From Hyphomicrobiales bacterium (GTDB taxonomy: Bacteria > Pseudomonadota > Alphaproteobacteria > Rhizobiales > JAJFHR01), in NCBI GenBank assembly GCA_021775475.1, contig JAJFHS010000071.1, positions 1 to 64,000 on the forward strand: a stretch of 64,000 bases of DNA, given 5' to 3'. Positions 1-64,000 of this stretch are shown here, one piece after another. Each line of letters opens with the position of its first letter. Position 1 is the stretch's first letter. The notes under the pieces were generated by a model that was not told the origin of the DNA, made no database searches, and saw only the letters and a list, made by a program, of their open reading frames with translations. Both the position numbers and the translations under genes were made by a program.

Positions 1-77
1 AGCTCAGAGGCCTTCACACCGGCCTCATATTCCTTGATTATTCCGATAATCTGTTCATCCGTAAATCTGCGCTTCAT
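1..77 (-). CDS. IS3-family transposase OrfA, N-terminal fragment
   Basis: Only the first 25 codons are in the window. They read MKRRFTDEQIIGIIKEYEAG and then VKASE, the standard beginning of the helix-turn-helix OrfA protein of IS3-group elements (IS407/IS51-like). OrfA binds the element ends and is normally fused by programmed frameshifting to OrfB, the DDE integrase. The ATG is at 77-75 and is preceded by an AAAGG-like ribosome site. Whether the complete gene is intact cannot be judged because the rest lies outside the window. Confidence 0.8.
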   Translation of the reverse strand, partial: MKRRFTDEQIIGIIKEYEAGVKASE

Positions 78-140
78 AGTCCATCCTTTCAAAGACGGAT
101 TACTAACACCAATCTGGCCGGAATTCAGGGGGCTGGGTCA
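1..140 (-). mobile_element. Terminus of an IS3-family insertion sequence (partial)
   Basis: The left edge of the window holds one end of an insertion sequence that runs off the window. Read on the minus strand, the end starts TGACCCAGCCCCCTGAATTC at about position 140, a TG-initiated, C-rich tip of the kind seen in IS3-type elements, followed about 60 bp later by the transposase start. The opposite terminal repeat and any target duplication lie outside the window, so the exact boundary is inferred. The element ends about 12 bp beyond the stop codon of the neighbouring oxygenase-like gene. Confidence 0.7.
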
Positions 141-151
141 CAGGCAGTAGA

Positions 152-844
152 TTACGCGGCAGAGGCGGCCTGCTTGCTTTCAAGGCTTTTCAAGAGACTG
201 GCATGTTCTCCAAGCGGGTCACGATTGGCTGCATTGATTTTGATGTAAAGAATGGCTGATCCGGTAGGTTTTATGCGTTCATGATAGATGGTTGAGCCAT
301 GAAAAATAAACATGTCACCTATTTTGCCTTTCATCTTCACGATGCGGTCATCTTCGTAATATTGTTCCATATTGGTGCCTTCCGGCACTTTCGCAAAGCT
401 GGCTTTTTCTCCGGTATTCTCTTTTCGAGACAAATGAGGAAAAAAACAGACGCGGGAATCGTCCGCAATGTGAATGGGAAAACCGATTGTAAACTCGGCC
501 GCCTGTCTGTCCATGTGAGGGGCAGGAAAATCTTCGGCGTCTTCATGGTAAACTTTGATATGGCGCTCGCCAATGGTGATGTCACTGCCTGAATGGCCGG
601 TAATGCCTCCGATGTTTTCGCAAAAAGCATCGAGGAAGTCTTGTGACGGAAAATCGAACAAAAACTGCCGTTTTTTCCCACTAATTCGCCATTCGTCAAT
701 CTCGTCCAGACGGTCATCAGCGATCTCGCGACCATACTGTTCAAGAACTTCTATGAATTCGTCCGACAGGACATCTTCTAGATGAAGAAAATTTTGCTGT
801 TGAAGTAAGGATTTACTTTCTGCCAAATCTTTTACAAACGCCAT
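152..844 (-). CDS. 2OG-Fe(II) oxygenase-like protein
   Basis: A soluble protein of 230 residues without a signal peptide. A metal-binding His-x-Asp (H110-M-D112, in APHMD) and a later histidine (H182 or H188, in FHGSTIYHER) followed by a basic residue fit the double-stranded beta-helix fold of 2-oxoglutarate/Fe(II) dioxygenases, distantly like phytanoyl-CoA or prolyl hydroxylases. The substrate is unknown. I chose the ATG at 844 because AAGGA sits seven bases before it; an in-frame ATG at 871 has no ribosome site. It stands alone beside the IS end and a flippase remnant, so context gives no pathway. The fold assignment is inferred from motif spacing only. Confidence 0.55.
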   Translation of the reverse strand: MAFVKDLAESKSLLQQQNFLHLEDVLSDEFIEVLEQYGREIADDRLDEIDEWRISGKKRQFLFDFPSQDFLDAFCENIGGITGHSGSDITIGERHIKVYHEDAEDFPAPHMDRQAAEFTIGFPIHIADDSRVCFFPHLSRKENTGEKASFAKVPEGTNMEQYYEDDRIVKMKGKIGDMFIFHGSTIYHERIKPTGSAILYIKINAANRDPLGEHASLLKSLESKQAASAA

Positions 845-907
845 TGTTTCGTCCTTTTTGAGATTGATCATAAAACATTACAAGCAAAAACAATGCCAAA
901 TTGATAA

Positions 908-1402
908 TGGAGCACAATATTAGGTGCCCGTGGCTTGAACCGGTGTAAAAATTCCCAATGTGATTTCGACCAGGCCAACCGCTTTGCGGTGGTCATAACA
1001 TTGAGTGGCTTCGTATTTTTGATTTTGTTTGGCAATTTTGTTCTGGGATTTTTTGGCGCAGGATTTGCTGAGGGCTATGCCGGTATGATTGCCCAGGTAA
1101 TCCGGGCTGCTGCCGGTCCCGCTATTCAGATTTTGACGATATTGGGAAATCAGCGGGCCAGTATTCCTGTCTATATTGCCAGCATCGCGCTGCTTTTTGT
1201 CTGTGATATAGTGTTTGTGCCGATTTTCGGGTTTATTGGAGCAGCTGCCGCAGTGATCCTTACCACCTTGTTCTGGATGGTTTGGTTTAATCGCATCGTC
1301 AGGCAAAAGTCGGTATTTCCGTCTCCTTTTTTGCCGGGTGGTAGTTTTTCAGACATAATTTCGTTTCTCTTCGCAGTTGCAAAAACTTTTTCGATAATTT
1401 GA
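908..1402 (+). pseudogene. 5'-truncated polysaccharide flippase remnant
   Basis: An open frame of about 165 codons encodes four or so membrane helices. Its pattern (a loop like FGAGFAEGYAGMIAQVIRAA, then GNQRASIPVYIAS, then a helix ending in FGFIGAAAAV) matches the C-terminal third of MATE/Wzx-type oligosaccharide flippases. It resembles the same part of the intact flippase at 13879-15219, where the loop reads FGQEFEQGWLLLPIVSS and GHQRPSVIVMLAS. No ATG or ribosome site starts the frame; the only candidate start is a TTG at 935. I read it as the surviving 3' end of a gene whose front was lost, possibly during events that also left the nearby IS3 end. The product is probably not made. Confidence 0.6.
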
Positions 1403-1412
1403 TCCTAGTCAA
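1399..1412 (+). promoter_or_regulatory. FNR/NNR-type box upstream of narK
   Basis: The sequence TTGAT-CCTA-GTCAA matches the FNR-family consensus TTGAT-N4-ATCAA at nine of ten defined bases. Its centre lies about 71 bp before the narK ATG, which leaves room for a class II promoter with the box near -41.5 and a transcript start near 1447. The inference is anaerobic or nitric-oxide-dependent activation of the nar operon. No fnr or nnr gene is in the window. Confidence 0.75.
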
Positions 1413-1476
1413 ATTCGGTTCCCCAAAACCGGGTTAGGTAGCCGTATCACAAACCAAACCAGTGATCGGAGCTATC

Positions 1477-4209
1477 ATGGGGCATTTAGACGGAGTTACT
1501 TCCGGCCAGCAAACACGTGCATTAACACTTAGTACTTTAGCCTTTACAGTCTGTTTTGCCGTCTGGACCATTTTTTCAATTATTGGCATTAAAATAAAAG
1601 CTGATCTTGGGCTTTCCGAGACGCAGTTTGGTATTTTGATTGCCACGCCGATTTTGACGGGCTCGTTAAGCCGCGTCTTTCTTGGCATATGGACCGACCA
1701 GTTTGGCGGTAGAGTAATTTACACAGCTCAAATGCTGACAACAGCCTTTGCAGCTTACCTGCTGACGTATGCAACGACTTTCCCGATGTTTTTACTGGCG
1801 GGTCTGGGTGTTGGACTGGCTGGCGGCAGTTTTGCCGTTGGTATCGCCTATGTCTCCACCTGGTACGAAAAGGACCGGCAGGGTACAGCCCTGGGGATTT
1901 TCGGTGTTGGTAACGTTGGTGCTGCGATTACCAACTTTGGTGCGCCGATTTTACTGGTGGCGATGGGTGACGAATGGCAGGGCGTGGTTCGCGTCTATGG
2001 TGTTATCATGGCGATTACTGCTGTGTTGTTCTTTATTTTCGCCAAGAGCGATCCAGCGCTTATGGAACGCAAGACAAAAAACCTGCGCCGTCAATCCTTT
2101 GCCGAACAAATGGAACCGCTGAAAAACCTGCAGGTATGGCGCTTTTCACTATATTATTTCTTTGTCTTTGGCGCGTTTGTCGCCCTCGCCCTGTGGTTGC
2201 CGCGCTACCTGATCGGTGTATATGGGGTTGATATCCAAACCGCTGGTATGCTGGCAGCTTTTTTTGCCGTTCCAGCCAGTCTGTTCAGGGCTTATGGTGG
2301 CCATCTTTCCGATAAATACGGTGCGCGCGCTGTTATGTACTGGACGCTTGGCGTCTCGCTTGCTGTCACTTTTATGCTGTCTTATCCCAATACCGATTAT
2401 GTCATTAACGGCATAAAAGGCCCGATCGAATTTTCAACCAGCATGGGGCTGGTTCCCTTTGTTGTGCTGATTTTCATTCTTGGTTTTTTCATGTCTCTGG
2501 GCAAGGCGGCCGTCTACAAGCACATTCCGGTTTATTATCCCGGCAATGTTGGCTCCGTTGGTGGCCTGGTTGGTATGATTGGTGGTTTGGGTGGCTTTAT
2601 CCTACCGATTTCCTTTGGGGTTATGAATGATCTTACCGGGGTGTGGACCAGCAGTTTCATGCTGTTGTTCGGCATCGTCGGCATTGCTATCTTGTGGATG
2701 CATAATTCAATCCGCCGGATGGAACGCCAAGCTCTGCCGGAAGGTATGCGGGAATTGCCGCAGCTGCCGGAAATGGCGGAAATTCACATACCTGCCGAAC
2801 ATGGCGAAGCCATGGGGCCGACCATCGAAGACTGGCGACCTGATGATGACAAATTCTGGGAGGAGACGGGCAGGAAAATCGCCCAGCGAAACTTATGGAT
2901 TTCCATACCGTGCTTGCTTTTGGCATTCTCTGTGTGGCTGGTGTGGAGTGTGGTTGTTGCCAAACTACCGTCGATCGGTTTCAATTATTCCTCTGACCAA
3001 TTGTTCTGGCTGGCAGCTTTGCCGGGGCTATCGGGAGCAACGCTTAGAATATTCTATTCGTTCATGGTACCGATTTTTGGTGGGCGTCTATGGACAACCC
3101 TGACAACAGCATCTCTGCTTATTCCAGCCTTTGGCATCGGTTATGCGGTGCAGGATCCTGGCACGCCTTACGCTATGTTCCTGGTGCTGGCTCTTCTTTG
3201 CGGCCTGGGCGGTGGTAACTTTGCCTCCTCCATGGCCAATATTTCCTTCTTCTTCCCGAAGAAGGAAAAGGGTAACGCACTTGCATTCAATGCAGGCTTT
3301 GGCAATGCCGGTGTCAGCGTTATGCAGTTTACCGTACCGCTGGTTATCACCGCTGGAGTGTTTGGCGTGATCGGTGGCGAGCCGCAAACAACCAGTGATG
3401 GTACGCAATTATGGTTGCAGAACGCCGGATTTATCTGGGTGCCGTTCTTAATCCTGACAACGATTGCAGCCTGGTTCGGCATGAATGATATTGCCGACGC
3501 CAAGGCTTCTTTCAAAGAGCAATCAGTCATCTTCTCGCGCAAACACAACTGGATTATGTGTTGGCTCTATACGGGTACCTTTGGCTCCTTCATCGGATAT
3601 TCCGCAGGCTTCCCCTTGCTGTCAAAACTGATGTTCCCGGATGCGAACTCGCTCAAGTATGTCTTTCTCGGTCCTCTGGTCGGTGCACTTTCGCGCGCAG
3701 CCACGGGCTGGATGTCTGATAAATACGGCGGCGGTCGTGTGACCTTGTGGACTTTCGTTGTGATGATTGGTGCGGTTGCGGGTGTTCTTTACTTCCTCGC
3801 CATCAAAGATCAGCCTGGAGCATTCTGGGGTTTCTTCGCCATGTTCATGATCCTGTTCTTTGCAACAGGTGTGGGTAATGCATCGACCTTCCAGATGATC
3901 CCGGTAATTATGCGGCTGGAAGTTGGCCGTCTGATGACGGGTCTGGGCAAAGACGAGCTGGTGAAACAGGCAGATAAAGAAGCTGCCGCAATCATCGGGT
4001 TCACTTCAGCGATCGCTGCTTATGGCGCCTTCTTCATACCGAAGTCATACGGCACATCAATCGCTGCAACCGGAAGTCCGTCTGCTGCCCTGATTGCCTT
4101 CATGATCTTCTACGCTTCTTGCGTCGTCATCACCTGGCACTACTACACAAAACGCGGCAGTCTTCTGCATGATGTGGAGCGCAGCAAAACTCAAGGAAAC
4201 ACACCATGA
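1477..4209 (+). CDS. narK: Fused NarK1-NarK2 nitrate/nitrite transporter
   Basis: A 910-residue inner-membrane protein made of two complete major facilitator units joined by a hydrophilic linker (roughly residues 420-465). The first half carries the nitrate-porter signature around GLAGGSFAVGIAYVSTWYEK with a following GVGNVGAAITNFGAP. The second carries GLGGGNFASSMANISFFFPK followed by GFGNAGVSVMQF. In Paracoccus such a fusion combines a NarK1-type proton/nitrate symporter with a NarK2-type nitrate/nitrite antiporter; that role is transferred by homology. The ATG at 1477 is preceded by GGAG with a five-base spacer, better than the upstream GTG at 1462. It is first in the nar operon, and its stop overlaps the narG start by 4 bp, suggesting translational coupling. 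Confidence 0.93.
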   Translation: MGHLDGVTSGQQTRALTLSTLAFTVCFAVWTIFSIIGIKIKADLGLSETQFGILIATPILTGSLSRVFLGIWTDQFGGRVIYTAQMLTTAFAAYLLTYATTFPMFLLAGLGVGLAGGSFAVGIAYVSTWYEKDRQGTALGIFGVGNVGAAITNFGAPILLVAMGDEWQGVVRVYGVIMAITAVLFFIFAKSDPALMERKTKNLRRQSFAEQMEPLKNLQVWRFSLYYFFVFGAFVALALWLPRYLIGVYGVDIQTAGMLAAFFAVPASLFRAYGGHLSDKYGARAVMYWTLGVSLAVTFMLSYPNTDYVINGIKGPIEFSTSMGLVPFVVLIFILGFFMSLGKAAVYKHIPVYYPGNVGSVGGLVGMIGGLGGFILPISFGVMNDLTGVWTSSFMLLFGIVGIAILWMHNSIRRMERQALPEGMRELPQLPEMAEIHIPAEHGEAMGPTIEDWRPDDDKFWEETGRKIAQRNLWISIPCLLLAFSVWLVWSVVVAKLPSIGFNYSSDQLFWLAALPGLSGATLRIFYSFMVPIFGGRLWTTLTTASLLIPAFGIGYAVQDPGTPYAMFLVLALLCGLGGGNFASSMANISFFFPKKEKGNALAFNAGFGNAGVSVMQFTVPLVITAGVFGVIGGEPQTTSDGTQLWLQNAGFIWVPFLILTTIAAWFGMNDIADAKASFKEQSVIFSRKHNWIMCWLYTGTFGSFIGYSAGFPLLSKLMFPDANSLKYVFLGPLVGALSRAATGWMSDKYGGGRVTLWTFVVMIGAVAGVLYFLAIKDQPGAFWGFFAMFMILFFATGVGNASTFQMIPVIMRLEVGRLMTGLGKDELVKQADKEAAAIIGFTSAIAAYGAFFIPKSYGTSIAATGSPSAALIAFMIFYASCVVITWHYYTKRGSLLHDVERSKTQGNTP

Positions 4210-7200
4210 GCAATTTCATTGATCGCCTGACCTATTTTTCCAAGGTCGAAGACACATTTTCCGATGGCCATGGTATTACCACTTCGGAAAAGCGCACCTG
4301 GGAAAAAGCCTATCGCGGGCGCTGGGCGCACGATAAAATCGTGCGCTCCACCCACGGGGTAAATTGCACCGGATCATGCAGCTGGAAAATCTATGTCAAA
4401 AACGGACTGGTGACGTGGGAAACCCAGCAGACGGATTATCCGCGCACCCGTCCCGACATGCCCAATCATGAACCACGCGGATGTGCACGCGGGGCGAGTT
4501 ATTCGTGGTATCTCTACAGTGCTGCCCGGCTAAAATACCCGCTGGTGCGTTCACGCCTGCTGAAATTATGGCGTGAAGCCAGAAAGAAACACAGCGATCC
4601 TGTTGATGCCTGGGATAGTATTGTTTCAGACCCGGTGCGGGCCAATGACTACAAGAAGGTTCGCGGTCTGGGCGGCTTCGTGCGCGCAGACTGGGATGAA
4701 GTCAATGAAATCACCGCTGCGGCCAATATCTTTACCGCCAAAACATATGGGCCTGACCGGGTTTTAGGATTTTCGCCAATCCCGGCGATGTCGATGGTCT
4801 CCTATGCGGCAGGGTCCCGATATCTGTCGTTGATGGGGGGTGTGTGTTTGAGTTTTTACGACTGGTATTGCGATCTGCCTCCGTCGTCTCCGCAAGTATG
4901 GGGGGAACAGACCGATGTGCCGGAATCAGCCGACTGGTTTAATTCGTCCTACATAATCGCGTGGGGTTCAAACGTGCCGCAAACGCGCACGCCTGATGCT
5001 CACTTCTTCACCGAAGTGCGCTACAAGGGCACCAAGACGGTTTCGGTGACACCGGATTATTCCGAAGTCGCCAAACTCACCGACTTGTGGCTTAATCCAC
5101 GTCAGGGAACTGACAGTGCCATGGCCATGGCCATGGGCCATGTGGTGTTCAAGGAATTTCACCTTACCGGCAAATCAGAATATTTCACCAACTACTGCCG
5201 TCAGTACTCCGACATGCCAATGTTGGTGATGCTGGAGAAAAAGGGTGATCATTTTGTACCGGACCGGACGTTGCGCAGTTCTGATTTGACCGGAGATATG
5301 AAGATCAAGAACAATGCGGAATGGAAGTCGGTTATCTATGATGAAAACAGCAAGGAACTGCGTGCCCCCAATGGCACCATCGGTTCGCGCTGGGGCGAGA
5401 AAGGTAAATGGAACCTGGAAGAAAAAGACAGTGTTTCGGGTGCAGATATTTCGCCGCAACTGTCCTGCATAGATGATAGCGATGATGTTTTGCCGGTTGC
5501 CTTTCCTTATTTCGGCAACCAGCCACATGAGACCGGATTGTTCACTCACACCAATCATGACAGCATTCAGGTGCGCAATGTGCCGGTGCGTAAAATTTCG
5601 CTCAAGGGTAAGAAGACCGCGTATGTTGCCACGGTCTATGACTTGATGGCGGCAAACTATGCCATTGATCGCGGATTGGGCGGCGGCAATGTCGCCGCTG
5701 ATTTCGATGATGATGTGCCGTATACACCCGCCTGGCAGGAGAAAATCACCGGAGTTGATCGCTCAAAAGTCATTCAGGTGGCGCGTGAATTTGCCGATAA
5801 TGCCGACAAGACCCATGGCCGTTCCATGGTCATTTTAGGTGCTGCCATCAATCACTGGTACCACATGGATATGACTTATCGCGGCATTATGAATCTTTTG
5901 ATCATGTGCGGTTGCATTGGCCAATCCGGTGGTGGCTGGGCGCATTATGTCGGTCAGGAAAAGTTGCGTCCGCAAACCGGCTGGTTACCGCTGGCGTTCG
6001 GACTGGACTGGAACCGGCCACCGCGCCAGATGAACTCAACCTCGTTTTTCTACAATCACTCAAACCAGTGGCGGTATGAAAAACTCGGTGTCGATGAAGT
6101 GCTCTCACCACTGGCGGACAAGAAAAAATGGGAAGATTATTCGCTTATTGATTGCAATGTACGTTCTGAACGTATGGGCTGGTTGCCTTCAGCTCCGCAG
6201 TTGCAGGAAAATCCCCTGAGGCTTGCGGCCAAGGCCAAAAAGGTAAAAAAATCGACGTCAGAATATGTTGTCGATCAGCTCAAGTCCGGCGACCTCAACT
6301 TTTCTTGCGAGGATCCCGATCATCCAGATAATTTTCCACGCAATCTGTTTATCTGGCGTTCGAACCTGCTGGGCTCTTCAGGCAAGGGCCATGAGTATAT
6401 GCTCAAGCATCTGCTTGGAACTCAAAACGGTTTGATGAGCGAAGATGTTGAAGCCTCAGGCTTTGGCAAACCATCGGAAGTCAAATGGCATGCCGCAGCA
6501 CCCGAAGGTAAACTTGATCTGGTGGTGACGCTTGATTTTCGCATGTCGACCACGGCGGTTTATTCCGACATCGTAATGCCGACGGCTACCTGGTATGAGA
6601 AAAACGATCTTAATACCTCTGACATGCATCCGTTCATTCATCCTTTGTCAAAAGCTGTGGACCCGGCGTGGGAAAGCCGCTCGGACTGGGATATTTTCAA
6701 AGGTCTGGCGAAACGTTTTTCCGAACTTTGTGAGGGACACCTCGGTGTTGAAACCGATCTGGTCACTGTGCCTATTCTGCACGATACACCGGGTGAACTT
6801 GCCCAACCGTTGGGTGTCAAAGACTGGCGCAAGGGTGAGTGTGAACCGGTTCCCGGAAAGACCATGCCCAATCTGGTGGAAGTGGAACGTGATTATCCTG
6901 CGCTATACAAAAAGTTCACCTCCGTGGGGCCGTTGCTGGCCAAGCTTGGCAATGGTGGCAAAGGTATCGGCTGGAACACACAATCAGAAATCGAGTTTCT
7001 CGGCAAACTGAACGGTGTGGTGCGCGAAGAAGGTGTATCCAAAGGCCAGCCACGTATTGAAACCGATATTGATGCAACCGAAGTTGTTTTGTCTCTGGCG
7101 CCTGAAACCAGTGGTGAAGTTGCCGTCAAGGCGTGGGCTGCTTTGAGTGAGATGACCGGTCGTGACCACACCCATCTGGCGAAGCCTAAGGAAGATGAAA

Positions 7201-7973
7201 AAATTCGCTTCCGGGATATTCAGGCACAACCGCGCAAGATTATATCGTCACCCACATGGTCAGGCCTGGAAGATGAGCATGTGAGTTACAATGCCGGTTA
7301 CACCAATGTGCACGAGTTGATACCGTGGCGCACGCTGACCGGTCGCCAGCACTTCTATCAGGACCATGAATGGATGCGCGATTTTGGTGAACAACTGTGT
7401 GTTTACCGTCCACCAATCTCTACACGCACGATTACTGATGCGGTCAAGAGCAGAGGCGATGGATCAAAACAGATCGCGCTCAACTGGATCACACCACATC
7501 AAAAGTGGGGTATTCATTCGACGTATTCGGACAATCTGTTGATGCTGACGCTTAACCGCGGCGGACCGGTGGTGTGGATATCTGAAATTGACGCCAGAAA
7601 GATTGGCGTTGAGGATAATGACTGGATCGAACTCTACAATGTCAATGGTGCCATAGCGGCGCGTGCGGTTGTCTCGCAACGTGTGCCTGAAGGCATGAGC
7701 ATGATGTATCACGCCCAGGAAAAAACCATGAATACGCCGGGCAGTGCCGTTACCGGCAAACGTGGCGGTATCCATAATTCGGTCACCAAGGCGGTGGTCA
7801 AGCCAACCCACATGATAGGCGGCTATGCGCAACTGTCATGGGGTTTCAATTACTACGGCACGGTGGGCTCAAACCGCGATGAGTTTGTTCTCGTGCGCAA
7901 GATGAATTCTGTCGAATGGCTCGATAAGCCTTATGTCGAAGGTCAATCAATCAACGTGGAGGCTGCCGAATGA
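4206..7973 (+). CDS. narG: Respiratory nitrate reductase alpha subunit
   Basis: The 1255-residue catalytic subunit reduces nitrate to nitrite on the cytoplasmic face, using a bis-MGD molybdenum cofactor. The N-terminal [4Fe-4S] (FS0) site has the unusual His ligand, seen as H50-x3-C54-x3-C58 with C93 downstream, matching the NarG arrangement one residue offset from Escherichia coli. The Asp ligand of molybdenum is probably D219, in SFYDWYCDLPPSSPQ. Length is normal for NarG. The vestigial twin-arginine region is absent here, as expected for a protein carried by NarHI on the inner side. The start overlaps the narK stop (ATGA) and its stop overlaps narH by 4 bp. Confidence 0.97.
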   Translation: MSNFIDRLTYFSKVEDTFSDGHGITTSEKRTWEKAYRGRWAHDKIVRSTHGVNCTGSCSWKIYVKNGLVTWETQQTDYPRTRPDMPNHEPRGCARGASYSWYLYSAARLKYPLVRSRLLKLWREARKKHSDPVDAWDSIVSDPVRANDYKKVRGLGGFVRADWDEVNEITAAANIFTAKTYGPDRVLGFSPIPAMSMVSYAAGSRYLSLMGGVCLSFYDWYCDLPPSSPQVWGEQTDVPESADWFNSSYIIAWGSNVPQTRTPDAHFFTEVRYKGTKTVSVTPDYSEVAKLTDLWLNPRQGTDSAMAMAMGHVVFKEFHLTGKSEYFTNYCRQYSDMPMLVMLEKKGDHFVPDRTLRSSDLTGDMKIKNNAEWKSVIYDENSKELRAPNGTIGSRWGEKGKWNLEEKDSVSGADISPQLSCIDDSDDVLPVAFPYFGNQPHETGLFTHTNHDSIQVRNVPVRKISLKGKKTAYVATVYDLMAANYAIDRGLGGGNVAADFDDDVPYTPAWQEKITGVDRSKVIQVAREFADNADKTHGRSMVILGAAINHWYHMDMTYRGIMNLLIMCGCIGQSGGGWAHYVGQEKLRPQTGWLPLAFGLDWNRPPRQMNSTSFFYNHSNQWRYEKLGVDEVLSPLADKKKWEDYSLIDCNVRSERMGWLPSAPQLQENPLRLAAKAKKVKKSTSEYVVDQLKSGDLNFSCEDPDHPDNFPRNLFIWRSNLLGSSGKGHEYMLKHLLGTQNGLMSEDVEASGFGKPSEVKWHAAAPEGKLDLVVTLDFRMSTTAVYSDIVMPTATWYEKNDLNTSDMHPFIHPLSKAVDPAWESRSDWDIFKGLAKRFSELCEGHLGVETDLVTVPILHDTPGELAQPLGVKDWRKGECEPVPGKTMPNLVEVERDYPALYKKFTSVGPLLAKLGNGGKGIGWNTQSEIEFLGKLNGVVREEGVSKGQPRIETDIDATEVVLSLAPETSGEVAVKAWAALSEMTGRDHTHLAKPKEDEKIRFRDIQAQPRKIISSPTWSGLEDEHVSYNAGYTNVHELIPWRTLTGRQHFYQDHEWMRDFGEQLCVYRPPISTRTITDAVKSRGDGSKQIALNWITPHQKWGIHSTYSDNLLMLTLNRGGPVVWISEIDARKIGVEDNDWIELYNVNGAIAARAVVSQRVPEGMSMMYHAQEKTMNTPGSAVTGKRGGIHNSVTKAVVKPTHMIGGYAQLSWGFNYYGTVGSNRDEFVLVRKMNSVEWLDKPYVEGQSINVEAAE

Positions 7974-9535
7974 CTATTCGCGCACAAATAGCAATGGTCC
8001 TTAATCTGGACAAATGCATCGGCTGTCATACCTGCTCGGTGACTTGCAAAAATGTATGGACCTCGAGAAGTGGGGTTGAATACGCCTGGTTCAACAATGT
8101 GGAGACAAAACCCGGTGTGGGTTATCCGCGCAACTGGGAAGATCAGGAAGAATGGAATGGCGGATGGGAATTGTCCAAATCGGGTAAGCTAAAACCAAAA
8201 GCCGGGGGCAAACTCAATATTCTGTCCAAGCTGTTCGCCAATCCTGATTTGCCGGAAATTGATGATTATTATGAACCGTTCACCTATGAATATGATCATC
8301 TGCAAAGCGCCAAGGAAAGCGAAACCGTGCCGACTGCGCGCATGCATTCAGCTCTAACCGGGGAAAAGATGGAAAAACCCCAGTGGGCACCCAACTGGGA
8401 AGAAATTCTTGGCGGCGAGTTTAAAAAGCGCTCTAAAGATTATAATTTTGAAGATGTTGAAAAATCCATTTACGGTGAATTTGAAAACACCTTCATGATG
8501 TATCTGCCGCGCCTGTGTGAGCATTGTCTTAACCCTTCATGCGTTGCTTCGTGTCCCTCAGGCGCTATATACAAGCGTGAGGAAGATGGCGTTGTCCTGA
8601 TTGATCAGGACAAATGCCGCGGCTGGCGCATGTGTGTTTCGGGCTGTCCTTACAAGAAAATCTATTTCAACTGGCAGTCGGGCAAATCTGAAAAATGCAC
8701 CTTGTGTTATCCCCGTCTTGAAGCCGGTGAGCCAACGGTGTGTTCGGAAACCTGCGTCGGACGTATTCGCTATCTTGGCGTTCTGCTCTATGATTCAGAT
8801 CAGATCAAACAGGCGGCTTCGCAAGAAGATGAAAAGGATCTTTATCAGGCCCAGTGTGATCTGTTCCTAGATCCCAATGATCCTGACGTCATCAAACGCG
8901 CACGCGCAGATGGTGTGCCGGACAGCTGGATTGAAGGTGCGCAGAAATCTCCAATTTACAAAATGGCGATTGAGTGGAAGATTGCTTTTCCCCTGCATCC
9001 TGAATACCGCACCTTGCCAATGGTCTGGTACGTGCCCCCCCTGTCGCCAATACAATCAGCAGTGGAATCAGGTCTGCTGGGTGAGCCTGGTGTTTTACCT
9101 GACGTTAAGGATTTGCGTATTCCGGTTAAGTATCTCGCCAATCTGCTCACGGCTGGCGATGAAGCACCGGTTGTCTCAGCGCTTGAGCGGATGATGGGCA
9201 TGCGTGCCTTCATGCGGGCAAGATCGGTCGAGGGCTATGATGATCCTGAAATTCTTAAATCCATAAACATGACGGAAGAGGAATTAACCGACATGTACAA
9301 GTTGCTGGCGATTGCTAATTATGAAGATCGCTTTGTTATTCCCACCAATCACCGGGAATATTCAGGTGAAACACCATTTGATCAGGACATTGCTTTTGCC
9401 ACGCGCTCTGAATGCGGCTTCAGCTTTGGCAATGGTTGTCATGGTGGTGAACCTGAAAGCACCAATCTTTTTGGTACGCCAACCCACAAAAACACCATGA
9501 GCGGAAAGCCGAGGGATAGCCATGAGAAGTTTTAG
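7970..9535 (+). CDS. narH: Respiratory nitrate reductase beta subunit
   Basis: The 521-residue electron-transfer subunit carries four iron-sulfur clusters between NarI haems and NarG. Four cysteine groups are visible: CIGCHTCSVTC near the N terminus, CEHCLNPSCVASCP, CRGWRMCVSGCP and CTLCYPR with later CSETC. The Trp in CRGWRMC replaces a ligand and gives the [3Fe-4S] cluster typical of NarH. Start and stop overlap narG (4 bp) and narJ (14 bp), so the operon is tightly coupled. Nothing unusual in length or motifs. Confidence 0.97.
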   Translation: MTIRAQIAMVLNLDKCIGCHTCSVTCKNVWTSRSGVEYAWFNNVETKPGVGYPRNWEDQEEWNGGWELSKSGKLKPKAGGKLNILSKLFANPDLPEIDDYYEPFTYEYDHLQSAKESETVPTARMHSALTGEKMEKPQWAPNWEEILGGEFKKRSKDYNFEDVEKSIYGEFENTFMMYLPRLCEHCLNPSCVASCPSGAIYKREEDGVVLIDQDKCRGWRMCVSGCPYKKIYFNWQSGKSEKCTLCYPRLEAGEPTVCSETCVGRIRYLGVLLYDSDQIKQAASQEDEKDLYQAQCDLFLDPNDPDVIKRARADGVPDSWIEGAQKSPIYKMAIEWKIAFPLHPEYRTLPMVWYVPPLSPIQSAVESGLLGEPGVLPDVKDLRIPVKYLANLLTAGDEAPVVSALERMMGMRAFMRARSVEGYDDPEILKSINMTEEELTDMYKLLAIANYEDRFVIPTNHREYSGETPFDQDIAFATRSECGFSFGNGCHGGEPESTNLFGTPTHKNTMSGKPRDSHEKF

Positions 9536-10196
9536 AGTATTATCGCGACTGTTGACCTACCCGCAAGCTGAGCTTTTCGATCATATGGATGAGATGAAAG
9601 CGGTTTTAGCCGAAGAAGGGTTGTTAAGCCCGCGCAAACTAAAAGGTCTGCTGGCGTTCATGGATGAATTGCAGGCAACAGATTTGATGGACGCACAGGA
9701 AGCCTATGTGGATCTGTTTGATCGCGGCCGCGCCCATTGCCTGCATTTGTTTGAACATGTGCATGGCGAATCACGGTTTCGCGGCAAGGCGATGATTGAT
9801 CTGTCTGAGCGTTACCGTGAAAAAGGCCTGAAGGTTGAGGCAAGTGAATTGCCGGACTACCTGCCGTTGTTTCTGGAGTTTATTTCCATTTGCGAAGTAA
9901 ATGAAGCTCAGGAGTTTTTGTCTCAGGCCGCCCCGGTCATTGCCACCATTGGCGAGAAACTGAAACGCCGCAATAGTGAGTATCACAATGTCATGGCGGT
10001 TATTGTCGCTTTGTCGGGTGTGAAAATGGACAAGGCGGCTATTCGCAAAGCAGCGGATGCAGCTTTGCCGGACATTAAAACTCTGGAAGAACTTGATCAG
10101 GACTGGATCGAGCCAGAAGCGTTTAACGGCGCACCTGATTGTGGAACCTGCGGTACGGATGCATTGCCCGGCGCACAAAACCCTGGAGGCATGTGA
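9522..10196 (+). CDS. narJ: Nitrate reductase assembly chaperone
   Basis: A 224-residue cytoplasmic chaperone of the NarJ/TorD family. It binds apo-NarGH and is needed for cofactor insertion and membrane attachment but is not part of the mature enzyme. Family features are the N-terminal LLTYPQAELF segment, the central YVDLFDRGRAHCLHLFEHVHGESRFRG-type region and the DYLPLFLEF segment. The tail contains a CGTCGTD motif. The gene overlaps narH by 14 bp, and its TGA shares bases with the narI ATG. Confidence 0.95.
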   Translation: MRSFRVLSRLLTYPQAELFDHMDEMKAVLAEEGLLSPRKLKGLLAFMDELQATDLMDAQEAYVDLFDRGRAHCLHLFEHVHGESRFRGKAMIDLSERYREKGLKVEASELPDYLPLFLEFISICEVNEAQEFLSQAAPVIATIGEKLKRRNSEYHNVMAVIVALSGVKMDKAAIRKAADAALPDIKTLEELDQDWIEPEAFNGAPDCGTCGTDALPGAQNPGGM

Positions 10197-10879
10197 TGAG
10201 CACTTATTTCAATACTCTTTTATTTGGAATTTATCCCTATATCGCCATTGTAACGATGATTTTAGGTTCTATTCTGCGCTATGATCAAAACCCCTATTCA
10301 TGGAAAGCCGATTCAAGCCAGCTTTTAAGCCGCAAGGGTTTGAGGTGGGGAAGCAACCTGTTTCATGTCGGTATCCTGCTGCTGTTCTTCGGCCATCTCG
10401 TTGGATTGTTGACGCCACACTGGGCCTATGACCCCTTCATTAGTGCCGGTGACAAGCAGATGGTGGCAATGGTGGCTGGCGGTATTTTTGGTTCCATGAG
10501 TCTGGTCGGCATGATCATTTTGATCTGGCGCCGGGTTGGTAATACACGTATCCGGGCAACCACCAAGCCGATGGATATGGCGATATTGTTGATCCTGTTT
10601 GTGCAGATGCTATTGGGGCTGGCGACCATTCCGTTTTCGGCTCAGCATCCTGACGGCTCGTCAATGATAGCGCTGGCCTCATGGGCACAGTCTATTGTGA
10701 CATTCCAGCCTGGAGCTGCCCAATTCATTGCCGGCGAAGACATTGTTTTCAAGCTGCATATTTTTCTCGGGTTAACAATATTCCTGCTGTTCCCGTTTAC
10801 CCGGCTGGTTCATATGTTCAGTGTGCCGCTGAAATATGTCTTACGTTCGGGCTATCAGGTGGTGCGCAAAAGAGGATAA
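10196..10879 (+). CDS. narI: Respiratory nitrate reductase gamma subunit (cytochrome b)
   Basis: A 227-residue membrane cytochrome with five predicted helices that oxidises quinol at the periplasmic side and passes electrons through two b haems to NarH. The four axial histidines are visible as H57 and H67 (LFHVGILLLFFGH) and H188 and H206 (KLHIFLGL, RLVH), matching NarI spacing. The ATG at 10196 overlaps the narJ stop; a longer in-frame extension inside narJ has no support. The gene ends the nar operon 9 bp before the convergent histidine kinase gene, with no clear terminator between them. Confidence 0.96.
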   Translation: MSTYFNTLLFGIYPYIAIVTMILGSILRYDQNPYSWKADSSQLLSRKGLRWGSNLFHVGILLLFFGHLVGLLTPHWAYDPFISAGDKQMVAMVAGGIFGSMSLVGMIILIWRRVGNTRIRATTKPMDMAILLILFVQMLLGLATIPFSAQHPDGSSMIALASWAQSIVTFQPGAAQFIAGEDIVFKLHIFLGLTIFLLFPFTRLVHMFSVPLKYVLRSGYQVVRKRG

Positions 10880-10888
10880 TAAAAACGG

Positions 10889-12358
10889 CTATTTCTGCGG
10901 CAATGTGACGGTTACGCGCAAGCCGCCTTGCGCGCGGTTGGACAGGAATACTTCACCGCCATGGGCGCGGATGATCGAGCGTACGACGGCGAGACCTAAG
11001 CCGGTGCCGCCGGTGTCGCGGCTGCGCGAGGTTTCCAGCCGGAAAAACGGCTCAAACACGCGCTCAAGTTCGGGCTCGGGAATGCCCGGCCCGTCATCAT
11101 CCACCGTGATGATGATATCCTTGGATGAGGTGTCGACTTTGACCCGCGCGCGCTGGCCGTATTTAACCGCATTATCAACAAGATTGGTGAGGGCACGGCG
11201 CAGGGCTAGAGGCCGTCCGCTAAAAGCCGCCTTCTGATTGCCGGTATATGTCACATCGCCGCCAACGTCGGAGGCATCATCACAGATGCTTTGCACCAGA
11301 TTTGCCAGATCGAGTGTCTTGCGCGGTTCATTGGCATTATCATCGCGGGCAAAAGCTAATGTGGCTGCAATCATTTCTTCCATCTGCTCAAGGTCGCTGA
11401 GCATTTTGCTGCGCTGTTCGTTATCTTCAACAAATTCAGCACGCAATCTCAGGCGCGTAATCGGCGTGCGCAAATCGTGTGAAATAGCTGCCAGCATCTG
11501 GGTTCTGTCGTTAATCAGGCTGCGCAATCGCCGTTGCATTTCGTTAAAGGCCTTTGCTGCCTGATGCACTTCGCGCGGGCCTTCTTCGGGCAAATCTGGT
11601 GCATTTACATCGCGACCCAGTCTTTCAGCTGCCCAGGCAAACAGGGCCAGGGGGGCCGTCGATCTTCGCACCGCCCACACAGACAGCAGGGTGACGACGA
11701 TGGCCATAACGAAAAACGCCAGGAAAAACCGCGATTGCCAGATTGGCGTAAGCCGTGGTGAAAGCATGGTGAAATTGAGCCAGTTGCCATCGTTAAGACG
11801 ATAGGAAACTTGCAGAATATCGCCATTGCGCCACGCCTTCATCCGCTCGCGCATCCGTGGCGACATGGCCATGGTCATGTTTGGCATGGAGCGGCCTTGC
11901 ATCATCATCTCCATCATTCCCGGCATCGTATTTTCCGGGTCTGAGCATTGTGTCGTTGCCGCAGAAAGTGCCTGGCGCGATGTTGCAGAATTTTCATTGA
12001 TGGTAATCCGTACACGCTCAGATGCAGGATTACCCAGCAAACCCCGGATGGCGGTGTTTAACGGGCGCGCACGCCAGTTAAGGTTTTCAGTTGCAACGCT
12101 CGGATTGGATGCCAGTGCAAGCCAAAGTCCGGGACCCGATTGTGCGCACACTGCCTGTTTGCGGCTGTCGGAGGGCAAGCTCTCCATTGCCTGAACCACA
12201 GCTGCAATGCGTTCAGCTGACGCGATTTCGGTGATGTTGGCAAGAGCGTCGTCGCGCTCGCCAGCGTAGATCAGCAAACCGATCAGGTTGGAAGCAACAA
12301 GGCCTGCCAGCAATACCAGAATGGTGCGACCGGCAAGAGTGGATGGCGCAAGTGTCAT
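10889..12358 (-). CDS. EnvZ-type sensor histidine kinase with Met-rich periplasmic stretch
   Basis: A 489-residue inner-membrane kinase: TM1 about 12-32, periplasmic domain about 33-209, TM2 about 210-229, HAMP 230-283, HisKA with phospho-acceptor H294 (ISHDLRTPITRL), then a catalytic domain with the N box near NLVDNAVKYG and G boxes DDDGPGIP and GGTGLGLAVV. The periplasmic domain is odd: residues 145-173 contain twelve methionines in 29 positions, plus a Cys pair at 71 and 138. Met-rich extracytoplasmic segments are known Cu(I)/Ag(I) ligands, so a copper-like signal is a reasonable guess but is inference. The start overlaps the response regulator stop by 4 bp, so the two are co-expressed. 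Confidence 0.9.
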   Translation of the reverse strand: MTLAPSTLAGRTILVLLAGLVASNLIGLLIYAGERDDALANITEIASAERIAAVVQAMESLPSDSRKQAVCAQSGPGLWLALASNPSVATENLNWRARPLNTAIRGLLGNPASERVRITINENSATSRQALSAATTQCSDPENTMPGMMEMMMQGRSMPNMTMAMSPRMRERMKAWRNGDILQVSYRLNDGNWLNFTMLSPRLTPIWQSRFFLAFFVMAIVVTLLSVWAVRRSTAPLALFAWAAERLGRDVNAPDLPEEGPREVHQAAKAFNEMQRRLRSLINDRTQMLAAISHDLRTPITRLRLRAEFVEDNEQRSKMLSDLEQMEEMIAATLAFARDDNANEPRKTLDLANLVQSICDDASDVGGDVTYTGNQKAAFSGRPLALRRALTNLVDNAVKYGQRARVKVDTSSKDIIITVDDDGPGIPEPELERVFEPFFRLETSRSRDTGGTGLGLAVVRSIIRAHGGEVFLSNRAQGGLRVTVTLPQK

Positions 12359-13083
12359 GATTTTTTCTCAACCGCAGGCGTAAACATATAACCGCCGCTG
12401 CGAACGGTCTTGATGAATTTAGGGGAGGCTGGATCAGTTTCAATTTTGCGTCGCAACCGGCTCACCTGCACATCAATGGCGCGGTCAAAGGGTTGCGCCT
12501 GGCGCCCACGGGCTAGATCAAGAAGCTGGTCGCGGGTGAGCACGCGCTGGGGGTGGGTGACGAAAGCTGCAAGTAATTCATATTCGCCTGCACTTAAAGA
12601 GACCAGAACATCTTGTGGGGAGGTCAGTTCGCGATTGTTGAGATTGAATTGCCAGCCATCGAAAACATGCAATTCAGGTCCAGGAGTATTTTGAGATCTA
12701 TCTGCTGGTGTATCTTCGGCCCGGCGCAATACCGCCTTGATACGGGCAAGGAGTTCGCGCGGGTTGAACGGTTTGGCAACATAATCGTCCGCACCCATTT
12801 CAAGGCCGACAATACGATCGGTTTCCTCGCCCATAGCCGTCAGCATGATGATGGGGATTTTTGAGGTTGCCCGCAAAGTGCGGCACAAAGTGAGCCCGTC
12901 ATCTCCCGGTAACATGAGATCCAGGATGATCAGGTCAATCGACCAGTCTTCAAGAGCCCGGTACATTTCGCGACCATCGGCAGCGCTGCGCACGCGCAGC
13001 CCGTGTTGCGAAAGGTATCGTGCCACCAGGTCGCGTATGTCGCGATCATCATCAACAATTAGAATGTGCGGTTGCTCTGCCAT
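12355..13083 (-). CDS. OmpR-family response regulator
   Basis: A 242-residue DNA-binding regulator with an N-terminal receiver (acidic D11-D13, phospho-acceptor D55, T82, K104) and a C-terminal winged helix of the OmpR/PhoB type (around VLTRDQLLDLARG to the terminal VRSGGYMF hairpin). Its partner is the kinase that follows with a 4-bp overlap. The gene is divergent from a secreted Met-rich protein gene, and the shared intergenic region contains repeated GTTAC/GTAAC half-sites, so both directions are probably controlled by this regulator. The input signal is not known from sequence. Confidence 0.92.
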   Translation of the reverse strand: MAEQPHILIVDDDRDIRDLVARYLSQHGLRVRSAADGREMYRALEDWSIDLIILDLMLPGDDGLTLCRTLRATSKIPIIMLTAMGEETDRIVGLEMGADDYVAKPFNPRELLARIKAVLRRAEDTPADRSQNTPGPELHVFDGWQFNLNNRELTSPQDVLVSLSAGEYELLAAFVTHPQRVLTRDQLLDLARGRQAQPFDRAIDVQVSRLRRKIETDPASPKFIKTVRSGGYMFTPAVEKKS

Positions 13084-13127
13084 GACGCAACTATACAGGT
13101 GGTGAGGCCTTTGGTGCCAGAATAATG

Positions 13128-13171
13128 GTTACACAGTGTAACTCAGGTGTTGATTGTAACACTTGGTTACA
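13128..13171. promoter_or_regulatory. Paired GTTAC/GTAAC operator-like repeats
   Basis: Two symmetric motifs lie between the divergent regulator and the Met-rich gene: GTTACACAGTGTAAC at 13128-13142 and TGTAACACTTGGTTACA at 13155-13171. A further GTAAC half-site is at 13198-13202. The GTAAC halves of the first two motifs are 18 bp apart. Repeated half-sites of this type suit dimeric OmpR-family regulators (the RstA box, for example, contains GTTACA), so this is a likely autoregulatory operator. No promoter hexamers were fixed with confidence. Confidence 0.55.
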
Positions 13172-13277
13172 AATCTCTTTGTTTTTGACATCAACGCGTA
13201 ACAGAAGCACCCCAGATTGGAATTGTCAGGGCCGCCGATGTTGAGTGGTCCTCCCACACACACTAGGAGAACTTAAA

Positions 13278-13640
13278 ATGCGCACATCCCTGAAAATACT
13301 CACTATTGCCACAGCTTTGGTTGTTGGCCTCGCCGCAGCACCTGCTATTTATGCCCAAAGCACCGGAACAGTGCCGACGCCAATGGCGGGTAAGAATAAA
13401 ATGCCAATGGGCCAGCAAGGCCAGATGGGTCAGCAAGGCCAGATGGGCCAGATGGGTCAAATGGGTCAAATGGGTCAGCAAGGTCAGATGGGCCAGATGG
13501 GCCAGATGGGCCAGGGTAACATGCCAATGGGTCAGGGCAATATGATGACCATGATGAAACAGATGATGCAGAAACACACTGAAATGATGAAAACCATGAT
13601 GGAAAATCATGCTGCGGATCATTCGAAAAAAGCGGAGTAA
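13278..13640 (+). CDS. Secreted methionine/glutamine-rich repeat protein
   Basis: A 120-residue protein with a Sec signal peptide (KILTIATALVVGLAAAPA, likely cut after AIYA at residue 26). The mature part is dominated by MGQ/QGQM repeats (residues 44-80) and a Met/His tail (residues 82-115). There are 24 Met in total and His at 100, 111 and 115, and only the signal contains a hydrophobic helix. No enzyme domain is visible. Periplasmic Met-rich proteins commonly bind Cu(I) through thioethers, and the neighbouring kinase has a Met-rich sensor, so a metal-binding or buffering role is inferred. The ATG at 13278 follows AGGAGA; the longer frame from 13245 lacks support. A terminator follows the gene. 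Confidence 0.75.
   Translation: MRTSLKILTIATALVVGLAAAPAIYAQSTGTVPTPMAGKNKMPMGQQGQMGQQGQMGQMGQMGQMGQQGQMGQMGQMGQGNMPMGQGNMMTMMKQMMQKHTEMMKTMMENHAADHSKKAE
13407..13517 (+). repeat. In-gene tandem repeat encoding MGQ units
   Basis: About 110 bp of imperfect 9-bp units of the type GGTCAGATG / GGCCAGATG, interrupted by CAGCAAGGC units, lie inside the Met/Gln-rich gene. Synonymous T/C differences (GGT/GGC) between units show the repeat is not freshly duplicated. Such arrays can vary in copy number between strains. Confidence 0.8.
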
Positions 13641-13655
13641 AGCAGGTTCAATGAG

Positions 13656-13690
13656 ATCAGCGGCCCGATTTGAAACGGGCCGCTGATTTT
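13656..13690 (+). terminator. Rho-independent terminator after the Met-rich gene
   Basis: A perfect 12-bp stem (ATCAGCGGCCCG at 13656-13667 with CGGGCCGCTGAT at 13676-13687) with an 8-base loop is followed by TTTT. It begins 15 bp after the Met-rich stop codon and 32 bp before the small membrane protein gene, so the latter may be expressed by read-through or separately. Confidence 0.8.
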
Positions 13691-13721
13691 GAACTGAAAC
13701 AATTGTTGATGGAGGTTTGTT

Positions 13722-13856
13722 ATGGGTTATGGATTGATGGACGGCAGCGGATTTGCAGGCGGGGGCGGAATGTTTTTTGGTGGTTTCATGATGTTATTCT
13801 GGGCCGCTGTGATTGTCACGCTGATCGTGTTGACAGTCAAATGGGTCAGATCATGA
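13722..13856 (+). CDS. Small single-pass membrane protein, 44 residues
   Basis: A short gene with a strong GGAGG ribosome site six bases before ATG. The product starts MGYGLMDGSGFAGGGGMFFG, followed by a helix of about 18 hydrophobic residues and a basic end KWVRS. Gly/Met-rich tiny membrane proteins with this look (related in style to the SHOCT-type MMGYGMGG proteins) are often beside copper or envelope-stress genes. That comparison is from memory of the type, not a search. It follows the Met-rich secreted protein and the divergent two-component system, so all four genes may form one module. Function unknown. Confidence 0.6.
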   Translation: MGYGLMDGSGFAGGGGMFFGGFMMLFWAAVIVTLIVLTVKWVRS

Positions 13857-13878
13857 GTACGTGATGCTGGCCTGATTG

Positions 13879-15219
13879 CTATTTCAGGCCGCTCACCAGA
13901 TTACGAAAATGCCCGACGGGGTTTTGAGTGCCAATCAGCGAAAACAGTGAGCTGTCTATGCCGGTTAATTTTTTTGCCCACAGCCACAATACCAGCGAGC
14001 CGAGCAAATTTGCCACAGCGTATGATGCGGCAATGCCGTGAATTCCCCACAGTGGATAAAGCGCGATAGAGGCGACGAGAGAAAAGCCAAGGCTGGCCAG
14101 CATGACAATAACCGAGGGTCTTTGATGGCCCGTCATAGACAGAATGGCAGGGGCTGGACCCAATATGGCCCTGACCAGGATGGTTGACGATACAATGGGC
14201 AGGAGCAACCAGCCCTGCTCAAACTCCTGGCCGAAAAGTCCCAGCAAAAGCGGGCTGAACAGGGTGAAAAAAACCATCACACCGCTGGCATAGATGAAGG
14301 CCAACAGATTGGCCAATTGAAGTTGCGAATTTAGTTCCGCTGGCTTTCCCTGCACATTGAGAGCAATAATTCGGGGTAGAAAAAGCGCATATAAGGACCG
14401 CATGCCAAAGCCGGCCAAAACCCGGAAGCGAAAGGCGATGTGTAGAATTGCTACCTGGGCGGGGGCGGCGAGAAAGCTGGTCAAAATAATGTGCAATTCA
14501 ATAAATAGATCCCAGACTAAAGATGTAATAATCCACGGGTAGGATGCTGCTCGCCAGCGTTTGGTTTCTGTTTCTTCAACAATATCTTCGGCGATTAAAC
14601 CGGTCTTGCGGATAAACACATATGACAACAGGCAGGCGACAGCAGCGCTAATTGCAAATAGTGCCAGCAGTCTGGAGGCATCGAGGTTCAGGCCCACCAC
14701 AATGGCTAAAACGATGAGTAGCAAAAACACCATTGGCTTTAACAAAGTATCAGACAGCAGTCCGGCCACCTGTTTTTCCAGACCTACCAGAACCGCACCG
14801 TTAAAAACCGTAACCGCCAATAAAAAGGCGGTGATTATTGACAGAATTCCGCCCAGCACCGGCGTTGAAATCGGTGATGCAGGCATGGCGAAAAATAATG
14901 CGGCGAGAACAACGCTCAAAGCCAGTCCGAAAAAAGCATGCTTCCAGCCCGCCTGTATAAAGCCTTTCAGATGGCCCTGACGCGGATTGGTGGTGTATTC
15001 CACTGTGAAAATTGTAGCTACCGCTGGAAACCCGGCTGAAAGAAACACTGATAGAACACTTATTATGGCAAGAATGGTCGATAGTTCACCAAGCGTATTT
15101 GCACCCATTTCGCGGGCAATCAGCAGGCTGGCAGCCAGAGTTGCCGCTGCTCCCGCCAGCCGTCCACCAGTAAGCAGGGAAAAACGGGTCAGTAATTTGC
15201 GCAAAGATAATGAAGTCAT
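13879..15219 (-). CDS. Wzx-like polysaccharide flippase
   Basis: A 446-residue membrane protein with about 12 helices of the MATE/MVF-like polysaccharide transporter family. An N-terminal basic segment (RKLLTRFSLLTGGRLAGAAA) precedes the helices, and the C-terminal half includes FGQEFEQGW and GHQRPSV, both typical of flippases that move undecaprenyl-linked sugars outward. It is the last gene of the surface operon, and its start overlaps the stop of the upstream transferase gene by 4 bp. The substrate is unknown. No polymerase or glycosyltransferase is present in this operon, which is unusual for a Wzx pathway. Its C-terminal part resembles the remnant at 908-1402. Confidence 0.85.
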   Translation of the reverse strand: MTSLSLRKLLTRFSLLTGGRLAGAAATLAASLLIAREMGANTLGELSTILAIISVLSVFLSAGFPAVATIFTVEYTTNPRQGHLKGFIQAGWKHAFFGLALSVVLAALFFAMPASPISTPVLGGILSIITAFLLAVTVFNGAVLVGLEKQVAGLLSDTLLKPMVFLLLIVLAIVVGLNLDASRLLALFAISAAVACLLSYVFIRKTGLIAEDIVEETETKRWRAASYPWIITSLVWDLFIELHIILTSFLAAPAQVAILHIAFRFRVLAGFGMRSLYALFLPRIIALNVQGKPAELNSQLQLANLLAFIYASGVMVFFTLFSPLLLGLFGQEFEQGWLLLPIVSSTILVRAILGPAPAILSMTGHQRPSVIVMLASLGFSLVASIALYPLWGIHGIAASYAVANLLGSLVLWLWAKKLTGIDSSLFSLIGTQNPVGHFRNLVSGLK

Positions 15220-16367
15220 TTCATTAAACGGACTTTCAGCGCATGGATTTTTGGCAACAGGGAGGATTTAAGTTCTTTTGCCTGAAAGATTGCCCGGCCC
15301 AACAGTCTGGCGCGCCGATTGCTGGCATAATGATAGGCAGGCGGGGTCTGGCAGATTGAACCGGTTTTGCCGACGAAGCCTTTTTTAAATTGGTGCAACC
15401 CGCGATCACCATCATTGCCGCCAAGATCATACATGCGGTTGTGCGGCAGGGTGCACAGGTGCGAGGCTATCCACCAGTGCATGGCGTAGCCTGCCTTCAG
15501 CGATACAGCCTGATTATCGCTTGCGCCGTAAAGATAGGTCGCCCGCTCACCACTGAGGTCGAAAACGCCACCGGCAATTACCTTGTCGTTGTGGGAGACA
15601 AGTACAATCGAGGGCCTCAAGGCTTCATTGCCGTTTTGCATTAACGCCTTCAGCGTATGAATTGCCGAGGTGTCCATGAACTGTTTGCGGTCTAGCATTT
15701 TTGCATAGAGATCAATGAAATCATCAAAGGCTTTGTCACGGGTTGAAAATTCGATTTCAAAATTGTTCTTTTCGGCTTTTTTCAGATTGTAGCGCCATTT
15801 CTGGTCGAGGCTTTTGCGCAGATCATCAACGCTTTGATCCACGTTGACGAGATAGCGCTCGGGCGCAGGCAAAGTGGCACCGGTTTTAAACCTGAGCGCT
15901 TTAAGATGGTCGCAGATGTCTTTTGAATATTCTGGATCGGCGTGAGGCATTATGGTGAGGTAAAATCCCCGAACGTCGGCAAATTCTTTCTGCAACAGAT
16001 GCAGCATGGATTTTAGATCAGCCAGATTGGGTTGGTGTCCGTGCTTTCGCCACAGGGGCCCCCATTTGACGATTGCAAGGCCCGTGGTGCTCAGGGGTAT
16101 GGGAATAATAATGACACTGGCACCGCCGACAATTTTGTCGCCCACCCGAAAAATTACATTTTCAACCTTGTTTTCACCCCATCTCAAGGTGTTGAAAAAA
16201 TGTGTCTGTTCGTGAACAACATCGTCGAATTGGGCTGCAATTTGATCCCAGGTTATGCCGTCAACATATTCCAGCTGGCAGCGCGCATCACCGATATTAA
16301 CAGTAGTGGGAGCAGCTGTTTTGGAGCCGGTTAAAAACCCGTTTTGAAAGGACGTTATAAAAGTCAT
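15216..16367 (-). CDS. FemAB-like GNAT transferase
   Basis: A 383-residue soluble protein with the two-lobed GNAT/FemAB architecture: a first lobe with IIPIPLSTTGLAIVKWGPLW, a central basic stretch around LDQKWRYNLKKAEKNNFEIEF and a C-terminal lobe with YLYGASDNQAVSLKAGYAMHWW and DLGGNDGDRGLHQFKKGF. FemAB-type enzymes transfer amino acids from aminoacyl-tRNA to peptidoglycan; relatives in exosortase/EPS loci act in surface polysaccharide assembly. The group transferred here cannot be told. It sits between the ATP-grasp gene (50 bp upstream) and the flippase (4-bp overlap). Confidence 0.75.
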   Translation of the reverse strand: MTFITSFQNGFLTGSKTAAPTTVNIGDARCQLEYVDGITWDQIAAQFDDVVHEQTHFFNTLRWGENKVENVIFRVGDKIVGGASVIIIPIPLSTTGLAIVKWGPLWRKHGHQPNLADLKSMLHLLQKEFADVRGFYLTIMPHADPEYSKDICDHLKALRFKTGATLPAPERYLVNVDQSVDDLRKSLDQKWRYNLKKAEKNNFEIEFSTRDKAFDDFIDLYAKMLDRKQFMDTSAIHTLKALMQNGNEALRPSIVLVSHNDKVIAGGVFDLSGERATYLYGASDNQAVSLKAGYAMHWWIASHLCTLPHNRMYDLGGNDGDRGLHQFKKGFVGKTGSICQTPPAYHYASNRRARLLGRAIFQAKELKSSLLPKIHALKVRLMK

Positions 16368-16417
16368 TAAAAGCCTTTGAATTTTCAGCGGTGACTATAG
16401 GGTTTTTAAGTTAATTT

Positions 16418-17665
16418 TCAGTGTGGTGGTCGGGCTTGCGCACGAACTGGTCTGCGCTCACTATCTGCAAGACGCGCAAACAGGCGACGCCAGTTTGGGG
16501 CCAGACTCAGCAGAGACATTATCCCCGGTCTGGGGTCATGCCAGACAAAGGACATGTGAAGGTGAGCCCGCATGCCTGTTCGTGCGGCGCGCCAAAATCT
16601 GACTACTGTCGCCAGGCTGTTTATTTCCCGTCGCAGCCAGGCGCTTTTGGCACTTAAGAAATCACCATAGGTCCAGACGTAGCGGATGTCGGCTCTGCCT
16701 TGCACAAAGCAGGTGTTCAGTGTTTTGTTCAAAGCCATGTCTACGAGGATTGAGCTTAACTCGAGACCGGCAAATTCCGGCACCGCATGATTTCCGGCAA
16801 TGCGTGGATTGATTTCAAGAAAACTGATGTCGCCGCTGTCATCGTCTACAAGATACTGAGTGCAGCCGATGCCGGAATAATTCAGGCTTTCAACCAGGGT
16901 TGCAGTAAAGCGCTGCAATTGCGGGTCCGGCGCAATTGTAACACCTTCAACCGCCAGCCCGGAACCGTCTTCCACATCTGTGCGCAAGATGACAGCGTGC
17001 AGATAGCGGTATAATTTTCCATTTCGTGCGGCAAAATAAATATTGTGGCGCTTGCCCTTGGCTTTTTTCTGAATGATCAGGCCTTTTTGCAGGTCAGGCC
17101 ATTTGGGCAATTGCTGTCGCAACTCAGGTTTATCGTCAATAAACAGGGCTTTTTTACCTTCAAGGCGTTGATGTGACTCCTGCGGCCGGATTACCAGGGG
17201 AAACCCGATGACTTGAGATTTTTCGACCAACTCGCGCTGATTGACGACAATGGCAAAATCGGCTGTCGGGATTTTGTGTTTTTGTGCCAGTTCCATCATG
17301 AACATTTTGTCGAGGCAGTGATTAATCAGGTTTGCCTCGACTGAGGCGATAGCGGCATTGCCGCGCTCCAAATTCGGGCGGTCGGCAAAAAACCTGACAA
17401 ATTCTTCTGACACCGGGAATATGACATCAACATTGTTTTTACGGATAAACCCGGGCAAGTTTTTCTGGAAGCCTTCCGGGTTGGTTTTGATGTATGGATG
17501 GTCCCAGATTTGATCGACATAGCGGCTGTACTCCGCACCGTGATCGCACCCTTCGAGACCGGAAATGATGCGGTAGCCGTGGCTGGACAAGACCCGGGCA
17601 AGGGTTAGTGTCGGGCGGTAATTTCCCAGCAGCAGGATTGTTTTTCTGTCAGAAGTGACGCTCAT
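16418..17665 (-). CDS. ATP-grasp carboxylate-amine ligase
   Basis: A 415-residue soluble enzyme of the carbamoyl-phosphate-synthetase-like ATP-grasp superfamily. Visible parts are an N-terminal Rossmann-like start (ILLLGNYRPTLTLARVLSSHGY), the central ATP-binding region (GFPLVIRPQESHQRLEGKKA), and the metal-binding segment FLEINPRIAGNH. These enzymes join a carboxylate to an amine or thiol via an acyl-phosphate. I chose the ATG at 17665 because it overlaps the preceding gene's stop as ATGA; a longer frame inside that gene is not needed. The gene lies in an operon with two FemAB/GNAT transferases and a flippase, so a role in making an amide bond in a surface compound is inferred. The tail past residue 340 is basic and unassigned. 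Confidence 0.75.
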   Translation of the reverse strand: MSVTSDRKTILLLGNYRPTLTLARVLSSHGYRIISGLEGCDHGAEYSRYVDQIWDHPYIKTNPEGFQKNLPGFIRKNNVDVIFPVSEEFVRFFADRPNLERGNAAIASVEANLINHCLDKMFMMELAQKHKIPTADFAIVVNQRELVEKSQVIGFPLVIRPQESHQRLEGKKALFIDDKPELRQQLPKWPDLQKGLIIQKKAKGKRHNIYFAARNGKLYRYLHAVILRTDVEDGSGLAVEGVTIAPDPQLQRFTATLVESLNYSGIGCTQYLVDDDSGDISFLEINPRIAGNHAVPEFAGLELSSILVDMALNKTLNTCFVQGRADIRYVWTYGDFLSAKSAWLRREINSLATVVRFWRAARTGMRAHLHMSFVWHDPRPGIMSLLSLAPNWRRLFARLADSERRPVRAQARPPH

Positions 17666-18366
17666 CTTTTTGATGCCGGGGTAAGCGACCGCGTCACAAG
17701 GAAATACAGCGTGGTTACGTGAAACGAGGCCCAACTGAAAATTCCGAAGAATTTGGCGCTGTCTTCAATATAAACAAGGCTTGGAACAAGACTGGAAAAA
17801 ACAGTGTCAACCAGCAAGGACACCGCAACGGCAACGCCCGCCACCAGTAAAATCACATAATCGGAGGCGAGGATAATGCGCCAGCTGGCGGCTGCGTAGG
17901 CAAGCGCCAATACAACGTATGTGGCCAGCACCAGATTTTGCGGAATACCAAAATAAGGCAATACATTTTCATGCAGCAGGAAGGCATCATCCAAAGCCAG
18001 CCAGCCATTGAGCAGACCGGCAGACAGGGCAAACCACATCAAGGCGCGTGCATTTATGCTAGCGAAAATGCAACCGGCAAACAGACAGACGGCGGCGGTG
18101 GCTGACCACAGCATGATGCCCAGATTCGAAACGAAGCCGTAAGAGGTGCTGCAGCAGTTTTCTGAAAACCGTGCCGCTGTCACCGTGTCGAGGAACATCC
18201 ATTTGGGTTCAGCCCAGGGTTGAAGCAATATGATTGCCAGAAATATCGTTGGAGCCGTGAAGGTTACCACCCTGATCCAGGTATAGAAATTGTGATCGTT
18301 ATTTGTCTGCTGTGCAAGGGTGCGTGCATCATAGAAAAACTGTCTGGTGTCACCGATTACTTGCAT
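17662..18366 (-). CDS. Six-helix membrane protein with conserved-looking DD-H-E residues
   Basis: A 234-residue inner-membrane protein, not assigned to a named family. Helices are predicted near 33-50, 76-100, 107-125, 142-160, 168-188 and 205-225. Polar residues sit at helix ends: D126, D127, H132, E133 in ALDDAFLLHE, then E201, D202, K205 in IEDSAKFFGIF, and H216 in SWASFHVTT. Such acid/His sets in a membrane protein can form a metal-dependent hydrolase site, as in the CREST group, but this is a guess. A Cys pair is at 71-72. It lies between the GNAT gene (15 bp upstream) and the ATP-grasp gene (4-bp overlap). Confidence 0.6.
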   Translation of the reverse strand: MQVIGDTRQFFYDARTLAQQTNNDHNFYTWIRVVTFTAPTIFLAIILLQPWAEPKWMFLDTVTAARFSENCCSTSYGFVSNLGIMLWSATAAVCLFAGCIFASINARALMWFALSAGLLNGWLALDDAFLLHENVLPYFGIPQNLVLATYVVLALAYAAASWRIILASDYVILLVAGVAVAVSLLVDTVFSSLVPSLVYIEDSAKFFGIFSWASFHVTTLYFLVTRSLTPASKR

Positions 18367-18380
18367 GAGGTAACTCTTTG

Positions 18381-19700
18381 TTAAAGGGGTTTAAGTTTTT
18401 CAAAAGTGCCAAGAATTCGATTGCGGGACCGGTTTGTTTTTTTCAAAAAATTCATTAACGGGACGTTGGCTTTTAAAGATTTTTTGACTTCCAGCTTAGC
18501 TATGCTGGAAAAGGCACCCATTTGACCGATATTGGTTGCGGCAAAAACACAATCGTAAAGATCAAGTTTTTCATTGCACCAGGAAAGTTTGTAAGATTCA
18601 TCACCAGCAAGGAAATCGTAAGCGTGAAACTTGGCGCGCGAAGCCAGTTCAATAGTTTTTACCAGTAGAATGGAACCAGCTGAGCTGTTGGTGAAAACTT
18701 CCGGGCCATACGACATGGTAAAAAGCGAAAATGTCTTGTTCTCAACAAATGCAATCATCCCGGCAATCATCTTACCGTTCAGGAAAAGCCCGTATACACG
18801 CAAGGGGCTGTTTTGGGCGTCGATGTCGGCAAATTGCCTGATTGTTTGTGTCAACGCTGTATCAGACAATGGACCTTGCGATTTATTGTTAAAAGGATTC
18901 CGCTCCCCTTTTTGTTCCAGCTGAACAGATTTCCATTGTAAAATCGTCTCAATACAAATCTGTTTTTGTGCGCCACGTATTGCCATGAAACGCAGGTTTC
19001 CGGTACGCTTTAAACGATTGGTTTTTTGTCTTAGGCGACTGCGTGATTTGGCGCTGCGTTGTTGAGTGTAGAGATTTTGCCAGCTGCCTTCTAGGCGGAG
19101 TGAATGTGAATCACATGAACTGCGATAGACGCCTGATTCTATAAAAGGATTGGCAATACCGGCTATAAATTTTGGTTGTTTGGCTAAATGAAAAACATCA
19201 ATGTCGGTTATTTGGTGACTTATATGTCTGTAAATTTGTCCTGCGTTCGTGACCGTCATCTGCGGTAAAAATTCAGATCTAATCAATGGGCAATTGTAGT
19301 CATTAACTTCATTTGCAGCCCACGCCAACCGCGTGAGGCCAAAATATGTTTCACTTGCAAACGGCAGGATGAATTGCAGTTCGCCTTCTTTGAAGCCGAG
19401 TACGATGAGCGGTTTTGCCTTGGAGTCTTGATTGTCGCTCTCAAACCACGCGTTTATCCAGTCATAATTCTGAAATGGCGTATGCCAGGCGATGCGTTGA
19501 AACTGTTTCCAGATATGCTTTGCCTGGGATAACTGAGTTGTTGCATAAAGGCGTAGTTTGCTGCCATTTTCCAGTTTTATTTCAGGCAAAGTGTGCCAGT
19601 TTTTGTTGCCCTTGAACTCCACAACAAAGCCACGAGTACATTCGGGCAGTTCGATGGCCATATTTCCTAAATTTGTAGATTTTGGTGCGTGGTGTTTCAT
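18381..19700 (-). CDS. FemAB/CelD-like GNAT acyltransferase
   Basis: A 439-residue soluble protein with the Acetyltransf_6 (CelD/BcsL-like) layout: FQNYDWINAWFES near the N terminus, a basic central region (QRSAKSRSRLRQKTNRLKRT) and a GNAT core with VYGLFLNGKMIAGMIAF, FSLFTMSYGP and HAYDFLAGDESYKLSW. The family acylates sugars or sugar-linked groups in extracellular polysaccharide pathways. The ATG at 19700 follows AGGG with a six-base spacer; the longer TTG start at 19718 is less likely. It is the first gene of the five-gene surface operon, downstream of a sigma-54-like promoter. Confidence 0.75.
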   Translation of the reverse strand: MKHHAPKSTNLGNMAIELPECTRGFVVEFKGNKNWHTLPEIKLENGSKLRLYATTQLSQAKHIWKQFQRIAWHTPFQNYDWINAWFESDNQDSKAKPLIVLGFKEGELQFILPFASETYFGLTRLAWAANEVNDYNCPLIRSEFLPQMTVTNAGQIYRHISHQITDIDVFHLAKQPKFIAGIANPFIESGVYRSSCDSHSLRLEGSWQNLYTQQRSAKSRSRLRQKTNRLKRTGNLRFMAIRGAQKQICIETILQWKSVQLEQKGERNPFNNKSQGPLSDTALTQTIRQFADIDAQNSPLRVYGLFLNGKMIAGMIAFVENKTFSLFTMSYGPEVFTNSSAGSILLVKTIELASRAKFHAYDFLAGDESYKLSWCNEKLDLYDCVFAATNIGQMGAFSSIAKLEVKKSLKANVPLMNFLKKTNRSRNRILGTFEKLKPL

Positions 19701-19742
19701 TTTGGACCCTGTTTGCAATTAAACCTACTTTGATCAAATAAA

Positions 19743-19759
19743 TGGCAAGCCACATGCCA
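19743..19759 (-). promoter_or_regulatory. Sigma-54-like -24/-12 promoter
   Basis: On the minus strand the sequence TGGCATG-TGGC-TTGCC matches the RpoN consensus TGGCAYR-N4-TTGCW except for the last base, with the required GG and GC ten bases apart. The predicted start is near 19733, giving a leader of about 33 bases before the GNAT gene ATG at 19700. The motif is also an inverted repeat (TGGCA/TGCCA), so chance symmetry is possible. No enhancer-binding activator gene is nearby. Confidence 0.45.
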
Positions 19760-19819
19760 AGAATTGTTCATATAACAAAGATTGTTTATTTTTTTGTAAA
19801 GAGAGACCAACCAGAGAGA

Positions 19820-21121
19820 TTAGAACCTGTCGCGCAAGGTGCAATACATCATGGCAAGAACCAGCAGGGGTGTTCTGGCAAGAGAGCCGCCGGGAAACAT
19901 CATTGTTGGAATTGAACCCATGCAGTCAAACCGGCTGGCGGTGCCATCAATAGCCTGGGCTAAAACATGGCCGGAAAATGTACCCATACCAAGGCCGTAA
20001 CCGCTGTAGCCACCGGCGGTGAGGATATTGGGGGCAAGGCGATTGAGATAAGGCAGGCGGTTCATGGTAATGGCCAAAGTGCCACCCCAGCCATAATCAA
20101 TCTTCACATCTTTAAGTTGCGGATATATTTCTAACATGGGTCTCGTGACAAAGGCTTTGATGTCGGTTGGGAACTTGTAGCCATAATTTTCACCGCCGCC
20201 AAACAACAGGCGCTTGTCAGCTGACAAGCGATAGTAATTAATGACGAATTTTGAGTCTGCCACCGCCACATCATCGCGGATAAGTTCATCGACTTTTTCC
20301 TGGGGCAACGGTTCGGTGGCGATGATGAAATTGTTTACCGGCATGACGCGCGCGGCAATCTTTTTTTCCAGCATGCCAAGATAACCGTTGCAGGCGATGA
20401 TAGCGAATTTGGCAGATACTTTTCCGTGTTTCCCCGATACGATGACCGGATCAGATCTGGAGACATTTGTGACTTCGGTTTTTTCGAAAAATCGAACACC
20501 GGCATCTTTTGCTGCGCGCGCCAGCCCCAGGGCAAAATTGAGCGGATGCAGGTGACCGGCACTGGTGTCCAACGTGCCGCTGAAATAGGCGTTTGTACCA
20601 AGCATCTGGCGAATTTCAGCCTTGTCAATAAAACGCACCTTTTCATGGCCGTATGTGGAGCGCAGGTGCTCTACACCTTCTTGTGAATGCCGGGCAAACC
20701 GGGTGCGATGATTGGCGTGCAGGACGCCGGGTTTAAAATCACAGTCAATCTCGTATTGTTTGATGAGGTCGTGCACCAGTTGATTGGCTTCGAGACCCAG
20801 CTGCCACAGGTCTTTGGCAGCTTCCAGACCGACCATTTTCTCAATCTTTGATTGTTCGATGCGCAGACCAATACCTAATTGCCCGCCATTACGACCCGAT
20901 GCACCCCAGCCGATGCGGTGGGCATCCAGCACAACTACGTCGTAGTTTTTCTGCGCCAGATGCAAGGCAGCGGACAGGCCGGTGTAGCCCGCACCTATGA
21001 TGCAGACGTCACAATCTATGTCTCCGGCGAGAGCTGGAAACGAAGGCAGCTCATTGCAGGTGGCATGATAATAGGAGGGCGGATAACGTCCCTGCCGGTC
21101 ATTGGCGTAAAGTACATTCAT
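19820..21121 (-). CDS. puuB: Gamma-glutamylputrescine oxidase-like FAD oxidoreductase
   Basis: A 433-residue DAO-type flavoprotein with an N-terminal dinucleotide fold (CIIGAGYTGLSAALHLA, near residues 39-57), VLDAHRIGWGASGRNGGQLG typical of PuuB/OrdL, and a C-terminal GGYSGYGLGMGTFSGHVLAQAI. PuuB oxidises gamma-glutamylputrescine to gamma-glutamyl-aminobutyraldehyde, releasing ammonia and hydrogen peroxide. It is the last gene of the polyamine operon, 5 bp after the aminotransferase. The family also contains glycine and betaine oxidases; the operon makes the polyamine assignment likely. Confidence 0.8.
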   Translation of the reverse strand: MNVLYANDRQGRYPPSYYHATCNELPSFPALAGDIDCDVCIIGAGYTGLSAALHLAQKNYDVVVLDAHRIGWGASGRNGGQLGIGLRIEQSKIEKMVGLEAAKDLWQLGLEANQLVHDLIKQYEIDCDFKPGVLHANHRTRFARHSQEGVEHLRSTYGHEKVRFIDKAEIRQMLGTNAYFSGTLDTSAGHLHPLNFALGLARAAKDAGVRFFEKTEVTNVSRSDPVIVSGKHGKVSAKFAIIACNGYLGMLEKKIAARVMPVNNFIIATEPLPQEKVDELIRDDVAVADSKFVINYYRLSADKRLLFGGGENYGYKFPTDIKAFVTRPMLEIYPQLKDVKIDYGWGGTLAITMNRLPYLNRLAPNILTAGGYSGYGLGMGTFSGHVLAQAIDGTASRFDCMGSIPTMMFPGGSLARTPLLVLAMMYCTLRDRF

Positions 21122-21126
21122 GGCAC

Positions 21127-22527
21127 TTAAGCCGCTGATTTCATCAAGCCGCCTTTGGTCAGCACATCGAGCGTCATATCGAGAGATTTGAACGCAAGCC
21201 CAACCAATTCGTTAATTTGCGACGTGGAGATGTTCAAGGGTGGCGAGATTACCATGACATCACCCACGGAGCGCATGATCAGGCCATTGTCAAAACAGAA
21301 ATTGCGGCAGGTGATACCCACATTGCTGTCGTCGCTGAAACGCGCGCGCGCAGCTTTATCTGGTGTGAGTTCAATGGCTGCCATCATGCCGCAAATTCGC
21401 GCTTCACCGACCAGAGGATGGTCGCTGAGAGATTGCCATTTTTCTTTAAGATAAGGTGCTGTTTTGGTGGCAACGGTTTCGATTACATGTTCTTCTTCGA
21501 TTAAGCGAAGGTTTTCCAAGGCAACGGCGCAAGCTGCGGGGTGGCCGGAATATGTATAACCATGGTGAAAATCGCCACCCTTTTCGCTCAAGACATTGGC
21601 AACCTTGTCGCTGACAACAGAAGCGCCAATCGGCAGGTAACCCGATGTCAGCCCCTTGGCGATGGTCATAATGTCCGGGGTTATGTTGAAAACCTCGCTG
21701 GCAAACCAGTTGCCGGTACGGCCAAAGCCGGTGATGACTTCATCGACAATCAGGAGGATGTCATGGGCGCGGCAAATGCGCTGTATTTCCGGCCAGTAGG
21801 TCTCAGGCGGGATAATGACGCCACCGGCACCTTGTACGGGTTCGGCGATAAATGCTGCAACCTTGTCGGCACCAATACGCTCGATTTCGGTCTCTAACGC
21901 CCGCGCACGGGCAAGACCGAATTCAGCCGGTGAGTTGTCACCACCTTCACCCCACCAGTAAGGCTGGTCTATATGGGTGATATCGAGGATGGGCAGGCCG
22001 CCTTGTTCATGCATGGCACTCATGCCGCCAAGTGAGGCTGCGGCCAGGGTTGAGCCGTGATAGCCGTTTTTACGTGCTATTATGGTCTTTTTGTCTGGCT
22101 GGCCCAGGCTTGCCCAATAATGGCGTACCATGCGCACATTGGTGTCGTTGGCTTCTGAACCGGAGCCCGCAAAAAATACATGATTTAAAGTGCCCGGAGC
22201 AAGTTCGGCCAACCGTGCGGACAGCATTACCGCAGGCGGATGGGTGGTTTGGAAAAATGTATTGTAATAGGGCAGTTGCGACATTTGACGTGCTGCTGCA
22301 TCAACAAGTTCCTGACGGCCATAGCCGAGGTTTACGCACCATAATCCGGCCATGCCATCGAGCAATTTTTCACCCTCACTATCCCATAAGTATAGACCAT
22401 CGGCACGCGTGATGACGCGTGCACCTTTGGCATTCATGGCGGCGCGGTCGCTAAAAGGGTGGATGTGGTGAGCTGCATCAAGGGCTTGCAGTTCGTTTGT
22501 CGGCAGGTGGTTATCTAGTGTTGCCAT
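21127..22527 (-). CDS. Class III aminotransferase (putrescine/polyamine type)
   Basis: A 466-residue PLP enzyme of fold type I. It has GSGSEANDTNVRMVRHYW, LLIVDEVITGFGRTGNWF and DIMTIAKGLTSGYLPIGASV containing the Schiff-base Lys. This subgroup includes SpuC-type putrescine:pyruvate aminotransferases and other omega-amino acid transaminases. Its position between puuB and puuA suggests it deaminates putrescine or a downstream amino-aldehyde/GABA intermediate; which one cannot be decided here. Gaps of 5 and 9 bp to its neighbours show it is in the same operon. Confidence 0.82.
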   Translation of the reverse strand: MATLDNHLPTNELQALDAAHHIHPFSDRAAMNAKGARVITRADGLYLWDSEGEKLLDGMAGLWCVNLGYGRQELVDAAARQMSQLPYYNTFFQTTHPPAVMLSARLAELAPGTLNHVFFAGSGSEANDTNVRMVRHYWASLGQPDKKTIIARKNGYHGSTLAAASLGGMSAMHEQGGLPILDITHIDQPYWWGEGGDNSPAEFGLARARALETEIERIGADKVAAFIAEPVQGAGGVIIPPETYWPEIQRICRAHDILLIVDEVITGFGRTGNWFASEVFNITPDIMTIAKGLTSGYLPIGASVVSDKVANVLSEKGGDFHHGYTYSGHPAACAVALENLRLIEEEHVIETVATKTAPYLKEKWQSLSDHPLVGEARICGMMAAIELTPDKAARARFSDDSNVGITCRNFCFDNGLIMRSVGDVMVISPPLNISTSQINELVGLAFKSLDMTLDVLTKGGLMKSAA

Positions 22528-22536
22528 GGTAATGTC

Positions 22537-23904
22537 CTATACGTTCAAAAGCAGGTAGTCGCGTTCCCACGGTGTGATGACCGCAGAATAATCGTCGATT
22601 TCAGATTTTTTGATAGCGCGATAAAGCTGGCAAAAATCATTGCCAAGAATGTCGGTGATTTCGGTTTTCCCGGCAAACATATCAAGTGCCATGTTGAGGC
22701 TGCGTGGCATAACAAGATCAGATTTATATGCCTCGCCAATCATGGCGTCGCGTGGGCTTAACGCCATTTTCATACCGATAAAGCCGCTTGCCAGACACGC
22801 TGCCAGTGCCAGATAAGGATTGCAGTCCATGCCAATGATGCGGTTTTCGACGCGGCGTGCAACAGGTGGTGACAGTGGAATGCGTAATCCGGTGGTGCGG
22901 TTGTCTTCCCCCCATTCGAGATTTACCGGTGCTGAATGTGCGGCAATAAACCGACGGTAGGAATTGATGTAAGGGGCGATGAGACAAAACACTGAGGGTA
23001 GATGTTGTTGCTGCCCGGCAATGAAACCGTAGAACAATTCAGATGGTCGGCCATCTTCCCGGCTGAAAATATTTTCACCGGTTTTCTTGTCGACAATGCT
23101 TTGGTGGATGTGCATGGCACTTCCCGGCCCACCCTGCATTGGTTTGGCCATGAAGGTAGCAAAACAATCATGTTTCAGGGCGACTTCATGGATGGTGCGC
23201 TTGAGACAGAAAACCTGGTCGGCCAGAGCAATTGCACTGCCATGTTTGAGATTGATTTCTATCTGGCCCGAACCATCTTCCTGCACAACGCCATCAATGT
23301 CATAGCCTTGTGCTTTGGCAAAACCCTGAATGTCGTCTATGATCGGGCCGTATTCATCAAGAACGCTCAAAGAATAGACCTGCCGCTTGACAGTGTTGCG
23401 TCCGGTGCGGCCGGATTTGGGTTTTACCGGTAAATTTGGATCTGTGTGCGGCTCCGTCAGGTAAAATTCAAGTTCCGGGGCAACCACCGGTTGCCAGCCC
23501 TCGCGGTCATAATAGGATAATACCCGTTTGAGAACATTGCGCGGTGCCAGCCCCACCGGTTCGCCGTCCTGGGTGGAGACATCATGGATAACCTGCAAGG
23601 TCACGTCTTTTGTCCACGGACACGCAACCGTTGTTGCAAGGTCCGGGGTTAAAACCATGTCGGCTTCTGTCCACTGATCTTCTACTTCTATCTCGGCGTA
23701 ACTGCCGGTGATTGTCTGATAAAAAAGCGAATCAGCCAGAAGCATGCTTTCAGTCGGGGAAAATTTTTCAATTGCCACGGTTTTACCGCGCGTACCTCCG
23801 GCAATATCAGCAATGACGCAGGCTACCTGATCAACCTTCCGGTCGCCAAGCCATTGATGGAAGGACGCAGGTCTTGATTCCAGCCATTTGGGAGATTTGG
23901 TCAT
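22537..23904 (-). CDS. puuA: Gamma-glutamylputrescine synthetase-like protein (copy 1)
   Basis: A 455-residue glutamine-synthetase-fold ligase. Characteristic segments are APELEFYLTEP, QEDGSGQIEINLKHGSA, AKPMQGGPGSAMHIHQSI and GEDNRTTGLRIPL. PuuA-type enzymes ligate glutamate to putrescine with ATP, the first step of the Puu route. A second, divergent copy lies at 29615-30976 in the same operon, so the two may use different amines. The start overlaps the amidotransferase stop by 4 bp. Confidence 0.82.
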   Translation of the reverse strand: MTKSPKWLESRPASFHQWLGDRKVDQVACVIADIAGGTRGKTVAIEKFSPTESMLLADSLFYQTITGSYAEIEVEDQWTEADMVLTPDLATTVACPWTKDVTLQVIHDVSTQDGEPVGLAPRNVLKRVLSYYDREGWQPVVAPELEFYLTEPHTDPNLPVKPKSGRTGRNTVKRQVYSLSVLDEYGPIIDDIQGFAKAQGYDIDGVVQEDGSGQIEINLKHGSAIALADQVFCLKRTIHEVALKHDCFATFMAKPMQGGPGSAMHIHQSIVDKKTGENIFSREDGRPSELFYGFIAGQQQHLPSVFCLIAPYINSYRRFIAAHSAPVNLEWGEDNRTTGLRIPLSPPVARRVENRIIGMDCNPYLALAACLASGFIGMKMALSPRDAMIGEAYKSDLVMPRSLNMALDMFAGKTEITDILGNDFCQLYRAIKKSEIDDYSAVITPWERDYLLLNV

Positions 23905-24584
23905 ACACCCTCCTGTTTCAAAAAATCCGCCATCATTGTGGCTATCAAGGGCGATGATAATTCGCCGGAAAGATCATCGTTTCTGCGTGCCATTACTTCA
24001 TCGGGTAAAACGTATTTGCGCGCATTGAACAGGCCAGCGATAAATTCGGCATCAAACTCCGGGTGGGCCTGGATCGACAATGCCTTGTTGCCATAGGCAA
24101 GGGCTGCATAGTTGCAGAAAGGTGAAGACCCGATAACCTCGGCACCTTGCGGCGGGACAACCACCTGATCCTGGTGCCAGGCCATCAGGTCAATGCCATC
24201 TTCAGCTTTATCGAGCTGATAGTGCTGTTTACCCACGGCCCAACCACCGGCAAATTTCTCGACTTTGCCGCCAAGGGCCTGGGCCAGGATCTGGTGGCCA
24301 AAACAGACACCGATAATTGGCACGCTTTGATTGTAGGAATGGCGAATAAAATTTTCCAGCGGTGCTATCCAGTCATGATCTTCATAAGCACCATATTTAG
24401 AACCGGTAATGAGCCAGCCATCGGCAGAATTAATCGATGGTGGAAATTCGCCCTCGACAACTCGAAAGCCTTCAAACTCAAAACCAAAGCCGTCGAGAAA
24501 ACGCGCAAACACCGCGTCATATTCGCCGTATTCTCCAACCAGTTCTTCCGGGCACAGGCCGGCTTGCAAAATTCCAATCTTCAC
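23901..24584 (-). CDS. Class I glutamine amidotransferase-like hydrolase
   Basis: A 227-residue cytoplasmic protein with the class I amidotransferase triad: nucleophile Cys in VCFGHQILAQALGG, His and Glu in IQAHPEFDAEF. It resembles GMP-synthase-type amidotransferase domains rather than the C26 peptidase PuuD that hydrolyses gamma-glutamyl-GABA. Its place in a Puu operon without PuuD suggests that it may do that hydrolysis, which is inference. I chose the GTG at 24584 because it overlaps the agmatinase stop (GTGA); the upstream ATG lies deep in that gene. The stop overlaps puuA by 4 bp. Confidence 0.75.
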   Translation of the reverse strand: MKIGILQAGLCPEELVGEYGEYDAVFARFLDGFGFEFEGFRVVEGEFPPSINSADGWLITGSKYGAYEDHDWIAPLENFIRHSYNQSVPIIGVCFGHQILAQALGGKVEKFAGGWAVGKQHYQLDKAEDGIDLMAWHQDQVVVPPQGAEVIGSSPFCNYAALAYGNKALSIQAHPEFDAEFIAGLFNARKYVLPDEVMARRNDDLSGELSSPLIATMMADFLKQEGV

Positions 24585-25552
24585 AAGCGCCCCACTGCGT
24601 TGGTTTTTGCACCGTTTTTTATGGCCAGCAGGCACAGCCAGTCGTGGGCAATCGTGGCTGCGGCAATGGCGGTAATCTCAGCGTGATCGTAAGCCGGTGC
24701 GACTTCTACAACATCCATGCCAATGAGGTTGAGATCTCCCAGCCCGCGAATAAATTCGAGCGCCTGCCAGCTCGCCAGACCGCCCGCAACCGGCGTTCCG
24801 GTGCCCGGGGCAAAAGCCGGGTCAAGGCCATCAATATCAAACGAGATGTAAACCGGGGCATCGCTCGCGCGTTGTTTAATAATATCGAGGGCTGCATCCA
24901 TACCGTTGCGGTGCACCCACGGGGAGGTGAGGATTTCAAAACCCATATCACTGTCATTAAATGTGCGCAGACCAATCTGGGTTGATCTGGCCACATCAAT
25001 AATGCCGTCATTGAGTGCGCGCGCAAACATAGAGCCATGATCAAGGCCGATGCCATCGTCTTCCCAGGTATCACAATGGGCATCAAACTGTATCAGGGCT
25101 ATGGGACCATGCTTTTTTGCATGCGCCTTCAGCAATGGATAGGCGACAAAATGATCGCCGCCAAACGACAGCATTTTGGCACCGCTGGCTAAAATGTGAT
25201 CGGCATGGGCTTCGATTGCAGCAGGTATGGTTTCAGGGTGATGGGGGTCGAGAAAGCAATCGCCAAAATCAGTGACTTTAAGGGTTTCAAAGGGATCGAT
25301 GCCGAAGGGGAAGGACTTGAGTTCGGCCAGTTGGACGGAGCCTGCACGAATAGCCCGGGGGCCAAGTCTGCAACCGGGGCGAAAGGTTACTGCACAATCA
25401 TAGGGAATACCGCTGACCACCACATCAACGCCCTGCAACTCGCGAGTGTATTTGCGCCGCATAAAACTTAACGCACCACCATAGGTCATTTCCGGCCAGC
25501 GCTGGTTTAGGTCGTCGACCCTGAAGGCCTGATCGCAATCTGTTTTACTCAT
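24581..25552 (-). CDS. speB: Agmatinase / ureohydrolase
   Basis: A 323-residue binuclear manganese hydrolase of the arginase family. Metal-binding motifs are SFGGDHFVAYP, IQFDAHCDTW and SFDIDGLDPAFAPGTGTP. Agmatinase splits agmatine into putrescine and urea, feeding the adjacent putrescine pathway; guanidinobutyrase or related activity cannot be excluded. It lies right after the PotI-like gene (no gap) and overlaps the amidotransferase gene. Confidence 0.85.
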   Translation of the reverse strand: MSKTDCDQAFRVDDLNQRWPEMTYGGALSFMRRKYTRELQGVDVVVSGIPYDCAVTFRPGCRLGPRAIRAGSVQLAELKSFPFGIDPFETLKVTDFGDCFLDPHHPETIPAAIEAHADHILASGAKMLSFGGDHFVAYPLLKAHAKKHGPIALIQFDAHCDTWEDDGIGLDHGSMFARALNDGIIDVARSTQIGLRTFNDSDMGFEILTSPWVHRNGMDAALDIIKQRASDAPVYISFDIDGLDPAFAPGTGTPVAGGLASWQALEFIRGLGDLNLIGMDVVEVAPAYDHAEITAIAAATIAHDWLCLLAIKNGAKTNAVGRL

Positions 25553-26353
25553 TCAAGAGGTCTTTCTGGGTTTCATTTGCATGGAGGCGATTACCACACC
25601 GATAGCTACAATCACGATGATGATGGTGGCAAGAGCATTGATGTCGGGGCTGACGCCGAGGCGTACTTTTGAGAAAATAACCATCGGCAGGGTTGAGGCG
25701 CCCGGCCCGGAAACAAAGCTGGCAATGACCAGATCATCCAGTGACAGGGTAAACGACAACAGCCAGCCTGAAACCAGTGCGGGTGAAATCATCGGCAGGG
25801 TGATATCAAAAAATACCCGTACCGGTTTAGCGCCCAGATCAAGGGCTGCTTCTTCCAGACCTCCATCCATATCGATCATGCGTGATTGCACCACGATGGC
25901 GACATAGGCCATGGAGAAAGTTGTATGGGCGATGATGATGGTGGTGAGACCGCGCCCGGCAGGCCAGCCGAAAATTGATTCCATAGAGATGAATAATAAC
26001 AATAACGACAGGCCGATGATAACATCAGGCATAACCAGAGGTGCCGTTATCATGCCGCTCAGCAGGTTCTTGCCATGAAATTTGCGAAAGCGAACCAGAA
26101 CAAAGGCAGCTAACGTTCCCAGCACCATTGCCAGTGATGCACTTACAAAGGCGATCTTGAGGCTGATCCAGGCCGCACCAAGAATTTGCGGATCGCTCAA
26201 AAGCTTGCCATACCATTTGGTTGAAAACCCCGACCAAACGGTCACCAGTTTGGATTCATTGAAGCTGAAAATAATCAGCGAGATGATCGGTATATAGAGA
26301 AAGGCAAACCCGAGTATTGTGGCGATGGTTATGAACCATGAGTTTTTTTTCAT
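25553..26353 (-). CDS. potI: Polyamine ABC transporter permease PotI-like
   Basis: A 266-residue permease with six helices and the EAA loop LEEAALDLGAKPVRVFFDITLPM, typical of PotC/PotI subunits. It pairs with the PotH-like protein to form the membrane channel for putrescine or spermidine. The start overlaps the potH stop by 4 bp and the gene abuts speB. Confidence 0.9.
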   Translation of the reverse strand: MKKNSWFITIATILGFAFLYIPIISLIIFSFNESKLVTVWSGFSTKWYGKLLSDPQILGAAWISLKIAFVSASLAMVLGTLAAFVLVRFRKFHGKNLLSGMITAPLVMPDVIIGLSLLLLFISMESIFGWPAGRGLTTIIIAHTTFSMAYVAIVVQSRMIDMDGGLEEAALDLGAKPVRVFFDITLPMISPALVSGWLLSFTLSLDDLVIASFVSGPGASTLPMVIFSKVRLGVSPDINALATIIIVIVAIGVVIASMQMKPRKTS

Positions 26354-27285
26354 GACGCTGCCCCCGCGCTGGCGTTTTGGGCATTGCGCAACAACATGAT
26401 CGGAATCACCAGCAACACCAGCATAACAACGGCAACAGCTGAAGCTACCGGCCAGTCGCGGTTGGAGAAAAATTCATTCCACAGGACCTTGCCGATCATC
26501 AACGTATCGGGGCCGCCCAAAAGTGCCGGGATAACGAATTCACCGATCACCGGGATAAACACCAGCATTGACCCGGCAATGATGCCGGGAACTGATAGTG
26601 GCAGGGTAATCTTGAAAAAAGTAGTCATCGGGCGCGCCCCAAGATCGGCGGAGGCTTCGAGCAGCGATGGGTCGAGCTTCACCAGATTGGTAAAAAGCGG
26701 CAAGATCATAAACGGCAGGTAGGTGTAGACAATGCCGACGTAGACGGCGAAATTTGTCTGCATCATGATAATCGGCTCAGATGTTATGCCCACTGACATC
26801 AGGATATTATTGATAATACCGTTGGTTTTCAAAATACCGATCCAGGCATAGACCCGCAGCAGGAAAGACGTCCAGAACGGCAGGATTATCAGCATCAACA
26901 ACACATTGCGCCGACGCTCGGTGGTGCGGGCGATGTAGTACGCCATGGGGTAGGCAATCAGGAGTGCAATCACTGTTGAGAAAAATGCGACTTTGATTGA
27001 GGACCAATAGGCGGAAACATAAAGCGTGTCATCAAGCAGGTAGGCATAGTTGGAAAAAAACAGTTTCAGTTGCAACACGCCATCTTCAGTCCAGGTATAT
27101 AAAGGAGAATAAGGCGGCCGGGCGATGATGGCTTCGGAAAACGAGATTTTTGCGACAACGGCAAAGGGAATGAGAAAAAACACAAACAGCCACCAGAACG
27201 GCACGGCGATAACCAAGCTGCGGGCGCGAAAACCTGACCGATTCAACAGGCGCATTACGTTGGCTATGAGAGTGGTTGCATTCAT
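26350..27285 (-). CDS. potH: Polyamine ABC transporter permease PotH-like
   Basis: A 311-residue inner-membrane permease with about six helices and the EAA loop LLEASADLGARPMTTFFKITLPL near residue 215. The N-terminal segment (VIAVPFWWLFVFFLIPFAVV) is typical of PotB/PotH. It forms the translocation pore with PotI and contacts PotG. Four-base overlaps join it to potG upstream and potI downstream. Confidence 0.9.
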   Translation of the reverse strand: MNATTLIANVMRLLNRSGFRARSLVIAVPFWWLFVFFLIPFAVVAKISFSEAIIARPPYSPLYTWTEDGVLQLKLFFSNYAYLLDDTLYVSAYWSSIKVAFFSTVIALLIAYPMAYYIARTTERRRNVLLMLIILPFWTSFLLRVYAWIGILKTNGIINNILMSVGITSEPIIMMQTNFAVYVGIVYTYLPFMILPLFTNLVKLDPSLLEASADLGARPMTTFFKITLPLSVPGIIAGSMLVFIPVIGEFVIPALLGGPDTLMIGKVLWNEFFSNRDWPVASAVAVVMLVLLVIPIMLLRNAQNASAGAAS

Positions 27286-28424
27286 TGCATCAACACCACG
27301 CCGGCGGTGTCCTCCCAGCTTAAATAGACTGTTTCATCCCAACTGATATTGTCTTCATCGCGGCGCAACAGATTTGATTTTGTCACACGAATAATATCGC
27401 CGCTCGTAAGCTTGATGCGAAAAACCGAGAGGTTGCCCATGTAGGCAATTTCGTCGACCTTGCCTTCGACAAAATTGTAATTGCTTTCCGGTTTTTCACG
27501 CGACAGAGTCATTTTTTCCGGGCGAATGGCAAACCAGAGTTTTTGGTTTTCTGTACAACTGACCCCATGAGCGACATGGATATGGCAATCAGCCTGCTTG
27601 CAGTGAATGCGGACATAATTTTCAGCATCATCAACCACATTGCCTTCAAACATATTCACCGAGCCGATAAAATCTGCAACAAAACGCGATTGCGGAAATT
27701 CGTAGATGTCACGAGGCTCGCCGATCTGAACGATTTCACCCACATCCATGACACCGATGCGTGTTGACAAGGTCATGGCTTCTTCCTGATCGTGGGTGAC
27801 AACAATGAAGGTGACGCCTAAGCTTTCCTGGATGTTGATTAATTCGAATTGCGTTTCTTCGCGCAGCTTTTTATCGAGCGCGCCCAGAGGTTCGTCCAAA
27901 AGCAGCAGCTTTGGCTGCTTGATTAAAGAACGTGCAAGTGCCACGCGCTGGCGCTGGCCACCGGAAAGCTGATCAGGCTTTCGGGTGGCAAAACCATCGA
28001 GTTGCACCAGTTTGAGCATTTCATTAACGCGATCATTAGCTTCTGATTTTGCCATGCCGTCACGCATTAAGCCGTAGGCTACATTTTTTTCCACCGACAT
28101 ATGCGGGAACAGGGCATAGGATTGAAACATCATGTTTGTCGGGCGGTCATAGGGCGGCACATTGGCGACATCTTGACCGTCAATTTCAATGCGACCGCTG
28201 GTTGGGGTTTCAAATCCAGCCAACATGCGCAGCAGGGTTGATTTTCCACAGCCTGATCCGCCGAGCAGGCAGAATAATTCCTGGCGATAAATATCGAGCG
28301 AAACATTATCGACGGCAGTGAAATCGTCAAATTTCTTGGTCAGGTTGGAGATGCGAATAAAAGGCTGTTCATTGGGATCGAGCCAGGGTTTCGGATTGGT
28401 TGCAGCGGGTTGTTGATTTTGCAT
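27282..28424 (-). CDS. potG: Polyamine ABC transporter ATP-binding protein PotG-like
   Basis: A 380-residue ATPase with Walker A (GGSGCGKST), the signature LSGGQRQRVALARSL, Walker B (LLLLDEPLGALD) and the switch His in VVTHDQEEA, followed by a C-terminal TOBE-like regulatory domain. It powers the PotF-PotHI importer. It overlaps potH by 4 bp. A 78-bp gap with a strong stem-loop separates it from potF upstream, which often lets the binding protein be made in excess. Confidence 0.92.
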   Translation of the reverse strand: MQNQQPAATNPKPWLDPNEQPFIRISNLTKKFDDFTAVDNVSLDIYRQELFCLLGGSGCGKSTLLRMLAGFETPTSGRIEIDGQDVANVPPYDRPTNMMFQSYALFPHMSVEKNVAYGLMRDGMAKSEANDRVNEMLKLVQLDGFATRKPDQLSGGQRQRVALARSLIKQPKLLLLDEPLGALDKKLREETQFELINIQESLGVTFIVVTHDQEEAMTLSTRIGVMDVGEIVQIGEPRDIYEFPQSRFVADFIGSVNMFEGNVVDDAENYVRIHCKQADCHIHVAHGVSCTENQKLWFAIRPEKMTLSREKPESNYNFVEGKVDEIAYMGNLSVFRIKLTSGDIIRVTKSNLLRRDEDNISWDETVYLSWEDTAGVVLMQ

Positions 28425-28452
28425 GTGGAAGTCCTCATCAAGCGTATCTTTG

Positions 28453-28482
28453 CCGCCACATCTGCATTGGCAGACATGGCGG
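28453..28482 (-). promoter_or_regulatory. Intra-operon stem-loop between potF and potG
   Basis: A 13-bp stem with two internal mismatches (CCGCCA..TCTGC pairing with GCAGA..TGGCGG) and a four-base loop fills the potF-potG gap. There is no long T-run in the direction of transcription, so it is better read as an RNA-stabilising or partial attenuation element that favours potF expression than as a terminator. Confidence 0.55.
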
Positions 28483-28502
28483 ATAGCTTTTTGTGAACGG
28501 GC

Positions 28503-29591
28503 TTATTTGCCGGTTTTCACCTTGGTCCAAAGCCGGGTGATGACACGGTCGGTGCGTTTTTTATAGACTTTGGCACCCCATAATTTTGCTTTTACTTCAT
28601 CAGGCGGGAAAATGCCGGCATCATCCTTGATGTCTTGCTCGACCATGGGCAGGGAGGCAGCGTTGCCATTGGCATACCAGACGTAATTGGTGATATCGGC
28701 GGTGATCTGGGCATCCATGACAAAATTGATAAAGGCTAAAGCTTCATCCTTGTGTTTTGAATCAACCGGTATGGCGAGGGTGTCAAACCATTGCAGCGCG
28801 CCCTCTTTGGGAATGCTGTAGCCAATTTCGACACCCTTTTTGGCCTCATCGGCACGATCGCGCGCCTGAAACACATCGCCGGACCAGCCTACAGATACAC
28901 AGATATCACCATTGGCGAGATCGGAAATATACTGCGAGGAATGAAAATAACGCACGAACGGACGAATTTTTGTCAGCAGGGCGGCGGCCTTCTCAAAATC
29001 TTCTTTTTTGGTCGAGCGCGGGTCAAGTCCGAGATAGTTCATTGCCGCGGGAATGACTTCGGTGGGCGCATCGAGCAGGGATATCCCGCAATCTTTTAGC
29101 TTGGCAGCATTGGCAGGGTCAAACACTAACGCCCATGAATCCGTTGGTGCGTTGTCGCCAAGACGTTTGGCAACCGCTTTGGTATTGTAGCCAATGCCTG
29201 TGGTACCCCACAAGTAAATGACAGCGTATTCATTGCCCGGATCAAAATTTCCCAGCGCCTTCATCAGGCCGGAGTCCATGTTTTTCAGGTTTGGCAATTT
29301 GGACTTATCGAGTTTGGCATAAACACCGGCGGCAATCTGGCGTTGGAGGAAATCTGCGGTTGGCACCACAACGTCATAACCTGAGCTGCCTGCCAGCATT
29401 TTGGCTTCGAGCACTTCGTTTGAATCATAAACATCATAGGTGACTTTTATGCCGGTTTTTTCTTCAAACTTCTTGATGGTGTCTTCGGCAATGTAGTCTG
29501 ACCAGTTATAGATATTGAGTGTTTTTCCACTGGCAAGTACGGGTGTTGTGCTCAATGCGGCAAGGACCGCAAGCGATAGTATTTTCTTCAT
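28503..29591 (-). CDS. potF: Polyamine-binding periplasmic protein PotF-like
   Basis: A 362-residue solute-binding protein with a Sec signal peptide (MKKILSLAVLAALSTTPVLA). The mature start SGKTLNIYNWSDYIAEDTIK is typical of PotD/PotF proteins. It captures putrescine or related amines in the periplasm for PotGHI. The ATG at 29591 follows GGGAGG with a suitable spacer; the longer frame from 29618 overlaps the puuA copy upstream and is not supported. It is followed by a stem-loop and the remaining transporter genes. Confidence 0.92.
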   Translation of the reverse strand: MKKILSLAVLAALSTTPVLASGKTLNIYNWSDYIAEDTIKKFEEKTGIKVTYDVYDSNEVLEAKMLAGSSGYDVVVPTADFLQRQIAAGVYAKLDKSKLPNLKNMDSGLMKALGNFDPGNEYAVIYLWGTTGIGYNTKAVAKRLGDNAPTDSWALVFDPANAAKLKDCGISLLDAPTEVIPAAMNYLGLDPRSTKKEDFEKAAALLTKIRPFVRYFHSSQYISDLANGDICVSVGWSGDVFQARDRADEAKKGVEIGYSIPKEGALQWFDTLAIPVDSKHKDEALAFINFVMDAQITADITNYVWYANGNAASLPMVEQDIKDDAGIFPPDEVKAKLWGAKVYKKRTDRVITRLWTKVKTGK

Positions 29592-29614
29592 TTGGTTTCC
29601 TCCCATTAATAAAC

Positions 29615-30976
29615 TCATGTGGTCTCAAGGTACGTGCTGTATTCAAAGTTAGTAATCTGGCTGGCAAATGTTCTTTCCTCTTGACGTTTGCACGATGCAT
29701 AGAGGTTCAGAAACATTGGCGAAAAGAATGATGGCAGAATTTTTGCCGTTTCGAAACTGTCAATTGCCGTGCGCCAGTTCGCAGGCAAATGTGTGAGGTC
29801 GCATGATGATGCCTCTCCAACGATAGGATCAACCGGCATTTGTTCGGCTTCCATGCCAGCCAGGGCTGCACCCAAAATGGCTGCCAGCACCAGATACGGG
29901 TTGGCGTCGGCACCTGAAACACGATGTTCGATGCGCCGTGCAGCGGCCGGGCCACCGGGAATTCTAATCGCGGCATTGCGGTTTTCATAGCCCCAGCTAA
30001 TAGCGCTTGGGGCATGAGTATTGGGTTGCAGGCGGCGATAGGAATTGAGGTGCGGGGCGAAAACGAGCGTTGATTCAGGCATTGCCGCAAGCAGGCCCGC
30101 AACCGCGTGTTGCATGGCTTTTGAGCCTTGATTGCTGCCATCATCAAAGATGTTTTCGTCTTTTTTATCGAGCAGCGAAAAATGCACGTGAAAGCCATTG
30201 CCTGAGCGTTGGGCATAGGGTTTGGCCATGAAGGACGCAACGATGCCGTGTTTGCGGGCAACGCCTTTGACGATGCGCTTGAACAACACGGCATCGTCAG
30301 CGGCACGCAAGGCATCATCGCAATGGGCAAAATTTATCTCGAATTGACCCGCACCACCTTCAGCAATTGCGGTATCAGCGGGAATTCCCTGTTGGGCGCA
30401 TAGGGCGTAAACATCATTGAAAAAGCCGTCGAAATGATCGATTTCATCAATTGAAAGCACCGCATTGGCATCACGCACCTTACCGGTTGCCGGTGATTTG
30501 GGCGGTGTGGGCCGGGGCTCATCGGGGTCAAGCAGATAAAACTCTAACTCAGTGGCGACCACAGGCCTTAATCCGAGTGCGCTGTATTTTTCCAGCACAT
30601 GAGCAAGGGCGCGACGCGGGTCGACCAGGAATGGTGCCCCGCTTTCATCGCTCAGCCACAGGGGAATGAGCCCGGTTGGCTGCTCCAGCCATTCCATGGC
30701 TAGAATGTTGCGACCTGTCCATTGCAAAATACCATCGCCATCGCCGCTTTCGTAAACCAGCGATGAACCAGCGATGTCATTGCCCCAGATATCGACGCTG
30801 GTGGTTGACAGTGGAATTCGCAACCCCCCGGTTAAAGCCTTTTGCGCCTGTTTTACCGGGATGAGTTTGCCGCGCATAATGCCATTAAAGTCGCAAACAC
30901 CGGCGCGCAGATTTTCAATAGCCGGCCGTGCGGCCAGCCATTCCAGCATCTGTTCCGTAGGTGAGGTTTGCGCCAT
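29615..30976 (-). CDS. Gamma-glutamylputrescine synthetase-like protein (copy 2)
   Basis: A 453-residue glutamine-synthetase-fold ligase, first gene of the polyamine operon. Segments ATELEFYLLDPDEP, EGGAGQFEINFAHCDDA, AKPYAQRSGNGFHVHFSLL and ENRNAAIRIPGG define the family. It differs clearly from copy 1 (for instance in the N-terminal 100 residues and the GGAGQFEINFAH loop), so it is an old paralogue or a separately acquired enzyme, maybe with another amine substrate. The start lies 17 bp from the palindromic operator shared with the divergent GntR gene. Confidence 0.8.
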   Translation of the reverse strand: MAQTSPTEQMLEWLAARPAIENLRAGVCDFNGIMRGKLIPVKQAQKALTGGLRIPLSTTSVDIWGNDIAGSSLVYESGDGDGILQWTGRNILAMEWLEQPTGLIPLWLSDESGAPFLVDPRRALAHVLEKYSALGLRPVVATELEFYLLDPDEPRPTPPKSPATGKVRDANAVLSIDEIDHFDGFFNDVYALCAQQGIPADTAIAEGGAGQFEINFAHCDDALRAADDAVLFKRIVKGVARKHGIVASFMAKPYAQRSGNGFHVHFSLLDKKDENIFDDGSNQGSKAMQHAVAGLLAAMPESTLVFAPHLNSYRRLQPNTHAPSAISWGYENRNAAIRIPGGPAAARRIEHRVSGADANPYLVLAAILGAALAGMEAEQMPVDPIVGEASSCDLTHLPANWRTAIDSFETAKILPSFFSPMFLNLYASCKRQEERTFASQITNFEYSTYLETT

Positions 30977-30992
30977 CAGATACTCGCCTTAA

Positions 30993-31029
30993 GAAATGTG
31001 ATCACATTTCAATAAAAGTTATCACTTTT
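30993..31029. promoter_or_regulatory. Twin palindromic GntR-type operators
   Basis: Between the divergent puuA copy 2 and the GntR gene lie GAAATGTGATCACATTTC (30993-31010, a perfect 18-bp palindrome) and AAAAGTTATCACTTTT (31014-31029, imperfect). Both share GTNATCAC, and their centres are 20 bp apart, close to two helical turns. FCD-type GntR regulators bind short palindromes as dimers, so the divergent regulator probably binds here and controls the polyamine operon and itself. Confidence 0.75.
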
Positions 31030-31086
31030 CATCTTGATGTCAACCGGTTATTGTCATTTGGAAAGAAGTCTGACTGGAAATTGACA

Positions 31087-31815
31087 ATGACCAACCCTTC
31101 CCTGGTTTTACCTGAAATTGAAAAATCGGGAAAAATGACCATACAGGAATATGCCTATGTGCGGCTGCGCCATGCGCTGATGGTGGGTAGTATTGCGCCC
31201 GGTGTACCGGTGACCATTCGCGGGCTGGCCTCAGCGATGGAAATCAGCCCGACCCCGGTTCGCGAAGCTCTGCGCCGTTTAAGCTCGCAAAATGCGCTGT
31301 GTGTTCTGGAAAACCGCCGCATTGTCGTGCCACCCATGACGGCGAAACGCTTCCATGAACTTGTGTCTCTGAGATGCGCGATTGAAATTCATGCCGCCGA
31401 ACGCGCCCTGCCGTATATTTCCGATAATATTATCGACCGGCTCGTGGTGATTGATACAATTATGGATGAGGCGGTTAAGGCTGAGGATCAAATCACTCTT
31501 ATTATCCAGAACCAGCTCTTTCATGGTCACATTTACCGATCCAATCGCGATCAGCTTTCGATGCCGATGATTGAAAGCATCTGGTTGCAACTGGGTCCGT
31601 TTATGCGCATAGCCTTGCGCCATGTGGGGAGTTTTTATGGTGTTGACCGCCACAAGGAAATTATTGCTGCGCTACGTAGCCGCAATCTTGGTGATCTGCT
31701 AAAGGCTGTTCAGGCTGATATTCACGATGGTGTCGGCTGGCTCGACAATGATGCCCTGGAAAAAATTCTCGGGCCGGGAAAATCAGGAAATACAGACGAA
31801 CACCTCGCCTTATAA
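31087..31815 (+). CDS. GntR-family (FCD) transcriptional regulator
   Basis: A 242-residue regulator with an N-terminal winged helix (YAYVRLRHALMVGSIAPG to ALRRLSSQNAL, with PTPVREALRRL as recognition helix) and a C-terminal all-helical FCD ligand domain carrying metal-binding His candidates (FHGHIYRSN, and H near RHKEIIAALR). FCD regulators usually respond to a pathway carboxylate or amine and repress. It is divergent from the polyamine operon, so a polyamine-related effector is inferred. The start at 31087 is chosen by domain fit; an ATG at 31135 is an alternative. The stop overlaps that of the convergent metallohydrolase gene. Confidence 0.85.
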   Translation: MTNPSLVLPEIEKSGKMTIQEYAYVRLRHALMVGSIAPGVPVTIRGLASAMEISPTPVREALRRLSSQNALCVLENRRIVVPPMTAKRFHELVSLRCAIEIHAAERALPYISDNIIDRLVVIDTIMDEAVKAEDQITLIIQNQLFHGHIYRSNRDQLSMPMIESIWLQLGPFMRIALRHVGSFYGVDRHKEIIAALRSRNLGDLLKAVQADIHDGVGWLDNDALEKILGPGKSGNTDEHLAL

Positions 31816-32805
31816 TCCCCAGTTCCAGGCATCCGGTATCCAGCGGTAGGTGTTATGTTCGCGGCCAATATTTCCCACGCCGGGGAAGGGGAAATGATAT
31901 CCGATTACCCTTAAGCGCTCTGTTGCTGCCATATCTATGAGTTTTTGGCGACTGGTAACCGCCACGTTCCCGTCCAAATCAGTGGCTGGTTGCCACTGCG
32001 GATGTTGGAGAGATGCAATAAAATGGGTAAGCGCGTCCCCGGTCACCAGCAAGGTTTCATTATTGGATGTCACCACAAACGACAGGTGTCCCGGCGTGTG
32101 GCCGGGGCTGTCCACAGCTTGTAGTCCGGTAATGAATTCTTCGCCGGGGTTAATGAAAGTGATACGATCAGCAACAGGTTTGAGGTTGCGTTGGGCACCA
32201 AGTGCGAACGAATGAAGCCGTAAGGGTAGCTTGGTCAGAATATCGGCTGAATTCCAGAAATCATATTCCACCGCATTGATGTAATAATGTGCATTTGGAA
32301 AGCGGGGCGCTTCTTCAAATTCATCAATCAGCCCCCACACATGGTCGGGATGGGCATGGGTGATGACTATTGCATCAATGTCTTCAGGCGCTATGCCGAC
32401 GGCTTCGAGAAGATCGGGCAATTTACCGGCGCTGTCCTGAAAATTCGGCCCTGAGCCGACATCGAACAGTACAAGTTTTTCGCCGGTGTCAATCAGTGTA
32501 AGATTGATTTGAGAGGAGATTGTGCCGGTCGGCAGATAATATTGCTTTAAAAAGGTCTCGAGTTTTTCTTTTGGCAAATCGCGGGCCAAAAACTCCGCTG
32601 GCAGGTTGAGCGTGCCATCGCTCAAGCTTGCACATTTAAAATCTCCGATATTAAAACGATAATACCCCGAGGCCTGTTCGGGGATGCCCGATTTAGCCAG
32701 TGCCGGTCTGGGATCGATGCCCGCCAACATGAAGGTGCCAGCAGTTGCAGCCGCTGAGGTGGCCAGGAAACGACGGCGATTGATTTGAAAAGCGAATGCG
32801 CTCAT
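31810..32805 (-). CDS. Tat-exported MBL-fold metallohydrolase
   Basis: A 331-residue protein with a twin-arginine signal (INRRRFLATSAAATAG, likely cut after PALA) and an intact metallo-beta-lactamase fold. The metal motif reads ITHAHPDHVWGL, with later ligands in DSPGHTPGHLSF and GYHFPFPG. The substrate is unknown; related proteins include lactonases and sulfur-associated hydrolases. The ATG at 32805 follows GGGAGGG. It is divergent from a second, altered MBL protein, and an AT-rich ATTC-N8 site of the kind proposed for SoxR lies between them. That suggests a link to sulfur metabolism (inference). Confidence 0.82.
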   Translation of the reverse strand: MSAFAFQINRRRFLATSAAATAGTFMLAGIDPRPALAKSGIPEQASGYYRFNIGDFKCASLSDGTLNLPAEFLARDLPKEKLETFLKQYYLPTGTISSQINLTLIDTGEKLVLFDVGSGPNFQDSAGKLPDLLEAVGIAPEDIDAIVITHAHPDHVWGLIDEFEEAPRFPNAHYYINAVEYDFWNSADILTKLPLRLHSFALGAQRNLKPVADRITFINPGEEFITGLQAVDSPGHTPGHLSFVVTSNNETLLVTGDALTHFIASLQHPQWQPATDLDGNVAVTSRQKLIDMAATERLRVIGYHFPFPGVGNIGREHNTYRWIPDAWNWGL

Positions 32806-32841
32806 TGTCAAAATCCCTCCCAGGAAACATATCACTTTAAC

Positions 32842-32861
32842 ATATTCTAATTTTATTATAT
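32842..32861. promoter_or_regulatory. SoxR/BigR-like AT-rich site 1
   Basis: ATATTC-N8-TTATAT lies between the two divergent MBL genes. It matches the left half of the ATTC-N8-GAAT pattern known for SqrR/BigR-type persulfide sensors, while the right half is degenerate. It sits 35 bp before the plus-strand gene and 37 bp before the minus-strand gene. Confidence 0.35.
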
Positions 32862-32895
32862 GATATTTTTCCAACAGGCGAAAGGGGTTTTGTAA

Positions 32896-33855
32896 ATGAG
32901 GTGTTTTTATCTTTTCTTTGTTTTGATGGTGGTTGCAGTTGCACCTGCATCTGTTGCCACGGCCAGTCAGTCAATTCCCGATCAATACCCGCAATCCCTG
33001 CTGTATTCCAAGCCGGTTGAGTTTATTCCCGGCGTGTTTACGGCAACCGGTGCAACGGCTCCTCCGGGCTATGACAATTCTGGTCATAACAACAACCTGT
33101 CTTTTATTGTCACCGGTGACGGGGTCATAGTCATCAACGGAAGTGCCAGTTTTCTGCTGGCAAAAGCCCTGCATGACGAAATAAAGAAGACCACGGATCA
33201 ACCGGTAAAACTGGTCATCAATGAAAACGGTCAGGGCCATGCGATGTTGGGCAACTCATACTGGGTAAAACTTGGCGTCCCTATTCTCGCCCACGAAGAT
33301 GCAGCGGCAGAGTTTAAAGAAAGCGGTTACGACAGTCTTGATCGTATGAAAAAATACAACAAAGAAAAAGCCGAAGGCACATTTGTTCAGGGTCCAACAG
33401 AGACCATGACTGATCTCAAAGTGATCAAGATGGGCGATTTTACTATCGAGGTGAGATGGCTCGGGCCTGCTCATTCTCCCGGTGATATTGCGGTGTGGCT
33501 GCCCAAACAAAGACTGGTGATTTCGGGCGATATGTCCTTTCACGAACGTATGTTGCCGATATTTGAAGATACCATTGTGGTCGACTGGATTGAAAGCTGG
33601 AAAAATTTTGAAGCACTGGGGGCACTCTACGTTATTCCCGGTCACGGCCACCCGACAAACATGGCCCAGGTGCGACGCTATACACTCGATTATCTGCTTT
33701 ATCTGCGAAAGAAAATCGGCAAGCTGATTGAAGATGGCGGCACACTTCAAGACGCATATGAAATCGATCAATCGCCTTATTCGAAGTTGGATACATTCAA
33801 AGAGCTGGCCAAACGCAACGCTGGACGGGTGTTCGAGCAAATGGAATTTGAATAA
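32896..33855 (+). CDS. Secreted MBL-fold protein with a destroyed HxHxDH motif
   Basis: A 319-residue protein with a Sec signal (FLFFVLMVVAVAP type, cut after about residue 24). It keeps the MBL fold layout, including LSFIVTGDGVIVING, GPAHSPGDIAVWLP and VIPGHGHPTN, but the canonical THxHxDH segment reads VINENGQGHAMLGN. By alignment the ligands become N111, Q113, H115 and A116, so the first zinc site is lost. Members of this group occur in sox and quinoprotein gene regions (SoxH-like). The protein may bind a ligand or use one metal. The ATG at 32896 is followed directly by the signal peptide. Confidence 0.7.
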   Translation: MRCFYLFFVLMVVAVAPASVATASQSIPDQYPQSLLYSKPVEFIPGVFTATGATAPPGYDNSGHNNNLSFIVTGDGVIVINGSASFLLAKALHDEIKKTTDQPVKLVINENGQGHAMLGNSYWVKLGVPILAHEDAAAEFKESGYDSLDRMKKYNKEKAEGTFVQGPTETMTDLKVIKMGDFTIEVRWLGPAHSPGDIAVWLPKQRLVISGDMSFHERMLPIFEDTIVVDWIESWKNFEALGALYVIPGHGHPTNMAQVRRYTLDYLLYLRKKIGKLIEDGGTLQDAYEIDQSPYSKLDTFKELAKRNAGRVFEQMEFE

Positions 33856-33908
33856 AAACAAAACAAGCGATACTCTTTCTTTTTTTCGAAGATTGAGTAT
33901 TGTTTTCC

Positions 33909-35219
33909 ATGACAATTTCCAGCGATTTCAAGACCGATAATCACGGTTGGGCGGAACTCCTGCAAAAGCGTGAGGGTCAACCGCCCTTGCGCGCAAGCCA
34001 TCGCGTGCCCTGGGTTATTGTTGGTGCTGGGGTTACCGGATTGGCATGTGCACGAAAGCTGGCAGAGCTTCATCCCGACGATGAAATACTGTTGCTGGAA
34101 GCGCGTGAGGTCGGGCAGGGTGCATCGGGGCGCAACTCAGGTTTTGCCGTTGCCGTCAGTCATTTCACCGGTGGGTATAACAAGCACCAGATAGAAGAAT
34201 ACCGCCGGGTAAACCGCATTAATCAAAACGGTCTTGATTTGTTGCAGGCGCAAGTGGGCGCGCATGATATTGCGTGCCAGTGGCGGGCAAGCGGTTTTCA
34301 CCATACGGCTGCCGACAAGCAATCGCTGCGTGAATGTGCAGAATTCAGTCGATATCTCGAAGCGCTGGAAATTGCCCATACACCACTGGATGCCCAAGCA
34401 TTAAAACAACGTTTGGGCACAGATCTGTACAAACGCGGCGTTCATGTGCCCAATGGCGTGTTGTTGCAACCAGCAGCTCTGGTGCGCGGTCTTGCCGACA
34501 GCTTGCCTGCCAATGTGTCCCTGCATGAAAACAGCGCTGTCCTAAAAATTGATAAGGGCGCGCCTCTCATCTTGCAGCTTGAACAAGCCGAGGTGCAAGC
34601 TGACAGGCTTCTTTTTGCCACCAACTATGAAGCCGGTAAGCTGGGGGTCTTGCGCCGCTATATAATCGGCAGCACATTATCTGGTAGTCTGACGCGGGTT
34701 TTGAGTGGGGATGAAATCGCCAGTCTTGGAGATTTGGGCGACTGGGGGGTGTTGTCCCTGCATGGTGGTGGTGCAACGGTGCGGCTCACCACGGATCATC
34801 GTTTGTGTATACGCAATACGGCTGAATACAACGGATCAGCTTTATTGTCCCCGCAACAGCTGGAGTTGCGTCAGGCGCTGCATCGATCGAATTTTAACCG
34901 GCGTTTCCCGCAACTGGCTCATGTGAAGTTTGAATATGCCTGGTCGGGTGTTGAAGGGATCAGCCGCAATGGCACCAACTTTTTTGGCCGTCAGAATGAT
35001 AATATATATCTGGCTGGTGGCTACAATGGATCAGGCTTAAGCCGGGGAACAACTTTTGGCACCTGTCTGGCTGAATATGCCAGCGGTGAAAGCTCTTCAA
35101 TGATTAGGGATTGTCTGGCGTCAGCGCCAGCAAAGTGGATGCCGCCGCGTCCCTTCCTCGATATGGGTGCGTTTGCGACTGTCCGGTTGCGCTTTTTAGG
35201 TGTCGGGCGCGATCATTGA
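33909..35219 (+). CDS. FAD-dependent oxidoreductase (DAO family)
   Basis: A 436-residue flavoprotein with an FAD fold near residues 34-62 (WVIVGAGVTGLACARKLAEL, then EAREVGQGASGRNSGFAV) and a C-terminal GGYNGSGLSRGTTFGTCLAEY. It resembles PuuB/OrdL amine oxidases but is only loosely similar to the PuuB-like protein at 19820-21121. The substrate is unknown. The ATG at 33909 is used because the longer frame starts with TTG. It follows the altered MBL gene by 53 bp and overlaps the convergent sulfotransferase gene by 7 bp. Confidence 0.75.
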   Translation: MTISSDFKTDNHGWAELLQKREGQPPLRASHRVPWVIVGAGVTGLACARKLAELHPDDEILLLEAREVGQGASGRNSGFAVAVSHFTGGYNKHQIEEYRRVNRINQNGLDLLQAQVGAHDIACQWRASGFHHTAADKQSLRECAEFSRYLEALEIAHTPLDAQALKQRLGTDLYKRGVHVPNGVLLQPAALVRGLADSLPANVSLHENSAVLKIDKGAPLILQLEQAEVQADRLLFATNYEAGKLGVLRRYIIGSTLSGSLTRVLSGDEIASLGDLGDWGVLSLHGGGATVRLTTDHRLCIRNTAEYNGSALLSPQQLELRQALHRSNFNRRFPQLAHVKFEYAWSGVEGISRNGTNFFGRQNDNIYLAGGYNGSGLSRGTTFGTCLAEYASGESSSMIRDCLASAPAKWMPPRPFLDMGAFATVRLRFLGVGRDH

Positions 35220-35863
35220 TCAGTGTTTTTTTCTTCGCTGCCGCCGACCAGTTCCCAGAACTCGGTTATTTTATTTAGATGAGGGAAGGGGCCATCAGGC
35301 ACCGGGGTGTCGAGAAAGCGGCACAGGGGCTGCCATCCCTCGGCGACGTTAAATACCAGCAACCGCTCCGGTGGGATGGCGGCACGGACCTCATCGGTCC
35401 GTTTGCGATAGGCGGCCAGGGCAATTTCCCGGTCTGTAAGCTGTCCGTCAAAGGTTTGCCGTGTGATCACCTCAGTCATGGCGTCAGCCATCGCATTAAT
35501 ATGGGGAGGAAGCTGCATCTCTTCATAGGTGGTAAGAAACTTTCCAATTGTCTTTGAAAAACTATTCCACCAGGAGTCCTCGGGGCGAACACTATGAACC
35601 ACTTTTGCGCCTGGAAATGTTGCTGCAAGTTCTCTCCACACATGTGCGCCGGGCCAGTCGATTTGAGAATGGTAGCCCTCAAACACTTTATTCCAGTCAA
35701 CGGTTTCTCCAGCTGCAACAGCCTGCCAGTGCGGCACCTGCTCTGGATGCTCGAAGACTTCTTCCATGTGATGGCAGGGGCCAAATCCAAGTTGTTCAAG
35801 TGCATTTTTCAATGACATAGTCCCGGTGCGGCCAAAGCCGGAGCCAATAACAGATAGCGTCAT
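35213..35863 (-). CDS. P-loop sulfotransferase family protein
   Basis: A 216-residue protein with the 5'-phosphosulfate loop GSGFGRTGTMSLKNALEQLG at the N terminus and a 3'-phosphate region VVHSVRPEDSWWNSF. Sulfotransferases move a sulfuryl group from PAPS to an alcohol or amine; this short branch is common in bacteria and its acceptors are mostly unknown. It overlaps the 3' end of the convergent FAD oxidoreductase gene. The 200 bp upstream contain an inverted repeat TGACAA-N9-TTGTCA at 36001-36021 of unknown role. Confidence 0.82.
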   Translation of the reverse strand: MTLSVIGSGFGRTGTMSLKNALEQLGFGPCHHMEEVFEHPEQVPHWQAVAAGETVDWNKVFEGYHSQIDWPGAHVWRELAATFPGAKVVHSVRPEDSWWNSFSKTIGKFLTTYEEMQLPPHINAMADAMTEVITRQTFDGQLTDREIALAAYRKRTDEVRAAIPPERLLVFNVAEGWQPLCRFLDTPVPDGPFPHLNKITEFWELVGGSEEKNTDQ

Positions 35864-36065
35864 GATGTTCTACCTCGTTGGTATGGCAAATTTGCAAGCA
35901 GATTTCGAGCGACGTTTTCACCCCAGGGGATTGCCAGAGAAGTTAATGTATGCCTTTGCCGTTTTCAAGTGAGAAACCAGTTTCAGGTCCACCGGTTAAA
36001 TGACAATTTGTATTGTTGTCAGAGGGTCGTTAGAACTTGTCTTGCTTTAATTAACGTATCCGACG

Positions 36066-37169
36066 TCAGTTTCCACGTGGTGCAATGAACATCAACCAGG
36101 CCTCATGCACGCTGCCCGTCATGAGCCAGCGCAGGCCAAAACTTGCACCAACAAAAATTGCGGCAAGCGCAATCGGAGGCGACATCGACAAGGTGGACAT
36201 GCCGGAAATTCCCTGCCCGACAGTGCAGCCAAGTGCGGTGATGCCGCCCGCTCCCATGGCCGCTGATCCCAGCAGTTGGCGACGCATTTCGCGCATGTCG
36301 TCAAAACCTTCCCAGCGCCATTCATCGCGCAACACCGCCACAATTGCCGCCCCGGCAATGGTTCCCAAAACGACTGATATGCTGAACGTGATACTGGCAC
36401 CGGTGAATGTTGCCATCCACATTATCGTGTCGCCCAGAGGCAATACATAGGTGAGGGATTGCACGCGTATAGGATCAAACGGGTCTGCGCCTATGGTGCC
36501 GGTGGCATAAAACGCTGTTGCCACAGCCCCGCCAATTAAAAATCCGGCGGCGATATCACGGCGGCTGTTGCGAAAATCCCTGTCTTTGAAACAATAGTAA
36601 AAAATCGCTCCGGCGACGACGACGCCAACGGGCAACCACAGATTGCTGACTGGAATATTGGTCATATATGACAGAAGGTGGGGCAGGCCCTGGCCACCCA
36701 GTTCTGAAACATCGATTGCTAGCGCATCGACGGTATTTACCTTGATTATGGAGGTTATGCCACGCGCCGTCATGTAGGCTGAAAGTGCGAGAACAATAAA
36801 GCTGCAAAAAGCTCTGAGGTCGCCACCCGCCATACGTACCAAAACGCCATATCCGCAGGTGCCGACCATGGACATGCCCAGCCCGAATAACAACCCGCCG
36901 GCAATAGCACCGGCGAGACCAAATTGAGTGCTGAGATAAAAAGCTTCATCAATGCGTGCAACACCAAATTGCTGCATGAGTTGAACGCTTATCATGGCAA
37001 CGGCTATGGCCAGTGCCCAGGCTTTTATTCTAAGGGTTTTACCCGCTAAAACATAGTCTTCCACGGCACCGAAGGTGCAAAACCGGGCGGTGCGCGCTGT
37101 AGCGCCCATAACCAGCCCGAGACCCAGTCCTATCAGGACCAGAAGGGTGGATGTTGACACGGCATCCAT
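36066..37169 (-). CDS. soxT: YeeE/YedE-family thiosulfate (sulfur) transporter, SoxT-like
   Basis: A 367-residue inner-membrane protein with about nine or ten helices and two half-repeats. It has cysteines in conserved-looking places (GTCGYGVLVRMAGG, RFCTFGAVED, GCTVGQGISGMS), as in TsuA/YeeE where Cys residues relay thiosulfate. In sox clusters such genes are called soxT and are thought to move sulfur compounds or the sulfur signal across the membrane. It follows soxR by 9 bp and belongs to a soxS-soxR-soxT unit divergent from soxX. Confidence 0.85.
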   Translation of the reverse strand: MDAVSTSTLLVLIGLGLGLVMGATARTARFCTFGAVEDYVLAGKTLRIKAWALAIAVAMISVQLMQQFGVARIDEAFYLSTQFGLAGAIAGGLLFGLGMSMVGTCGYGVLVRMAGGDLRAFCSFIVLALSAYMTARGITSIIKVNTVDALAIDVSELGGQGLPHLLSYMTNIPVSNLWLPVGVVVAGAIFYYCFKDRDFRNSRRDIAAGFLIGGAVATAFYATGTIGADPFDPIRVQSLTYVLPLGDTIMWMATFTGASITFSISVVLGTIAGAAIVAVLRDEWRWEGFDDMREMRRQLLGSAAMGAGGITALGCTVGQGISGMSTLSMSPPIALAAIFVGASFGLRWLMTGSVHEAWLMFIAPRGN

Positions 37170-37178
37170 CGACCAAAA

Positions 37179-37523
37179 TCACTCGGAACACAGTGCATTA
37201 TCTTTACAATACAGATCGTAAAGCACACCGATGACCTGGCGCGCTTCATCGCTGGCCAGGGAATAATAAATTGTTTTACCATCGCGCCGGGCAACCACAA
37301 GACGGTCCGCACGCAGTCGGGCAAGTTGTTGTGAAACTGTAGGTTGTCGCAGTTCTAAAAACGCCTCCAGTTCACCGACAGATTTTTCACCTTCGGACAG
37401 CATGCACAAGATGATCAGCCGGGCTTCGTGAGCAAGCCCCCTTAAGAGGTCACAGGCCTGTTGGGCACTTTTGGCCATTGTGGCGTATTCATCGGCATCC
37501 AGTTTGAGGACAGTTTCAGTCAT
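37179..37523 (-). CDS. soxR: ArsR-family persulfide-sensing regulator SoxR
   Basis: A 114-residue winged-helix protein of the SoxR/SqrR/BigR group. Cys residues C40 (RLIILCML) and C106 (LYDLYCKD) fall at the places of the SqrR pair C41/C107 that forms a tetrasulfide when reactive sulfur is present; C24 and C112 are extra. The recognition helix is in RQPTVSQQLARLR. It should repress sox genes until thiosulfate or sulfide raises persulfide levels. Candidate sites ATTC-N8-GAAT occur before soxX and soxC and between the MBL genes. It overlaps soxS by 8 bp. Confidence 0.9.
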   Translation of the reverse strand: MTETVLKLDADEYATMAKSAQQACDLLRGLAHEARLIILCMLSEGEKSVGELEAFLELRQPTVSQQLARLRADRLVVARRDGKTIYYSLASDEARQVIGVLYDLYCKDNALCSE

Positions 37524-37971
37524 AGATCAATTTTTCTCCAATTAAGCGCTTGTCGATTTGGCTCCGTGCCAGGTAAATGTTTTTAGTTTCAAGCGCGCTT
37601 GTTTTTTTGCCGGCGGGCAGTTTTTCAAGTAATTTTTGTAACAGGCCCCAGAAGAAGGATTCACTGGCATATCCCTGGATGCGCCCCACTTCCTTCCCAT
37701 CGTTGATTAAAACAAAGGTGGGAGTAAAGATCAGACCGGTGAGAAAGTTCAAATCCTCGGGCAAAGGTTCGTGAATGTCAATGCGCCGCAATGGAGCTCT
37801 TTTTCCCTCTGCGGTTTTATCGTAAATGACGCCAATATCGGCGTTCCAGGATGCACAATATTCACAAAATTTCTGCTCCACCATTATCAGGCTGGCAGCG
37901 TCGGCTTTGTTCAATGGTTCAACACTGAAGATAACAAGCAGTATAAAGAAGAGCCGTTGCATAATAAACAT
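37516..37971 (-). CDS. soxS: Periplasmic thioredoxin SoxS
   Basis: A 151-residue thioredoxin-fold protein with an N-terminal signal sequence (FFILLVIFSVEP) and a CEYC active site (QKFCEYCASWNADIG). In Paracoccus, SoxS reactivates the sulfur carrier SoxYZ by reducing mixed disulfides, with electrons coming from the membrane protein SoxV/CcdA; no soxV is in the window. Other segments are TPTFVLIN and KEVGRIQGY. Two ATG codons (37971, 37962) are possible and no strong ribosome site decides. It is the first gene of the soxSRT unit. Confidence 0.85.
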   Translation of the reverse strand: MFIMQRLFFILLVIFSVEPLNKADAASLIMVEQKFCEYCASWNADIGVIYDKTAEGKRAPLRRIDIHEPLPEDLNFLTGLIFTPTFVLINDGKEVGRIQGYASESFFWGLLQKLLEKLPAGKKTSALETKNIYLARSQIDKRLIGEKLIYD

Positions 37972-38034
37972 TCATAGGTTTCTAATCATATCAGCTATCA
38001 CGAATGTATAGTCCAGGCTGGCGGAAATGAACAG

Positions 38035-38175
38035 GTGAATTTTTCAATTCTGAGTGATCGGGACCGGCGTGGTGAACAATTTTCCGTTGATGCCAAGGTT
38101 GTTTATGGCCTGAAAACTCTCAAAAAAGCAGGTGGTTTAACCTTAGTTATTCAAATATTCGTATATGACTATTGA
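38035..38175 (+). other. Possible short coding remnant in front of soxX
   Basis: In the 335-bp gap between soxS and soxX, one plus-strand frame reads as protein-like from at least 37988 to the stop at 38173-38175, with coding-like composition (NFSILSDRDRRGEQFSVDAK and following VVYGLKTLKK). There is no ATG; GTG at 38035 would give 46 residues but has no ribosome site. It could be the end of a lost gene or a chance frame. The same stretch carries the SoxR-like site 2. Confidence 0.2.
38147..38166. promoter_or_regulatory. SoxR/BigR-like AT-rich site 2, before soxX
   Basis: TTATTC-AAATATTC-GTATAT follows the ATTC-N8-GAAT pattern with one mismatch in the right half. It lies about 140 bp before the soxX ATG and would also be placed to affect the divergent soxSRT unit. 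Confidence 0.45.
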
Positions 38176-38306
38176 TTTTATCTTTTGTGTCTGTCATTGT
38201 GGTCCGGCTGAATAGTGTTGTTTGGATCATGCCTGCCGAATAAGGGAACATCTGTTTAGCCATAGAAGATTTCAGGCACGTGAAGATAATAGGGGAGGGT
38301 ATCGTA

Positions 38307-38777
38307 ATGAAACATGCCAAAAAAATTGTTACGGTCTGCGGTGCGGTAGTGATGGCCTGGTCGGCAGGCATTGCGATTGCTGGCGTCACCAAACCCGGGG
38401 ATGTCAAATTCGACGATACTAAAGTAACAGCACCTCTTACAAATGAGGCCGGGGATGCTGCGAAGGGCAAGTTGTTGTTTTCCAATCGCAAGAAGGGAAA
38501 CTGCCTTGCCTGCCATGTAAACAAAGATCTGGCTGACAAGCCTTTTCACGGCGAAATTGGGCCGCCGCTTGATGGTGTCGCCAGCCGGTATTCGGCGTCT
38601 GAGATGCGCGGCATATTGATAAATGCCAAAGTAGCCTTGAGCGACGAGACCATTATGCCTGGTTTTTACATGGTTAATACTGGTGCGCGTGTTGCCAAAA
38701 AATTCAAGGGTAAGACAATTCTTTCTGCTCAGCAGATTGAGGATATTCTTGCCTACCTGCAAACCCTCAAAGAGTGA
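38307..38777 (+). CDS. soxX: Sulfur oxidation cytochrome c SoxX
   Basis: A 156-residue periplasmic monohaem cytochrome with a signal peptide (VTVCGAVVMAWSAGIAIA). The haem motif is C66-L-A-C-H70, and M117 in TIMPGFY is the probable distal ligand. SoxX forms the SoxAX complex, which links thiosulfate oxidatively to the Cys of SoxY. I chose the ATG at 38307, after GGGGAGGG; the frame from 38280 adds nine residues without support. The gene starts the sox plus-strand operon and overlaps the upstream edge of the soxY frame. Confidence 0.93.
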   Translation: MKHAKKIVTVCGAVVMAWSAGIAIAGVTKPGDVKFDDTKVTAPLTNEAGDAAKGKLLFSNRKKGNCLACHVNKDLADKPFHGEIGPPLDGVASRYSASEMRGILINAKVALSDETIMPGFYMVNTGARVAKKFKGKTILSAQQIEDILAYLQTLKE

Positions 38778-38788
38778 GGAAGTTTAAT

Positions 38789-39244
38789 ATGAAATCATTG
38801 AATAGAAGAGAGGCGCTTGTTTTTAGTGCGGTGACGGGTGGACTGTTGTTGATGACACCAACAGGTGCATTCGCCAATGCTGGCGATGCCATGAAAACCA
38901 TGGAAGAATTTACTGGCGGCAAGCCGGTCGGTGATAGCAAGCTCATTGCCCTCGAAATGCCTGAGATTGCTGAAAACGGTAATACGGTACCCCTGGCGAT
39001 CAGTGTTGAAAGCCCCATGACGCCTGACAGTTATGTCAAACGTGTGATTATCATTTCTGAAGGCAATCCCCGTCCGGAAGTGGCCACGTTCAATTTCTCA
39101 CCACTCAGTGGTGTAGCTGAGGCTTCCACGCGGATGCGGTTGGCCAAGACACAGAATGTTATTGCCATTGCAGAGCTGTCAGATGGCTCATTACATATGG
39201 CAAAACGCCAGGTAAAAGTGACCATTGGCGGTTGCGGCGGCTGA
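38789..39244 (+). CDS. soxY: Sulfur covalent carrier subunit SoxY
   Basis: A 151-residue periplasmic protein. It ends in the hallmark GGCGG, whose Cys carries sulfur intermediates while SoxAX, SoxB and SoxCD act on them. The N-terminal RREALVFSAVTGGLLLM segment is a Tat-type signal, as in Paracoccus SoxY, which travels folded with SoxZ. The ATG at 38789 follows GAGGAAG; the GTG at 38774 is unlikely. The gene is 11 bp after soxX and 22 bp before soxZ. Confidence 0.95.
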   Translation: MKSLNRREALVFSAVTGGLLLMTPTGAFANAGDAMKTMEEFTGGKPVGDSKLIALEMPEIAENGNTVPLAISVESPMTPDSYVKRVIIISEGNPRPEVATFNFSPLSGVAEASTRMRLAKTQNVIAIAELSDGSLHMAKRQVKVTIGGCGG

Positions 39245-39266
39245 TTTAAATTGAGGAGATTGTTAA

Positions 39267-39596
39267 ATGGCTAAATCCAAGCCTCGCGTGAAAGCGCCAA
39301 AGAAAGCAGCAAAAGGTGATATCGTCACCATCAAGACTTTGATTTCCCATAAAATGGAAACAGGTCTGCGTAAGGACAAGAAGACCGGCGAGATTATTCC
39401 CCGGCGCATCATCAATAAATTTGTCGCTCAGTTTAACGGTAAAGACATTTTTTCAGTCGATATCGATCCGTCAATTTCGGCAAACCCCTACTTTCAGTTC
39501 AAAATGAGAGCAGAAGAAAGTGGTGAATTTGCCTTTATCTGGACTGATGACAACGGGGAAGTCCATACAAAGAAATCAAAGTTGAAAGTCAGCTAA
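39267..39596 (+). CDS. soxZ: Sulfur carrier partner subunit SoxZ
   Basis: A 109-residue immunoglobulin-like protein with no signal peptide, exported with SoxY via its Tat signal. Typical features are TLISHKMETGLRKDKKTGE, FVAQFNGKDIFSVDID and SANPYFQFKMRAEESGEFAF. SoxYZ is the heterodimeric scaffold to which thiosulfate sulfur is bound. A GAGGAG ribosome site precedes the start. Confidence 0.95.
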   Translation: MAKSKPRVKAPKKAAKGDIVTIKTLISHKMETGLRKDKKTGEIIPRRIINKFVAQFNGKDIFSVDIDPSISANPYFQFKMRAEESGEFAFIWTDDNGEVHTKKSKLKVS

Positions 39597-39647
39597 TTGG
39601 TTGATTTGTTCTGGGGCTCGACACTCAACGTTAAGGGAGGAAATTCG

Positions 39648-40490
39648 ATGAGGGGTTTAATCAAGGCAGCGGTTGTGTTTGCACTGGCTGCAGGCGGGTT
39701 TGCAAATTTTGGACCGGTAAATGCCGGTGAAGATTTACCTGCAGGGGTAACGGTTGTAAAAGCACCGGCAGCGAAGGGTGGCCCGTTGGCAGAAATTCTT
39801 TCCGGCTGGGGTTCGCGATCAAAATCTACCCAGCAGCTGCAGCAGGATGATTTTGAAAATCCTGGCTATCTTTGGGTCGATAAGGGTGAAACCCTGTGGA
39901 ACACTGTCGATGGCAAGGCGGGCAAGTCATGTGCCACCTGCCATGATGATGCTTCTGTGTCAATGAAGGGTGTCGGTGCTGCTATGCCCAAGTGGGATGC
40001 AAAGCTCGGCAGGCCTATGACCCTGGAGCAGCGCGTAAACGCGTGCCGGACCGACAATATGGAAGCCAAAGAATGGAAATGGGAATCCGATCAAATGCTT
40101 TCCATGACCGCTTACGTGAAAAATCAGTCGCGCGGCATGCCGGTAAATGTTCAGGCCGACGGCCCAATGGAGCCTTGGGTAAAGCGCGGGAAAGAGCTGT
40201 ATTATACCAGAGTTGGTCAGCTCAATATGTCATGTGCCAACTGCCATGAAGCCAACTATGGCAAGTTTATCCGCGCAGATTACCTCAGTCAGGGACAATC
40301 AAACGGCTTTCCTACCTACAGATTGAAATGGCAGAAGGTTGGTTCTTTGCATCGTCGCTTTAAAGGCTGCATGAAAAATATTCGGGCCAAACCATACAAG
40401 CGTGGCTCTGATGAGTTTGTTGCCATGGAAATTTATCTTGCCCAGCGTGGCAAGGGTCTACAGGTCGAAAGTCCCGCAGTACGCAACTGA
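39648..40490 (+). CDS. soxA: Sulfur oxidation dihaem cytochrome c SoxA
   Basis: A 280-residue periplasmic protein with signal peptide (VVFALAAGGFANFGPVNA). Two haem motifs are seen at C95-x2-C-H99 and C196-x2-C-H200, and C241 in FKGCMKNIRAKP is the axial Cys, modified to a persulfide in known SoxA. With SoxX it catalyses the first step of thiosulfate oxidation. The ATG at 39648 follows GGGAGG; the longer frame from 39597 would overlap the soxZ end. Normal length for the dihaem type. Confidence 0.95.
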   Translation: MRGLIKAAVVFALAAGGFANFGPVNAGEDLPAGVTVVKAPAAKGGPLAEILSGWGSRSKSTQQLQQDDFENPGYLWVDKGETLWNTVDGKAGKSCATCHDDASVSMKGVGAAMPKWDAKLGRPMTLEQRVNACRTDNMEAKEWKWESDQMLSMTAYVKNQSRGMPVNVQADGPMEPWVKRGKELYYTRVGQLNMSCANCHEANYGKFIRADYLSQGQSNGFPTYRLKWQKVGSLHRRFKGCMKNIRAKPYKRGSDEFVAMEIYLAQRGKGLQVESPAVRN

Positions 40491-40616
40491 TTTTTGCGAG
40501 CGGCGATACCTGAGTACATTACATACGGTCAGGATGGCGACATTCTGGCCGTAACTATATAATGTCCGTATACGTTTAAGATTTGCTCAATAATTTATTA
40601 GCAGGAATAGTGAACG

Positions 40617-42299
40617 ATGATTTCTCGCAGGGAATTTATGCAAGCGGTGACGGCTGCTTCGGTGATCTATGGCGGTGATGCTGCCTGGACACAGCTGGCA
40701 GCCCAGCAGAAGATGTCGCAGTCAGATCTATTGTCGTTCAAACCATACGGCAATGTGACAATTGCGCATCTCACCGACATTCACGCCCAGATCAAGCCGA
40801 TCTGGTTTCGCGAGCCATCCATCAATCTCGGTGTTGGCGAAGCGGAAGGAAAACCGCCTCATGTAACCGGCGAAGACTTCCTCAAGTTATATGACCTCAA
40901 GGCTGGGTCGCCCGAAGCCTATGCGCTTTCATCTGAGGCGTTTGTAGCCCTTGCCAATCAGTATGGCCGCATGGGGGGCATAGATCGTATTGCCACAGTG
41001 TTGAAACACATCCGCAGTGAGCGCCCCGGTAATACATTGTTTCTGGATGGTGGCGACACCTGGCACGGCAGCTATACGGCACTGCAGACCAAGGGTGCTG
41101 ATATGGTCGAAGTCATGAACCTGCTCAAACCCGATGCCATGACCGGGCATTGGGAGTTTACCTTGGGAGCTGCCCGCGTCAAAGAATTGGCTGACGCGTT
41201 ACCATTTCCATTTCTTGGCGCAAATATTTTTGACAACGAGTGGGAAGAACCTGCCTTTGAGCCCTTTAAAATGTTCGAACGTGGTGGTGTGCAGATCGCT
41301 GTCATCGGCCAGGCGTTTCCCTATACGCCAATTGCCAATCCGCGCTGGATGATTCCCAACTGGTCGTTTGGCATTCGCGAGGATGAGATCAAAAAACAGG
41401 TTAAAATTGTCCGCGAAGCCGGTGCACAACTTGTCATACTTCTGTCCCACAATGGTTTTGATGTTGATCGTAAAATGGCAAGGCAGGTCGAAGGTATAGA
41501 CGTTATCCTGTCCGGCCACACGCATGATGCGCTGCCAAAACCTTTGAAAGTTGGCAAAACGTTGATTGTTGCCACCGGGTCCAATGGCAAGTTTATTTCC
41601 CGCCTTGATCTCGATGTGCGCAATGGCGCGGTGCAGGGGTATTCATACAGATTGATCCCGATTTTCTCCGATGTCATTGAGGCAGATGCAGAAATGGCGG
41701 CAACTGTTGACAAGGTGCGGGCTCCTTATGAAAAAGAGCTTGCCCGTGTGGTCGGGCGTACTGACAGTCTGCTGTATCGCCGTGGTAATTTTAACGGCAC
41801 CATTGATGATCTGATCTGTCAGGCGCTGATCGAAGAGCGCGACGCTGAAATTTCCCTGTCACCCGGTTTCAGGTGGGGTCCAAGTCTTTTGCCCGGTCAG
41901 GAGATTACGGTTGAGGACATGCACAATGTCTGTGCCATGACGTATCCTGCGGTCTATCGCAATAAAATGACCGGAAAATTTCTTAAGGAAATTCTGGAAG
42001 ATGTGGCGGACAATCTTTTCAACCCCGATCCTTATTATCAACAAGGTGGCGATATGGTTCGTGTTGGTGGCATGGGCTATACGATTGATCATAAAAAACC
42101 CATTGGTCAGCGCATTTCAAACATGACTTACCTGAAAGATGGCACACCTATTGATCCTGCTCGCGAGTATGTAGTTGCCGGCTGGGCAAGCATTAATGAA
42201 GCTACTGAAGGTCCGGCCATCTGGGACGTAATTGAAGCCCATCTCAAACAAAATTCTCCGGTTCGGGTGTCGCCAAATGATGCGGTTAAAGTGATTTAA
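40617..42299 (+). CDS. soxB: Thiosulfohydrolase SoxB
   Basis: A 560-residue periplasmic dimanganese enzyme of the 5'-nucleotidase fold. Metal motifs are IAHLTDIHAQI (D54, H56), LDGGDTWHGS, GHWEFTLG, LLSHNGFD and ILSGHTHDALP. SoxB hydrolyses the sulfone from SoxYZ-bound thiosulfate to give sulfate. The N-terminal SRREFMQAVTAA is a Tat-type signal. It is 126 bp after soxA and 73 bp before soxC, the latter gap holding a strong SoxR-like palindrome, so soxCDF may start from its own promoter. Confidence 0.96.
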   Translation: MISRREFMQAVTAASVIYGGDAAWTQLAAQQKMSQSDLLSFKPYGNVTIAHLTDIHAQIKPIWFREPSINLGVGEAEGKPPHVTGEDFLKLYDLKAGSPEAYALSSEAFVALANQYGRMGGIDRIATVLKHIRSERPGNTLFLDGGDTWHGSYTALQTKGADMVEVMNLLKPDAMTGHWEFTLGAARVKELADALPFPFLGANIFDNEWEEPAFEPFKMFERGGVQIAVIGQAFPYTPIANPRWMIPNWSFGIREDEIKKQVKIVREAGAQLVILLSHNGFDVDRKMARQVEGIDVILSGHTHDALPKPLKVGKTLIVATGSNGKFISRLDLDVRNGAVQGYSYRLIPIFSDVIEADAEMAATVDKVRAPYEKELARVVGRTDSLLYRRGNFNGTIDDLICQALIEERDAEISLSPGFRWGPSLLPGQEITVEDMHNVCAMTYPAVYRNKMTGKFLKEILEDVADNLFNPDPYYQQGGDMVRVGGMGYTIDHKKPIGQRISNMTYLKDGTPIDPAREYVVAGWASINEATEGPAIWDVIEAHLKQNSPVRVSPNDAVKVI

Positions 42300-42327
42300 A
42301 ATTTGGGTCAAAGTTTATTATCTTGAA

Positions 42328-42347
42328 ATATTCGAATATTTGAATAT
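42328..42347. promoter_or_regulatory. SoxR/BigR-like site 3, before soxC (best match)
   Basis: ATATTC-GAATATTT-GAATAT matches ATTC-N8-GAAT exactly, with symmetric ATATTC/GAATAT arms. It also contains the nested palindrome AAATATTCGAATATTT. It sits 26 bp before the soxC ATG and so would block transcription or translation initiation there when SoxR is bound. Confidence 0.6.
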
Positions 42348-42372
42348 AATTCGTTGGTCAGGGAGGATTACA

Positions 42373-43647
42373 ATGGCGGGTACACCGAAAAAAACGAACA
42401 TTTCCCGGCGCGGATTTTTGTCCAGTGCCGTTGCAGGAAGTGCTGCACTGGTTGCAGGTTCAAACCCGCTGCAAGCGGCAAATCCTGAAAACATGGCACC
42501 CAACGTGCCTGACTGGTCGAGATACCTGGGCGCGGGCGTTGCTGAACAGCCTTATGGCATGCCATCTGAATTTGAAAAGCAGGTTATCCGGCGCAATGTT
42601 CCCTGGCTCACTGCATCGACGGAAAGTTCAGTCAGCTTTACACCGATACACGAACTTGATGGTATCATTACGCCCAATGGGGTTTGCTTTGAACGCCACC
42701 ACGCCGGGATAGCCATGGTGGATCCGGCTGATCATCGTTTGATGATCAATGGCCTGGTCGACAAGCCGATGATGTTCACCATGGAAGATCTCAAGCGTTT
42801 TCCCCGGGTTAACAAGATATTCTTCCTTGAATGCGCTGCCAACTCCGGCATGGAGTGGCGCGGCGCACAGTTAAATGGCTGCCAGTTCACGCAAGGCATG
42901 GTCCATTGCGTTGAATATACCGGCGTGCCGCTCAAATATATACTCGAAGAAGCCGGTGTTAAAACCAATGCAAAATGGTTGATGCCGGAAGGCGCTGATG
43001 CAGCTGCCATGAACCGGTCATTGCCGCTGGAAAAAGCACTCGATGATTGTCTGGTCGCCTTCAAGATGAACGGCGAAGCACTGCGCCCCGAACAGGGCTA
43101 TCCTTTGCGTCTGGTTGTTCCGGGCTGGGAAGGTAACCTGTGGATCAAATGGTTGCGCCGTATAGAAGTTGGCGACATGCCATGGCAGGCGCGCGAAGAA
43201 ACTTCCAAATACACCGATTTGATGGAGGACGGAACGTCGCGCCGCTTTACCTGGGTAATGGATGCAAAGTCCGTTATTACCAGTCCTTCGCCCCAGGCCC
43301 CTATTACTCACAAGAAAGGCCACACGGTGATTTCCGGTCTGGCGTGGTCGGGCCGCGGGCTGATTGATTATGTTGATATTACACTGGATGGCGGCAAGAA
43401 CTGGCGCCGTGCCCGCATCGATGGCTTGAGACTGCCAAAAGCCCTGCACCGGTTTTATTATGAATTTGACTGGGATGGCTCGCCGTTGCTGTTGCAGTCG
43501 CGCGCTGTTGATGAAACCGGCTATGTGCAGCCGACCAAAGACGAGTTGCGCACGGTTCGGGGAACAAGTTCCATCTATCATAATAACGGAATTCAGACCT
43601 GGCATGTTCAGGAAAACGGGCAGGTGGAAAATGTTGAAATTTCTTAA
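42373..43647 (+). CDS. soxC: Sulfane dehydrogenase molybdenum subunit SoxC
   Basis: A 424-residue molybdoenzyme of the sulfite oxidase family. It has a Tat signal (NISRRGFLSSAVAGSAALVA), the molybdenum-binding Cys C154 in FLECAANSGMEWRG, and the C-terminal dimerisation domain (ITHKKGHTVISGLAWSGRGL). SoxCD oxidises the sulfane sulfur on SoxYZ, allowing full oxidation of thiosulfate to sulfate without sulfur globules. The ATG at 42373 follows GGGAGG. It overlaps soxD by 17 bp. Confidence 0.95.
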   Translation: MAGTPKKTNISRRGFLSSAVAGSAALVAGSNPLQAANPENMAPNVPDWSRYLGAGVAEQPYGMPSEFEKQVIRRNVPWLTASTESSVSFTPIHELDGIITPNGVCFERHHAGIAMVDPADHRLMINGLVDKPMMFTMEDLKRFPRVNKIFFLECAANSGMEWRGAQLNGCQFTQGMVHCVEYTGVPLKYILEEAGVKTNAKWLMPEGADAAAMNRSLPLEKALDDCLVAFKMNGEALRPEQGYPLRLVVPGWEGNLWIKWLRRIEVGDMPWQAREETSKYTDLMEDGTSRRFTWVMDAKSVITSPSPQAPITHKKGHTVISGLAWSGRGLIDYVDITLDGGKNWRRARIDGLRLPKALHRFYYEFDWDGSPLLLQSRAVDETGYVQPTKDELRTVRGTSSIYHNNGIQTWHVQENGQVENVEIS

Positions 43648-44278
43648 ACCAGCGCTGATCGCCTTAGGCTTATTTGCCGTTATAGCCACGCCTGTTGTTG
43701 CTGGAAAACTTGGAATTGGCCGCGAAGCGACACCGGCGGAAATCAAAGGCTGGGATATAGATGTGCGCCCCGATGGCCAGGGTTTACCGGAAGGAAAAGG
43801 CACAGTTGAAACAGGTGAAGAGCTGTTTCAGGAAAAATGTGCTGCCTGTCACGGAGAATTCGCTGAAGGTGTTGACCGCTGGCCGGTATTGGCCGGGGGG
43901 CAGGATACACTTGATTCAGATCGTCCGGTAAAAACCGTTGGCTCGTATTGGCCTTATCTTTCAACAGCCTACGACTATATTTTTCGCGCCATGCCGTTTG
44001 GCGATGCCCAGTCTTTAAGTCCTGATGAGGTCTATGCTTTGTTGGCCTATATTCTTAATATGAATGATCTGGTCGATGATGATTTTGAATTGTCAAAATC
44101 AAACTTCCTGACTGTACGCCTGCCCAACGAGAAAAATTTCATTGACGACCCCCGGCCCGATACGCCAATCTTGGCGCAGAAAAAGCCGTGCATGGAAAAT
44201 TGTAAGACTACAGTCGAGATAACAGGCCGGGCGAGGATTGTTGATGTCACACCCGACGGAGAAAAAGGCTCAAACTAG
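43631..44278 (+). CDS. soxD: Short single-haem SoxD cytochrome
   Basis: A 215-residue periplasmic cytochrome c with a signal peptide (FLKPALIALGLFAVIATP) and one haem motif, C70-A-A-C-H74, in the SoxD-type N-terminal domain (GREATPAEIKGWDIDVRPDG). The C-terminal part (KKPCMENCK and following) has a pair of cysteines but no second CxxCH. Paracoccus SoxD is about 380 residues with two haems, so this is the shorter monohaem type, which probably still takes electrons from SoxC. It overlaps soxC by 17 bp and soxF by 35 bp. Confidence 0.88.
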   Translation: MLKFLKPALIALGLFAVIATPVVAGKLGIGREATPAEIKGWDIDVRPDGQGLPEGKGTVETGEELFQEKCAACHGEFAEGVDRWPVLAGGQDTLDSDRPVKTVGSYWPYLSTAYDYIFRAMPFGDAQSLSPDEVYALLAYILNMNDLVDDDFELSKSNFLTVRLPNEKNFIDDPRPDTPILAQKKPCMENCKTTVEITGRARIVDVTPDGEKGSN

Positions 44279-45575
44279 ATCCGGGCCTGCGCTACTCAGT
44301 CCCCGGTCTAATCGACGACGCTTTTTGCAGGGGCTAACCGCAACCGGCAGTCTGTTGATGTTGTCGGCACCGGCTATTGCCCAGTCTGCCAGACCCAGGC
44401 TTGTGGTTATTGGTGGCGGCTCAGGTGGCAGTGCATTCGTTCGTGCCATACAGGCGCAAGCGCCAGATGATTTCGACATAATTGTTGTGAGCGCACAAAA
44501 AATCTACAATGCGCCCTTTGCCCTCAATGGTATCCCACAACAAAAATCAGGTCCGTGCAGCACCGCTACAATTGATCTTGTCAGCACCTTTGAACGCCGC
44601 GGAGTAAAGGTAGTGATTGGCCGGGTTGAGCGCATTGATATCGATAAAAAAACCATAGATATTGCCGGCAGTGAAACGCCCCTTATCTATGATGCCTTGA
44701 TTGCAGCTCCTGGTGTCGGGTTGAAATGGGAGGCTTTTGGTCTCGAAGGAACCCCTGATTCAACTGCAATCTGGACATCGGATGCAAGTTGTCAGGACTT
44801 CCTTGCCATGTTGCAGAAAGTGCCGATGGGTGGATTGTTCGCACTGGTCGCTCCCGCTGGGCACAATCGCTGCCCGCCAGCGGTTTATGAGCGCGCTTGT
44901 CGCGCTGCGCGCTGGTTTAAAGAATTTAATACGTCAGCCAAAATCCTGATTATTGATGAAAAAGACGAATATCCAATGCAGGCGATGTTTGAAGAAGCCT
45001 ATGTGGATTATTATGAGGATATGATTGAATGGATTCCGCGCGATTTTCATGGCGGCGTTCAATCGATCGATCTGAAAAGCGGCAAAATACAGACTGAGTC
45101 GGATGTTTTCGAACTTGACGTGGTCAATGTAATCCCACCCCAAAAAGCCCCTGATTTTCTCACCATTACCGGCATGGCGGCAGAAGATGGATATTGCCGG
45201 ATACGCACACCTTCGATGCAATCGGCTATTGCTGACGATGTCTATGTCATCGGGGACGCATCAGCGGCAGATGAATTATCCAAATCAGCCGTATCTGCGG
45301 TGGTGGAAGCCAGGTTGGCGGCAGTGGATATTATCACCCGGTTTGCCAAATCACCGCCAGAAGGCAAGGTTGATCTTGCCGACAATTGCTGGACCCTTGT
45401 TGCCCCGGATGATGCAATCTCTCTTGGTGGAATATATAGCGCCACAGGTAGTAAATTTGCTTCGGACGAACGCTTCATGAGCACGGTTGGCGATCAGGCA
45501 GATATGAGAAAAGCAAATGCTGAAAAAGCCGCAAAGTGGTCAGGCTCACTATTACAGTCACTTTATGGCAGTTGA
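44244..45575 (+). CDS. soxF: FCSD-type flavoprotein SoxF
   Basis: A 443-residue periplasmic FAD protein with a Tat signal (SNRRRFLQGLTATGS), a dinucleotide fold (VVIGGGSGGSAF, near 54-66) and the cysteines of the redox-active pair in NRCPPAVYERA and GYCRIR, as in flavocytochrome c sulfide dehydrogenase. SoxF raises thiosulfate oxidation by reactivating the Sox proteins; its usual haem partner SoxE is not in the window, so the monohaem SoxD or another cytochrome may serve. The ATG at 44244 follows GAGGA. Its 3' end overlaps the convergent phosphodiesterase gene by 18 bp. Confidence 0.88.
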   Translation: MSHPTEKKAQTRSGPALLSPRSNRRRFLQGLTATGSLLMLSAPAIAQSARPRLVVIGGGSGGSAFVRAIQAQAPDDFDIIVVSAQKIYNAPFALNGIPQQKSGPCSTATIDLVSTFERRGVKVVIGRVERIDIDKKTIDIAGSETPLIYDALIAAPGVGLKWEAFGLEGTPDSTAIWTSDASCQDFLAMLQKVPMGGLFALVAPAGHNRCPPAVYERACRAARWFKEFNTSAKILIIDEKDEYPMQAMFEEAYVDYYEDMIEWIPRDFHGGVQSIDLKSGKIQTESDVFELDVVNVIPPQKAPDFLTITGMAAEDGYCRIRTPSMQSAIADDVYVIGDASAADELSKSAVSAVVEARLAAVDIITRFAKSPPEGKVDLADNCWTLVAPDDAISLGGIYSATGSKFASDERFMSTVGDQADMRKANAEKAAKWSGSLLQSLYGS

Positions 45576-47048
45576 ATTCGGTTGTGTTGTCCAGGCGCGG
45601 TCGAGATAGCGGGTTGAGCCCATTTTAGTTAAAGTCAGATGGGTAACAGCGCCGTTTTTATTGTTCGATGACAGGGTGTGTTCCATCGGCTTTTCTGCGC
45701 TGGGGTTTTGCGGGTTGCGCAAGGCCTCAAACAGGATGCGGCCATCAACTTCTTCACTGATATCATGATCAAACAGCTGCAAGATTGTTGGCGTAATATC
45801 TATGTTGCCTGCGGGCAGATCAATGATGGAATTCTCGCCAAAGCTGGCTCCTGACAGGGCAAGGAAATTGTGTAACTCATAGCGCGAAAGCCCGCCGTGA
45901 CAGCCACCGCCAATGGGGTAGCTGGCATCATGCAAGGTTTCACCGACAATTCCCCAGGTGTTTTTATCATCGCCATGATGACAGACAAAGCTGATGTCGG
46001 GAGCGCGGGAGTGGGCGATGGCGACATCTTCATGTTTCAATGTTCCAGCGATGCCTTCGGCTGTGAAAACAGGTCCGCACCAGCTTTGCTGTTGCAGCCA
46101 GATTACAAGCTCTTGCAATAATCCGGCATCAGGCCGGGTAAGCCAGACACCACCGGCATTGTCGATAATTGCCACACCGCTGCTGTCATTTTGCGGGTTG
46201 GCGTCAATAGCAAAACCTGCTGCCTTAAATCTGGCGGCGATATCCAGCGGTTCACCCTTGAGGCTGATTTGGCCGTGGTCGGACAGGGTGATAATCTGTA
46301 AACCGCCAGAGTCTATCTGCTGCTTTTGCCGTTCAAGTATGCGGCCAAATTCTTCATCCACATGGCGAATGGCCTTCAGCGCTCCGTCCGAGCCAATGCC
46401 GATATGATGAAAGCTCTCATCAGGCTCGCTCAACCACAACAACATGACATCAGGCATGATCTGCGTTTCGATGAAATCGAGGTAGCAGTCTACCCCATAG
46501 CTTACCCATTTGAGGGCGGGAAGCTGATACTCCGGTATCGGGCCAATGGTTTCGATTATGTTTTCGATAACCCCTTCAGGGCTGGCGGCATCTGGCCGGT
46601 GCAAGGACAGGCGGAAGCTGCCGGTTAACTCAGCATCATGATTGATCAGCCGGGCACCGCCGGGGGTGCCGGTGGAAATAGTGGCAAAGGATTTTCCAAG
46701 CTGCGCCAGTCTTTGCCCCAATGTGGGCCGGTGAAGCAGGTTTCCCCCCACGCGTGCAAAGGCTGCTTTGAGTTCATCTTCGTCGCCGGTATTGAATATT
46801 TTTGCCGGGCTGGCTTCGGGCTCCATGAACTTATTGGCGACAAGCCCGTGTGCACCTGGATAACACCCGGTGATGACGGCGGATTGATTGACGCGGGTTT
46901 CGGTGGGGAAGGTGGAATGGCTGTTGGTGTACCTGACGCCGCGATTGGCAAACTCCGTTAGATTTGGCATTAACTCAGGTGTGACAAACTCCGGCCGCAA
47001 AGCATCAAAGACCACCACCAAAACGCGAATGTTTTCAGGGCCGGGCAT
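45558..47048 (-). CDS. Nucleotide pyrophosphatase/phosphodiesterase-family protein
   Basis: A 496-residue alkaline-phosphatase-superfamily enzyme. Zinc-binding and nucleophile motifs are VVVFDALRP, TNSHSTFPTETRVNQSAVIT with the nucleophilic Thr, SEPDESFHHIG, LSDHGQISL and CHGGLSRYELHNFL. No signal peptide is seen. Substrates may be nucleotide or phosphate diesters; not determined. It overlaps the second agmatinase-family gene by 14 bp upstream, so the two are co-translated and perhaps share a pathway. Its 3' end is antisense to soxF. Confidence 0.8.
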   Translation of the reverse strand: MPGPENIRVLVVVFDALRPEFVTPELMPNLTEFANRGVRYTNSHSTFPTETRVNQSAVITGCYPGAHGLVANKFMEPEASPAKIFNTGDEDELKAAFARVGGNLLHRPTLGQRLAQLGKSFATISTGTPGGARLINHDAELTGSFRLSLHRPDAASPEGVIENIIETIGPIPEYQLPALKWVSYGVDCYLDFIETQIMPDVMLLWLSEPDESFHHIGIGSDGALKAIRHVDEEFGRILERQKQQIDSGGLQIITLSDHGQISLKGEPLDIAARFKAAGFAIDANPQNDSSGVAIIDNAGGVWLTRPDAGLLQELVIWLQQQSWCGPVFTAEGIAGTLKHEDVAIAHSRAPDISFVCHHGDDKNTWGIVGETLHDASYPIGGGCHGGLSRYELHNFLALSGASFGENSIIDLPAGNIDITPTILQLFDHDISEEVDGRILFEALRNPQNPSAEKPMEHTLSSNNKNGAVTHLTLTKMGSTRYLDRAWTTQPNSTAIK

Positions 47049-47991
47049 GCATGATGCGCCCGATTGTGTTCATCAGGATTTGTGCTGCCAGAATGGCTGT
47101 CGTGCCGGTATGGTCGTAATCCGGGGCAACTTCTACCAGATCAATGCCAACGATGGTGCCTTGTTTAGCCAGACCGGCAAGAAGTTCCAGTCCCTCGTAA
47201 TAGAGAAAGCCGCCGTGGCTGGGGGTGCCGGTGCCCGGTGCGATTGAGGGATCAAAGCCGTCAATATCTATTGAGATGTAATAGCGTACGCCCGATGGTA
47301 TGCGGGCCAGCACCTGTTCGACGCCAAGTTTTCGAAACTGGCGCACGGACATGATGTCAGAGCCCATGGCGCGGGCATCCTCATAACCTTGTTTGGCGGT
47401 GGAGGAGACATTGCGAATGCCGATCTGGCTCAAGCCGGTCACATAGTCTTTTTCAGCTGCCCGGCGCATGGGATTGCCGTGGCCAAAGCGCACTCCATGA
47501 CGCTCGTCAACAAAATCAAGATGGGCATCAATCTGTACCAGATGAATTGGATCCTCGTCCTCAAAGGCATTGATGCAGGGGATGTTGATCGAATGATCCC
47601 CGCCCAGAACAATCGGCAACGCACGGGCTTTGAGAATTTGCCTGACGCCGTATTCGATATTTGCATGGCTTTTGATGGTGTCGGTGTGGACGATGTCAGC
47701 GTCGCCAATATCGACGATCCTGACTTTGTCGGCAGGCAGGTAGGTAACATCATCTTCGTGGTCATAGGCCCCACCATGGCCAAAGGAAAACAGGGTGGAG
47801 GCTTCGCGGATGGCACGCGGGCCAAATCTTGCCCCGGCGCGCCACTGGGTACCAAAATCATACGGTGCACCCAAAATGGCGACATCGGCATCAATAGACT
47901 GCCAGTCCTGCACATAAGGATTTTTGCCAAAGGTGGCGATGCCGACAAAGGGTAAATCCAGTCTGCCCTGTTCGTATCCCGCTTTATCCAT
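47035..47991 (-). CDS. Second agmatinase/ureohydrolase-family protein
   Basis: A 318-residue binuclear manganese hydrolase with VLGGDHSINIP, IDAHLDFVDERHG and SIDIDGFDPSIAPGTGTP. It differs from the SpeB-like protein at 24581-25552, for example in HGVRFGHGNPMRR, and is closer to the guanidino-acid/agmatinase side of the family. The true substrate is unknown. It lies upstream of a phosphodiesterase gene with 14-bp overlap, a pairing I do not recognise. A start GAAAGAGA-ATG fits. Confidence 0.78.
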   Translation of the reverse strand: MDKAGYEQGRLDLPFVGIATFGKNPYVQDWQSIDADVAILGAPYDFGTQWRAGARFGPRAIREASTLFSFGHGGAYDHEDDVTYLPADKVRIVDIGDADIVHTDTIKSHANIEYGVRQILKARALPIVLGGDHSINIPCINAFEDEDPIHLVQIDAHLDFVDERHGVRFGHGNPMRRAAEKDYVTGLSQIGIRNVSSTAKQGYEDARAMGSDIMSVRQFRKLGVEQVLARIPSGVRYYISIDIDGFDPSIAPGTGTPSHGGFLYYEGLELLAGLAKQGTIVGIDLVEVAPDYDHTGTTAILAAQILMNTIGRIMHARP

Positions 47992-48077
47992 TCTCTTTTC
48001 CTTATGTGTTAGGTCTTAAAGCGCAATGCTACCTGCATTATTGTTATTTTCAAGCACCTCTTGTAGATTTGCGTACT

Positions 48078-48491
48078 ATGGAATTTGATAATCTCGATGT
48101 AGTGGCGGTTTTCAACACCTATGACGAAGGGGTGCGCGAAAAACTGCTTGGTTTGCGTCAGCTGATTTTTGCCACAGCGGCTGAAACCAAAGGTGTCGGT
48201 GAGCTTGAAGAAACTCTCAAATGGGGACAGCCAAGCTATCTCACGCGTGCGCCAAAAAGCGGCAGCACCATTCGTATTGATGCGAAAAAATCCGTGCCCG
48301 GCCAGTATGTCATGTATTTCCATTGCCAGACAACGTTGGTGGAAACCTTCCGCCAAATTTACCCCCTTGAGCTGGCATATGAAGGTAACCGGGCAATTGT
48401 ATTTAATGTAAATGAGAAAGTTGCCGAAAAACCATTGCAACACTGCATCGCACTGGCGTTGACATATCATCTCAATAAGACCAGAAATTAA
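48078..48491 (+). CDS. DUF1801-like small protein
   Basis: A 137-residue soluble protein with a KWGQPSYLTRAPKSG segment, then an Arg-Ile core and a hydrophobic C-terminal half, the layout of DUF1801 (YdhG-like) proteins. Function unknown for the family. The ATG at 48078 is chosen because it starts the conserved region; the longer frame from 48006 begins with unlikely residues. The gene ends 3 bp before hutH, so both are probably one transcript. Confidence 0.65.
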   Translation: MEFDNLDVVAVFNTYDEGVREKLLGLRQLIFATAAETKGVGELEETLKWGQPSYLTRAPKSGSTIRIDAKKSVPGQYVMYFHCQTTLVETFRQIYPLELAYEGNRAIVFNVNEKVAEKPLQHCIALALTYHLNKTRN

Positions 48492-48494
48492 TCC

Positions 48495-50027
48495 ATGACA
48501 CTTACACTTCACCCGCAACACACCAGCTTAGATGATCTGGCACAGATTTACTGGCATGAAGCTGCAGCCGTTTTAGCGCGTGAAGCGCGGCCAAAGGTCG
48601 AGGAGGCGGCTGAGCGCATTGCAGCGGCAGTGGCGGGAGAGGCGGCTGTTTACGGGGTCAACACCGGCTTTGGCAAACTGGCAAATGTCAAAATAGCCAG
48701 AGAGGATACGTCAACGCTGCAACGCAACCTGATTTTATCCCATTGTTGCGGTGTGGGTGATCCGGTTGAACGCCCTATTGTACGGTTGATGATGGCGCTT
48801 AAATTATTGTCTCTTGGCCGCGGTGCATCAGGTGTGTGCTGGTCAATAATTATTCTGCTTGAGGATATGATGCGCACCGGCGTTATTCCGGTGATACCGG
48901 CGCAAGGCTCGGTAGGGGCATCGGGAGATCTGGCACCCCTGGCTCATATGGCGGCGGTTATGATCGGTGAAGGGCGGGCAGAATTTGGTGGTGAGATTAT
49001 GCCCGGTGCAAAGGCGTTGGAAAAAGCCGGATTAAAGCCGGTTGAACTTGGCGCCAAGGAGGGTCTCGCGCTCATTAACGGCACCCAGTTTTCCTGTGCG
49101 TATGCTCTTGCCGGATTGTTTTCAGCCTGGCGCAGTGCGTGTTCGTCTTTGGTAACGAGTGCCTTGTCTACAGATGCGATCATGGGATCAACGCAACCGT
49201 TGCAGCCGGAGATACATGCGCTGCGCGGTCATCAGGGACAGATTGAAGCGGCACAAACCATGCGCGCTTATATGGCAGGTTCGCAAATCCGCGAAAGCCA
49301 CCGCGATGGGGATGCCCGCGTACAAGATCCCTATTGTATACGGTGTCAGCCCCAGGTAACGGGGGCGGCGATGGATTTGCTGCGGCAGGTGGCGCGTACG
49401 TTAGAGATTGAAGCCAATGCAGCCACTGACAATCCTTTGGTGCTAGTTGAGGCCAATCTGATTGTTTCAGGCGGTAATTTTCATGGCGAACCCGTGGCCT
49501 TTGCCGCTGATATTATGGCGTTGGCGATAGCCGAAATCGGTTCCATCGCCCAGCGGCGCATAGCCTTGATGGTGGACCCGACACTGTCTTTTGATCTGCC
49601 GCCGTTCCTGACTCCGGAGCCGGGTCTGAATTCCGGCTTTATGATTGCTGAAGTGACCACAGCGGCATTGATGAGTGAAAACAAGCATCTTGCCAATCCG
49701 TGCTCAACCGACAGCACACCTACGTCTGCCAATCAGGAAGACCACGTTTCCATGGCCGCACACGCTGCCCGGCGTTTGGTGGTTATGAATGATAATCTTG
49801 TGCGTATACTGGGTGTTGAGTTGTTGTGTGCAGCTCAGGGGATTGAAATGCGGGCACCGCTGGTAACGAGTGTCACTTTAAGCAATGTTGTAAAAAACCT
49901 GCGCGAAAAAATACCGGCACTGAAACAGGACCGTTACCTTGCCGATGATCTTGAAATTGCTGCGCAAATTTTGAAAAGTGGCGATCTCTTGCGCTCTACC
50001 GGTATGACCAGCCCGGTTTTAAAGTAG
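48495..50027 (+). CDS. hutH: Histidine ammonia-lyase
   Basis: A 510-residue cytoplasmic enzyme that converts histidine to urocanate and ammonia. The MIO prosthetic group forms from the Ala-Ser-Gly in [15 protein letters not shown] (near residue 143). Other family segments are [14 protein letters not shown] at the substrate site and [14 protein letters not shown]. Length is typical. No other hut gene is in the window, so it is either isolated or part of a set elsewhere. It follows the DUF1801-like gene directly. Confidence 0.95.
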
Positions 50028-50101
50028 CCATCAGCCAAAACTAAAGGTTCAGGCAACAATCCCGACCAAGCTCAGCCTACCTGATTTTCACAATCAATAT
50101 T

Positions 50102-50115
50102 TTGACCTGAATCAA
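50102..50115 (+). promoter_or_regulatory. FNR-type box upstream of the hemerythrin gene
   Basis: TTGAC-CTGA-ATCAA matches the FNR-family consensus except for one base. A TATGCT -10-like element lies at 50133-50138, so a class II promoter with a start near 50147 is plausible. It implies low-oxygen or nitric-oxide control of the hemerythrin gene. Confidence 0.6.
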
Positions 50116-50225
50116 AACCGCACAGGAATTCTTATGCTAGTTTTCCTCCGGCTTATGGGGAAAACAACTGTCTTTAACACTAACATTGGCGAAAAATAAT
50201 ACGCCAGGCTGGAGGTCGATTTCAT

Positions 50226-50798
50226 ATGAAACAATCACAAAAAACTGAATCCGGGGATCCATTGGATTTGATGCTCATTGAACATGGTCTGCATCAGGAT
50301 TTATGTGATTTGCTCGAGGAAATAGCGGACAGTTTGCCTAACCGCGTTGATGGGAAGAAAGCGCGCCAGGCAGCGGATGCCTTGAAAAATGATTTGCCGT
50401 TGCATCACCGTATTGAAGAAGAAGCCCTGTTTCCGCTGTTGGTGAAATATGCCGATGATGAGGACAATGTTGACGAAATCGTCGCGCGTCTTAATGATGA
50501 GCATGTGGTTGATGAAAGTTTTGCCGAGGAACTTGTAGAGGTTCTCGAAAATCTCGCCCGGGGAAACTCACTCGAAGATGCCAATATGTTTGGCTATATG
50601 CTGCGCGGGTTTTTTGAAAACTACCGCCGCCACATCATGTGGGAAAACAGTGTTGTTCTGCCACTGGCACGTCGCCGGTTTCCCGCCGATGGTTTGCGCG
50701 AATTGTCATCGCTTATTGCCGAATTGCAAGCCGGACCCATTGATCAGGGTGTCGAGACGCCTGCCTGCAATGGTGAATGCGAAGACTGCAAGACGTAA
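50226..50798 (+). CDS. Hemerythrin-domain protein
   Basis: A 190-residue cytoplasmic four-helix-bundle protein with a di-iron site formed by H20, H23, H60, H61, E65, H93, H136 and E140 (HGLHQDL, LHHRIEEEAL, DEHVVDE, RRHIMWEN). It ends in a Cys motif, CNGECEDC, which may bind a metal or be redox active. Such proteins bind oxygen or nitric oxide, or repair iron centres (YtfE/Ric-like). The FNR-like box upstream suggests anaerobic or NO-linked use alongside nitrate respiration. Confidence 0.82.
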   Translation: MKQSQKTESGDPLDLMLIEHGLHQDLCDLLEEIADSLPNRVDGKKARQAADALKNDLPLHHRIEEEALFPLLVKYADDEDNVDEIVARLNDEHVVDESFAEELVEVLENLARGNSLEDANMFGYMLRGFFENYRRHIMWENSVVLPLARRRFPADGLRELSSLIAELQAGPIDQGVETPACNGECEDCKT

Positions 50799-50839
50799 CA
50801 AAGTTTTCTGAAGTAATTTATTAAAAGCCTGACCGGAAA

Positions 50840-50905
50840 AGTGTGAATGCCTGCAATGCTAGGGAAAGAGCTTCTATCCTGGGGCAAGCACTGCAGGCAA
50901 ACACT
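50840..50905. other. Long intergenic hairpin
   Basis: Within the 331-bp gap after the hemerythrin gene, AGTGT..TGCCTGCA..GCT (50840-50860) can pair with AGC..TGCAGGCA..ACACT (50887-50905), with an inner loop of about 26 bases. There is no downstream T-run, so it is not a simple terminator; it could be part of a small RNA or an extragenic palindrome. The rest of the gap contains no coding frame I can support, only an orphan FNR box (51082-51095) and a short CGGG..CCCG hairpin at 51102-51118. Confidence 0.4.
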
Positions 50906-51081
50906 CTTCACTACAAATATGCAAATTAGTTGGTAGCCCAAATTGCAAATCTACAGCGAATTACCATCAATCGCTTTATCTACACAAAATCCTGCGGCCT
51001 TTAAGGCGAGCTGTTGGGCAGCAAAAGCCACAAATTCCGCATGACGGTTCCTGAAAGATAATCGATAGCAATCTGGTGGCA

Positions 51082-51095
51082 TTGATTTAGATCAA
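51082..51095. promoter_or_regulatory. Orphan perfect FNR-type box
   Basis: TTGAT-TTAG-ATCAA is a full match to the FNR-family consensus. No gene starts downstream on either strand: to the right lies the 3' end of a minus-strand transporter gene, to the left only the hairpin. It may drive an unannotated RNA, act on a distant start, or be left from a lost gene. Confidence 0.55.
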
Positions 51096-51129
51096 ATAGC
51101 GCGGGTTTCTTTATCCCGAACGAAGGATT

Positions 51130-52014
51130 TCATACAGGATTATCCCTTAGAGCCAGCAGCAATCCAGAGATGACCAGGGCGGTGCCCAGGGTGAGATAAA
51201 ATGTCAGGGTTTCGGAAAGGAATATCACACCAAAAAAGGCGCTGGTAATCGGGCTCAGGGATAGATACATCGTCACCCGTGTTGGGGACATATATTTTAA
51301 TGCCCACAACCAGCCAAAATATCCCAATGCACTGCTAATACCGATGAACAGGATCACAGCGTAACCGGTAGCACTAATGTGGACAACACCGGGCAGCCCA
51401 CCTTCGACAACAGAAATTACCAGCAAAAAACCAACTGATGTCAACATCGCCAGAGCCGCAATATTTTGTGCTGGATAGATTTGGAGATAAGGGCGGTAAC
51501 AAATACTGCAGATTGCGCCGCAAAAGGCGCTAAGCCCTGCGGCGATAAAGCCTATCCAGGCATCCGGGGGAGCAGAGTTCTGTAACAGAGTGTGGCCGAC
51601 AACGATGGTGATCCCGGATATTGTCAGAAATACACCCATGGTTTTTTTCCAGGTGAGAGTTTCAACACCAAATGCCGCCGCCAGAATCATGGTCTGCAAA
51701 GGAAAAGTGGCAAACACTAATGCTGCTTGAGCGGACGAGATATAGAGAAGTGCGTGGTTTAAAAGGGCAACCAATATGCCGAATTGAAAGATGCCCAGAA
51801 CTGATATGGGTAACAGATCCCGGGTGCGAAACCATGATCTTGAAGTTATAAGCACGACGGGTGCCAGGCAGAGAAAGCCAACGCCATAACGCAACAGTGC
51901 CAATGTTACCGGTGTGGTTTGGTCAATAACATAGCGCGAGGCGACGATCGCCAATCCAACCTGAATGCCTGTCGCTGCAGCTACCATAGCAACCGTTCGC
52001 GAATGTGTGCTCAT
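51130..52014 (-). CDS. DMT/EamA-family transporter
   Basis: A 294-residue inner-membrane protein with ten helices and two EamA halves (LVASRYVIDQTTPVTLALLRYG and IGISSALGYFGWLWALKYMSP). This family exports amino acids, nucleosides or small metabolites, or takes up the same. The start overlaps the MarR-GNAT gene stop by 4 bp, so the two are co-translated. The regulator probably controls the transporter in response to its substrate, which is unknown. Confidence 0.85.
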   Translation of the reverse strand: MSTHSRTVAMVAAATGIQVGLAIVASRYVIDQTTPVTLALLRYGVGFLCLAPVVLITSRSWFRTRDLLPISVLGIFQFGILVALLNHALLYISSAQAALVFATFPLQTMILAAAFGVETLTWKKTMGVFLTISGITIVVGHTLLQNSAPPDAWIGFIAAGLSAFCGAICSICYRPYLQIYPAQNIAALAMLTSVGFLLVISVVEGGLPGVVHISATGYAVILFIGISSALGYFGWLWALKYMSPTRVTMYLSLSPITSAFFGVIFLSETLTFYLTLGTALVISGLLLALRDNPV

Positions 52015-52943
52015 TTAAGCTTGAGGGTCCAGTTTTGACCCAGGAGATCATGGCCGAAACTACGGTGAGCTTCTTCTTTAACAAGCTTGAAGCCGAGTTT
52101 TTTGTATATAGCGACTGCCGCATGCAGATTTGCCTGGGTCCACAGTGTCATCCGGGTGTATCCGGCTTGTTTTGAAAAGCGGATGCACTCTTTCACCAAA
52201 TGTATTCCAATACCGTGCCCCCACGCCACCGGCTCAACCAGTACAAGGCGCAGCTTTGCAGTTGTTTCATCAGCGCGCACTACCAAAGCCGAGCCTACAT
52301 TGCAGCCGTCTTTTTCGGCAATCCAGCAGCAATCCGAATCGGGATCGAAGTTGGAGAGGAATGTAGATACAATTTCAGCAACCAGAGCTTCGAAAGTTTC
52401 ATCCCAACCAAACTCCTCCGCATAAAAGCGACCATGTACCTGAACAATCCAACCCATGTCACCAGGTCGATGCGGGCGTATCACCAAAGGGGCGTGCGTC
52501 TTTTGAGTGTCATCGAGCAGGGTGGTAATTGTATTCATGGCTGTGACAAGCTGAAATTGCTCGTCGAATTTAAGTTTTGACAATAAATTTGCATATAGTT
52601 CAGCTGACCTGAGATTTAGAACATTGAATTTCCGGTGACCGGCAGCTGTGAGAGCAATGGTTTGGCGACGACGGTCGTGCGGGGATTGTTCACGGGAAAT
52701 AAGGTCGTGCTTTTCAAATTTCTTCAGCACCCGGCTGACGTAGCCCGCATCAAGATCGAGATCAAATGACAGATCCTTTGCCGAGGAATTGTCACGATTT
52801 GCCAATTCATAAAGTATGCGTGCTTCAGTCAGGCCGAAGCTGCTGTCATGCAACCGTTCATTCAATACGCCGGATTTTTGGGTGTAAAACCGCGTAAATG
52901 CACGAACGGCTGCAATGCGGTTATCGAAATCGGGCGTACTCAC
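52011..52943 (-). CDS. MarR-type regulator fused to a GNAT acetyltransferase
   Basis: A 310-residue two-domain protein: an N-terminal MarR winged helix (about 15-140, with LDAGYVSRVLKKFEKHDL as DNA-binding part) and a C-terminal GNAT domain (about 150-305, with RLVLVEPVAWGHGIGIHLVKEC as acetyl-CoA loop). Fusions of this kind are common and can couple sensing to metabolite acetylation. I chose the GTG at 52943 because AAGGAC lies six bases before it; the longer frame from 52988 runs through the operator. A near-perfect 31-bp palindrome overlaps its upstream region, pointing to autoregulation. Confidence 0.8.
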   Translation of the reverse strand: MSTPDFDNRIAAVRAFTRFYTQKSGVLNERLHDSSFGLTEARILYELANRDNSSAKDLSFDLDLDAGYVSRVLKKFEKHDLISREQSPHDRRRQTIALTAAGHRKFNVLNLRSAELYANLLSKLKFDEQFQLVTAMNTITTLLDDTQKTHAPLVIRPHRPGDMGWIVQVHGRFYAEEFGWDETFEALVAEIVSTFLSNFDPDSDCCWIAEKDGCNVGSALVVRADETTAKLRLVLVEPVAWGHGIGIHLVKECIRFSKQAGYTRMTLWTQANLHAAVAIYKKLGFKLVKEEAHRSFGHDLLGQNWTLKLK

Positions 52944-52955
52944 ATTCAAGTCCTT

Positions 52956-52986
52956 GTTAGTATCAATTAAAATAATTGATATTAAC
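52956..52986. promoter_or_regulatory. MarR-type operator palindrome
   Basis: The arms TATCAATTA (52961-52969) and TAATTGATA (52973-52981) are perfectly symmetric around AAA, and GTTA/TAAC extend the symmetry to 31 bp. It begins 13 bp before the GTG start of the MarR-GNAT gene, exactly where an autorepressor would bind. Confidence 0.75.
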
Positions 52987-53060
52987 AACTAAATAGAGTC
53001 AAGAGTTTTGTGAATATTACAAAGCGGAATAGAATTGCTGCCTGACCGATGCTGCCAGTC

Positions 53061-53089
53061 TTGAATAGCGTCCCGGCAGGTAGCATATT
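53061..53089 (+). promoter_or_regulatory. Promoter-like hexamers before hsp20
   Basis: TTGAAT and CATATT are separated by 17 bp, with C before the first box (CTTGAAT), a form compatible with a heat-shock sigma-32 or a housekeeping promoter. The leader of about 45 bases has a short CCGCA..TGCGG hairpin. A thermosensor is possible but unproved. Confidence 0.4.
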
Positions 53090-53138
53090 AGCCGCATTGC
53101 TTGTGCGGTGCAGGCAGTTGAACAATGGGATTTTGACT

Positions 53139-53570
53139 ATGGCAAGCTTGTCAGTATTCGGCAGTCCGTTTTTGCTGGGGTTTGATGAAATTGAGCGTTC
53201 ATTGTCGCGTATTTCAAAATCTGCCAATGACGGTTATCCGCCCTATAATGTTGAACGCACCAATGCCACTGACCAGCGCGGGGACTTTATCACCATTACG
53301 TTTGCCGTTGCCGGATTTTCCCCGGAAGAGCTGGAAGTAACCGTAGAACAAAACCATTTGTATGTGCGCGGCAGTCAAAATGATGATGATGGTCGCAAAT
53401 ACCTCCATCGCGGTATTGCCGCGCGGCAGTTCCAGCGCTCATTTGTGCTGGCGGAAGGTATGGATGTGACCGGAGCGGCTTTGGAAAACGGTTTGTTGTC
53501 AGTAAGGCTGGCAAGACCTGAGCCAAAATCGACGGTAAAACGTATAAAGATTAAGCATGAGGGTTGTTAA
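53139..53570 (+). CDS. Small heat shock protein, Hsp20/IbpA type
   Basis: A 143-residue chaperone with an alpha-crystallin domain (about 36-128): NVERTNATDQRGDFITITFAV, YLHRGIAARQFQRSFVLAEG and the GLLSVRLARPEP tail. It prevents aggregation of unfolded proteins by forming oligomers. The start at 53139 gives the normal family N terminus (MASLSVFGSPFLLGFDEIER); the longer frame adds unrelated residues. It ends just before a GC-rich palindromic element. Confidence 0.9.
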   Translation: MASLSVFGSPFLLGFDEIERSLSRISKSANDGYPPYNVERTNATDQRGDFITITFAVAGFSPEELEVTVEQNHLYVRGSQNDDDGRKYLHRGIAARQFQRSFVLAEGMDVTGAALENGLLSVRLARPEPKSTVKRIKIKHEGC

Positions 53571-53579
53571 GGAGATGTT

Positions 53580-53778
53580 TTAGAGGCGCTCAAGCGGCGC
53601 GCAGCCTGCGGACTCCTTGGGTTTTAGTCCAACGCTGCGCTCGTCCAGGAGCCGTGCCGAAACTTCGGTGGGTGGTCCAGAATGGCACCCGAAAATCCAT
53701 CGTTGTCGCACCGGAGGAGCGCAGCGAACGACTAGCGAGGAAGCCCGAGCGCAGGCTGCGCGCCGCTTGAGCGCTTCT
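53580..53778. repeat. GC-rich palindromic element of about 195 bp
   Basis: A perfect 25-bp inverted repeat forms the ends (53586-53610 with 53750-53774). Inside, a second paired segment has CGCTGCGCTC pairing with GAGCGCAGCG plus flanking matches, so the whole can fold into one long interrupted hairpin. Its GC content is well above the neighbours, and it fills the gap between the ends of the convergent hsp20 and ptsN genes. It looks like a mobile palindromic or MITE-like element, and it could also end transcription in both directions. No target duplication was clear. Confidence 0.6.
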
Positions 53779-53806
53779 AAAAATGCATAGTATGTGAATT
53801 CACAAA

Positions 53807-54271
53807 CTATGCAGCGTGTGAGGTCGCTGGCTGGGTGAGGATTGTGTAGATTTCAGCCTTGGAGGCACTGTCGCGCAATTTCCGGGTTATGGAAGGATCG
53901 CGTAAAGTGCGTGAAATTCTTGCCAATGCCTTTAAATGGTCGGCTCCGGCACTTTCCGGTGCCAGCAGCATAAAGATCAGATCGACGGGCTGGTCGTCCA
54001 TGGCATCAAAGCTGATTGGTGTATCAAGGCGGGCGAAAATAGCAAAAAGCCGATCAAGCCCGTCAAGCTTTCCGTGTGGAATGGCAATGCCCTGGCCAAC
54101 GCCGGTTGAGCCCAGGCGCTCACGCTGCAAAACGGTGCCAAAAATGTCGCGTGACGAAATACCTGTTACGCTCTCGGCGATCTGTGCAAGTTCCTGCAGC
54201 GCCTGTTTCTTACTCCCCACTTTAAGAGTAGAAACGATGCTGTCTGAATTTATCAATTCGGATAATTCCAT
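53807..54271 (-). CDS. ptsN: Nitrogen-regulatory PTS IIA protein
   Basis: A 154-residue EIIA-Ntr protein with phosphorylated His H66 in GIAIPHGKLDGLDRL. It links phosphorelay status to potassium transport and nitrogen or carbon control, and in this position is always near rpoN. The ATG at 54271 starts the standard MELSELINSDSIVSTLKVG terminus; the frame from 54322 adds unlikely residues. It lies 86 bp after hpf in the rpoN operon. Confidence 0.93.
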   Translation of the reverse strand: MELSELINSDSIVSTLKVGSKKQALQELAQIAESVTGISSRDIFGTVLQRERLGSTGVGQGIAIPHGKLDGLDRLFAIFARLDTPISFDAMDDQPVDLIFMLLAPESAGADHLKALARISRTLRDPSITRKLRDSASKAEIYTILTQPATSHAA

Positions 54272-54357
54272 TGCCTGACCCACACTCCTGGTATTTTTTC
54301 TTTGCCGAAAACTAACGCGCAAAAAATAACTGGTTGATACTTTAAACTTTAAGACAC

Positions 54358-54939
54358 TTAAGACGCGGTGATTTTCTGCTCTGGATCAATCCAGCCGATG
54401 TTGCCATCATCACGGCGATAGACAATATTGAGATTATGATTGGCTCCATTGCGGAAAATGACGAATGGCATGTCGGAAATATCCATTTTCATCACCGCAT
54501 CACTCACTGTGAGATCCTGGATTTCCGTGCTGGTCTCAGCAATGATCACCGGGTTTTCGTTAGATACCTCTTTTTCGCTATCGCTATCGGGAGAAATAAC
54601 AAAAACCGGAAAGTCCATGCTTTTTACGGGAGAAGAATGGTGTTTGCGATGGTTTTTCAGACGCCTGGTGTAACGCCTGAGGCGCTTTTCGAGCTTTTCG
54701 GCGGCAATATCAAAAGCAGCGTAAGCGTCAGCGGATTGTCCGTGGCTTTGCAGGCTGATGCCGGATCCCAAGGTCAATGAGCAATCGGTGCGAAATTCAC
54801 TGCCCTCTCTGGCAACGGTGACATGACCATGGGCGTCATCGTCAAAATATTTGACAACATCCTGGTCGAGGCGGGTTTTGATGTGGGATTTCAACGCATC
54901 ACCAACATCAACGTTCTTACCGGTAATCTGAACCTGCAT
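54358..54939 (-). CDS. hpf: Long ribosome hibernation promoting factor
   Basis: A 193-residue long-form HPF: an N-terminal RaiA/YfiA-like domain (MQVQITGKNVDVGDALKSHI, to about 100), a variable linker, and a C-terminal dimerisation domain (DMPFVIFRNGANHNLNIVYRRDDGNIGWIDP). It dimerises 70S ribosomes to 100S in stationary phase. The ATG at 54939 is used; an ATG two codons before it is possible. It sits between rpoN and ptsN, the usual arrangement. Confidence 0.93.
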   Translation of the reverse strand: MQVQITGKNVDVGDALKSHIKTRLDQDVVKYFDDDAHGHVTVAREGSEFRTDCSLTLGSGISLQSHGQSADAYAAFDIAAEKLEKRLRRYTRRLKNHRKHHSSPVKSMDFPVFVISPDSDSEKEVSNENPVIIAETSTEIQDLTVSDAVMKMDISDMPFVIFRNGANHNLNIVYRRDDGNIGWIDPEQKITAS

Positions 54940-55215
54940 CCACATTTTCCTTCACGGCTTGTCTGAGTTTACAATTAAGTCTATGGGCATTGACTGCCAT
55001 GGTATTATTCTTCGCAAAAATGTCAGGTGATTTTTCCGCATCTCTGACCTTTTCGACATAAATATCTGCTCCCTCAGGCTAGAATTCTGAGCGGCGCGCG
55101 GACACTAGTGCGACAACCGTCGCCTGTCAACAATTGTAAATAGAAAGGTGGCCAATTGCCAGTAACTTGCGTGTAACCTGTGCATGACTTGGCTGGGACC
55201 GGGTGGCGGATAAGG

Positions 55216-56775
55216 TTAAAAATCGCTGTTTAACTGGGATTTTTTTATCCTTCTTCGTTGCACCGAAGATGGGATTTTCATGGCTTCACGATATTTAGCC
55301 ACCGTTCTTCGGGCGATATCAATTCCCGAATCTCGTAAACATTCGACAATTTTGTCGTCCGAAAGTACCGATTTAACGGTTTCATCGCTGATCAATGCTT
55401 TGATGCGGTGGCGAACAGCTTCTGCCGAATGGGCGTCCCCGCCCAGAGCCGAGGCTATGGCTGATGTGAAAAAGTATTTTAATTCAAAAACGCCGCGCGA
55501 TGTTGCCATATATTTGTTGGAAGTGACCCGGCTGACGGTTGATTCATGCATGGAAATTGCGTCCGCAATGGTTTTGAGATTGAGCGGACGCAGATGTTCA
55601 ACGCCATAGACAAAAAATGCGTCCTGCTGGCGTACTATTTCGCGTGAAACCTTCAAAATTGTGCGGGCGCGCTGATCCAGACTTTTGACCAGCCAGTTTG
55701 CATCGGCAAAACACTGGGAAAGGTATTCCTTGTCTTCTGAAGCGATGGCAGTTTTTGAAACCTTGGTGTAATATACGTTATTTACCAGTACCTTAGGCAA
55801 GGTGCCACTGTTTAACTCCACATGCCAGCCGCCATCAGGGGCCTGGCGAACAAAGACGTCGGGGACCACCGGGTGGACCACAATTGAACCAAATACCAGT
55901 CCGGGTTTGGGATTGAGCGATTTGATCTCGGTGATCATGTCACGGAGATCTTCGGCATCAATGCCGCAAAGTTGTTTGAGAGTGGTCAAATCATGTTTGG
56001 CGAGCAGCTCTATATTATCGAGCAGGGCCTGCATGGCGGGATCCAGCCGGTCTTTTTCGGCCAGTTGAAGTGCGAGACACTCAGCCAGGTTACGCGCCAT
56101 GATACCGCAGGGATCAAACCGTTGCATCTCTTTCAAGGTGGCCTCAACACTCTCGAGACGGGTGCCCAGGCGCTCTGCGACATTTTCAAGTTTCCCGGTA
56201 AGGTAACCGGCTTCATCCACCATATCGATAAGATGAAGTCCGATCATACGCCGGGCCGGGTCGTGGAAAGTCATGTTGAGTTGTTGAACCAGGTGGTCAG
56301 CCAGGGTAATATCGTGGCTTAACGTGGATTCAAAGCTGAAATCGCCGGATGAATTGCCACCGGAGCTGCCCGGTGATTTCATCGTCGACCACTCTGATGT
56401 GGTTGGTGCCGGTTGGGCCTGACGTTCTATTGTTTCAGCTCTGGATTCGTCGCTGTAGACATTGTTAAAATCCGTATCAAGAATATCTTCAGCAACAGAG
56501 CCGTTGTCAGTCTCAGCAAATTTTAACTCATTTTCACCGGTATCGGCGTTTGCTTCCACGCCTGTGTTTTCACTATTGTCACTTTCCTGTCCGCGCGCAT
56601 CAGATGTTTCATTTTCATCAACTTTTTCAAGTAGAGGATTGCGCTCCAGCTCGTTTTCCACATAAGCCGAGAGCTCCATATTGGAGAGCTGAAGCAGTTT
56701 TATCGCTTGTTGCAGTTGCGGCGTTAAGACCAGCGACTGTCCTTGTCTAAGCTCTAATCTGGGCGCAAGTGCCAT
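55216..56775 (-). CDS. rpoN: RNA polymerase sigma-54 factor
   Basis: A 519-residue sigma factor. The N-terminal activator-contact region is Gln/Leu-rich (RLELRQGQSLVLTPQLQQAI), followed by an acidic region II (about 60-130), a core-binding part, and the C-terminal RpoN box ARRTVAKYREAMKIPSS that reads the -24 element. It serves nitrogen, motility and other activator-dependent promoters; one candidate site is upstream of the surface operon in this window. It stands between lptB and hpf. Confidence 0.96.
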   Translation of the reverse strand: MALAPRLELRQGQSLVLTPQLQQAIKLLQLSNMELSAYVENELERNPLLEKVDENETSDARGQESDNSENTGVEANADTGENELKFAETDNGSVAEDILDTDFNNVYSDESRAETIERQAQPAPTTSEWSTMKSPGSSGGNSSGDFSFESTLSHDITLADHLVQQLNMTFHDPARRMIGLHLIDMVDEAGYLTGKLENVAERLGTRLESVEATLKEMQRFDPCGIMARNLAECLALQLAEKDRLDPAMQALLDNIELLAKHDLTTLKQLCGIDAEDLRDMITEIKSLNPKPGLVFGSIVVHPVVPDVFVRQAPDGGWHVELNSGTLPKVLVNNVYYTKVSKTAIASEDKEYLSQCFADANWLVKSLDQRARTILKVSREIVRQQDAFFVYGVEHLRPLNLKTIADAISMHESTVSRVTSNKYMATSRGVFELKYFFTSAIASALGGDAHSAEAVRHRIKALISDETVKSVLSDDKIVECLRDSGIDIARRTVAKYREAMKIPSSVQRRRIKKSQLNSDF

Positions 56776-56906
56776 GGGTTACAGTCACGATCCTGTTGTT
56801 TTGAGTCTTTGACCTGGGGCGAGAGCCCTGTCAGCGACAGTTTACGCAGTAATTGTTTATGCCACATTTACGAGGTCAAGCGGCTGAAATCAAACGAAGT
56901 TACAAG

Positions 56907-57755
56907 CTACAAAGAGAACTGATCGCCGAGATACAGGCGTCTTACATCCTTGTTGCCAACGATTTCGTTTGGCGTGCCTTCCATAAGCACCTGACCGTCG
57001 TGAATAATCAAGGCTCTGTCGATCAATTCCAGGGTTTCACGCACATTGTGATCGGTGATTAATACACCGATACCACGGTCGGTGAGGTTGCGAACGAGAT
57101 CGCGAATATCACTTATGGCGATGGGGTCAATGCCGGCAAAAGGCTCATCGAGCAACATGAATGAAGGCTTTGTGGCAAGGGCGCGGGCAATTTCACAGCG
57201 CCGCCGCTCACCACCGGACAAGGCAATTGCAGGTGTATTTCTTAAATGCCCGATCGAAAAATCGTCAAGCAGCTGATCAAGCGTTGCCTCGCGAACGTCT
57301 CTGTCTTTTTCGGCAATTTCCAAAACCGCACGAATGTTGTCTTCTACTGACAATCCGCGGAAAATAGAGGCTTCCTGTGGCAAATATCCAATCCCCAGCC
57401 GTGCCCGACGGTACATGGGTAAATGGGTAATATCGAGACCATCAAGGATTACCGAGCCATAATCGGCGGCAATCAGGCCAATGATCATATAAAATACGGT
57501 GGTTTTACCGGCACCATTAGGGCCCAGCAGGCCTATTGCTTCGCCGCGATTTACCGACAGGCTAACGCCACGCACAACCGGGCGTCGCTTAAAGCTTTTA
57601 CCAACAGAGACAACCGTCAAACCGCTGTGTGCAGTGGCTGGATCACCGAATTCTTCGAATTCTTCCTGGAAGTGGATGTCGCTCACACCTGTTTCACCCG
57701 CTTCTGAATCTATATTGTCCGCATTGCGTGAACGGAACCAGTTGCCTATGCCCAA
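56907..57755 (-). CDS. lptB: LPS export ABC ATPase LptB
   Basis: A 282-residue ATPase that powers extraction of LPS from the inner membrane with LptF and LptG. Visible are Walker A (GPNGAGKTT), the signature LSGGERRRCEIARAL, Walker B (FMLLDEPFAGIDP) and the switch His in ITDHNVRETLEL. There is an N-terminal extension of about 45 acidic residues before the usual start; a shorter in-frame start cannot be ruled out. It follows lptA by 80 bp and precedes rpoN. Confidence 0.93.
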   Translation of the reverse strand: MGIGNWFRSRNADNIDSEAGETGVSDIHFQEEFEEFGDPATAHSGLTVVSVGKSFKRRPVVRGVSLSVNRGEAIGLLGPNGAGKTTVFYMIIGLIAADYGSVILDGLDITHLPMYRRARLGIGYLPQEASIFRGLSVEDNIRAVLEIAEKDRDVREATLDQLLDDFSIGHLRNTPAIALSGGERRRCEIARALATKPSFMLLDEPFAGIDPIAISDIRDLVRNLTDRGIGVLITDHNVRETLELIDRALIIHDGQVLMEGTPNEIVGNKDVRRLYLGDQFSL

Positions 57756-57835
57756 GTTTCAATTCCCCCTTAAATTGAACACAATATATTTAAAATTCGA
57801 TGAAGTGGTTCTATAGCCTAAATTCATTGCCATGA

Positions 57836-58456
57836 TTATTTTTTCTTTGGCGTGAAAATAGCTCTTACCCGACCGCCGGTTTTACTGCTGGATATTATTC
57901 GACTATAACCGGTGTTGAGGTCAACAAGGACCTTGTTGCCACGAATAACATTGCCATCCTGAGAAATAACCACATTGTCGCCCATGATGATGGTGTTTTT
58001 CTTGACATCCATGGCAGCCCAATCGCTGGTGGCTGATTGGGTGTCACTGGTTACAATGACGCCACCGGTGGCATTAAGTTTGCTGATTTCCCGTTTTTCG
58101 TCCTGCTTTTTTTTGGTAACCGGTTTTCTTTTCTTCTTTTTGCCGGTGTCAGTGTATTTCACCACCAGCCTTGCGGCCTCGAGCGTGAGCTTGCCCTGCA
58201 CAACTTTGACCTTACCGCTGAAAATAGCGACATTTTGATCCTGTTTGATCTCAAGTTCATCGGCTTCAATGTCAATGGGCGCATTGTTGTCTTTGGAAAA
58301 ACCACCCAGAGGCGTGTTCAGGTTTTGGGCGCTTGAAGATGCCGGGGCCAGAAATACTGGCGCCAGCAATATTGTGCCGACAAAGAACATACGCACCACA
58401 GATTGAAAAATCTGTTTTTGGGTTCTGGCGCTTTTGGCAACCCCTGATTTCATCAA
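57836..58456 (-). CDS. lptA: LPS transport periplasmic protein LptA
   Basis: A 206-residue periplasmic protein with a signal segment (FFVGTILLAPVFLAPASSSA) and an OstA-like beta-jellyroll domain (NNAPIDIEADELEIKQDQNV onward, including DNVVISQDGNVIRGNKVLVDL). It bridges the periplasm and carries LPS from LptC to LptD. A Lys/Arg-rich insertion (about 128-142, KKKRKPVTKKKQDEK) interrupts the domain. The start overlaps the lptC stop by 4 bp. Confidence 0.9.
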   Translation of the reverse strand: MMKSGVAKSARTQKQIFQSVVRMFFVGTILLAPVFLAPASSSAQNLNTPLGGFSKDNNAPIDIEADELEIKQDQNVAIFSGKVKVVQGKLTLEAARLVVKYTDTGKKKKRKPVTKKKQDEKREISKLNATGGVIVTSDTQSATSDWAAMDVKKNTIIMGDNVVISQDGNVIRGNKVLVDLNTGYSRIISSSKTGGRVRAIFTPKKK

Positions 58457-59139
58457 TTCAAATCCTTTTTTTCAGGCTTTGGCCTAAGGTTGACTTTTAC
58501 GCCTTTGAAAAACCTGATCACGTTACCCTCATCCTTTATTTCCAGGCTATTTGCCTTGATTGAACCTTCGCGCCATTCGATAAGAACCGGTTCGTTCGAG
58601 GTAATGTGTTTTTTCTTCAACAAGGCGTCTGCAGAAGTAAGATACGCGGTATACCCTTGCTTTGAGGAGATGACAATATCCTCTCTCAATTGGAGAAAAT
58701 TCTTTTCTGAATCGAAAAAACCGGATTTGGCGGTTAGAAAAACCTTGTCATCATTTTTATCGAGCGCAAGTGATCCGACTATATTTTCCAGGGTTACTTT
58801 GGTTGGGTCATCAACGTCTTGTTTGGCCTTTTCAGCGGTAATTTGATAGGAGCGTTCTTTTTTGTCCAGTCCCGACATTCGCGGTTGGACCATTTCGACA
58901 GAATTTTCTGCTACTGCAGGTTGAGCTTCCTTAGACCTGGTTACAAAATAACTATTGAGAATTCCGGATGAATATAAAAATATGCCAACTATCAACAAAC
59001 AAACCCCGGGCAGTGCCCAGCGAAAAAAACCGACAAGCCGACTGTGGCGATGAACGTTGCGAGCCGTATTTGCATTAATCTGCTCATATGTCGGTGCGGT
59101 TGATTGGGGATGTATCTCAGTTAAGGGGTTATCTGTCAT
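58453..59139 (-). CDS. lptC: LPS export protein LptC
   Basis: A 228-residue bitopic protein with a cytoplasmic N terminus, one helix (about 38-60, ALPGVCLLIVGIFLYSSGIL) and a periplasmic beta-jellyroll domain. It joins LptBFG to LptA. It begins the lptC-lptA-lptB-rpoN-hpf-ptsN block, 120 bp after rnd. Divergent sequence is normal for alphaproteobacterial LptC. Confidence 0.88.
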   Translation of the reverse strand: MTDNPLTEIHPQSTAPTYEQINANTARNVHRHSRLVGFFRWALPGVCLLIVGIFLYSSGILNSYFVTRSKEAQPAVAENSVEMVQPRMSGLDKKERSYQITAEKAKQDVDDPTKVTLENIVGSLALDKNDDKVFLTAKSGFFDSEKNFLQLREDIVISSKQGYTAYLTSADALLKKKHITSNEPVLIEWREGSIKANSLEIKDEGNVIRFFKGVKVNLRPKPEKKDLN

Positions 59140-59261
59140 CTCGATCTATTTCAGGTCTGGTTGCCGAATTAATGTAACATCAGATCGCGGGCTCAATCCG
59201 GTTTCCAGTTTTGTGACTACGTTGTCAATACGGCGCCTTCAAGGCCAAATAGCCTGTTTCT

Positions 59262-59873
59262 TTAATGAGCAAAAATATCGGTATCCGACCAGCCGGCAAG
59301 ATCAAGGTTGGCGCGGGTGGGTAAAAACTCAAAACAGCGGGCGGCCAGATCACTGCGGCCTTCGCGCGCCAACATTGTATCCAGCCGGTCTTTAAGCTGG
59401 TGCAGGTAAAGTACGTCTGATGCGGCATAGGTCTGTTGCGCCTCGCTCAAGGTGTCGGCACCCCAGTCGGAACTTTGCTGTTGTTTGGACATATCCAGTC
59501 CGAGCAATTCGCGACAGAGGTCTTTCAGGCCGTGTCTATCGGTGTAGGTGCGCACCAGTTTGGAGGCAATTTTGGTGCAATAAACAGGTGTGCAGGTGAC
59601 GCCGAGATAATGGGACAGCACGGCGACATCAAATCTGGCAAAATGAAAAAGTTTGATGATATCTGGATCACTCAACATGGCCTTCAGATTTGGTGCATCA
59701 TACGTATTGCGATCAAATTGAACCAGATGGGCATTACCGTTGCCCGAAGAAAGCTGTATCAGGCATAAATTATCGCGGTGGGGATCAAGTCCCATAGTTT
59801 CAGAATCAACCGCGATGATATTGCCGAGGTCAAGTCCATCAGGCAAATCGCCTTTGTGAAGTGTTATTGTCAT
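59262..59873 (-). CDS. rnd: Ribonuclease D-like 3'-5' exonuclease
   Basis: A 203-residue DEDD exonuclease: motif I has D and E in AVDSETMGLDP, motif II the D in FHFARFDVAVL, motif III Y and D in YAASDVLYL. It lacks the C-terminal HRDC domain of Escherichia coli RNase D, like most short alphaproteobacterial forms. It processes tRNA 3' ends and other small RNAs. The ATG at 59873 starts at the conserved region; the longer frame from 59918 is unlikely. Confidence 0.9.
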   Translation of the reverse strand: MTITLHKGDLPDGLDLGNIIAVDSETMGLDPHRDNLCLIQLSSGNGNAHLVQFDRNTYDAPNLKAMLSDPDIIKLFHFARFDVAVLSHYLGVTCTPVYCTKIASKLVRTYTDRHGLKDLCRELLGLDMSKQQQSSDWGADTLSEAQQTYAASDVLYLHQLKDRLDTMLAREGRSDLAARCFEFLPTRANLDLAGWSDTDIFAH

Positions 59874-60085
59874 GATTTTAGTCAGGTACCATTGCCGGGT
59901 TAAAATTTCTGCTGCCAACCTACAGTAGATGGATACAATTTACAAAGGTGGCGAGCCAAATGTATGCAATCCGGTTTTTGGTCTGATGAATCCAGTGATG
60001 TTTCTGGTTATACACACCTGATTTGGGCTGGCATACAGGTTGTGCCGTTGTCTTATCACCTGTACATTTTCAATTCATATTAGGT

Positions 60086-61888
60086 ATGGATAAAATGCGC
60101 CAGGATACTGCAACAGATCGAAAAAAAATTAATGTGCTGGCTGACAGGGGTGAATTGTTTGCAGCAGTAGATGCAGCAGTTACCGCTTTGAAGCAGTTTG
60201 ACGAGCCTTCTGTTGAATTACGCCATCTAACTGTTTTGCTGATGGCGCGGGCGGGAAGTCTGAATGAAGCGGACAAGCATTATTCCAATCTGGGATTAAA
60301 TAAAGATGCCGGTGTGGAAGCAAGAACTCTGGGTGCAAGATTGCTCAAAGACAAAGCGTTTTCCTCTCAGCCGGCAAAACAGCACGAGGCGCTTAAAACA
60401 GCCGGTGCCACTTATTTGCGAATTTATCAGGATACCAAAGACACTTATCCTGGCATAAATGCCGCTACCCTGGCAGCGCTGGCCGGGGATTTTCTCACGG
60501 CAAAATCACTTGCCGCAAAGGTTTTGAAAACTCTGGCACTGAGCCCGGATCAGCACAGCTATTGGCATTTTGCTACTGTGGCTGAAGCGCACATTTTGAA
60601 CGGTGATGATGACGCTGCAATCATGGCCATCACCTCGGCGGCTGACAGTGAAGCAACTAAACTGGCAGACCGGGCATCGACACTGGCACAATTGCGCAGG
60701 TTATTAACTGCTCAGAATAAACCACACGACATTCTAAAGCCGCTCACCCCAAAAATCACACTGCATTATTCCGGCCACATGATTGCAGCGAAACACGAAA
60801 GCGGCCGCATTCTGGCTGAAAACGAAAAAGAGGTGAGCTCAAGAATAAGCAGCGCCATCGATGTCCTTGATCCCGGTGCAGCCTTTGGTGCGCTAGCCAG
60901 TGGGTCAGACATCCTGATTGCGGAACATCTGTTAAAACGCAAGATTGATCTGCATGTTATCCTGCCGTTTGCTATCGATGAGTTTATCGATGTTTCCGTG
61001 CGACCTGCCGGTGCACAGTGGGTGAAGCGATTTCATGCCTGTATCGCTCAAGCCAAAACTCTGGGATTTTTGACCGAGCAGCCTTACCTCAACGATGACC
61101 TGTTGTTTGGGATTGCGGCAAAACTTGCTATGGGCCGAGCGGTTTTGCATGCCGGTCACATTTCCGGTGAAGCGCGGCAACTGGCGATCTGGGATAAGCG
61201 CAAAACCGACATACCGGCGGGAACATCGGCAGATGTGGCCAATTGGGAAAGGCTGGGAAACGACACTCATATTGTTGATGTGGCGGATATGGGAAACCTG
61301 CCGAAAAAATCACCCGGTGTCACTTTTGCCTCGATTCCAAAGGGTACGCGGGTGGAGGCCGCGATGCTGTTTGGTGACGTCAAGGGGTTTTCAAAATTGA
61401 ACGACGCCGAATTGCCGCTTTTTGTCGAGCATATTCTGGGGACGATCAATCGTCATCTGGGGGAGAATAAAAACCGCCCTAACTTTGCCAACACCTGGGG
61501 TGACGGTTTGTTTGCGGTCTGGGGCTCACCGGTAAAAGCGGCCATACAGGCTTTGTTGATACAGGATGCTATTGCTGAATTTTCGAGCGGGAAAACAAAA
61601 CTGCCGATGGAGTTTTCCATGCGCATAAGTCTGCACTATGGTGTTGCGCACCGGTTGGTGGATCCGATCCTCGGCCAGAAAAACTATTTCGGTGAGGCCG
61701 TGGCCAGAGCCGCCAGAATTGAACCGATCACCCCGCCCGGCGGCATCTACACCACAGAGCAGTTCGCCGCCATGCTAATGCTGGAACTCGACAGCCCGGT
61801 TGTGGCCGAATATGTCGGCAATATCGCCGCGGCCAAAGACTTTGGCAGTTTTCCGCTGTATCGATTGCGCTGGAAGTTAGCGCCTTAA
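60086..61888 (+). CDS. TPR / SLOG-like / class III cyclase-domain protein
   Basis: A 600-residue soluble protein. The N-terminal half (to about 210) is alpha-helical and TPR-like. A middle alpha/beta region (about 225-320: LHYSGHMIAAKH, FGALASGSDILIAEHLL, DLHVILPFAIDEF) resembles a nucleotide-binding SLOG-type Rossmann fold, which is inference from the pattern. The C-terminal part (about 422-590) is a class III cyclase-homology domain with metal aspartates in MLFGDVKGFSKL and TWGDGLFAVW. The usual catalytic Asn is replaced (GEAVARAARIEP), though the Arg remains, so activity is uncertain. It is convergent with a TIR-TPR gene, 42 bp apart; a signalling pair is possible. Confidence 0.7.
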   Translation: MDKMRQDTATDRKKINVLADRGELFAAVDAAVTALKQFDEPSVELRHLTVLLMARAGSLNEADKHYSNLGLNKDAGVEARTLGARLLKDKAFSSQPAKQHEALKTAGATYLRIYQDTKDTYPGINAATLAALAGDFLTAKSLAAKVLKTLALSPDQHSYWHFATVAEAHILNGDDDAAIMAITSAADSEATKLADRASTLAQLRRLLTAQNKPHDILKPLTPKITLHYSGHMIAAKHESGRILAENEKEVSSRISSAIDVLDPGAAFGALASGSDILIAEHLLKRKIDLHVILPFAIDEFIDVSVRPAGAQWVKRFHACIAQAKTLGFLTEQPYLNDDLLFGIAAKLAMGRAVLHAGHISGEARQLAIWDKRKTDIPAGTSADVANWERLGNDTHIVDVADMGNLPKKSPGVTFASIPKGTRVEAAMLFGDVKGFSKLNDAELPLFVEHILGTINRHLGENKNRPNFANTWGDGLFAVWGSPVKAAIQALLIQDAIAEFSSGKTKLPMEFSMRISLHYGVAHRLVDPILGQKNYFGEAVARAARIEPITPPGGIYTTEQFAAMLMLELDSPVVAEYVGNIAAAKDFGSFPLYRLRWKLAP

Positions 61889-61929
61889 AGATTGAATTTT
61901 TCTTCGGCTACAAAATGATATCCTGACGA

Positions 61930-64000
61930 TTATTTCTCATCCAGCAAACGCTGAAATAATGTCGGCCAAATTTTCTGGCTGGGGGATAATTTTCCTGCTG
62001 CTTCCAGTTTTAGAGCAATCTCCTGTCCTTTTTTCAAAGAGGCTTTTCGCGCCAGACCTTTTTGCACCGTAGACAGTTTGTATAGACTAATCACCAAATA
62101 TGTCTGAAATACTGTGTTTTCGGGTTGAGATGCGGCAAGCCTGTTTCGTATTGTGAAGACTTCTTCAAACAAACCAAGTGCTTCAGCCGGGAATTTAGGC
62201 GCTTTGATTTCACCAATCCTGTTCATGGCTGTGGCCAGGATGCGTTGAAGCTGGATGTTTTCAGGTTGGGATGCGGAAAGTTTACGTTGTATCACCAAAC
62301 TTTCTTCAAACATCGCAAGGGCGCTTGCGGGTGTGTTGCGCTGCTTAATTTCACCAATTCGAGTAAGGCTGGCAGATAGATCGCGTTGAAATTTGATGTT
62401 CTCGGGTTCCAGCGCAACCAGTCGGCGGGATATTTTGCGGGCTTCCAAAAACAATCGGAGTGCAGCTGAAGGGTTGTCACGCTGGTTGAGTTCGCCGATT
62501 TTCGTCAGGCTGAAAAGTAAATCGCGTTGAAATACGGTGTTTGCGGGCTCGGATGCCGTAAGTTTTCGCGATATTGCAAGGCTTTCCTCGTACAACCGGA
62601 GTGCAGATGAAAGGTCATCGCGTTGTTTAACATCCGCGATCTTGTTCAGGTTCAAAGCAATTCCTCGCTGAAACAAAGTATTGTCAGGCTCAGAAGCTGC
62701 AAGCCTGCGCCGTAATGTCAGGCTTTCTTCAAACAGGGCGAGTGCAGCTGTGGGGTCATTGCGCCTTTTGAGGTCACCGATATTATTGAGACTGACAGAC
62801 ATATCGCGTTGAAACAGGGTGTTGTCAGGTTCCTGTTTCAGCAGCGCGCGCTGTATCGCCTGACCCTCCTTATACAACAAAAGTGCCGCAGCGGGATCAT
62901 TGCGCTTCTTGATGGTTGCAATTCTATCAAGGCTTACGAACAGACCGCGCAGAATTTTGGTGTTTGCAGGCTTTGATAGGACAAGCCTGCGCATTATCTC
63001 GAGGCTTTCTTCAAATGCAACCAGCGCAGCGGCGGGATCCTTGCGCTTCAAGATGACGCCGATCCTGTCAAGGCTGTCAGAAATATCATGTTTGAATTGG
63101 GTGTCTGTGGGGTCTGAGGCTGCAAGTTTGCGTCGTATCTCAAGACTTTCCTTAAACAAAACCAAAGCGGCGGCGGGGTCCTGACGTGACCTGATCCGCC
63201 CGATTTTGTTTAAACTGACAGATACATCGCGCTTGAAATCGGTGTCTTCGGGCTCGGATGCTGCAAGTTTGCGTGCAATCACCAGGCTCTCAGACGCCGC
63301 AACCAGTGCGCCCGCCGGGTCACCAAAATTGGCCAGTGAATTTGAGCGCTCACTGAGCGTTGCCGCCCGGCTGCGCAGCAGGTCGTTGGTTTCTTCGCCA
63401 CCTTGCGCGAGATTGTCCTGCAACTTTTGTGCTTCGCCCAATATGCGTAAGATAGTTGCGTTGGGCAGGCCTGAGTTGCGGAACTCCTGGGCCAGTCGAA
63501 AAACCAGCCCGTTGGCGGTTTCGGTGGCGGCGGCGAGGGCCTTGTTGGCGCGTTCGGCATTGAGGATGGCCGCTTGTCGCTGTGCAAATGCATAGAGAGA
63601 TAAAGCAGATGTGAATACCACAGCTGTCAGTGATGCGGCCACGAAAGCCTGCATTCTGCGTTTGGACCGGGCTTCTTCGCGGCGTTTGAGATCATCGAAC
63701 TTAACGCCCAGAATAGATGCCGCAACCCGCAACAGGGCTGATTGTTTAAGCTCCTTATGGCGGGTGTCATCGCGAGGCCTGACGTCGGCGGCGATAGGTT
63801 CGCGCACCTCATCGGACCAGGTTATCTCTCCACCATCAGAAATACTTTTCGGCAGTTTCAATAATAATTCGGGGAAAGCATCACCGGGCTCACCGTCAAT
63901 CAACAAAGCGATGATGTGATCACTGCGGCCAAGCGCATGGAAAGTTCTGATTTCTTCCGATACCCACATGGACGCAGATGTATTTTTTGAACAAATCACC
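61930..64000 (-). CDS. TIR-domain membrane protein with ten 47-residue TPR-like repeats (partial)
   Basis: The 3' 689 codons are in the window; the gene continues past its right end. The first visible 45 residues (VICSKNTSASMWVSEEIRTF and HIIALLIDGEP) are the C-terminal half of a TIR fold. A linker, a single membrane helix (about 118-140) and a coiled-coil-like segment follow. From about residue 208 to 675 ten units of 47 residues repeat, with the consensus (P-A-A-L-x-L-F-E-E-S-L-x-I-x-R-x-L-A) of TPR-like helices. TIR domains act in NAD cleavage or in protein-protein signalling; catalytic Glu and partners lie partly off the window. The gene is convergent with the cyclase-domain protein gene. 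Confidence 0.8.
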   Translation of the reverse strand, partial: VICSKNTSASMWVSEEIRTFHALGRSDHIIALLIDGEPGDAFPELLLKLPKSISDGGEITWSDEVREPIAADVRPRDDTRHKELKQSALLRVAASILGVKFDDLKRREEARSKRRMQAFVAASLTAVVFTSALSLYAFAQRQAAILNAERANKALAAATETANGLVFRLAQEFRNSGLPNATILRILGEAQKLQDNLAQGGEETNDLLRSRAATLSERSNSLANFGDPAGALVAASESLVIARKLAASEPEDTDFKRDVSVSLNKIGRIRSRQDPAAALVLFKESLEIRRKLAASDPTDTQFKHDISDSLDRIGVILKRKDPAAALVAFEESLEIMRRLVLSKPANTKILRGLFVSLDRIATIKKRNDPAAALLLYKEGQAIQRALLKQEPDNTLFQRDMSVSLNNIGDLKRRNDPTAALALFEESLTLRRRLAASEPDNTLFQRGIALNLNKIADVKQRDDLSSALRLYEESLAISRKLTASEPANTVFQRDLLFSLTKIGELNQRDNPSAALRLFLEARKISRRLVALEPENIKFQRDLSASLTRIGEIKQRNTPASALAMFEESLVIQRKLSASQPENIQLQRILATAMNRIGEIKAPKFPAEALGLFEEVFTIRNRLAASQPENTVFQTYLVISLYKLSTVQKGLARKASLKKGQEIALKLEAAGKLSPSQKIWPTLFQRLLDEK

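What the first reader, a model, noticed from the sequence alone, without database searches (positions are those of the whole stretch)
60086..64000. Convergent TPR-SLOG-like-cyclase and TIR-TM-TPR proteins may form an undescribed signalling or defence pair
One protein combines TPR-like helices, a region like the nucleotide-sensing SLOG fold and a cyclase domain with an altered catalytic Asn. Its neighbour has a TIR domain tethered to the membrane and ten long repeats. TIR, SLOG and cyclase domains recur in nucleotide-signal immune systems, but I know of no described system with this pair. They are 42 bp apart and convergent, so they are not one transcript, and the link is by position only.
Basis: inference. 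Interest (0 to 1): 0.65.

Follow-up and report, generated by a model that had tools for sequence, protein, structure and literature searches.

The report
Membrane TIR paired with SLOG cyclase
Two neighbouring bacterial genes, one for a membrane-bound TIR enzyme and one for a sensor-plus-cyclase protein, recur side by side in many unrelated bacteria and probably form a relay in which one small-molecule signal switches on the making of a second.

Summary
P0001 (60086-61888, +) is TPR-S (Pfam PF20308), a SLOG domain and a class III cyclase. Its convergent neighbour, 41 bp away, is a TIR, one transmembrane helix and nine full 47-aa TPR-type repeats plus a degenerate tenth; it runs 242 bp past the window. 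The link is not positional chance. In 100 core-family loci, 43 have a TIR gene within 600 bp (0.85 expected from the flanks), and 47 of the 87 readable loci have one within 1.5 kb. All four orientations occur, in Pseudomonadota, Actinomycetota and Acidobacteriota. The TIR, usually with a membrane helix, is constant; its C-terminal module changes (TPR, WD40, CHASE2, sulfatase-like, nSTAND1-WD40). The catalytic TIR Glu is kept in 48/48 partners; the cyclase metal Asps and Arg in 84/84 family members, with a non-canonical base pocket. Cyclic-nucleotide-binding proteins adjoin the cyclase in 9 of 120 loci. Best reading: membrane TIR makes an NAD-derived signal, SLOG/TPR-S senses it, the cyclase makes a cyclic nucleotide. 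Direction, chemistry and any defence role are inferred. It works like Thoeris/Pycsar but is a member of neither. The likeliest prior description (Burroughs & Aravind 2020) could not be read, so novelty is provisional.

The parts
60086..61888 (+). P0001: TPR-S / SLOG / class III nucleotide cyclase protein, 600 aa (ATG 60086; an upstream in-frame TTG at 60023 is possible)
   Evidence: translation; Pfam; structure; 83 full-length homologues
60107..60745 (+). TPR-S helical module, residues 8-220
   Evidence: PF20308 E 3.5e-9; 12 helices in the model
60755..61279 (+). SLOG domain, residues 224-398, conserved GSLAxGADIxxAE...LHVVLPF motif (G268, G273, D275, E280, P294, W312, R315 and G350 invariant in 84)
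   Evidence: model; Foldseek DprA/ShosA/LOG/TRPM; conservation
61349..61873 (+). class III cyclase domain, residues 422-596: metal Asps D431 (61376-61378) and D473 (61502-61504), Arg R544 (61715-61717); Lys position is N469 (61490-61492), transition-state Asn position is A540 (61703-61705)
   Evidence: Pfam; Foldseek CyaC, Rv1900c, Ma1120; residue counts
61930..64000 (-). P0002: TIR-TM-TPR protein, 770 aa, start codon at contig position 64242, beyond the window
63889..64000 (-). part of the TIR domain inside the window (residues 11-118 are 63889-64212 on the contig); catalytic Glu E97 at 63952-63954
   Evidence: TIR_2 E 3e-12; Glu conserved in 48/48 partners
63586..63642 (-). single transmembrane segment, residues 201-219
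   Evidence: hydropathy; 7 K/R before, 3 after
61966..63372 (-). nine full 47-aa TPR-type repeats and a degenerate tenth (residues 291-759)
   Evidence: DNA repeats of 141-nt spacing; repeat register; Pfam TPR_10/TPR_12
61889..61929 (.). 41-bp convergent gap between the two stop codons
   Evidence: sequence
59262..59918 (-). rnd-like 3'-5' exonuclease, the conserved core-genome edge of the insertion site
   Evidence: Pfam; synteny with three relatives

Best explanation
The two genes are a functional pair: a two-messenger signalling relay. The TIR protein sits in the inner membrane with its TIR domain in the cytoplasm and its repeat module on the far side or at the membrane surface. When the repeat module meets its trigger, the TIR domains cluster and cleave NAD+ to ADP-ribose or a cyclic or conjugated ADP-ribose. 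The SLOG domain (and/or TPR-S) of the cyclase protein binds that molecule, the cyclase domains pair up and make a 3',5'-cyclic nucleotide whose base is not known. That messenger acts through cyclic-nucleotide-binding proteins, encoded next door in some genomes and elsewhere in this one. SHOWN: domain make-up, recurrent adjacency, conservation of both active sites, adjacency of cNMP-binding proteins. INFERRED: membrane topology, direction of signalling, identity of both messengers, trigger, biological purpose.
For: Adjacency: 43 core loci of 100 with a TIR gene within 600 bp, 0.85 expected from the flanking density; 47 of 87 readable loci have one within 1.5 kb; orientations TIR>CYC 20, convergent 13, divergent 9, CYC>TIR 5; Pseudomonadota, Actinomycetota, Acidobacteriota. 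Tandem genes abut or overlap (L076, L060). The partner state changes at least 21 times on the cyclase tree, and the window's cyclase and its sister L063 (52% identical) have different TIR partners, convergent TIR-TM-TPR against divergent TIR-TM-FGE-sulfatase. The TIR is the constant part while the rest is swapped: TPR, WD40, nSTAND1-WD40, CHASE2, FGE-sulfatase, LprI, short forms. 42 of 48 partners have a membrane segment; K/R bias puts the TIR side inside in 30 and reverses in 7. TIR Glu 48/48; cyclase D431, D473, R544 84/84. Receiver: SLOG fold by structure; SLOG of ThsA is a known 3'cADPR sensor (PMC11204291, PMC10022894). Output: cNMP-binding proteins within 600 bp in 9 of 120 loci, 6.5 against about 0.6 per 100 kb further out: CRP regulators, cNMP-patatin, P450-cNMP, ABC-cNMP. 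Three loci carry TIR, cyclase and CRP together (L212, L213, L214). Genomes with the cyclase carry TIR_2 in 25 of 30 against 16 of 85 class genomes without it.
Against: 32 of 87 readable core loci have no TIR or ISSPSDV-nSTAND neighbour; four of the 30 genomes tested that carry the cyclase (G421, G488, G708, G1067) have no TIR_2 match, though two of these carry an nSTAND partner instead. In this window the genes are convergent, so they are not co-transcribed. A close relative (G001) has a cyclase orthologue beside recA without a TIR neighbour. No cNMP-binding gene lies on this contig; the genome has about seven elsewhere. The TS-Asn is Ala here and the Lys is Asn, so activity is not assured. 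The adjacency test treats loci as independent and they are related. No experiment.
Confidence: 0.52

Rival explanations
1. Reverse direction, as in Pycsar: the cyclase senses the trigger through TPR-S/SLOG and makes a cyclic nucleotide that switches on the TIR NADase.
For: Pycsar pairs a pyrimidine cyclase with a TIR effector (PMC11224242). The cyclase base pocket here is non-canonical (N469 in place of Lys, 80/84), which is also where PycC enzymes differ (PMC11224242).
Against: No cNMP-binding domain among the listed Pfam matches of 16 partner TIR proteins or of P0002 (for long WD40 proteins only the best 25 families are listed); partner C-termini are receptor-like modules; cNMP-binding domains sit instead in separate neighbours such as CRP, patatin and ABC proteins; the cyclase protein carries the receiver domains.
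Confidence: 0.15
2. Protein-protein scaffold: TPR-S and the partner's TPR or propeller form a complex, and the TIR acts on the cyclase by contact, with SLOG reading general NAD or ADP-ribose status.
For: TPR is an interaction scaffold; in ASK1 the related TPR region takes part in dimerisation and docking (PMC10972558); MAP3K_TRAF_bd matches P0001.
Against: Partner C-termini are unrelated to each other (TPR, WD40, CHASE2, FGE-sulfatase) and mostly beyond a membrane helix; only the enzymatic TIR is shared.
Confidence: 0.15
3. In this genome the neighbourship is hitch-hiking: two unrelated cargo genes next to a tRNA-Leu integration site, even if the pair is real elsewhere.
For: The pair lies between rnd and a tRNA-Leu attachment-site remnant, next to an integrated element; convergent genes; the TIR family is common (29 TIR_2 matches in G038).
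Against: This is the only TIR_2 gene found in the genome and it is 41 bp from the only TPR-S/SLOG/cyclase gene; the same convergent layout with gaps of -3 to 104 bp recurs in ten Phenylobacterium-type loci with TIR-TM-TPR type partners.
Confidence: 0.1
4. The cyclase is a non-catalytic receptor and the real output is something else.
For: Transition-state Asn is Ala in P0001 and Ser/Thr in most; Lys and Asp base-selecting residues replaced; CRP-HTH/TPR-S/SLOG fusions without a detected cyclase exist.
Against: Both metal Asps and the catalytic Arg are invariant in 84/84; cNMP-binding proteins adjoin it in 9 loci.
Confidence: 0.08

Closest known systems
Thoeris (ThsB TIR + ThsA SIR2-SLOG)
   Same: Separate TIR gene next to a gene whose protein has a SLOG domain; a TIR-made ADP-ribose derivative sensed by SLOG is the shared logic (PMC11204291, PMC10022894).
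   Different: No SIR2 or TM-macro effector; the SLOG protein carries TPR-S and a nucleotide cyclase; the TIR is tethered to the membrane with a large repeat module; PADLOC ThsB profiles match P0002 only weakly (E 3e-4).
Pycsar (PycC cyclase + PycTIR or PycTM)
   Same: A class III-type cyclase with altered base-selecting residues beside a TIR gene (PMC11224242).
   Different: The TIR has no detected cyclic-nucleotide-binding domain; the cyclase has TPR-S and SLOG in front; no PADLOC profile matches P0001 or three relatives.
TPR-S systems and the ASK signalosome (Burroughs & Aravind 2020, J. Bacteriol., from memory; PF20308)
   Same: P0001 has the named TPR-S domain, which that work predicted to sense NAD+-derived signals (recalled from the abstract).
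   Different: Whether that paper shows the TPR-S/SLOG/cyclase architecture with a membrane TIR partner could not be checked.
Toll-like and IL-1 receptors
   Same: Single-pass protein with a recognition module and a cytoplasmic TIR (PMC7075850).
   Different: Opposite order (TIR at the N-terminus), bacterial, TIR active-site Glu kept; analogy only.
CRP-type cAMP signalling
   Same: Class III cyclase with neighbouring CRP-family regulators in six loci.
   Different: Base pocket not that of an adenylyl cyclase; input through SLOG/TPR-S and TIR.

Membership tests
TPR-S (PF20308) | profile match above the curated score | tested here: met
   37.6 bits against 27.6
Class III nucleotide cyclase | fold and profile match | tested here: met
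   Guanylate_cyc 29.7 against 21.9 bits; Foldseek CyaC, Rv1900c, Ma1120 E 5e-9 to 6e-8
Class III nucleotide cyclase | two metal-binding Asp | tested here: met
   D431 and D473, 84/84
Class III nucleotide cyclase | transition-state Asn and Arg | tested here: inconclusive
   Arg 84/84; Asn in 5 of 84, Ser/Thr in 76, Ala in 2 including P0001
Adenylyl cyclase specificity | base-selecting Lys (with Asp/Thr) | tested here: not met
   Lys position is Asn in 80/84 and Asn in P0001
SLOG superfamily | SLOG Rossmann fold | tested here: met
   best structural hits are DprA, ShosA, LOG, TRPM N-termini, at modest TM-scores; no sequence profile match
Enzymatic TIR domain | TIR profile and catalytic Glu | tested here: met
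   TIR_2 47.4 against 28 bits; E97 aligned in 48/48 partners
Thoeris | ThsA effector with SIR2-SLOG or TM-macro | tested here: not met
   no SIR2 or macro domain in P0001
Thoeris | SLOG activated by a TIR-made cADPR | not testable with these tools
   needs biochemistry
Pycsar | PycC profile match | tested here: not met
   no PADLOC match for P0001 or three relatives
Pycsar | effector with a cyclic-nucleotide-binding domain | tested here: not met
   no PF00027 listed for P0002 or for 16 partner TIR proteins
Pycsar | cyclase makes cCMP or cUMP | not testable with these tools
   needs biochemistry
Anti-phage defence system | protects against phage | not testable with these tools
   no experiment; not found in phages or viral contigs, three partial plasmid matches

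The most novel reading that the evidence does not exclude
A bacterial receptor pathway with two messengers in series: an exchangeable sensor on a membrane-tethered TIR makes an NAD-derived signal, a SLOG/TPR-S cyclase converts it into a cyclic nucleotide with a non-canonical base, and cyclic-nucleotide-binding regulators or effectors (CRP, patatin, ABC, P450) carry it out. It would join Thoeris-type and Pycsar/CRP-type signalling in one chain.
Probability: 0.35. Interest if true: 0.85.

Novelty: new variant of a known kind. Interest (0 to 1): 0.7.

Why it matters
TIR-made nucleotide signals and cyclic mononucleotides are known as separate signalling chemistries in bacteria. If the relay is right, one converts into the other, giving amplification and a transcriptional or effector output downstream of a TIR. 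The exchangeable C-terminal modules would be a natural collection of unknown bacterial receptors. It also gives TPR-S, the domain shared with the animal ASK stress kinases, a concrete and testable context.

Tried and rejected
Close-relative scan of genome contigs with P0001 alone found nothing; the alignment version found 335 relatives, of which the best 80 were kept. Chance adjacency by dense TIR content was rejected by the distance profile within the same loci. A general defence-island explanation was rejected for the same reason: the peak is at the immediate neighbour, not across 10 kb. The idea that the partner must be TIR-TM-TPR was rejected: many TIR architectures occur. That ISSPSDV-nSTAND1 neighbours (8 loci) are TIR-like was not shown: hhalign probability 8%, no Pfam N-terminal match; I recalled DUF4062 for them but Pfam did not support it. 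Phage and viral-contig searches gave nothing. The promoter and terminator scan was no better than shuffled sequence. I first read the pair as cargo of the integrated element, but the attachment-site remnant places it just outside. Literature searches found no paper on this pair; the two most relevant surveys are not held.
Full report
WHAT IS THERE. The window is G000:C69:1-64000, and the contig goes on to 77,405. P0001 (60086-61888, +, 600 aa) matches TPR-S (29-130), MAP3K_TRAF_bd (82-182) and Guanylate_cyc (424-565), all above the curated cut-offs. P0002 is C69:61930-64242 (-, 770 aa); 242 bp and the start of its TIR domain lie outside the window. It matches TIR_2 (11-118) and TPR_10/TPR_12, has one membrane segment at 201-219, and nine 47-aa repeats plus a degenerate tenth. 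The stop codons are 41 bp apart.

STRUCTURE. With an 84-sequence alignment (A2) the AlphaFold2 model of P0001 has pLDDT 93.4 and pTM 0.92: helices 8-220, a Rossmann-type domain 224-398 and a cyclase 422-596. The whole model finds class III cyclases (CyaC, Rv1900c, Ma1120). The middle domain modelled alone (pLDDT 96.9) finds DprA, ShosA, LOG and TRPM N-terminal domains, all SLOG-type as far as I know these families, at modest TM-scores of 0.3-0.5.

ACTIVE SITES. In 84 family members the metal Asps D431 and D473 and the Arg R544 are invariant; the base-selecting Lys position is Asn in 80; the base-selecting Asp position is Asn, Thr or Ser in nearly all; the transition-state Asn position is Ser or Thr in 76, Asn in 5 and Ala in 2, P0001 among them. 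This is one consistent non-canonical pocket, not random decay. In PycC enzymes the same neighbourhood sets pyrimidine choice (PMC11224242), but the base used here cannot be predicted. In 48 adjacent TIR proteins the catalytic Glu (E97 in P0002) is invariant.

ADJACENCY. Homologues were collected in two ways: 80 named GTDB loci with flanks, and whole-genome searches of 397 order, 385 class and 398 phylum genomes, with 16, 21 and 14 positive at the thresholds used, plus their neighbourhoods. After removing near-identical copies, 120 loci remained, 100 of them core family (score at least 500). In the core set 43 loci have a TIR gene within 600 bp: 37 per 100 kb against 1.6, 0.8 and 0.3 per 100 kb in successive outer bins; 0.85 expected, nominal Poisson p about 1e-56, which overstates the case because the loci are related. 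Of 87 readable core loci, 47 have TIR within 1.5 kb, 8 an ISSPSDV-nSTAND1 protein instead, and 32 neither. Orientation varies: TIR>CYC 20, convergent 13, divergent 9, CYC>TIR 5. Phyla with TIR pairs: Pseudomonadota, Actinomycetota, Acidobacteriota. On a FastTree tree of 98 family members the partner state changes at least 21 times. The window's protein and its sister L063 (52% identical) have different TIR partners in different orientation. Tandem pairs abut or overlap (for example L076, L060). Ten Phenylobacterium-type loci repeat the window's convergent layout with gaps of -3 to 104 bp; the one scanned, L111, is TIR-TM-TPR.

THE PARTNER. The constant part is the TIR, usually with one membrane helix near residue 200 (42 of 48; K/R bias consistent with a cytoplasmic TIR in 30, reversed in 7, all short two-helix forms from Sphingomonadaceae and relatives). 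The C-terminal module is exchangeable: TPR, WD40, nSTAND1-WD40, CHASE2, FGE-sulfatase, LprI or short forms. At genome level 25 of 30 tested genomes carry TIR_2, nearly all of them cyclase carriers, against 22 of 96 class genomes, or 16 of 85 when family carriers are removed; genome size is not corrected for.

THE OUTPUT. Cyclic-nucleotide-binding proteins occur within 600 bp of the cyclase in 9 loci: 6.5 per 100 kb against about 0.6 further out, nominal p 3e-7. They are CRP-family regulators (L196, L198, L199, L214), a cNMP-patatin/NTE protein (L223), a P450-cNMP protein (L208), an ABC transporter-cNMP protein (L215) and stand-alone domains (L034, L135). In L212, L213 and L214 TIR, a small gene, the cyclase and a CRP gene lie together. 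L044 encodes a Crp-HTH/TPR-S protein whose further part matches the SLOG region. In the window genome about seven cNMP-binding genes exist, none on this contig.

MECHANISM. The receiver domains sit on the cyclase protein, no partner TIR shows a cNMP-binding domain, and cNMP-binding proteins sit beside the cyclase. The simplest order is therefore TIR, NAD-derived signal, SLOG/TPR-S, cyclase, cyclic nucleotide, cNMP-binding output. SLOG as sensor of TIR products is established for ThsA (PMC11204291, PMC10022894). The order is an inference; the reverse (Pycsar-like) and a contact mechanism remain possible.

GENOMIC CONTEXT. In three relatives the order is rnd, tRNA-Leu(CAG), epimerase-like gene. 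In this genome the tRNA-Leu and epimerase lie on another contig (C10), with a gene that looks by sequence like a P4-type integrase (my reading, not profiled) beside the tRNA. A 15-bp exact tRNA-Leu 3' remnant followed by CACCA lies at C69:64325, about 82 bp upstream of the TIR start. The pair therefore sits between rnd and an attachment-site remnant, just outside the integrated element that holds T4SS coupling-like, Replic_Relax and primase genes.

DEFENCE OR NOT. For: mobile-element hotspot, TIR plus nucleotide signalling, occasional nSTAND and patatin neighbours. Against: not found in phages or viral contigs, three partial plasmid matches, conserved layout within Phenylobacterium and Sphingomonadaceae, CRP regulators. 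I put defence at roughly 40% and other signalling at 60% (judgement).

NOVELTY. No held paper describes the pair. TPR-S was named, as I recall, in Burroughs & Aravind 2020, which predicts sensing of NAD+-derived signals; it is not held, so parts of the architecture may already be predicted there. Hence 'new variant of a known kind'.

Noticed in passing
L066, L081, L096, L099, L100, L102, L125, L191, next to the cyclase: In 8 loci the TIR partner is replaced by a protein with an ISSPSDV-type N-terminal domain; the two scanned in full carry nSTAND1 with TPR or WD40. The N-terminal domain has no Pfam match and only weak TIR similarity.
   Followed up: partly
L044:8142-10685, L228:1218-3764: Crp-HTH fused to TPR-S and a SLOG-matching region without a detected cyclase: the same sensor module apparently wired directly to a DNA-binding output.
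   Followed up: partly
L212, L213, L214, between TIR and cyclase: A small gene (145-196 aa as called) lies between TIR and cyclase in three loci that also hold a CRP gene; it may be a third component.
   Followed up: no
contig C69:64325-64341 (L002:4326-4342) and C10:1959-3402 (L243): tRNA-Leu(CAG) integration hotspot: integrase-like gene beside the tRNA on one contig, 3' tRNA remnant on the other.
   Followed up: yes
L002:6184-13284: Integrated element with two T4SS coupling-protein/HerA-like ATPases, a Replic_Relax protein, a primase-like protein and a transposase-like ORF.
   Followed up: partly
G038 (L037, L038 and others): One 6.6-Mb genome with 29 TIR_2 matches, including a TIR-nSTAND1-WD40 gene as third member of the L037 locus.
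   Followed up: no
L058, L084, L089 (Arenicella): Upstream neighbour with long Pro-Glu repeats next to a cyclase without TIR.
   Followed up: no
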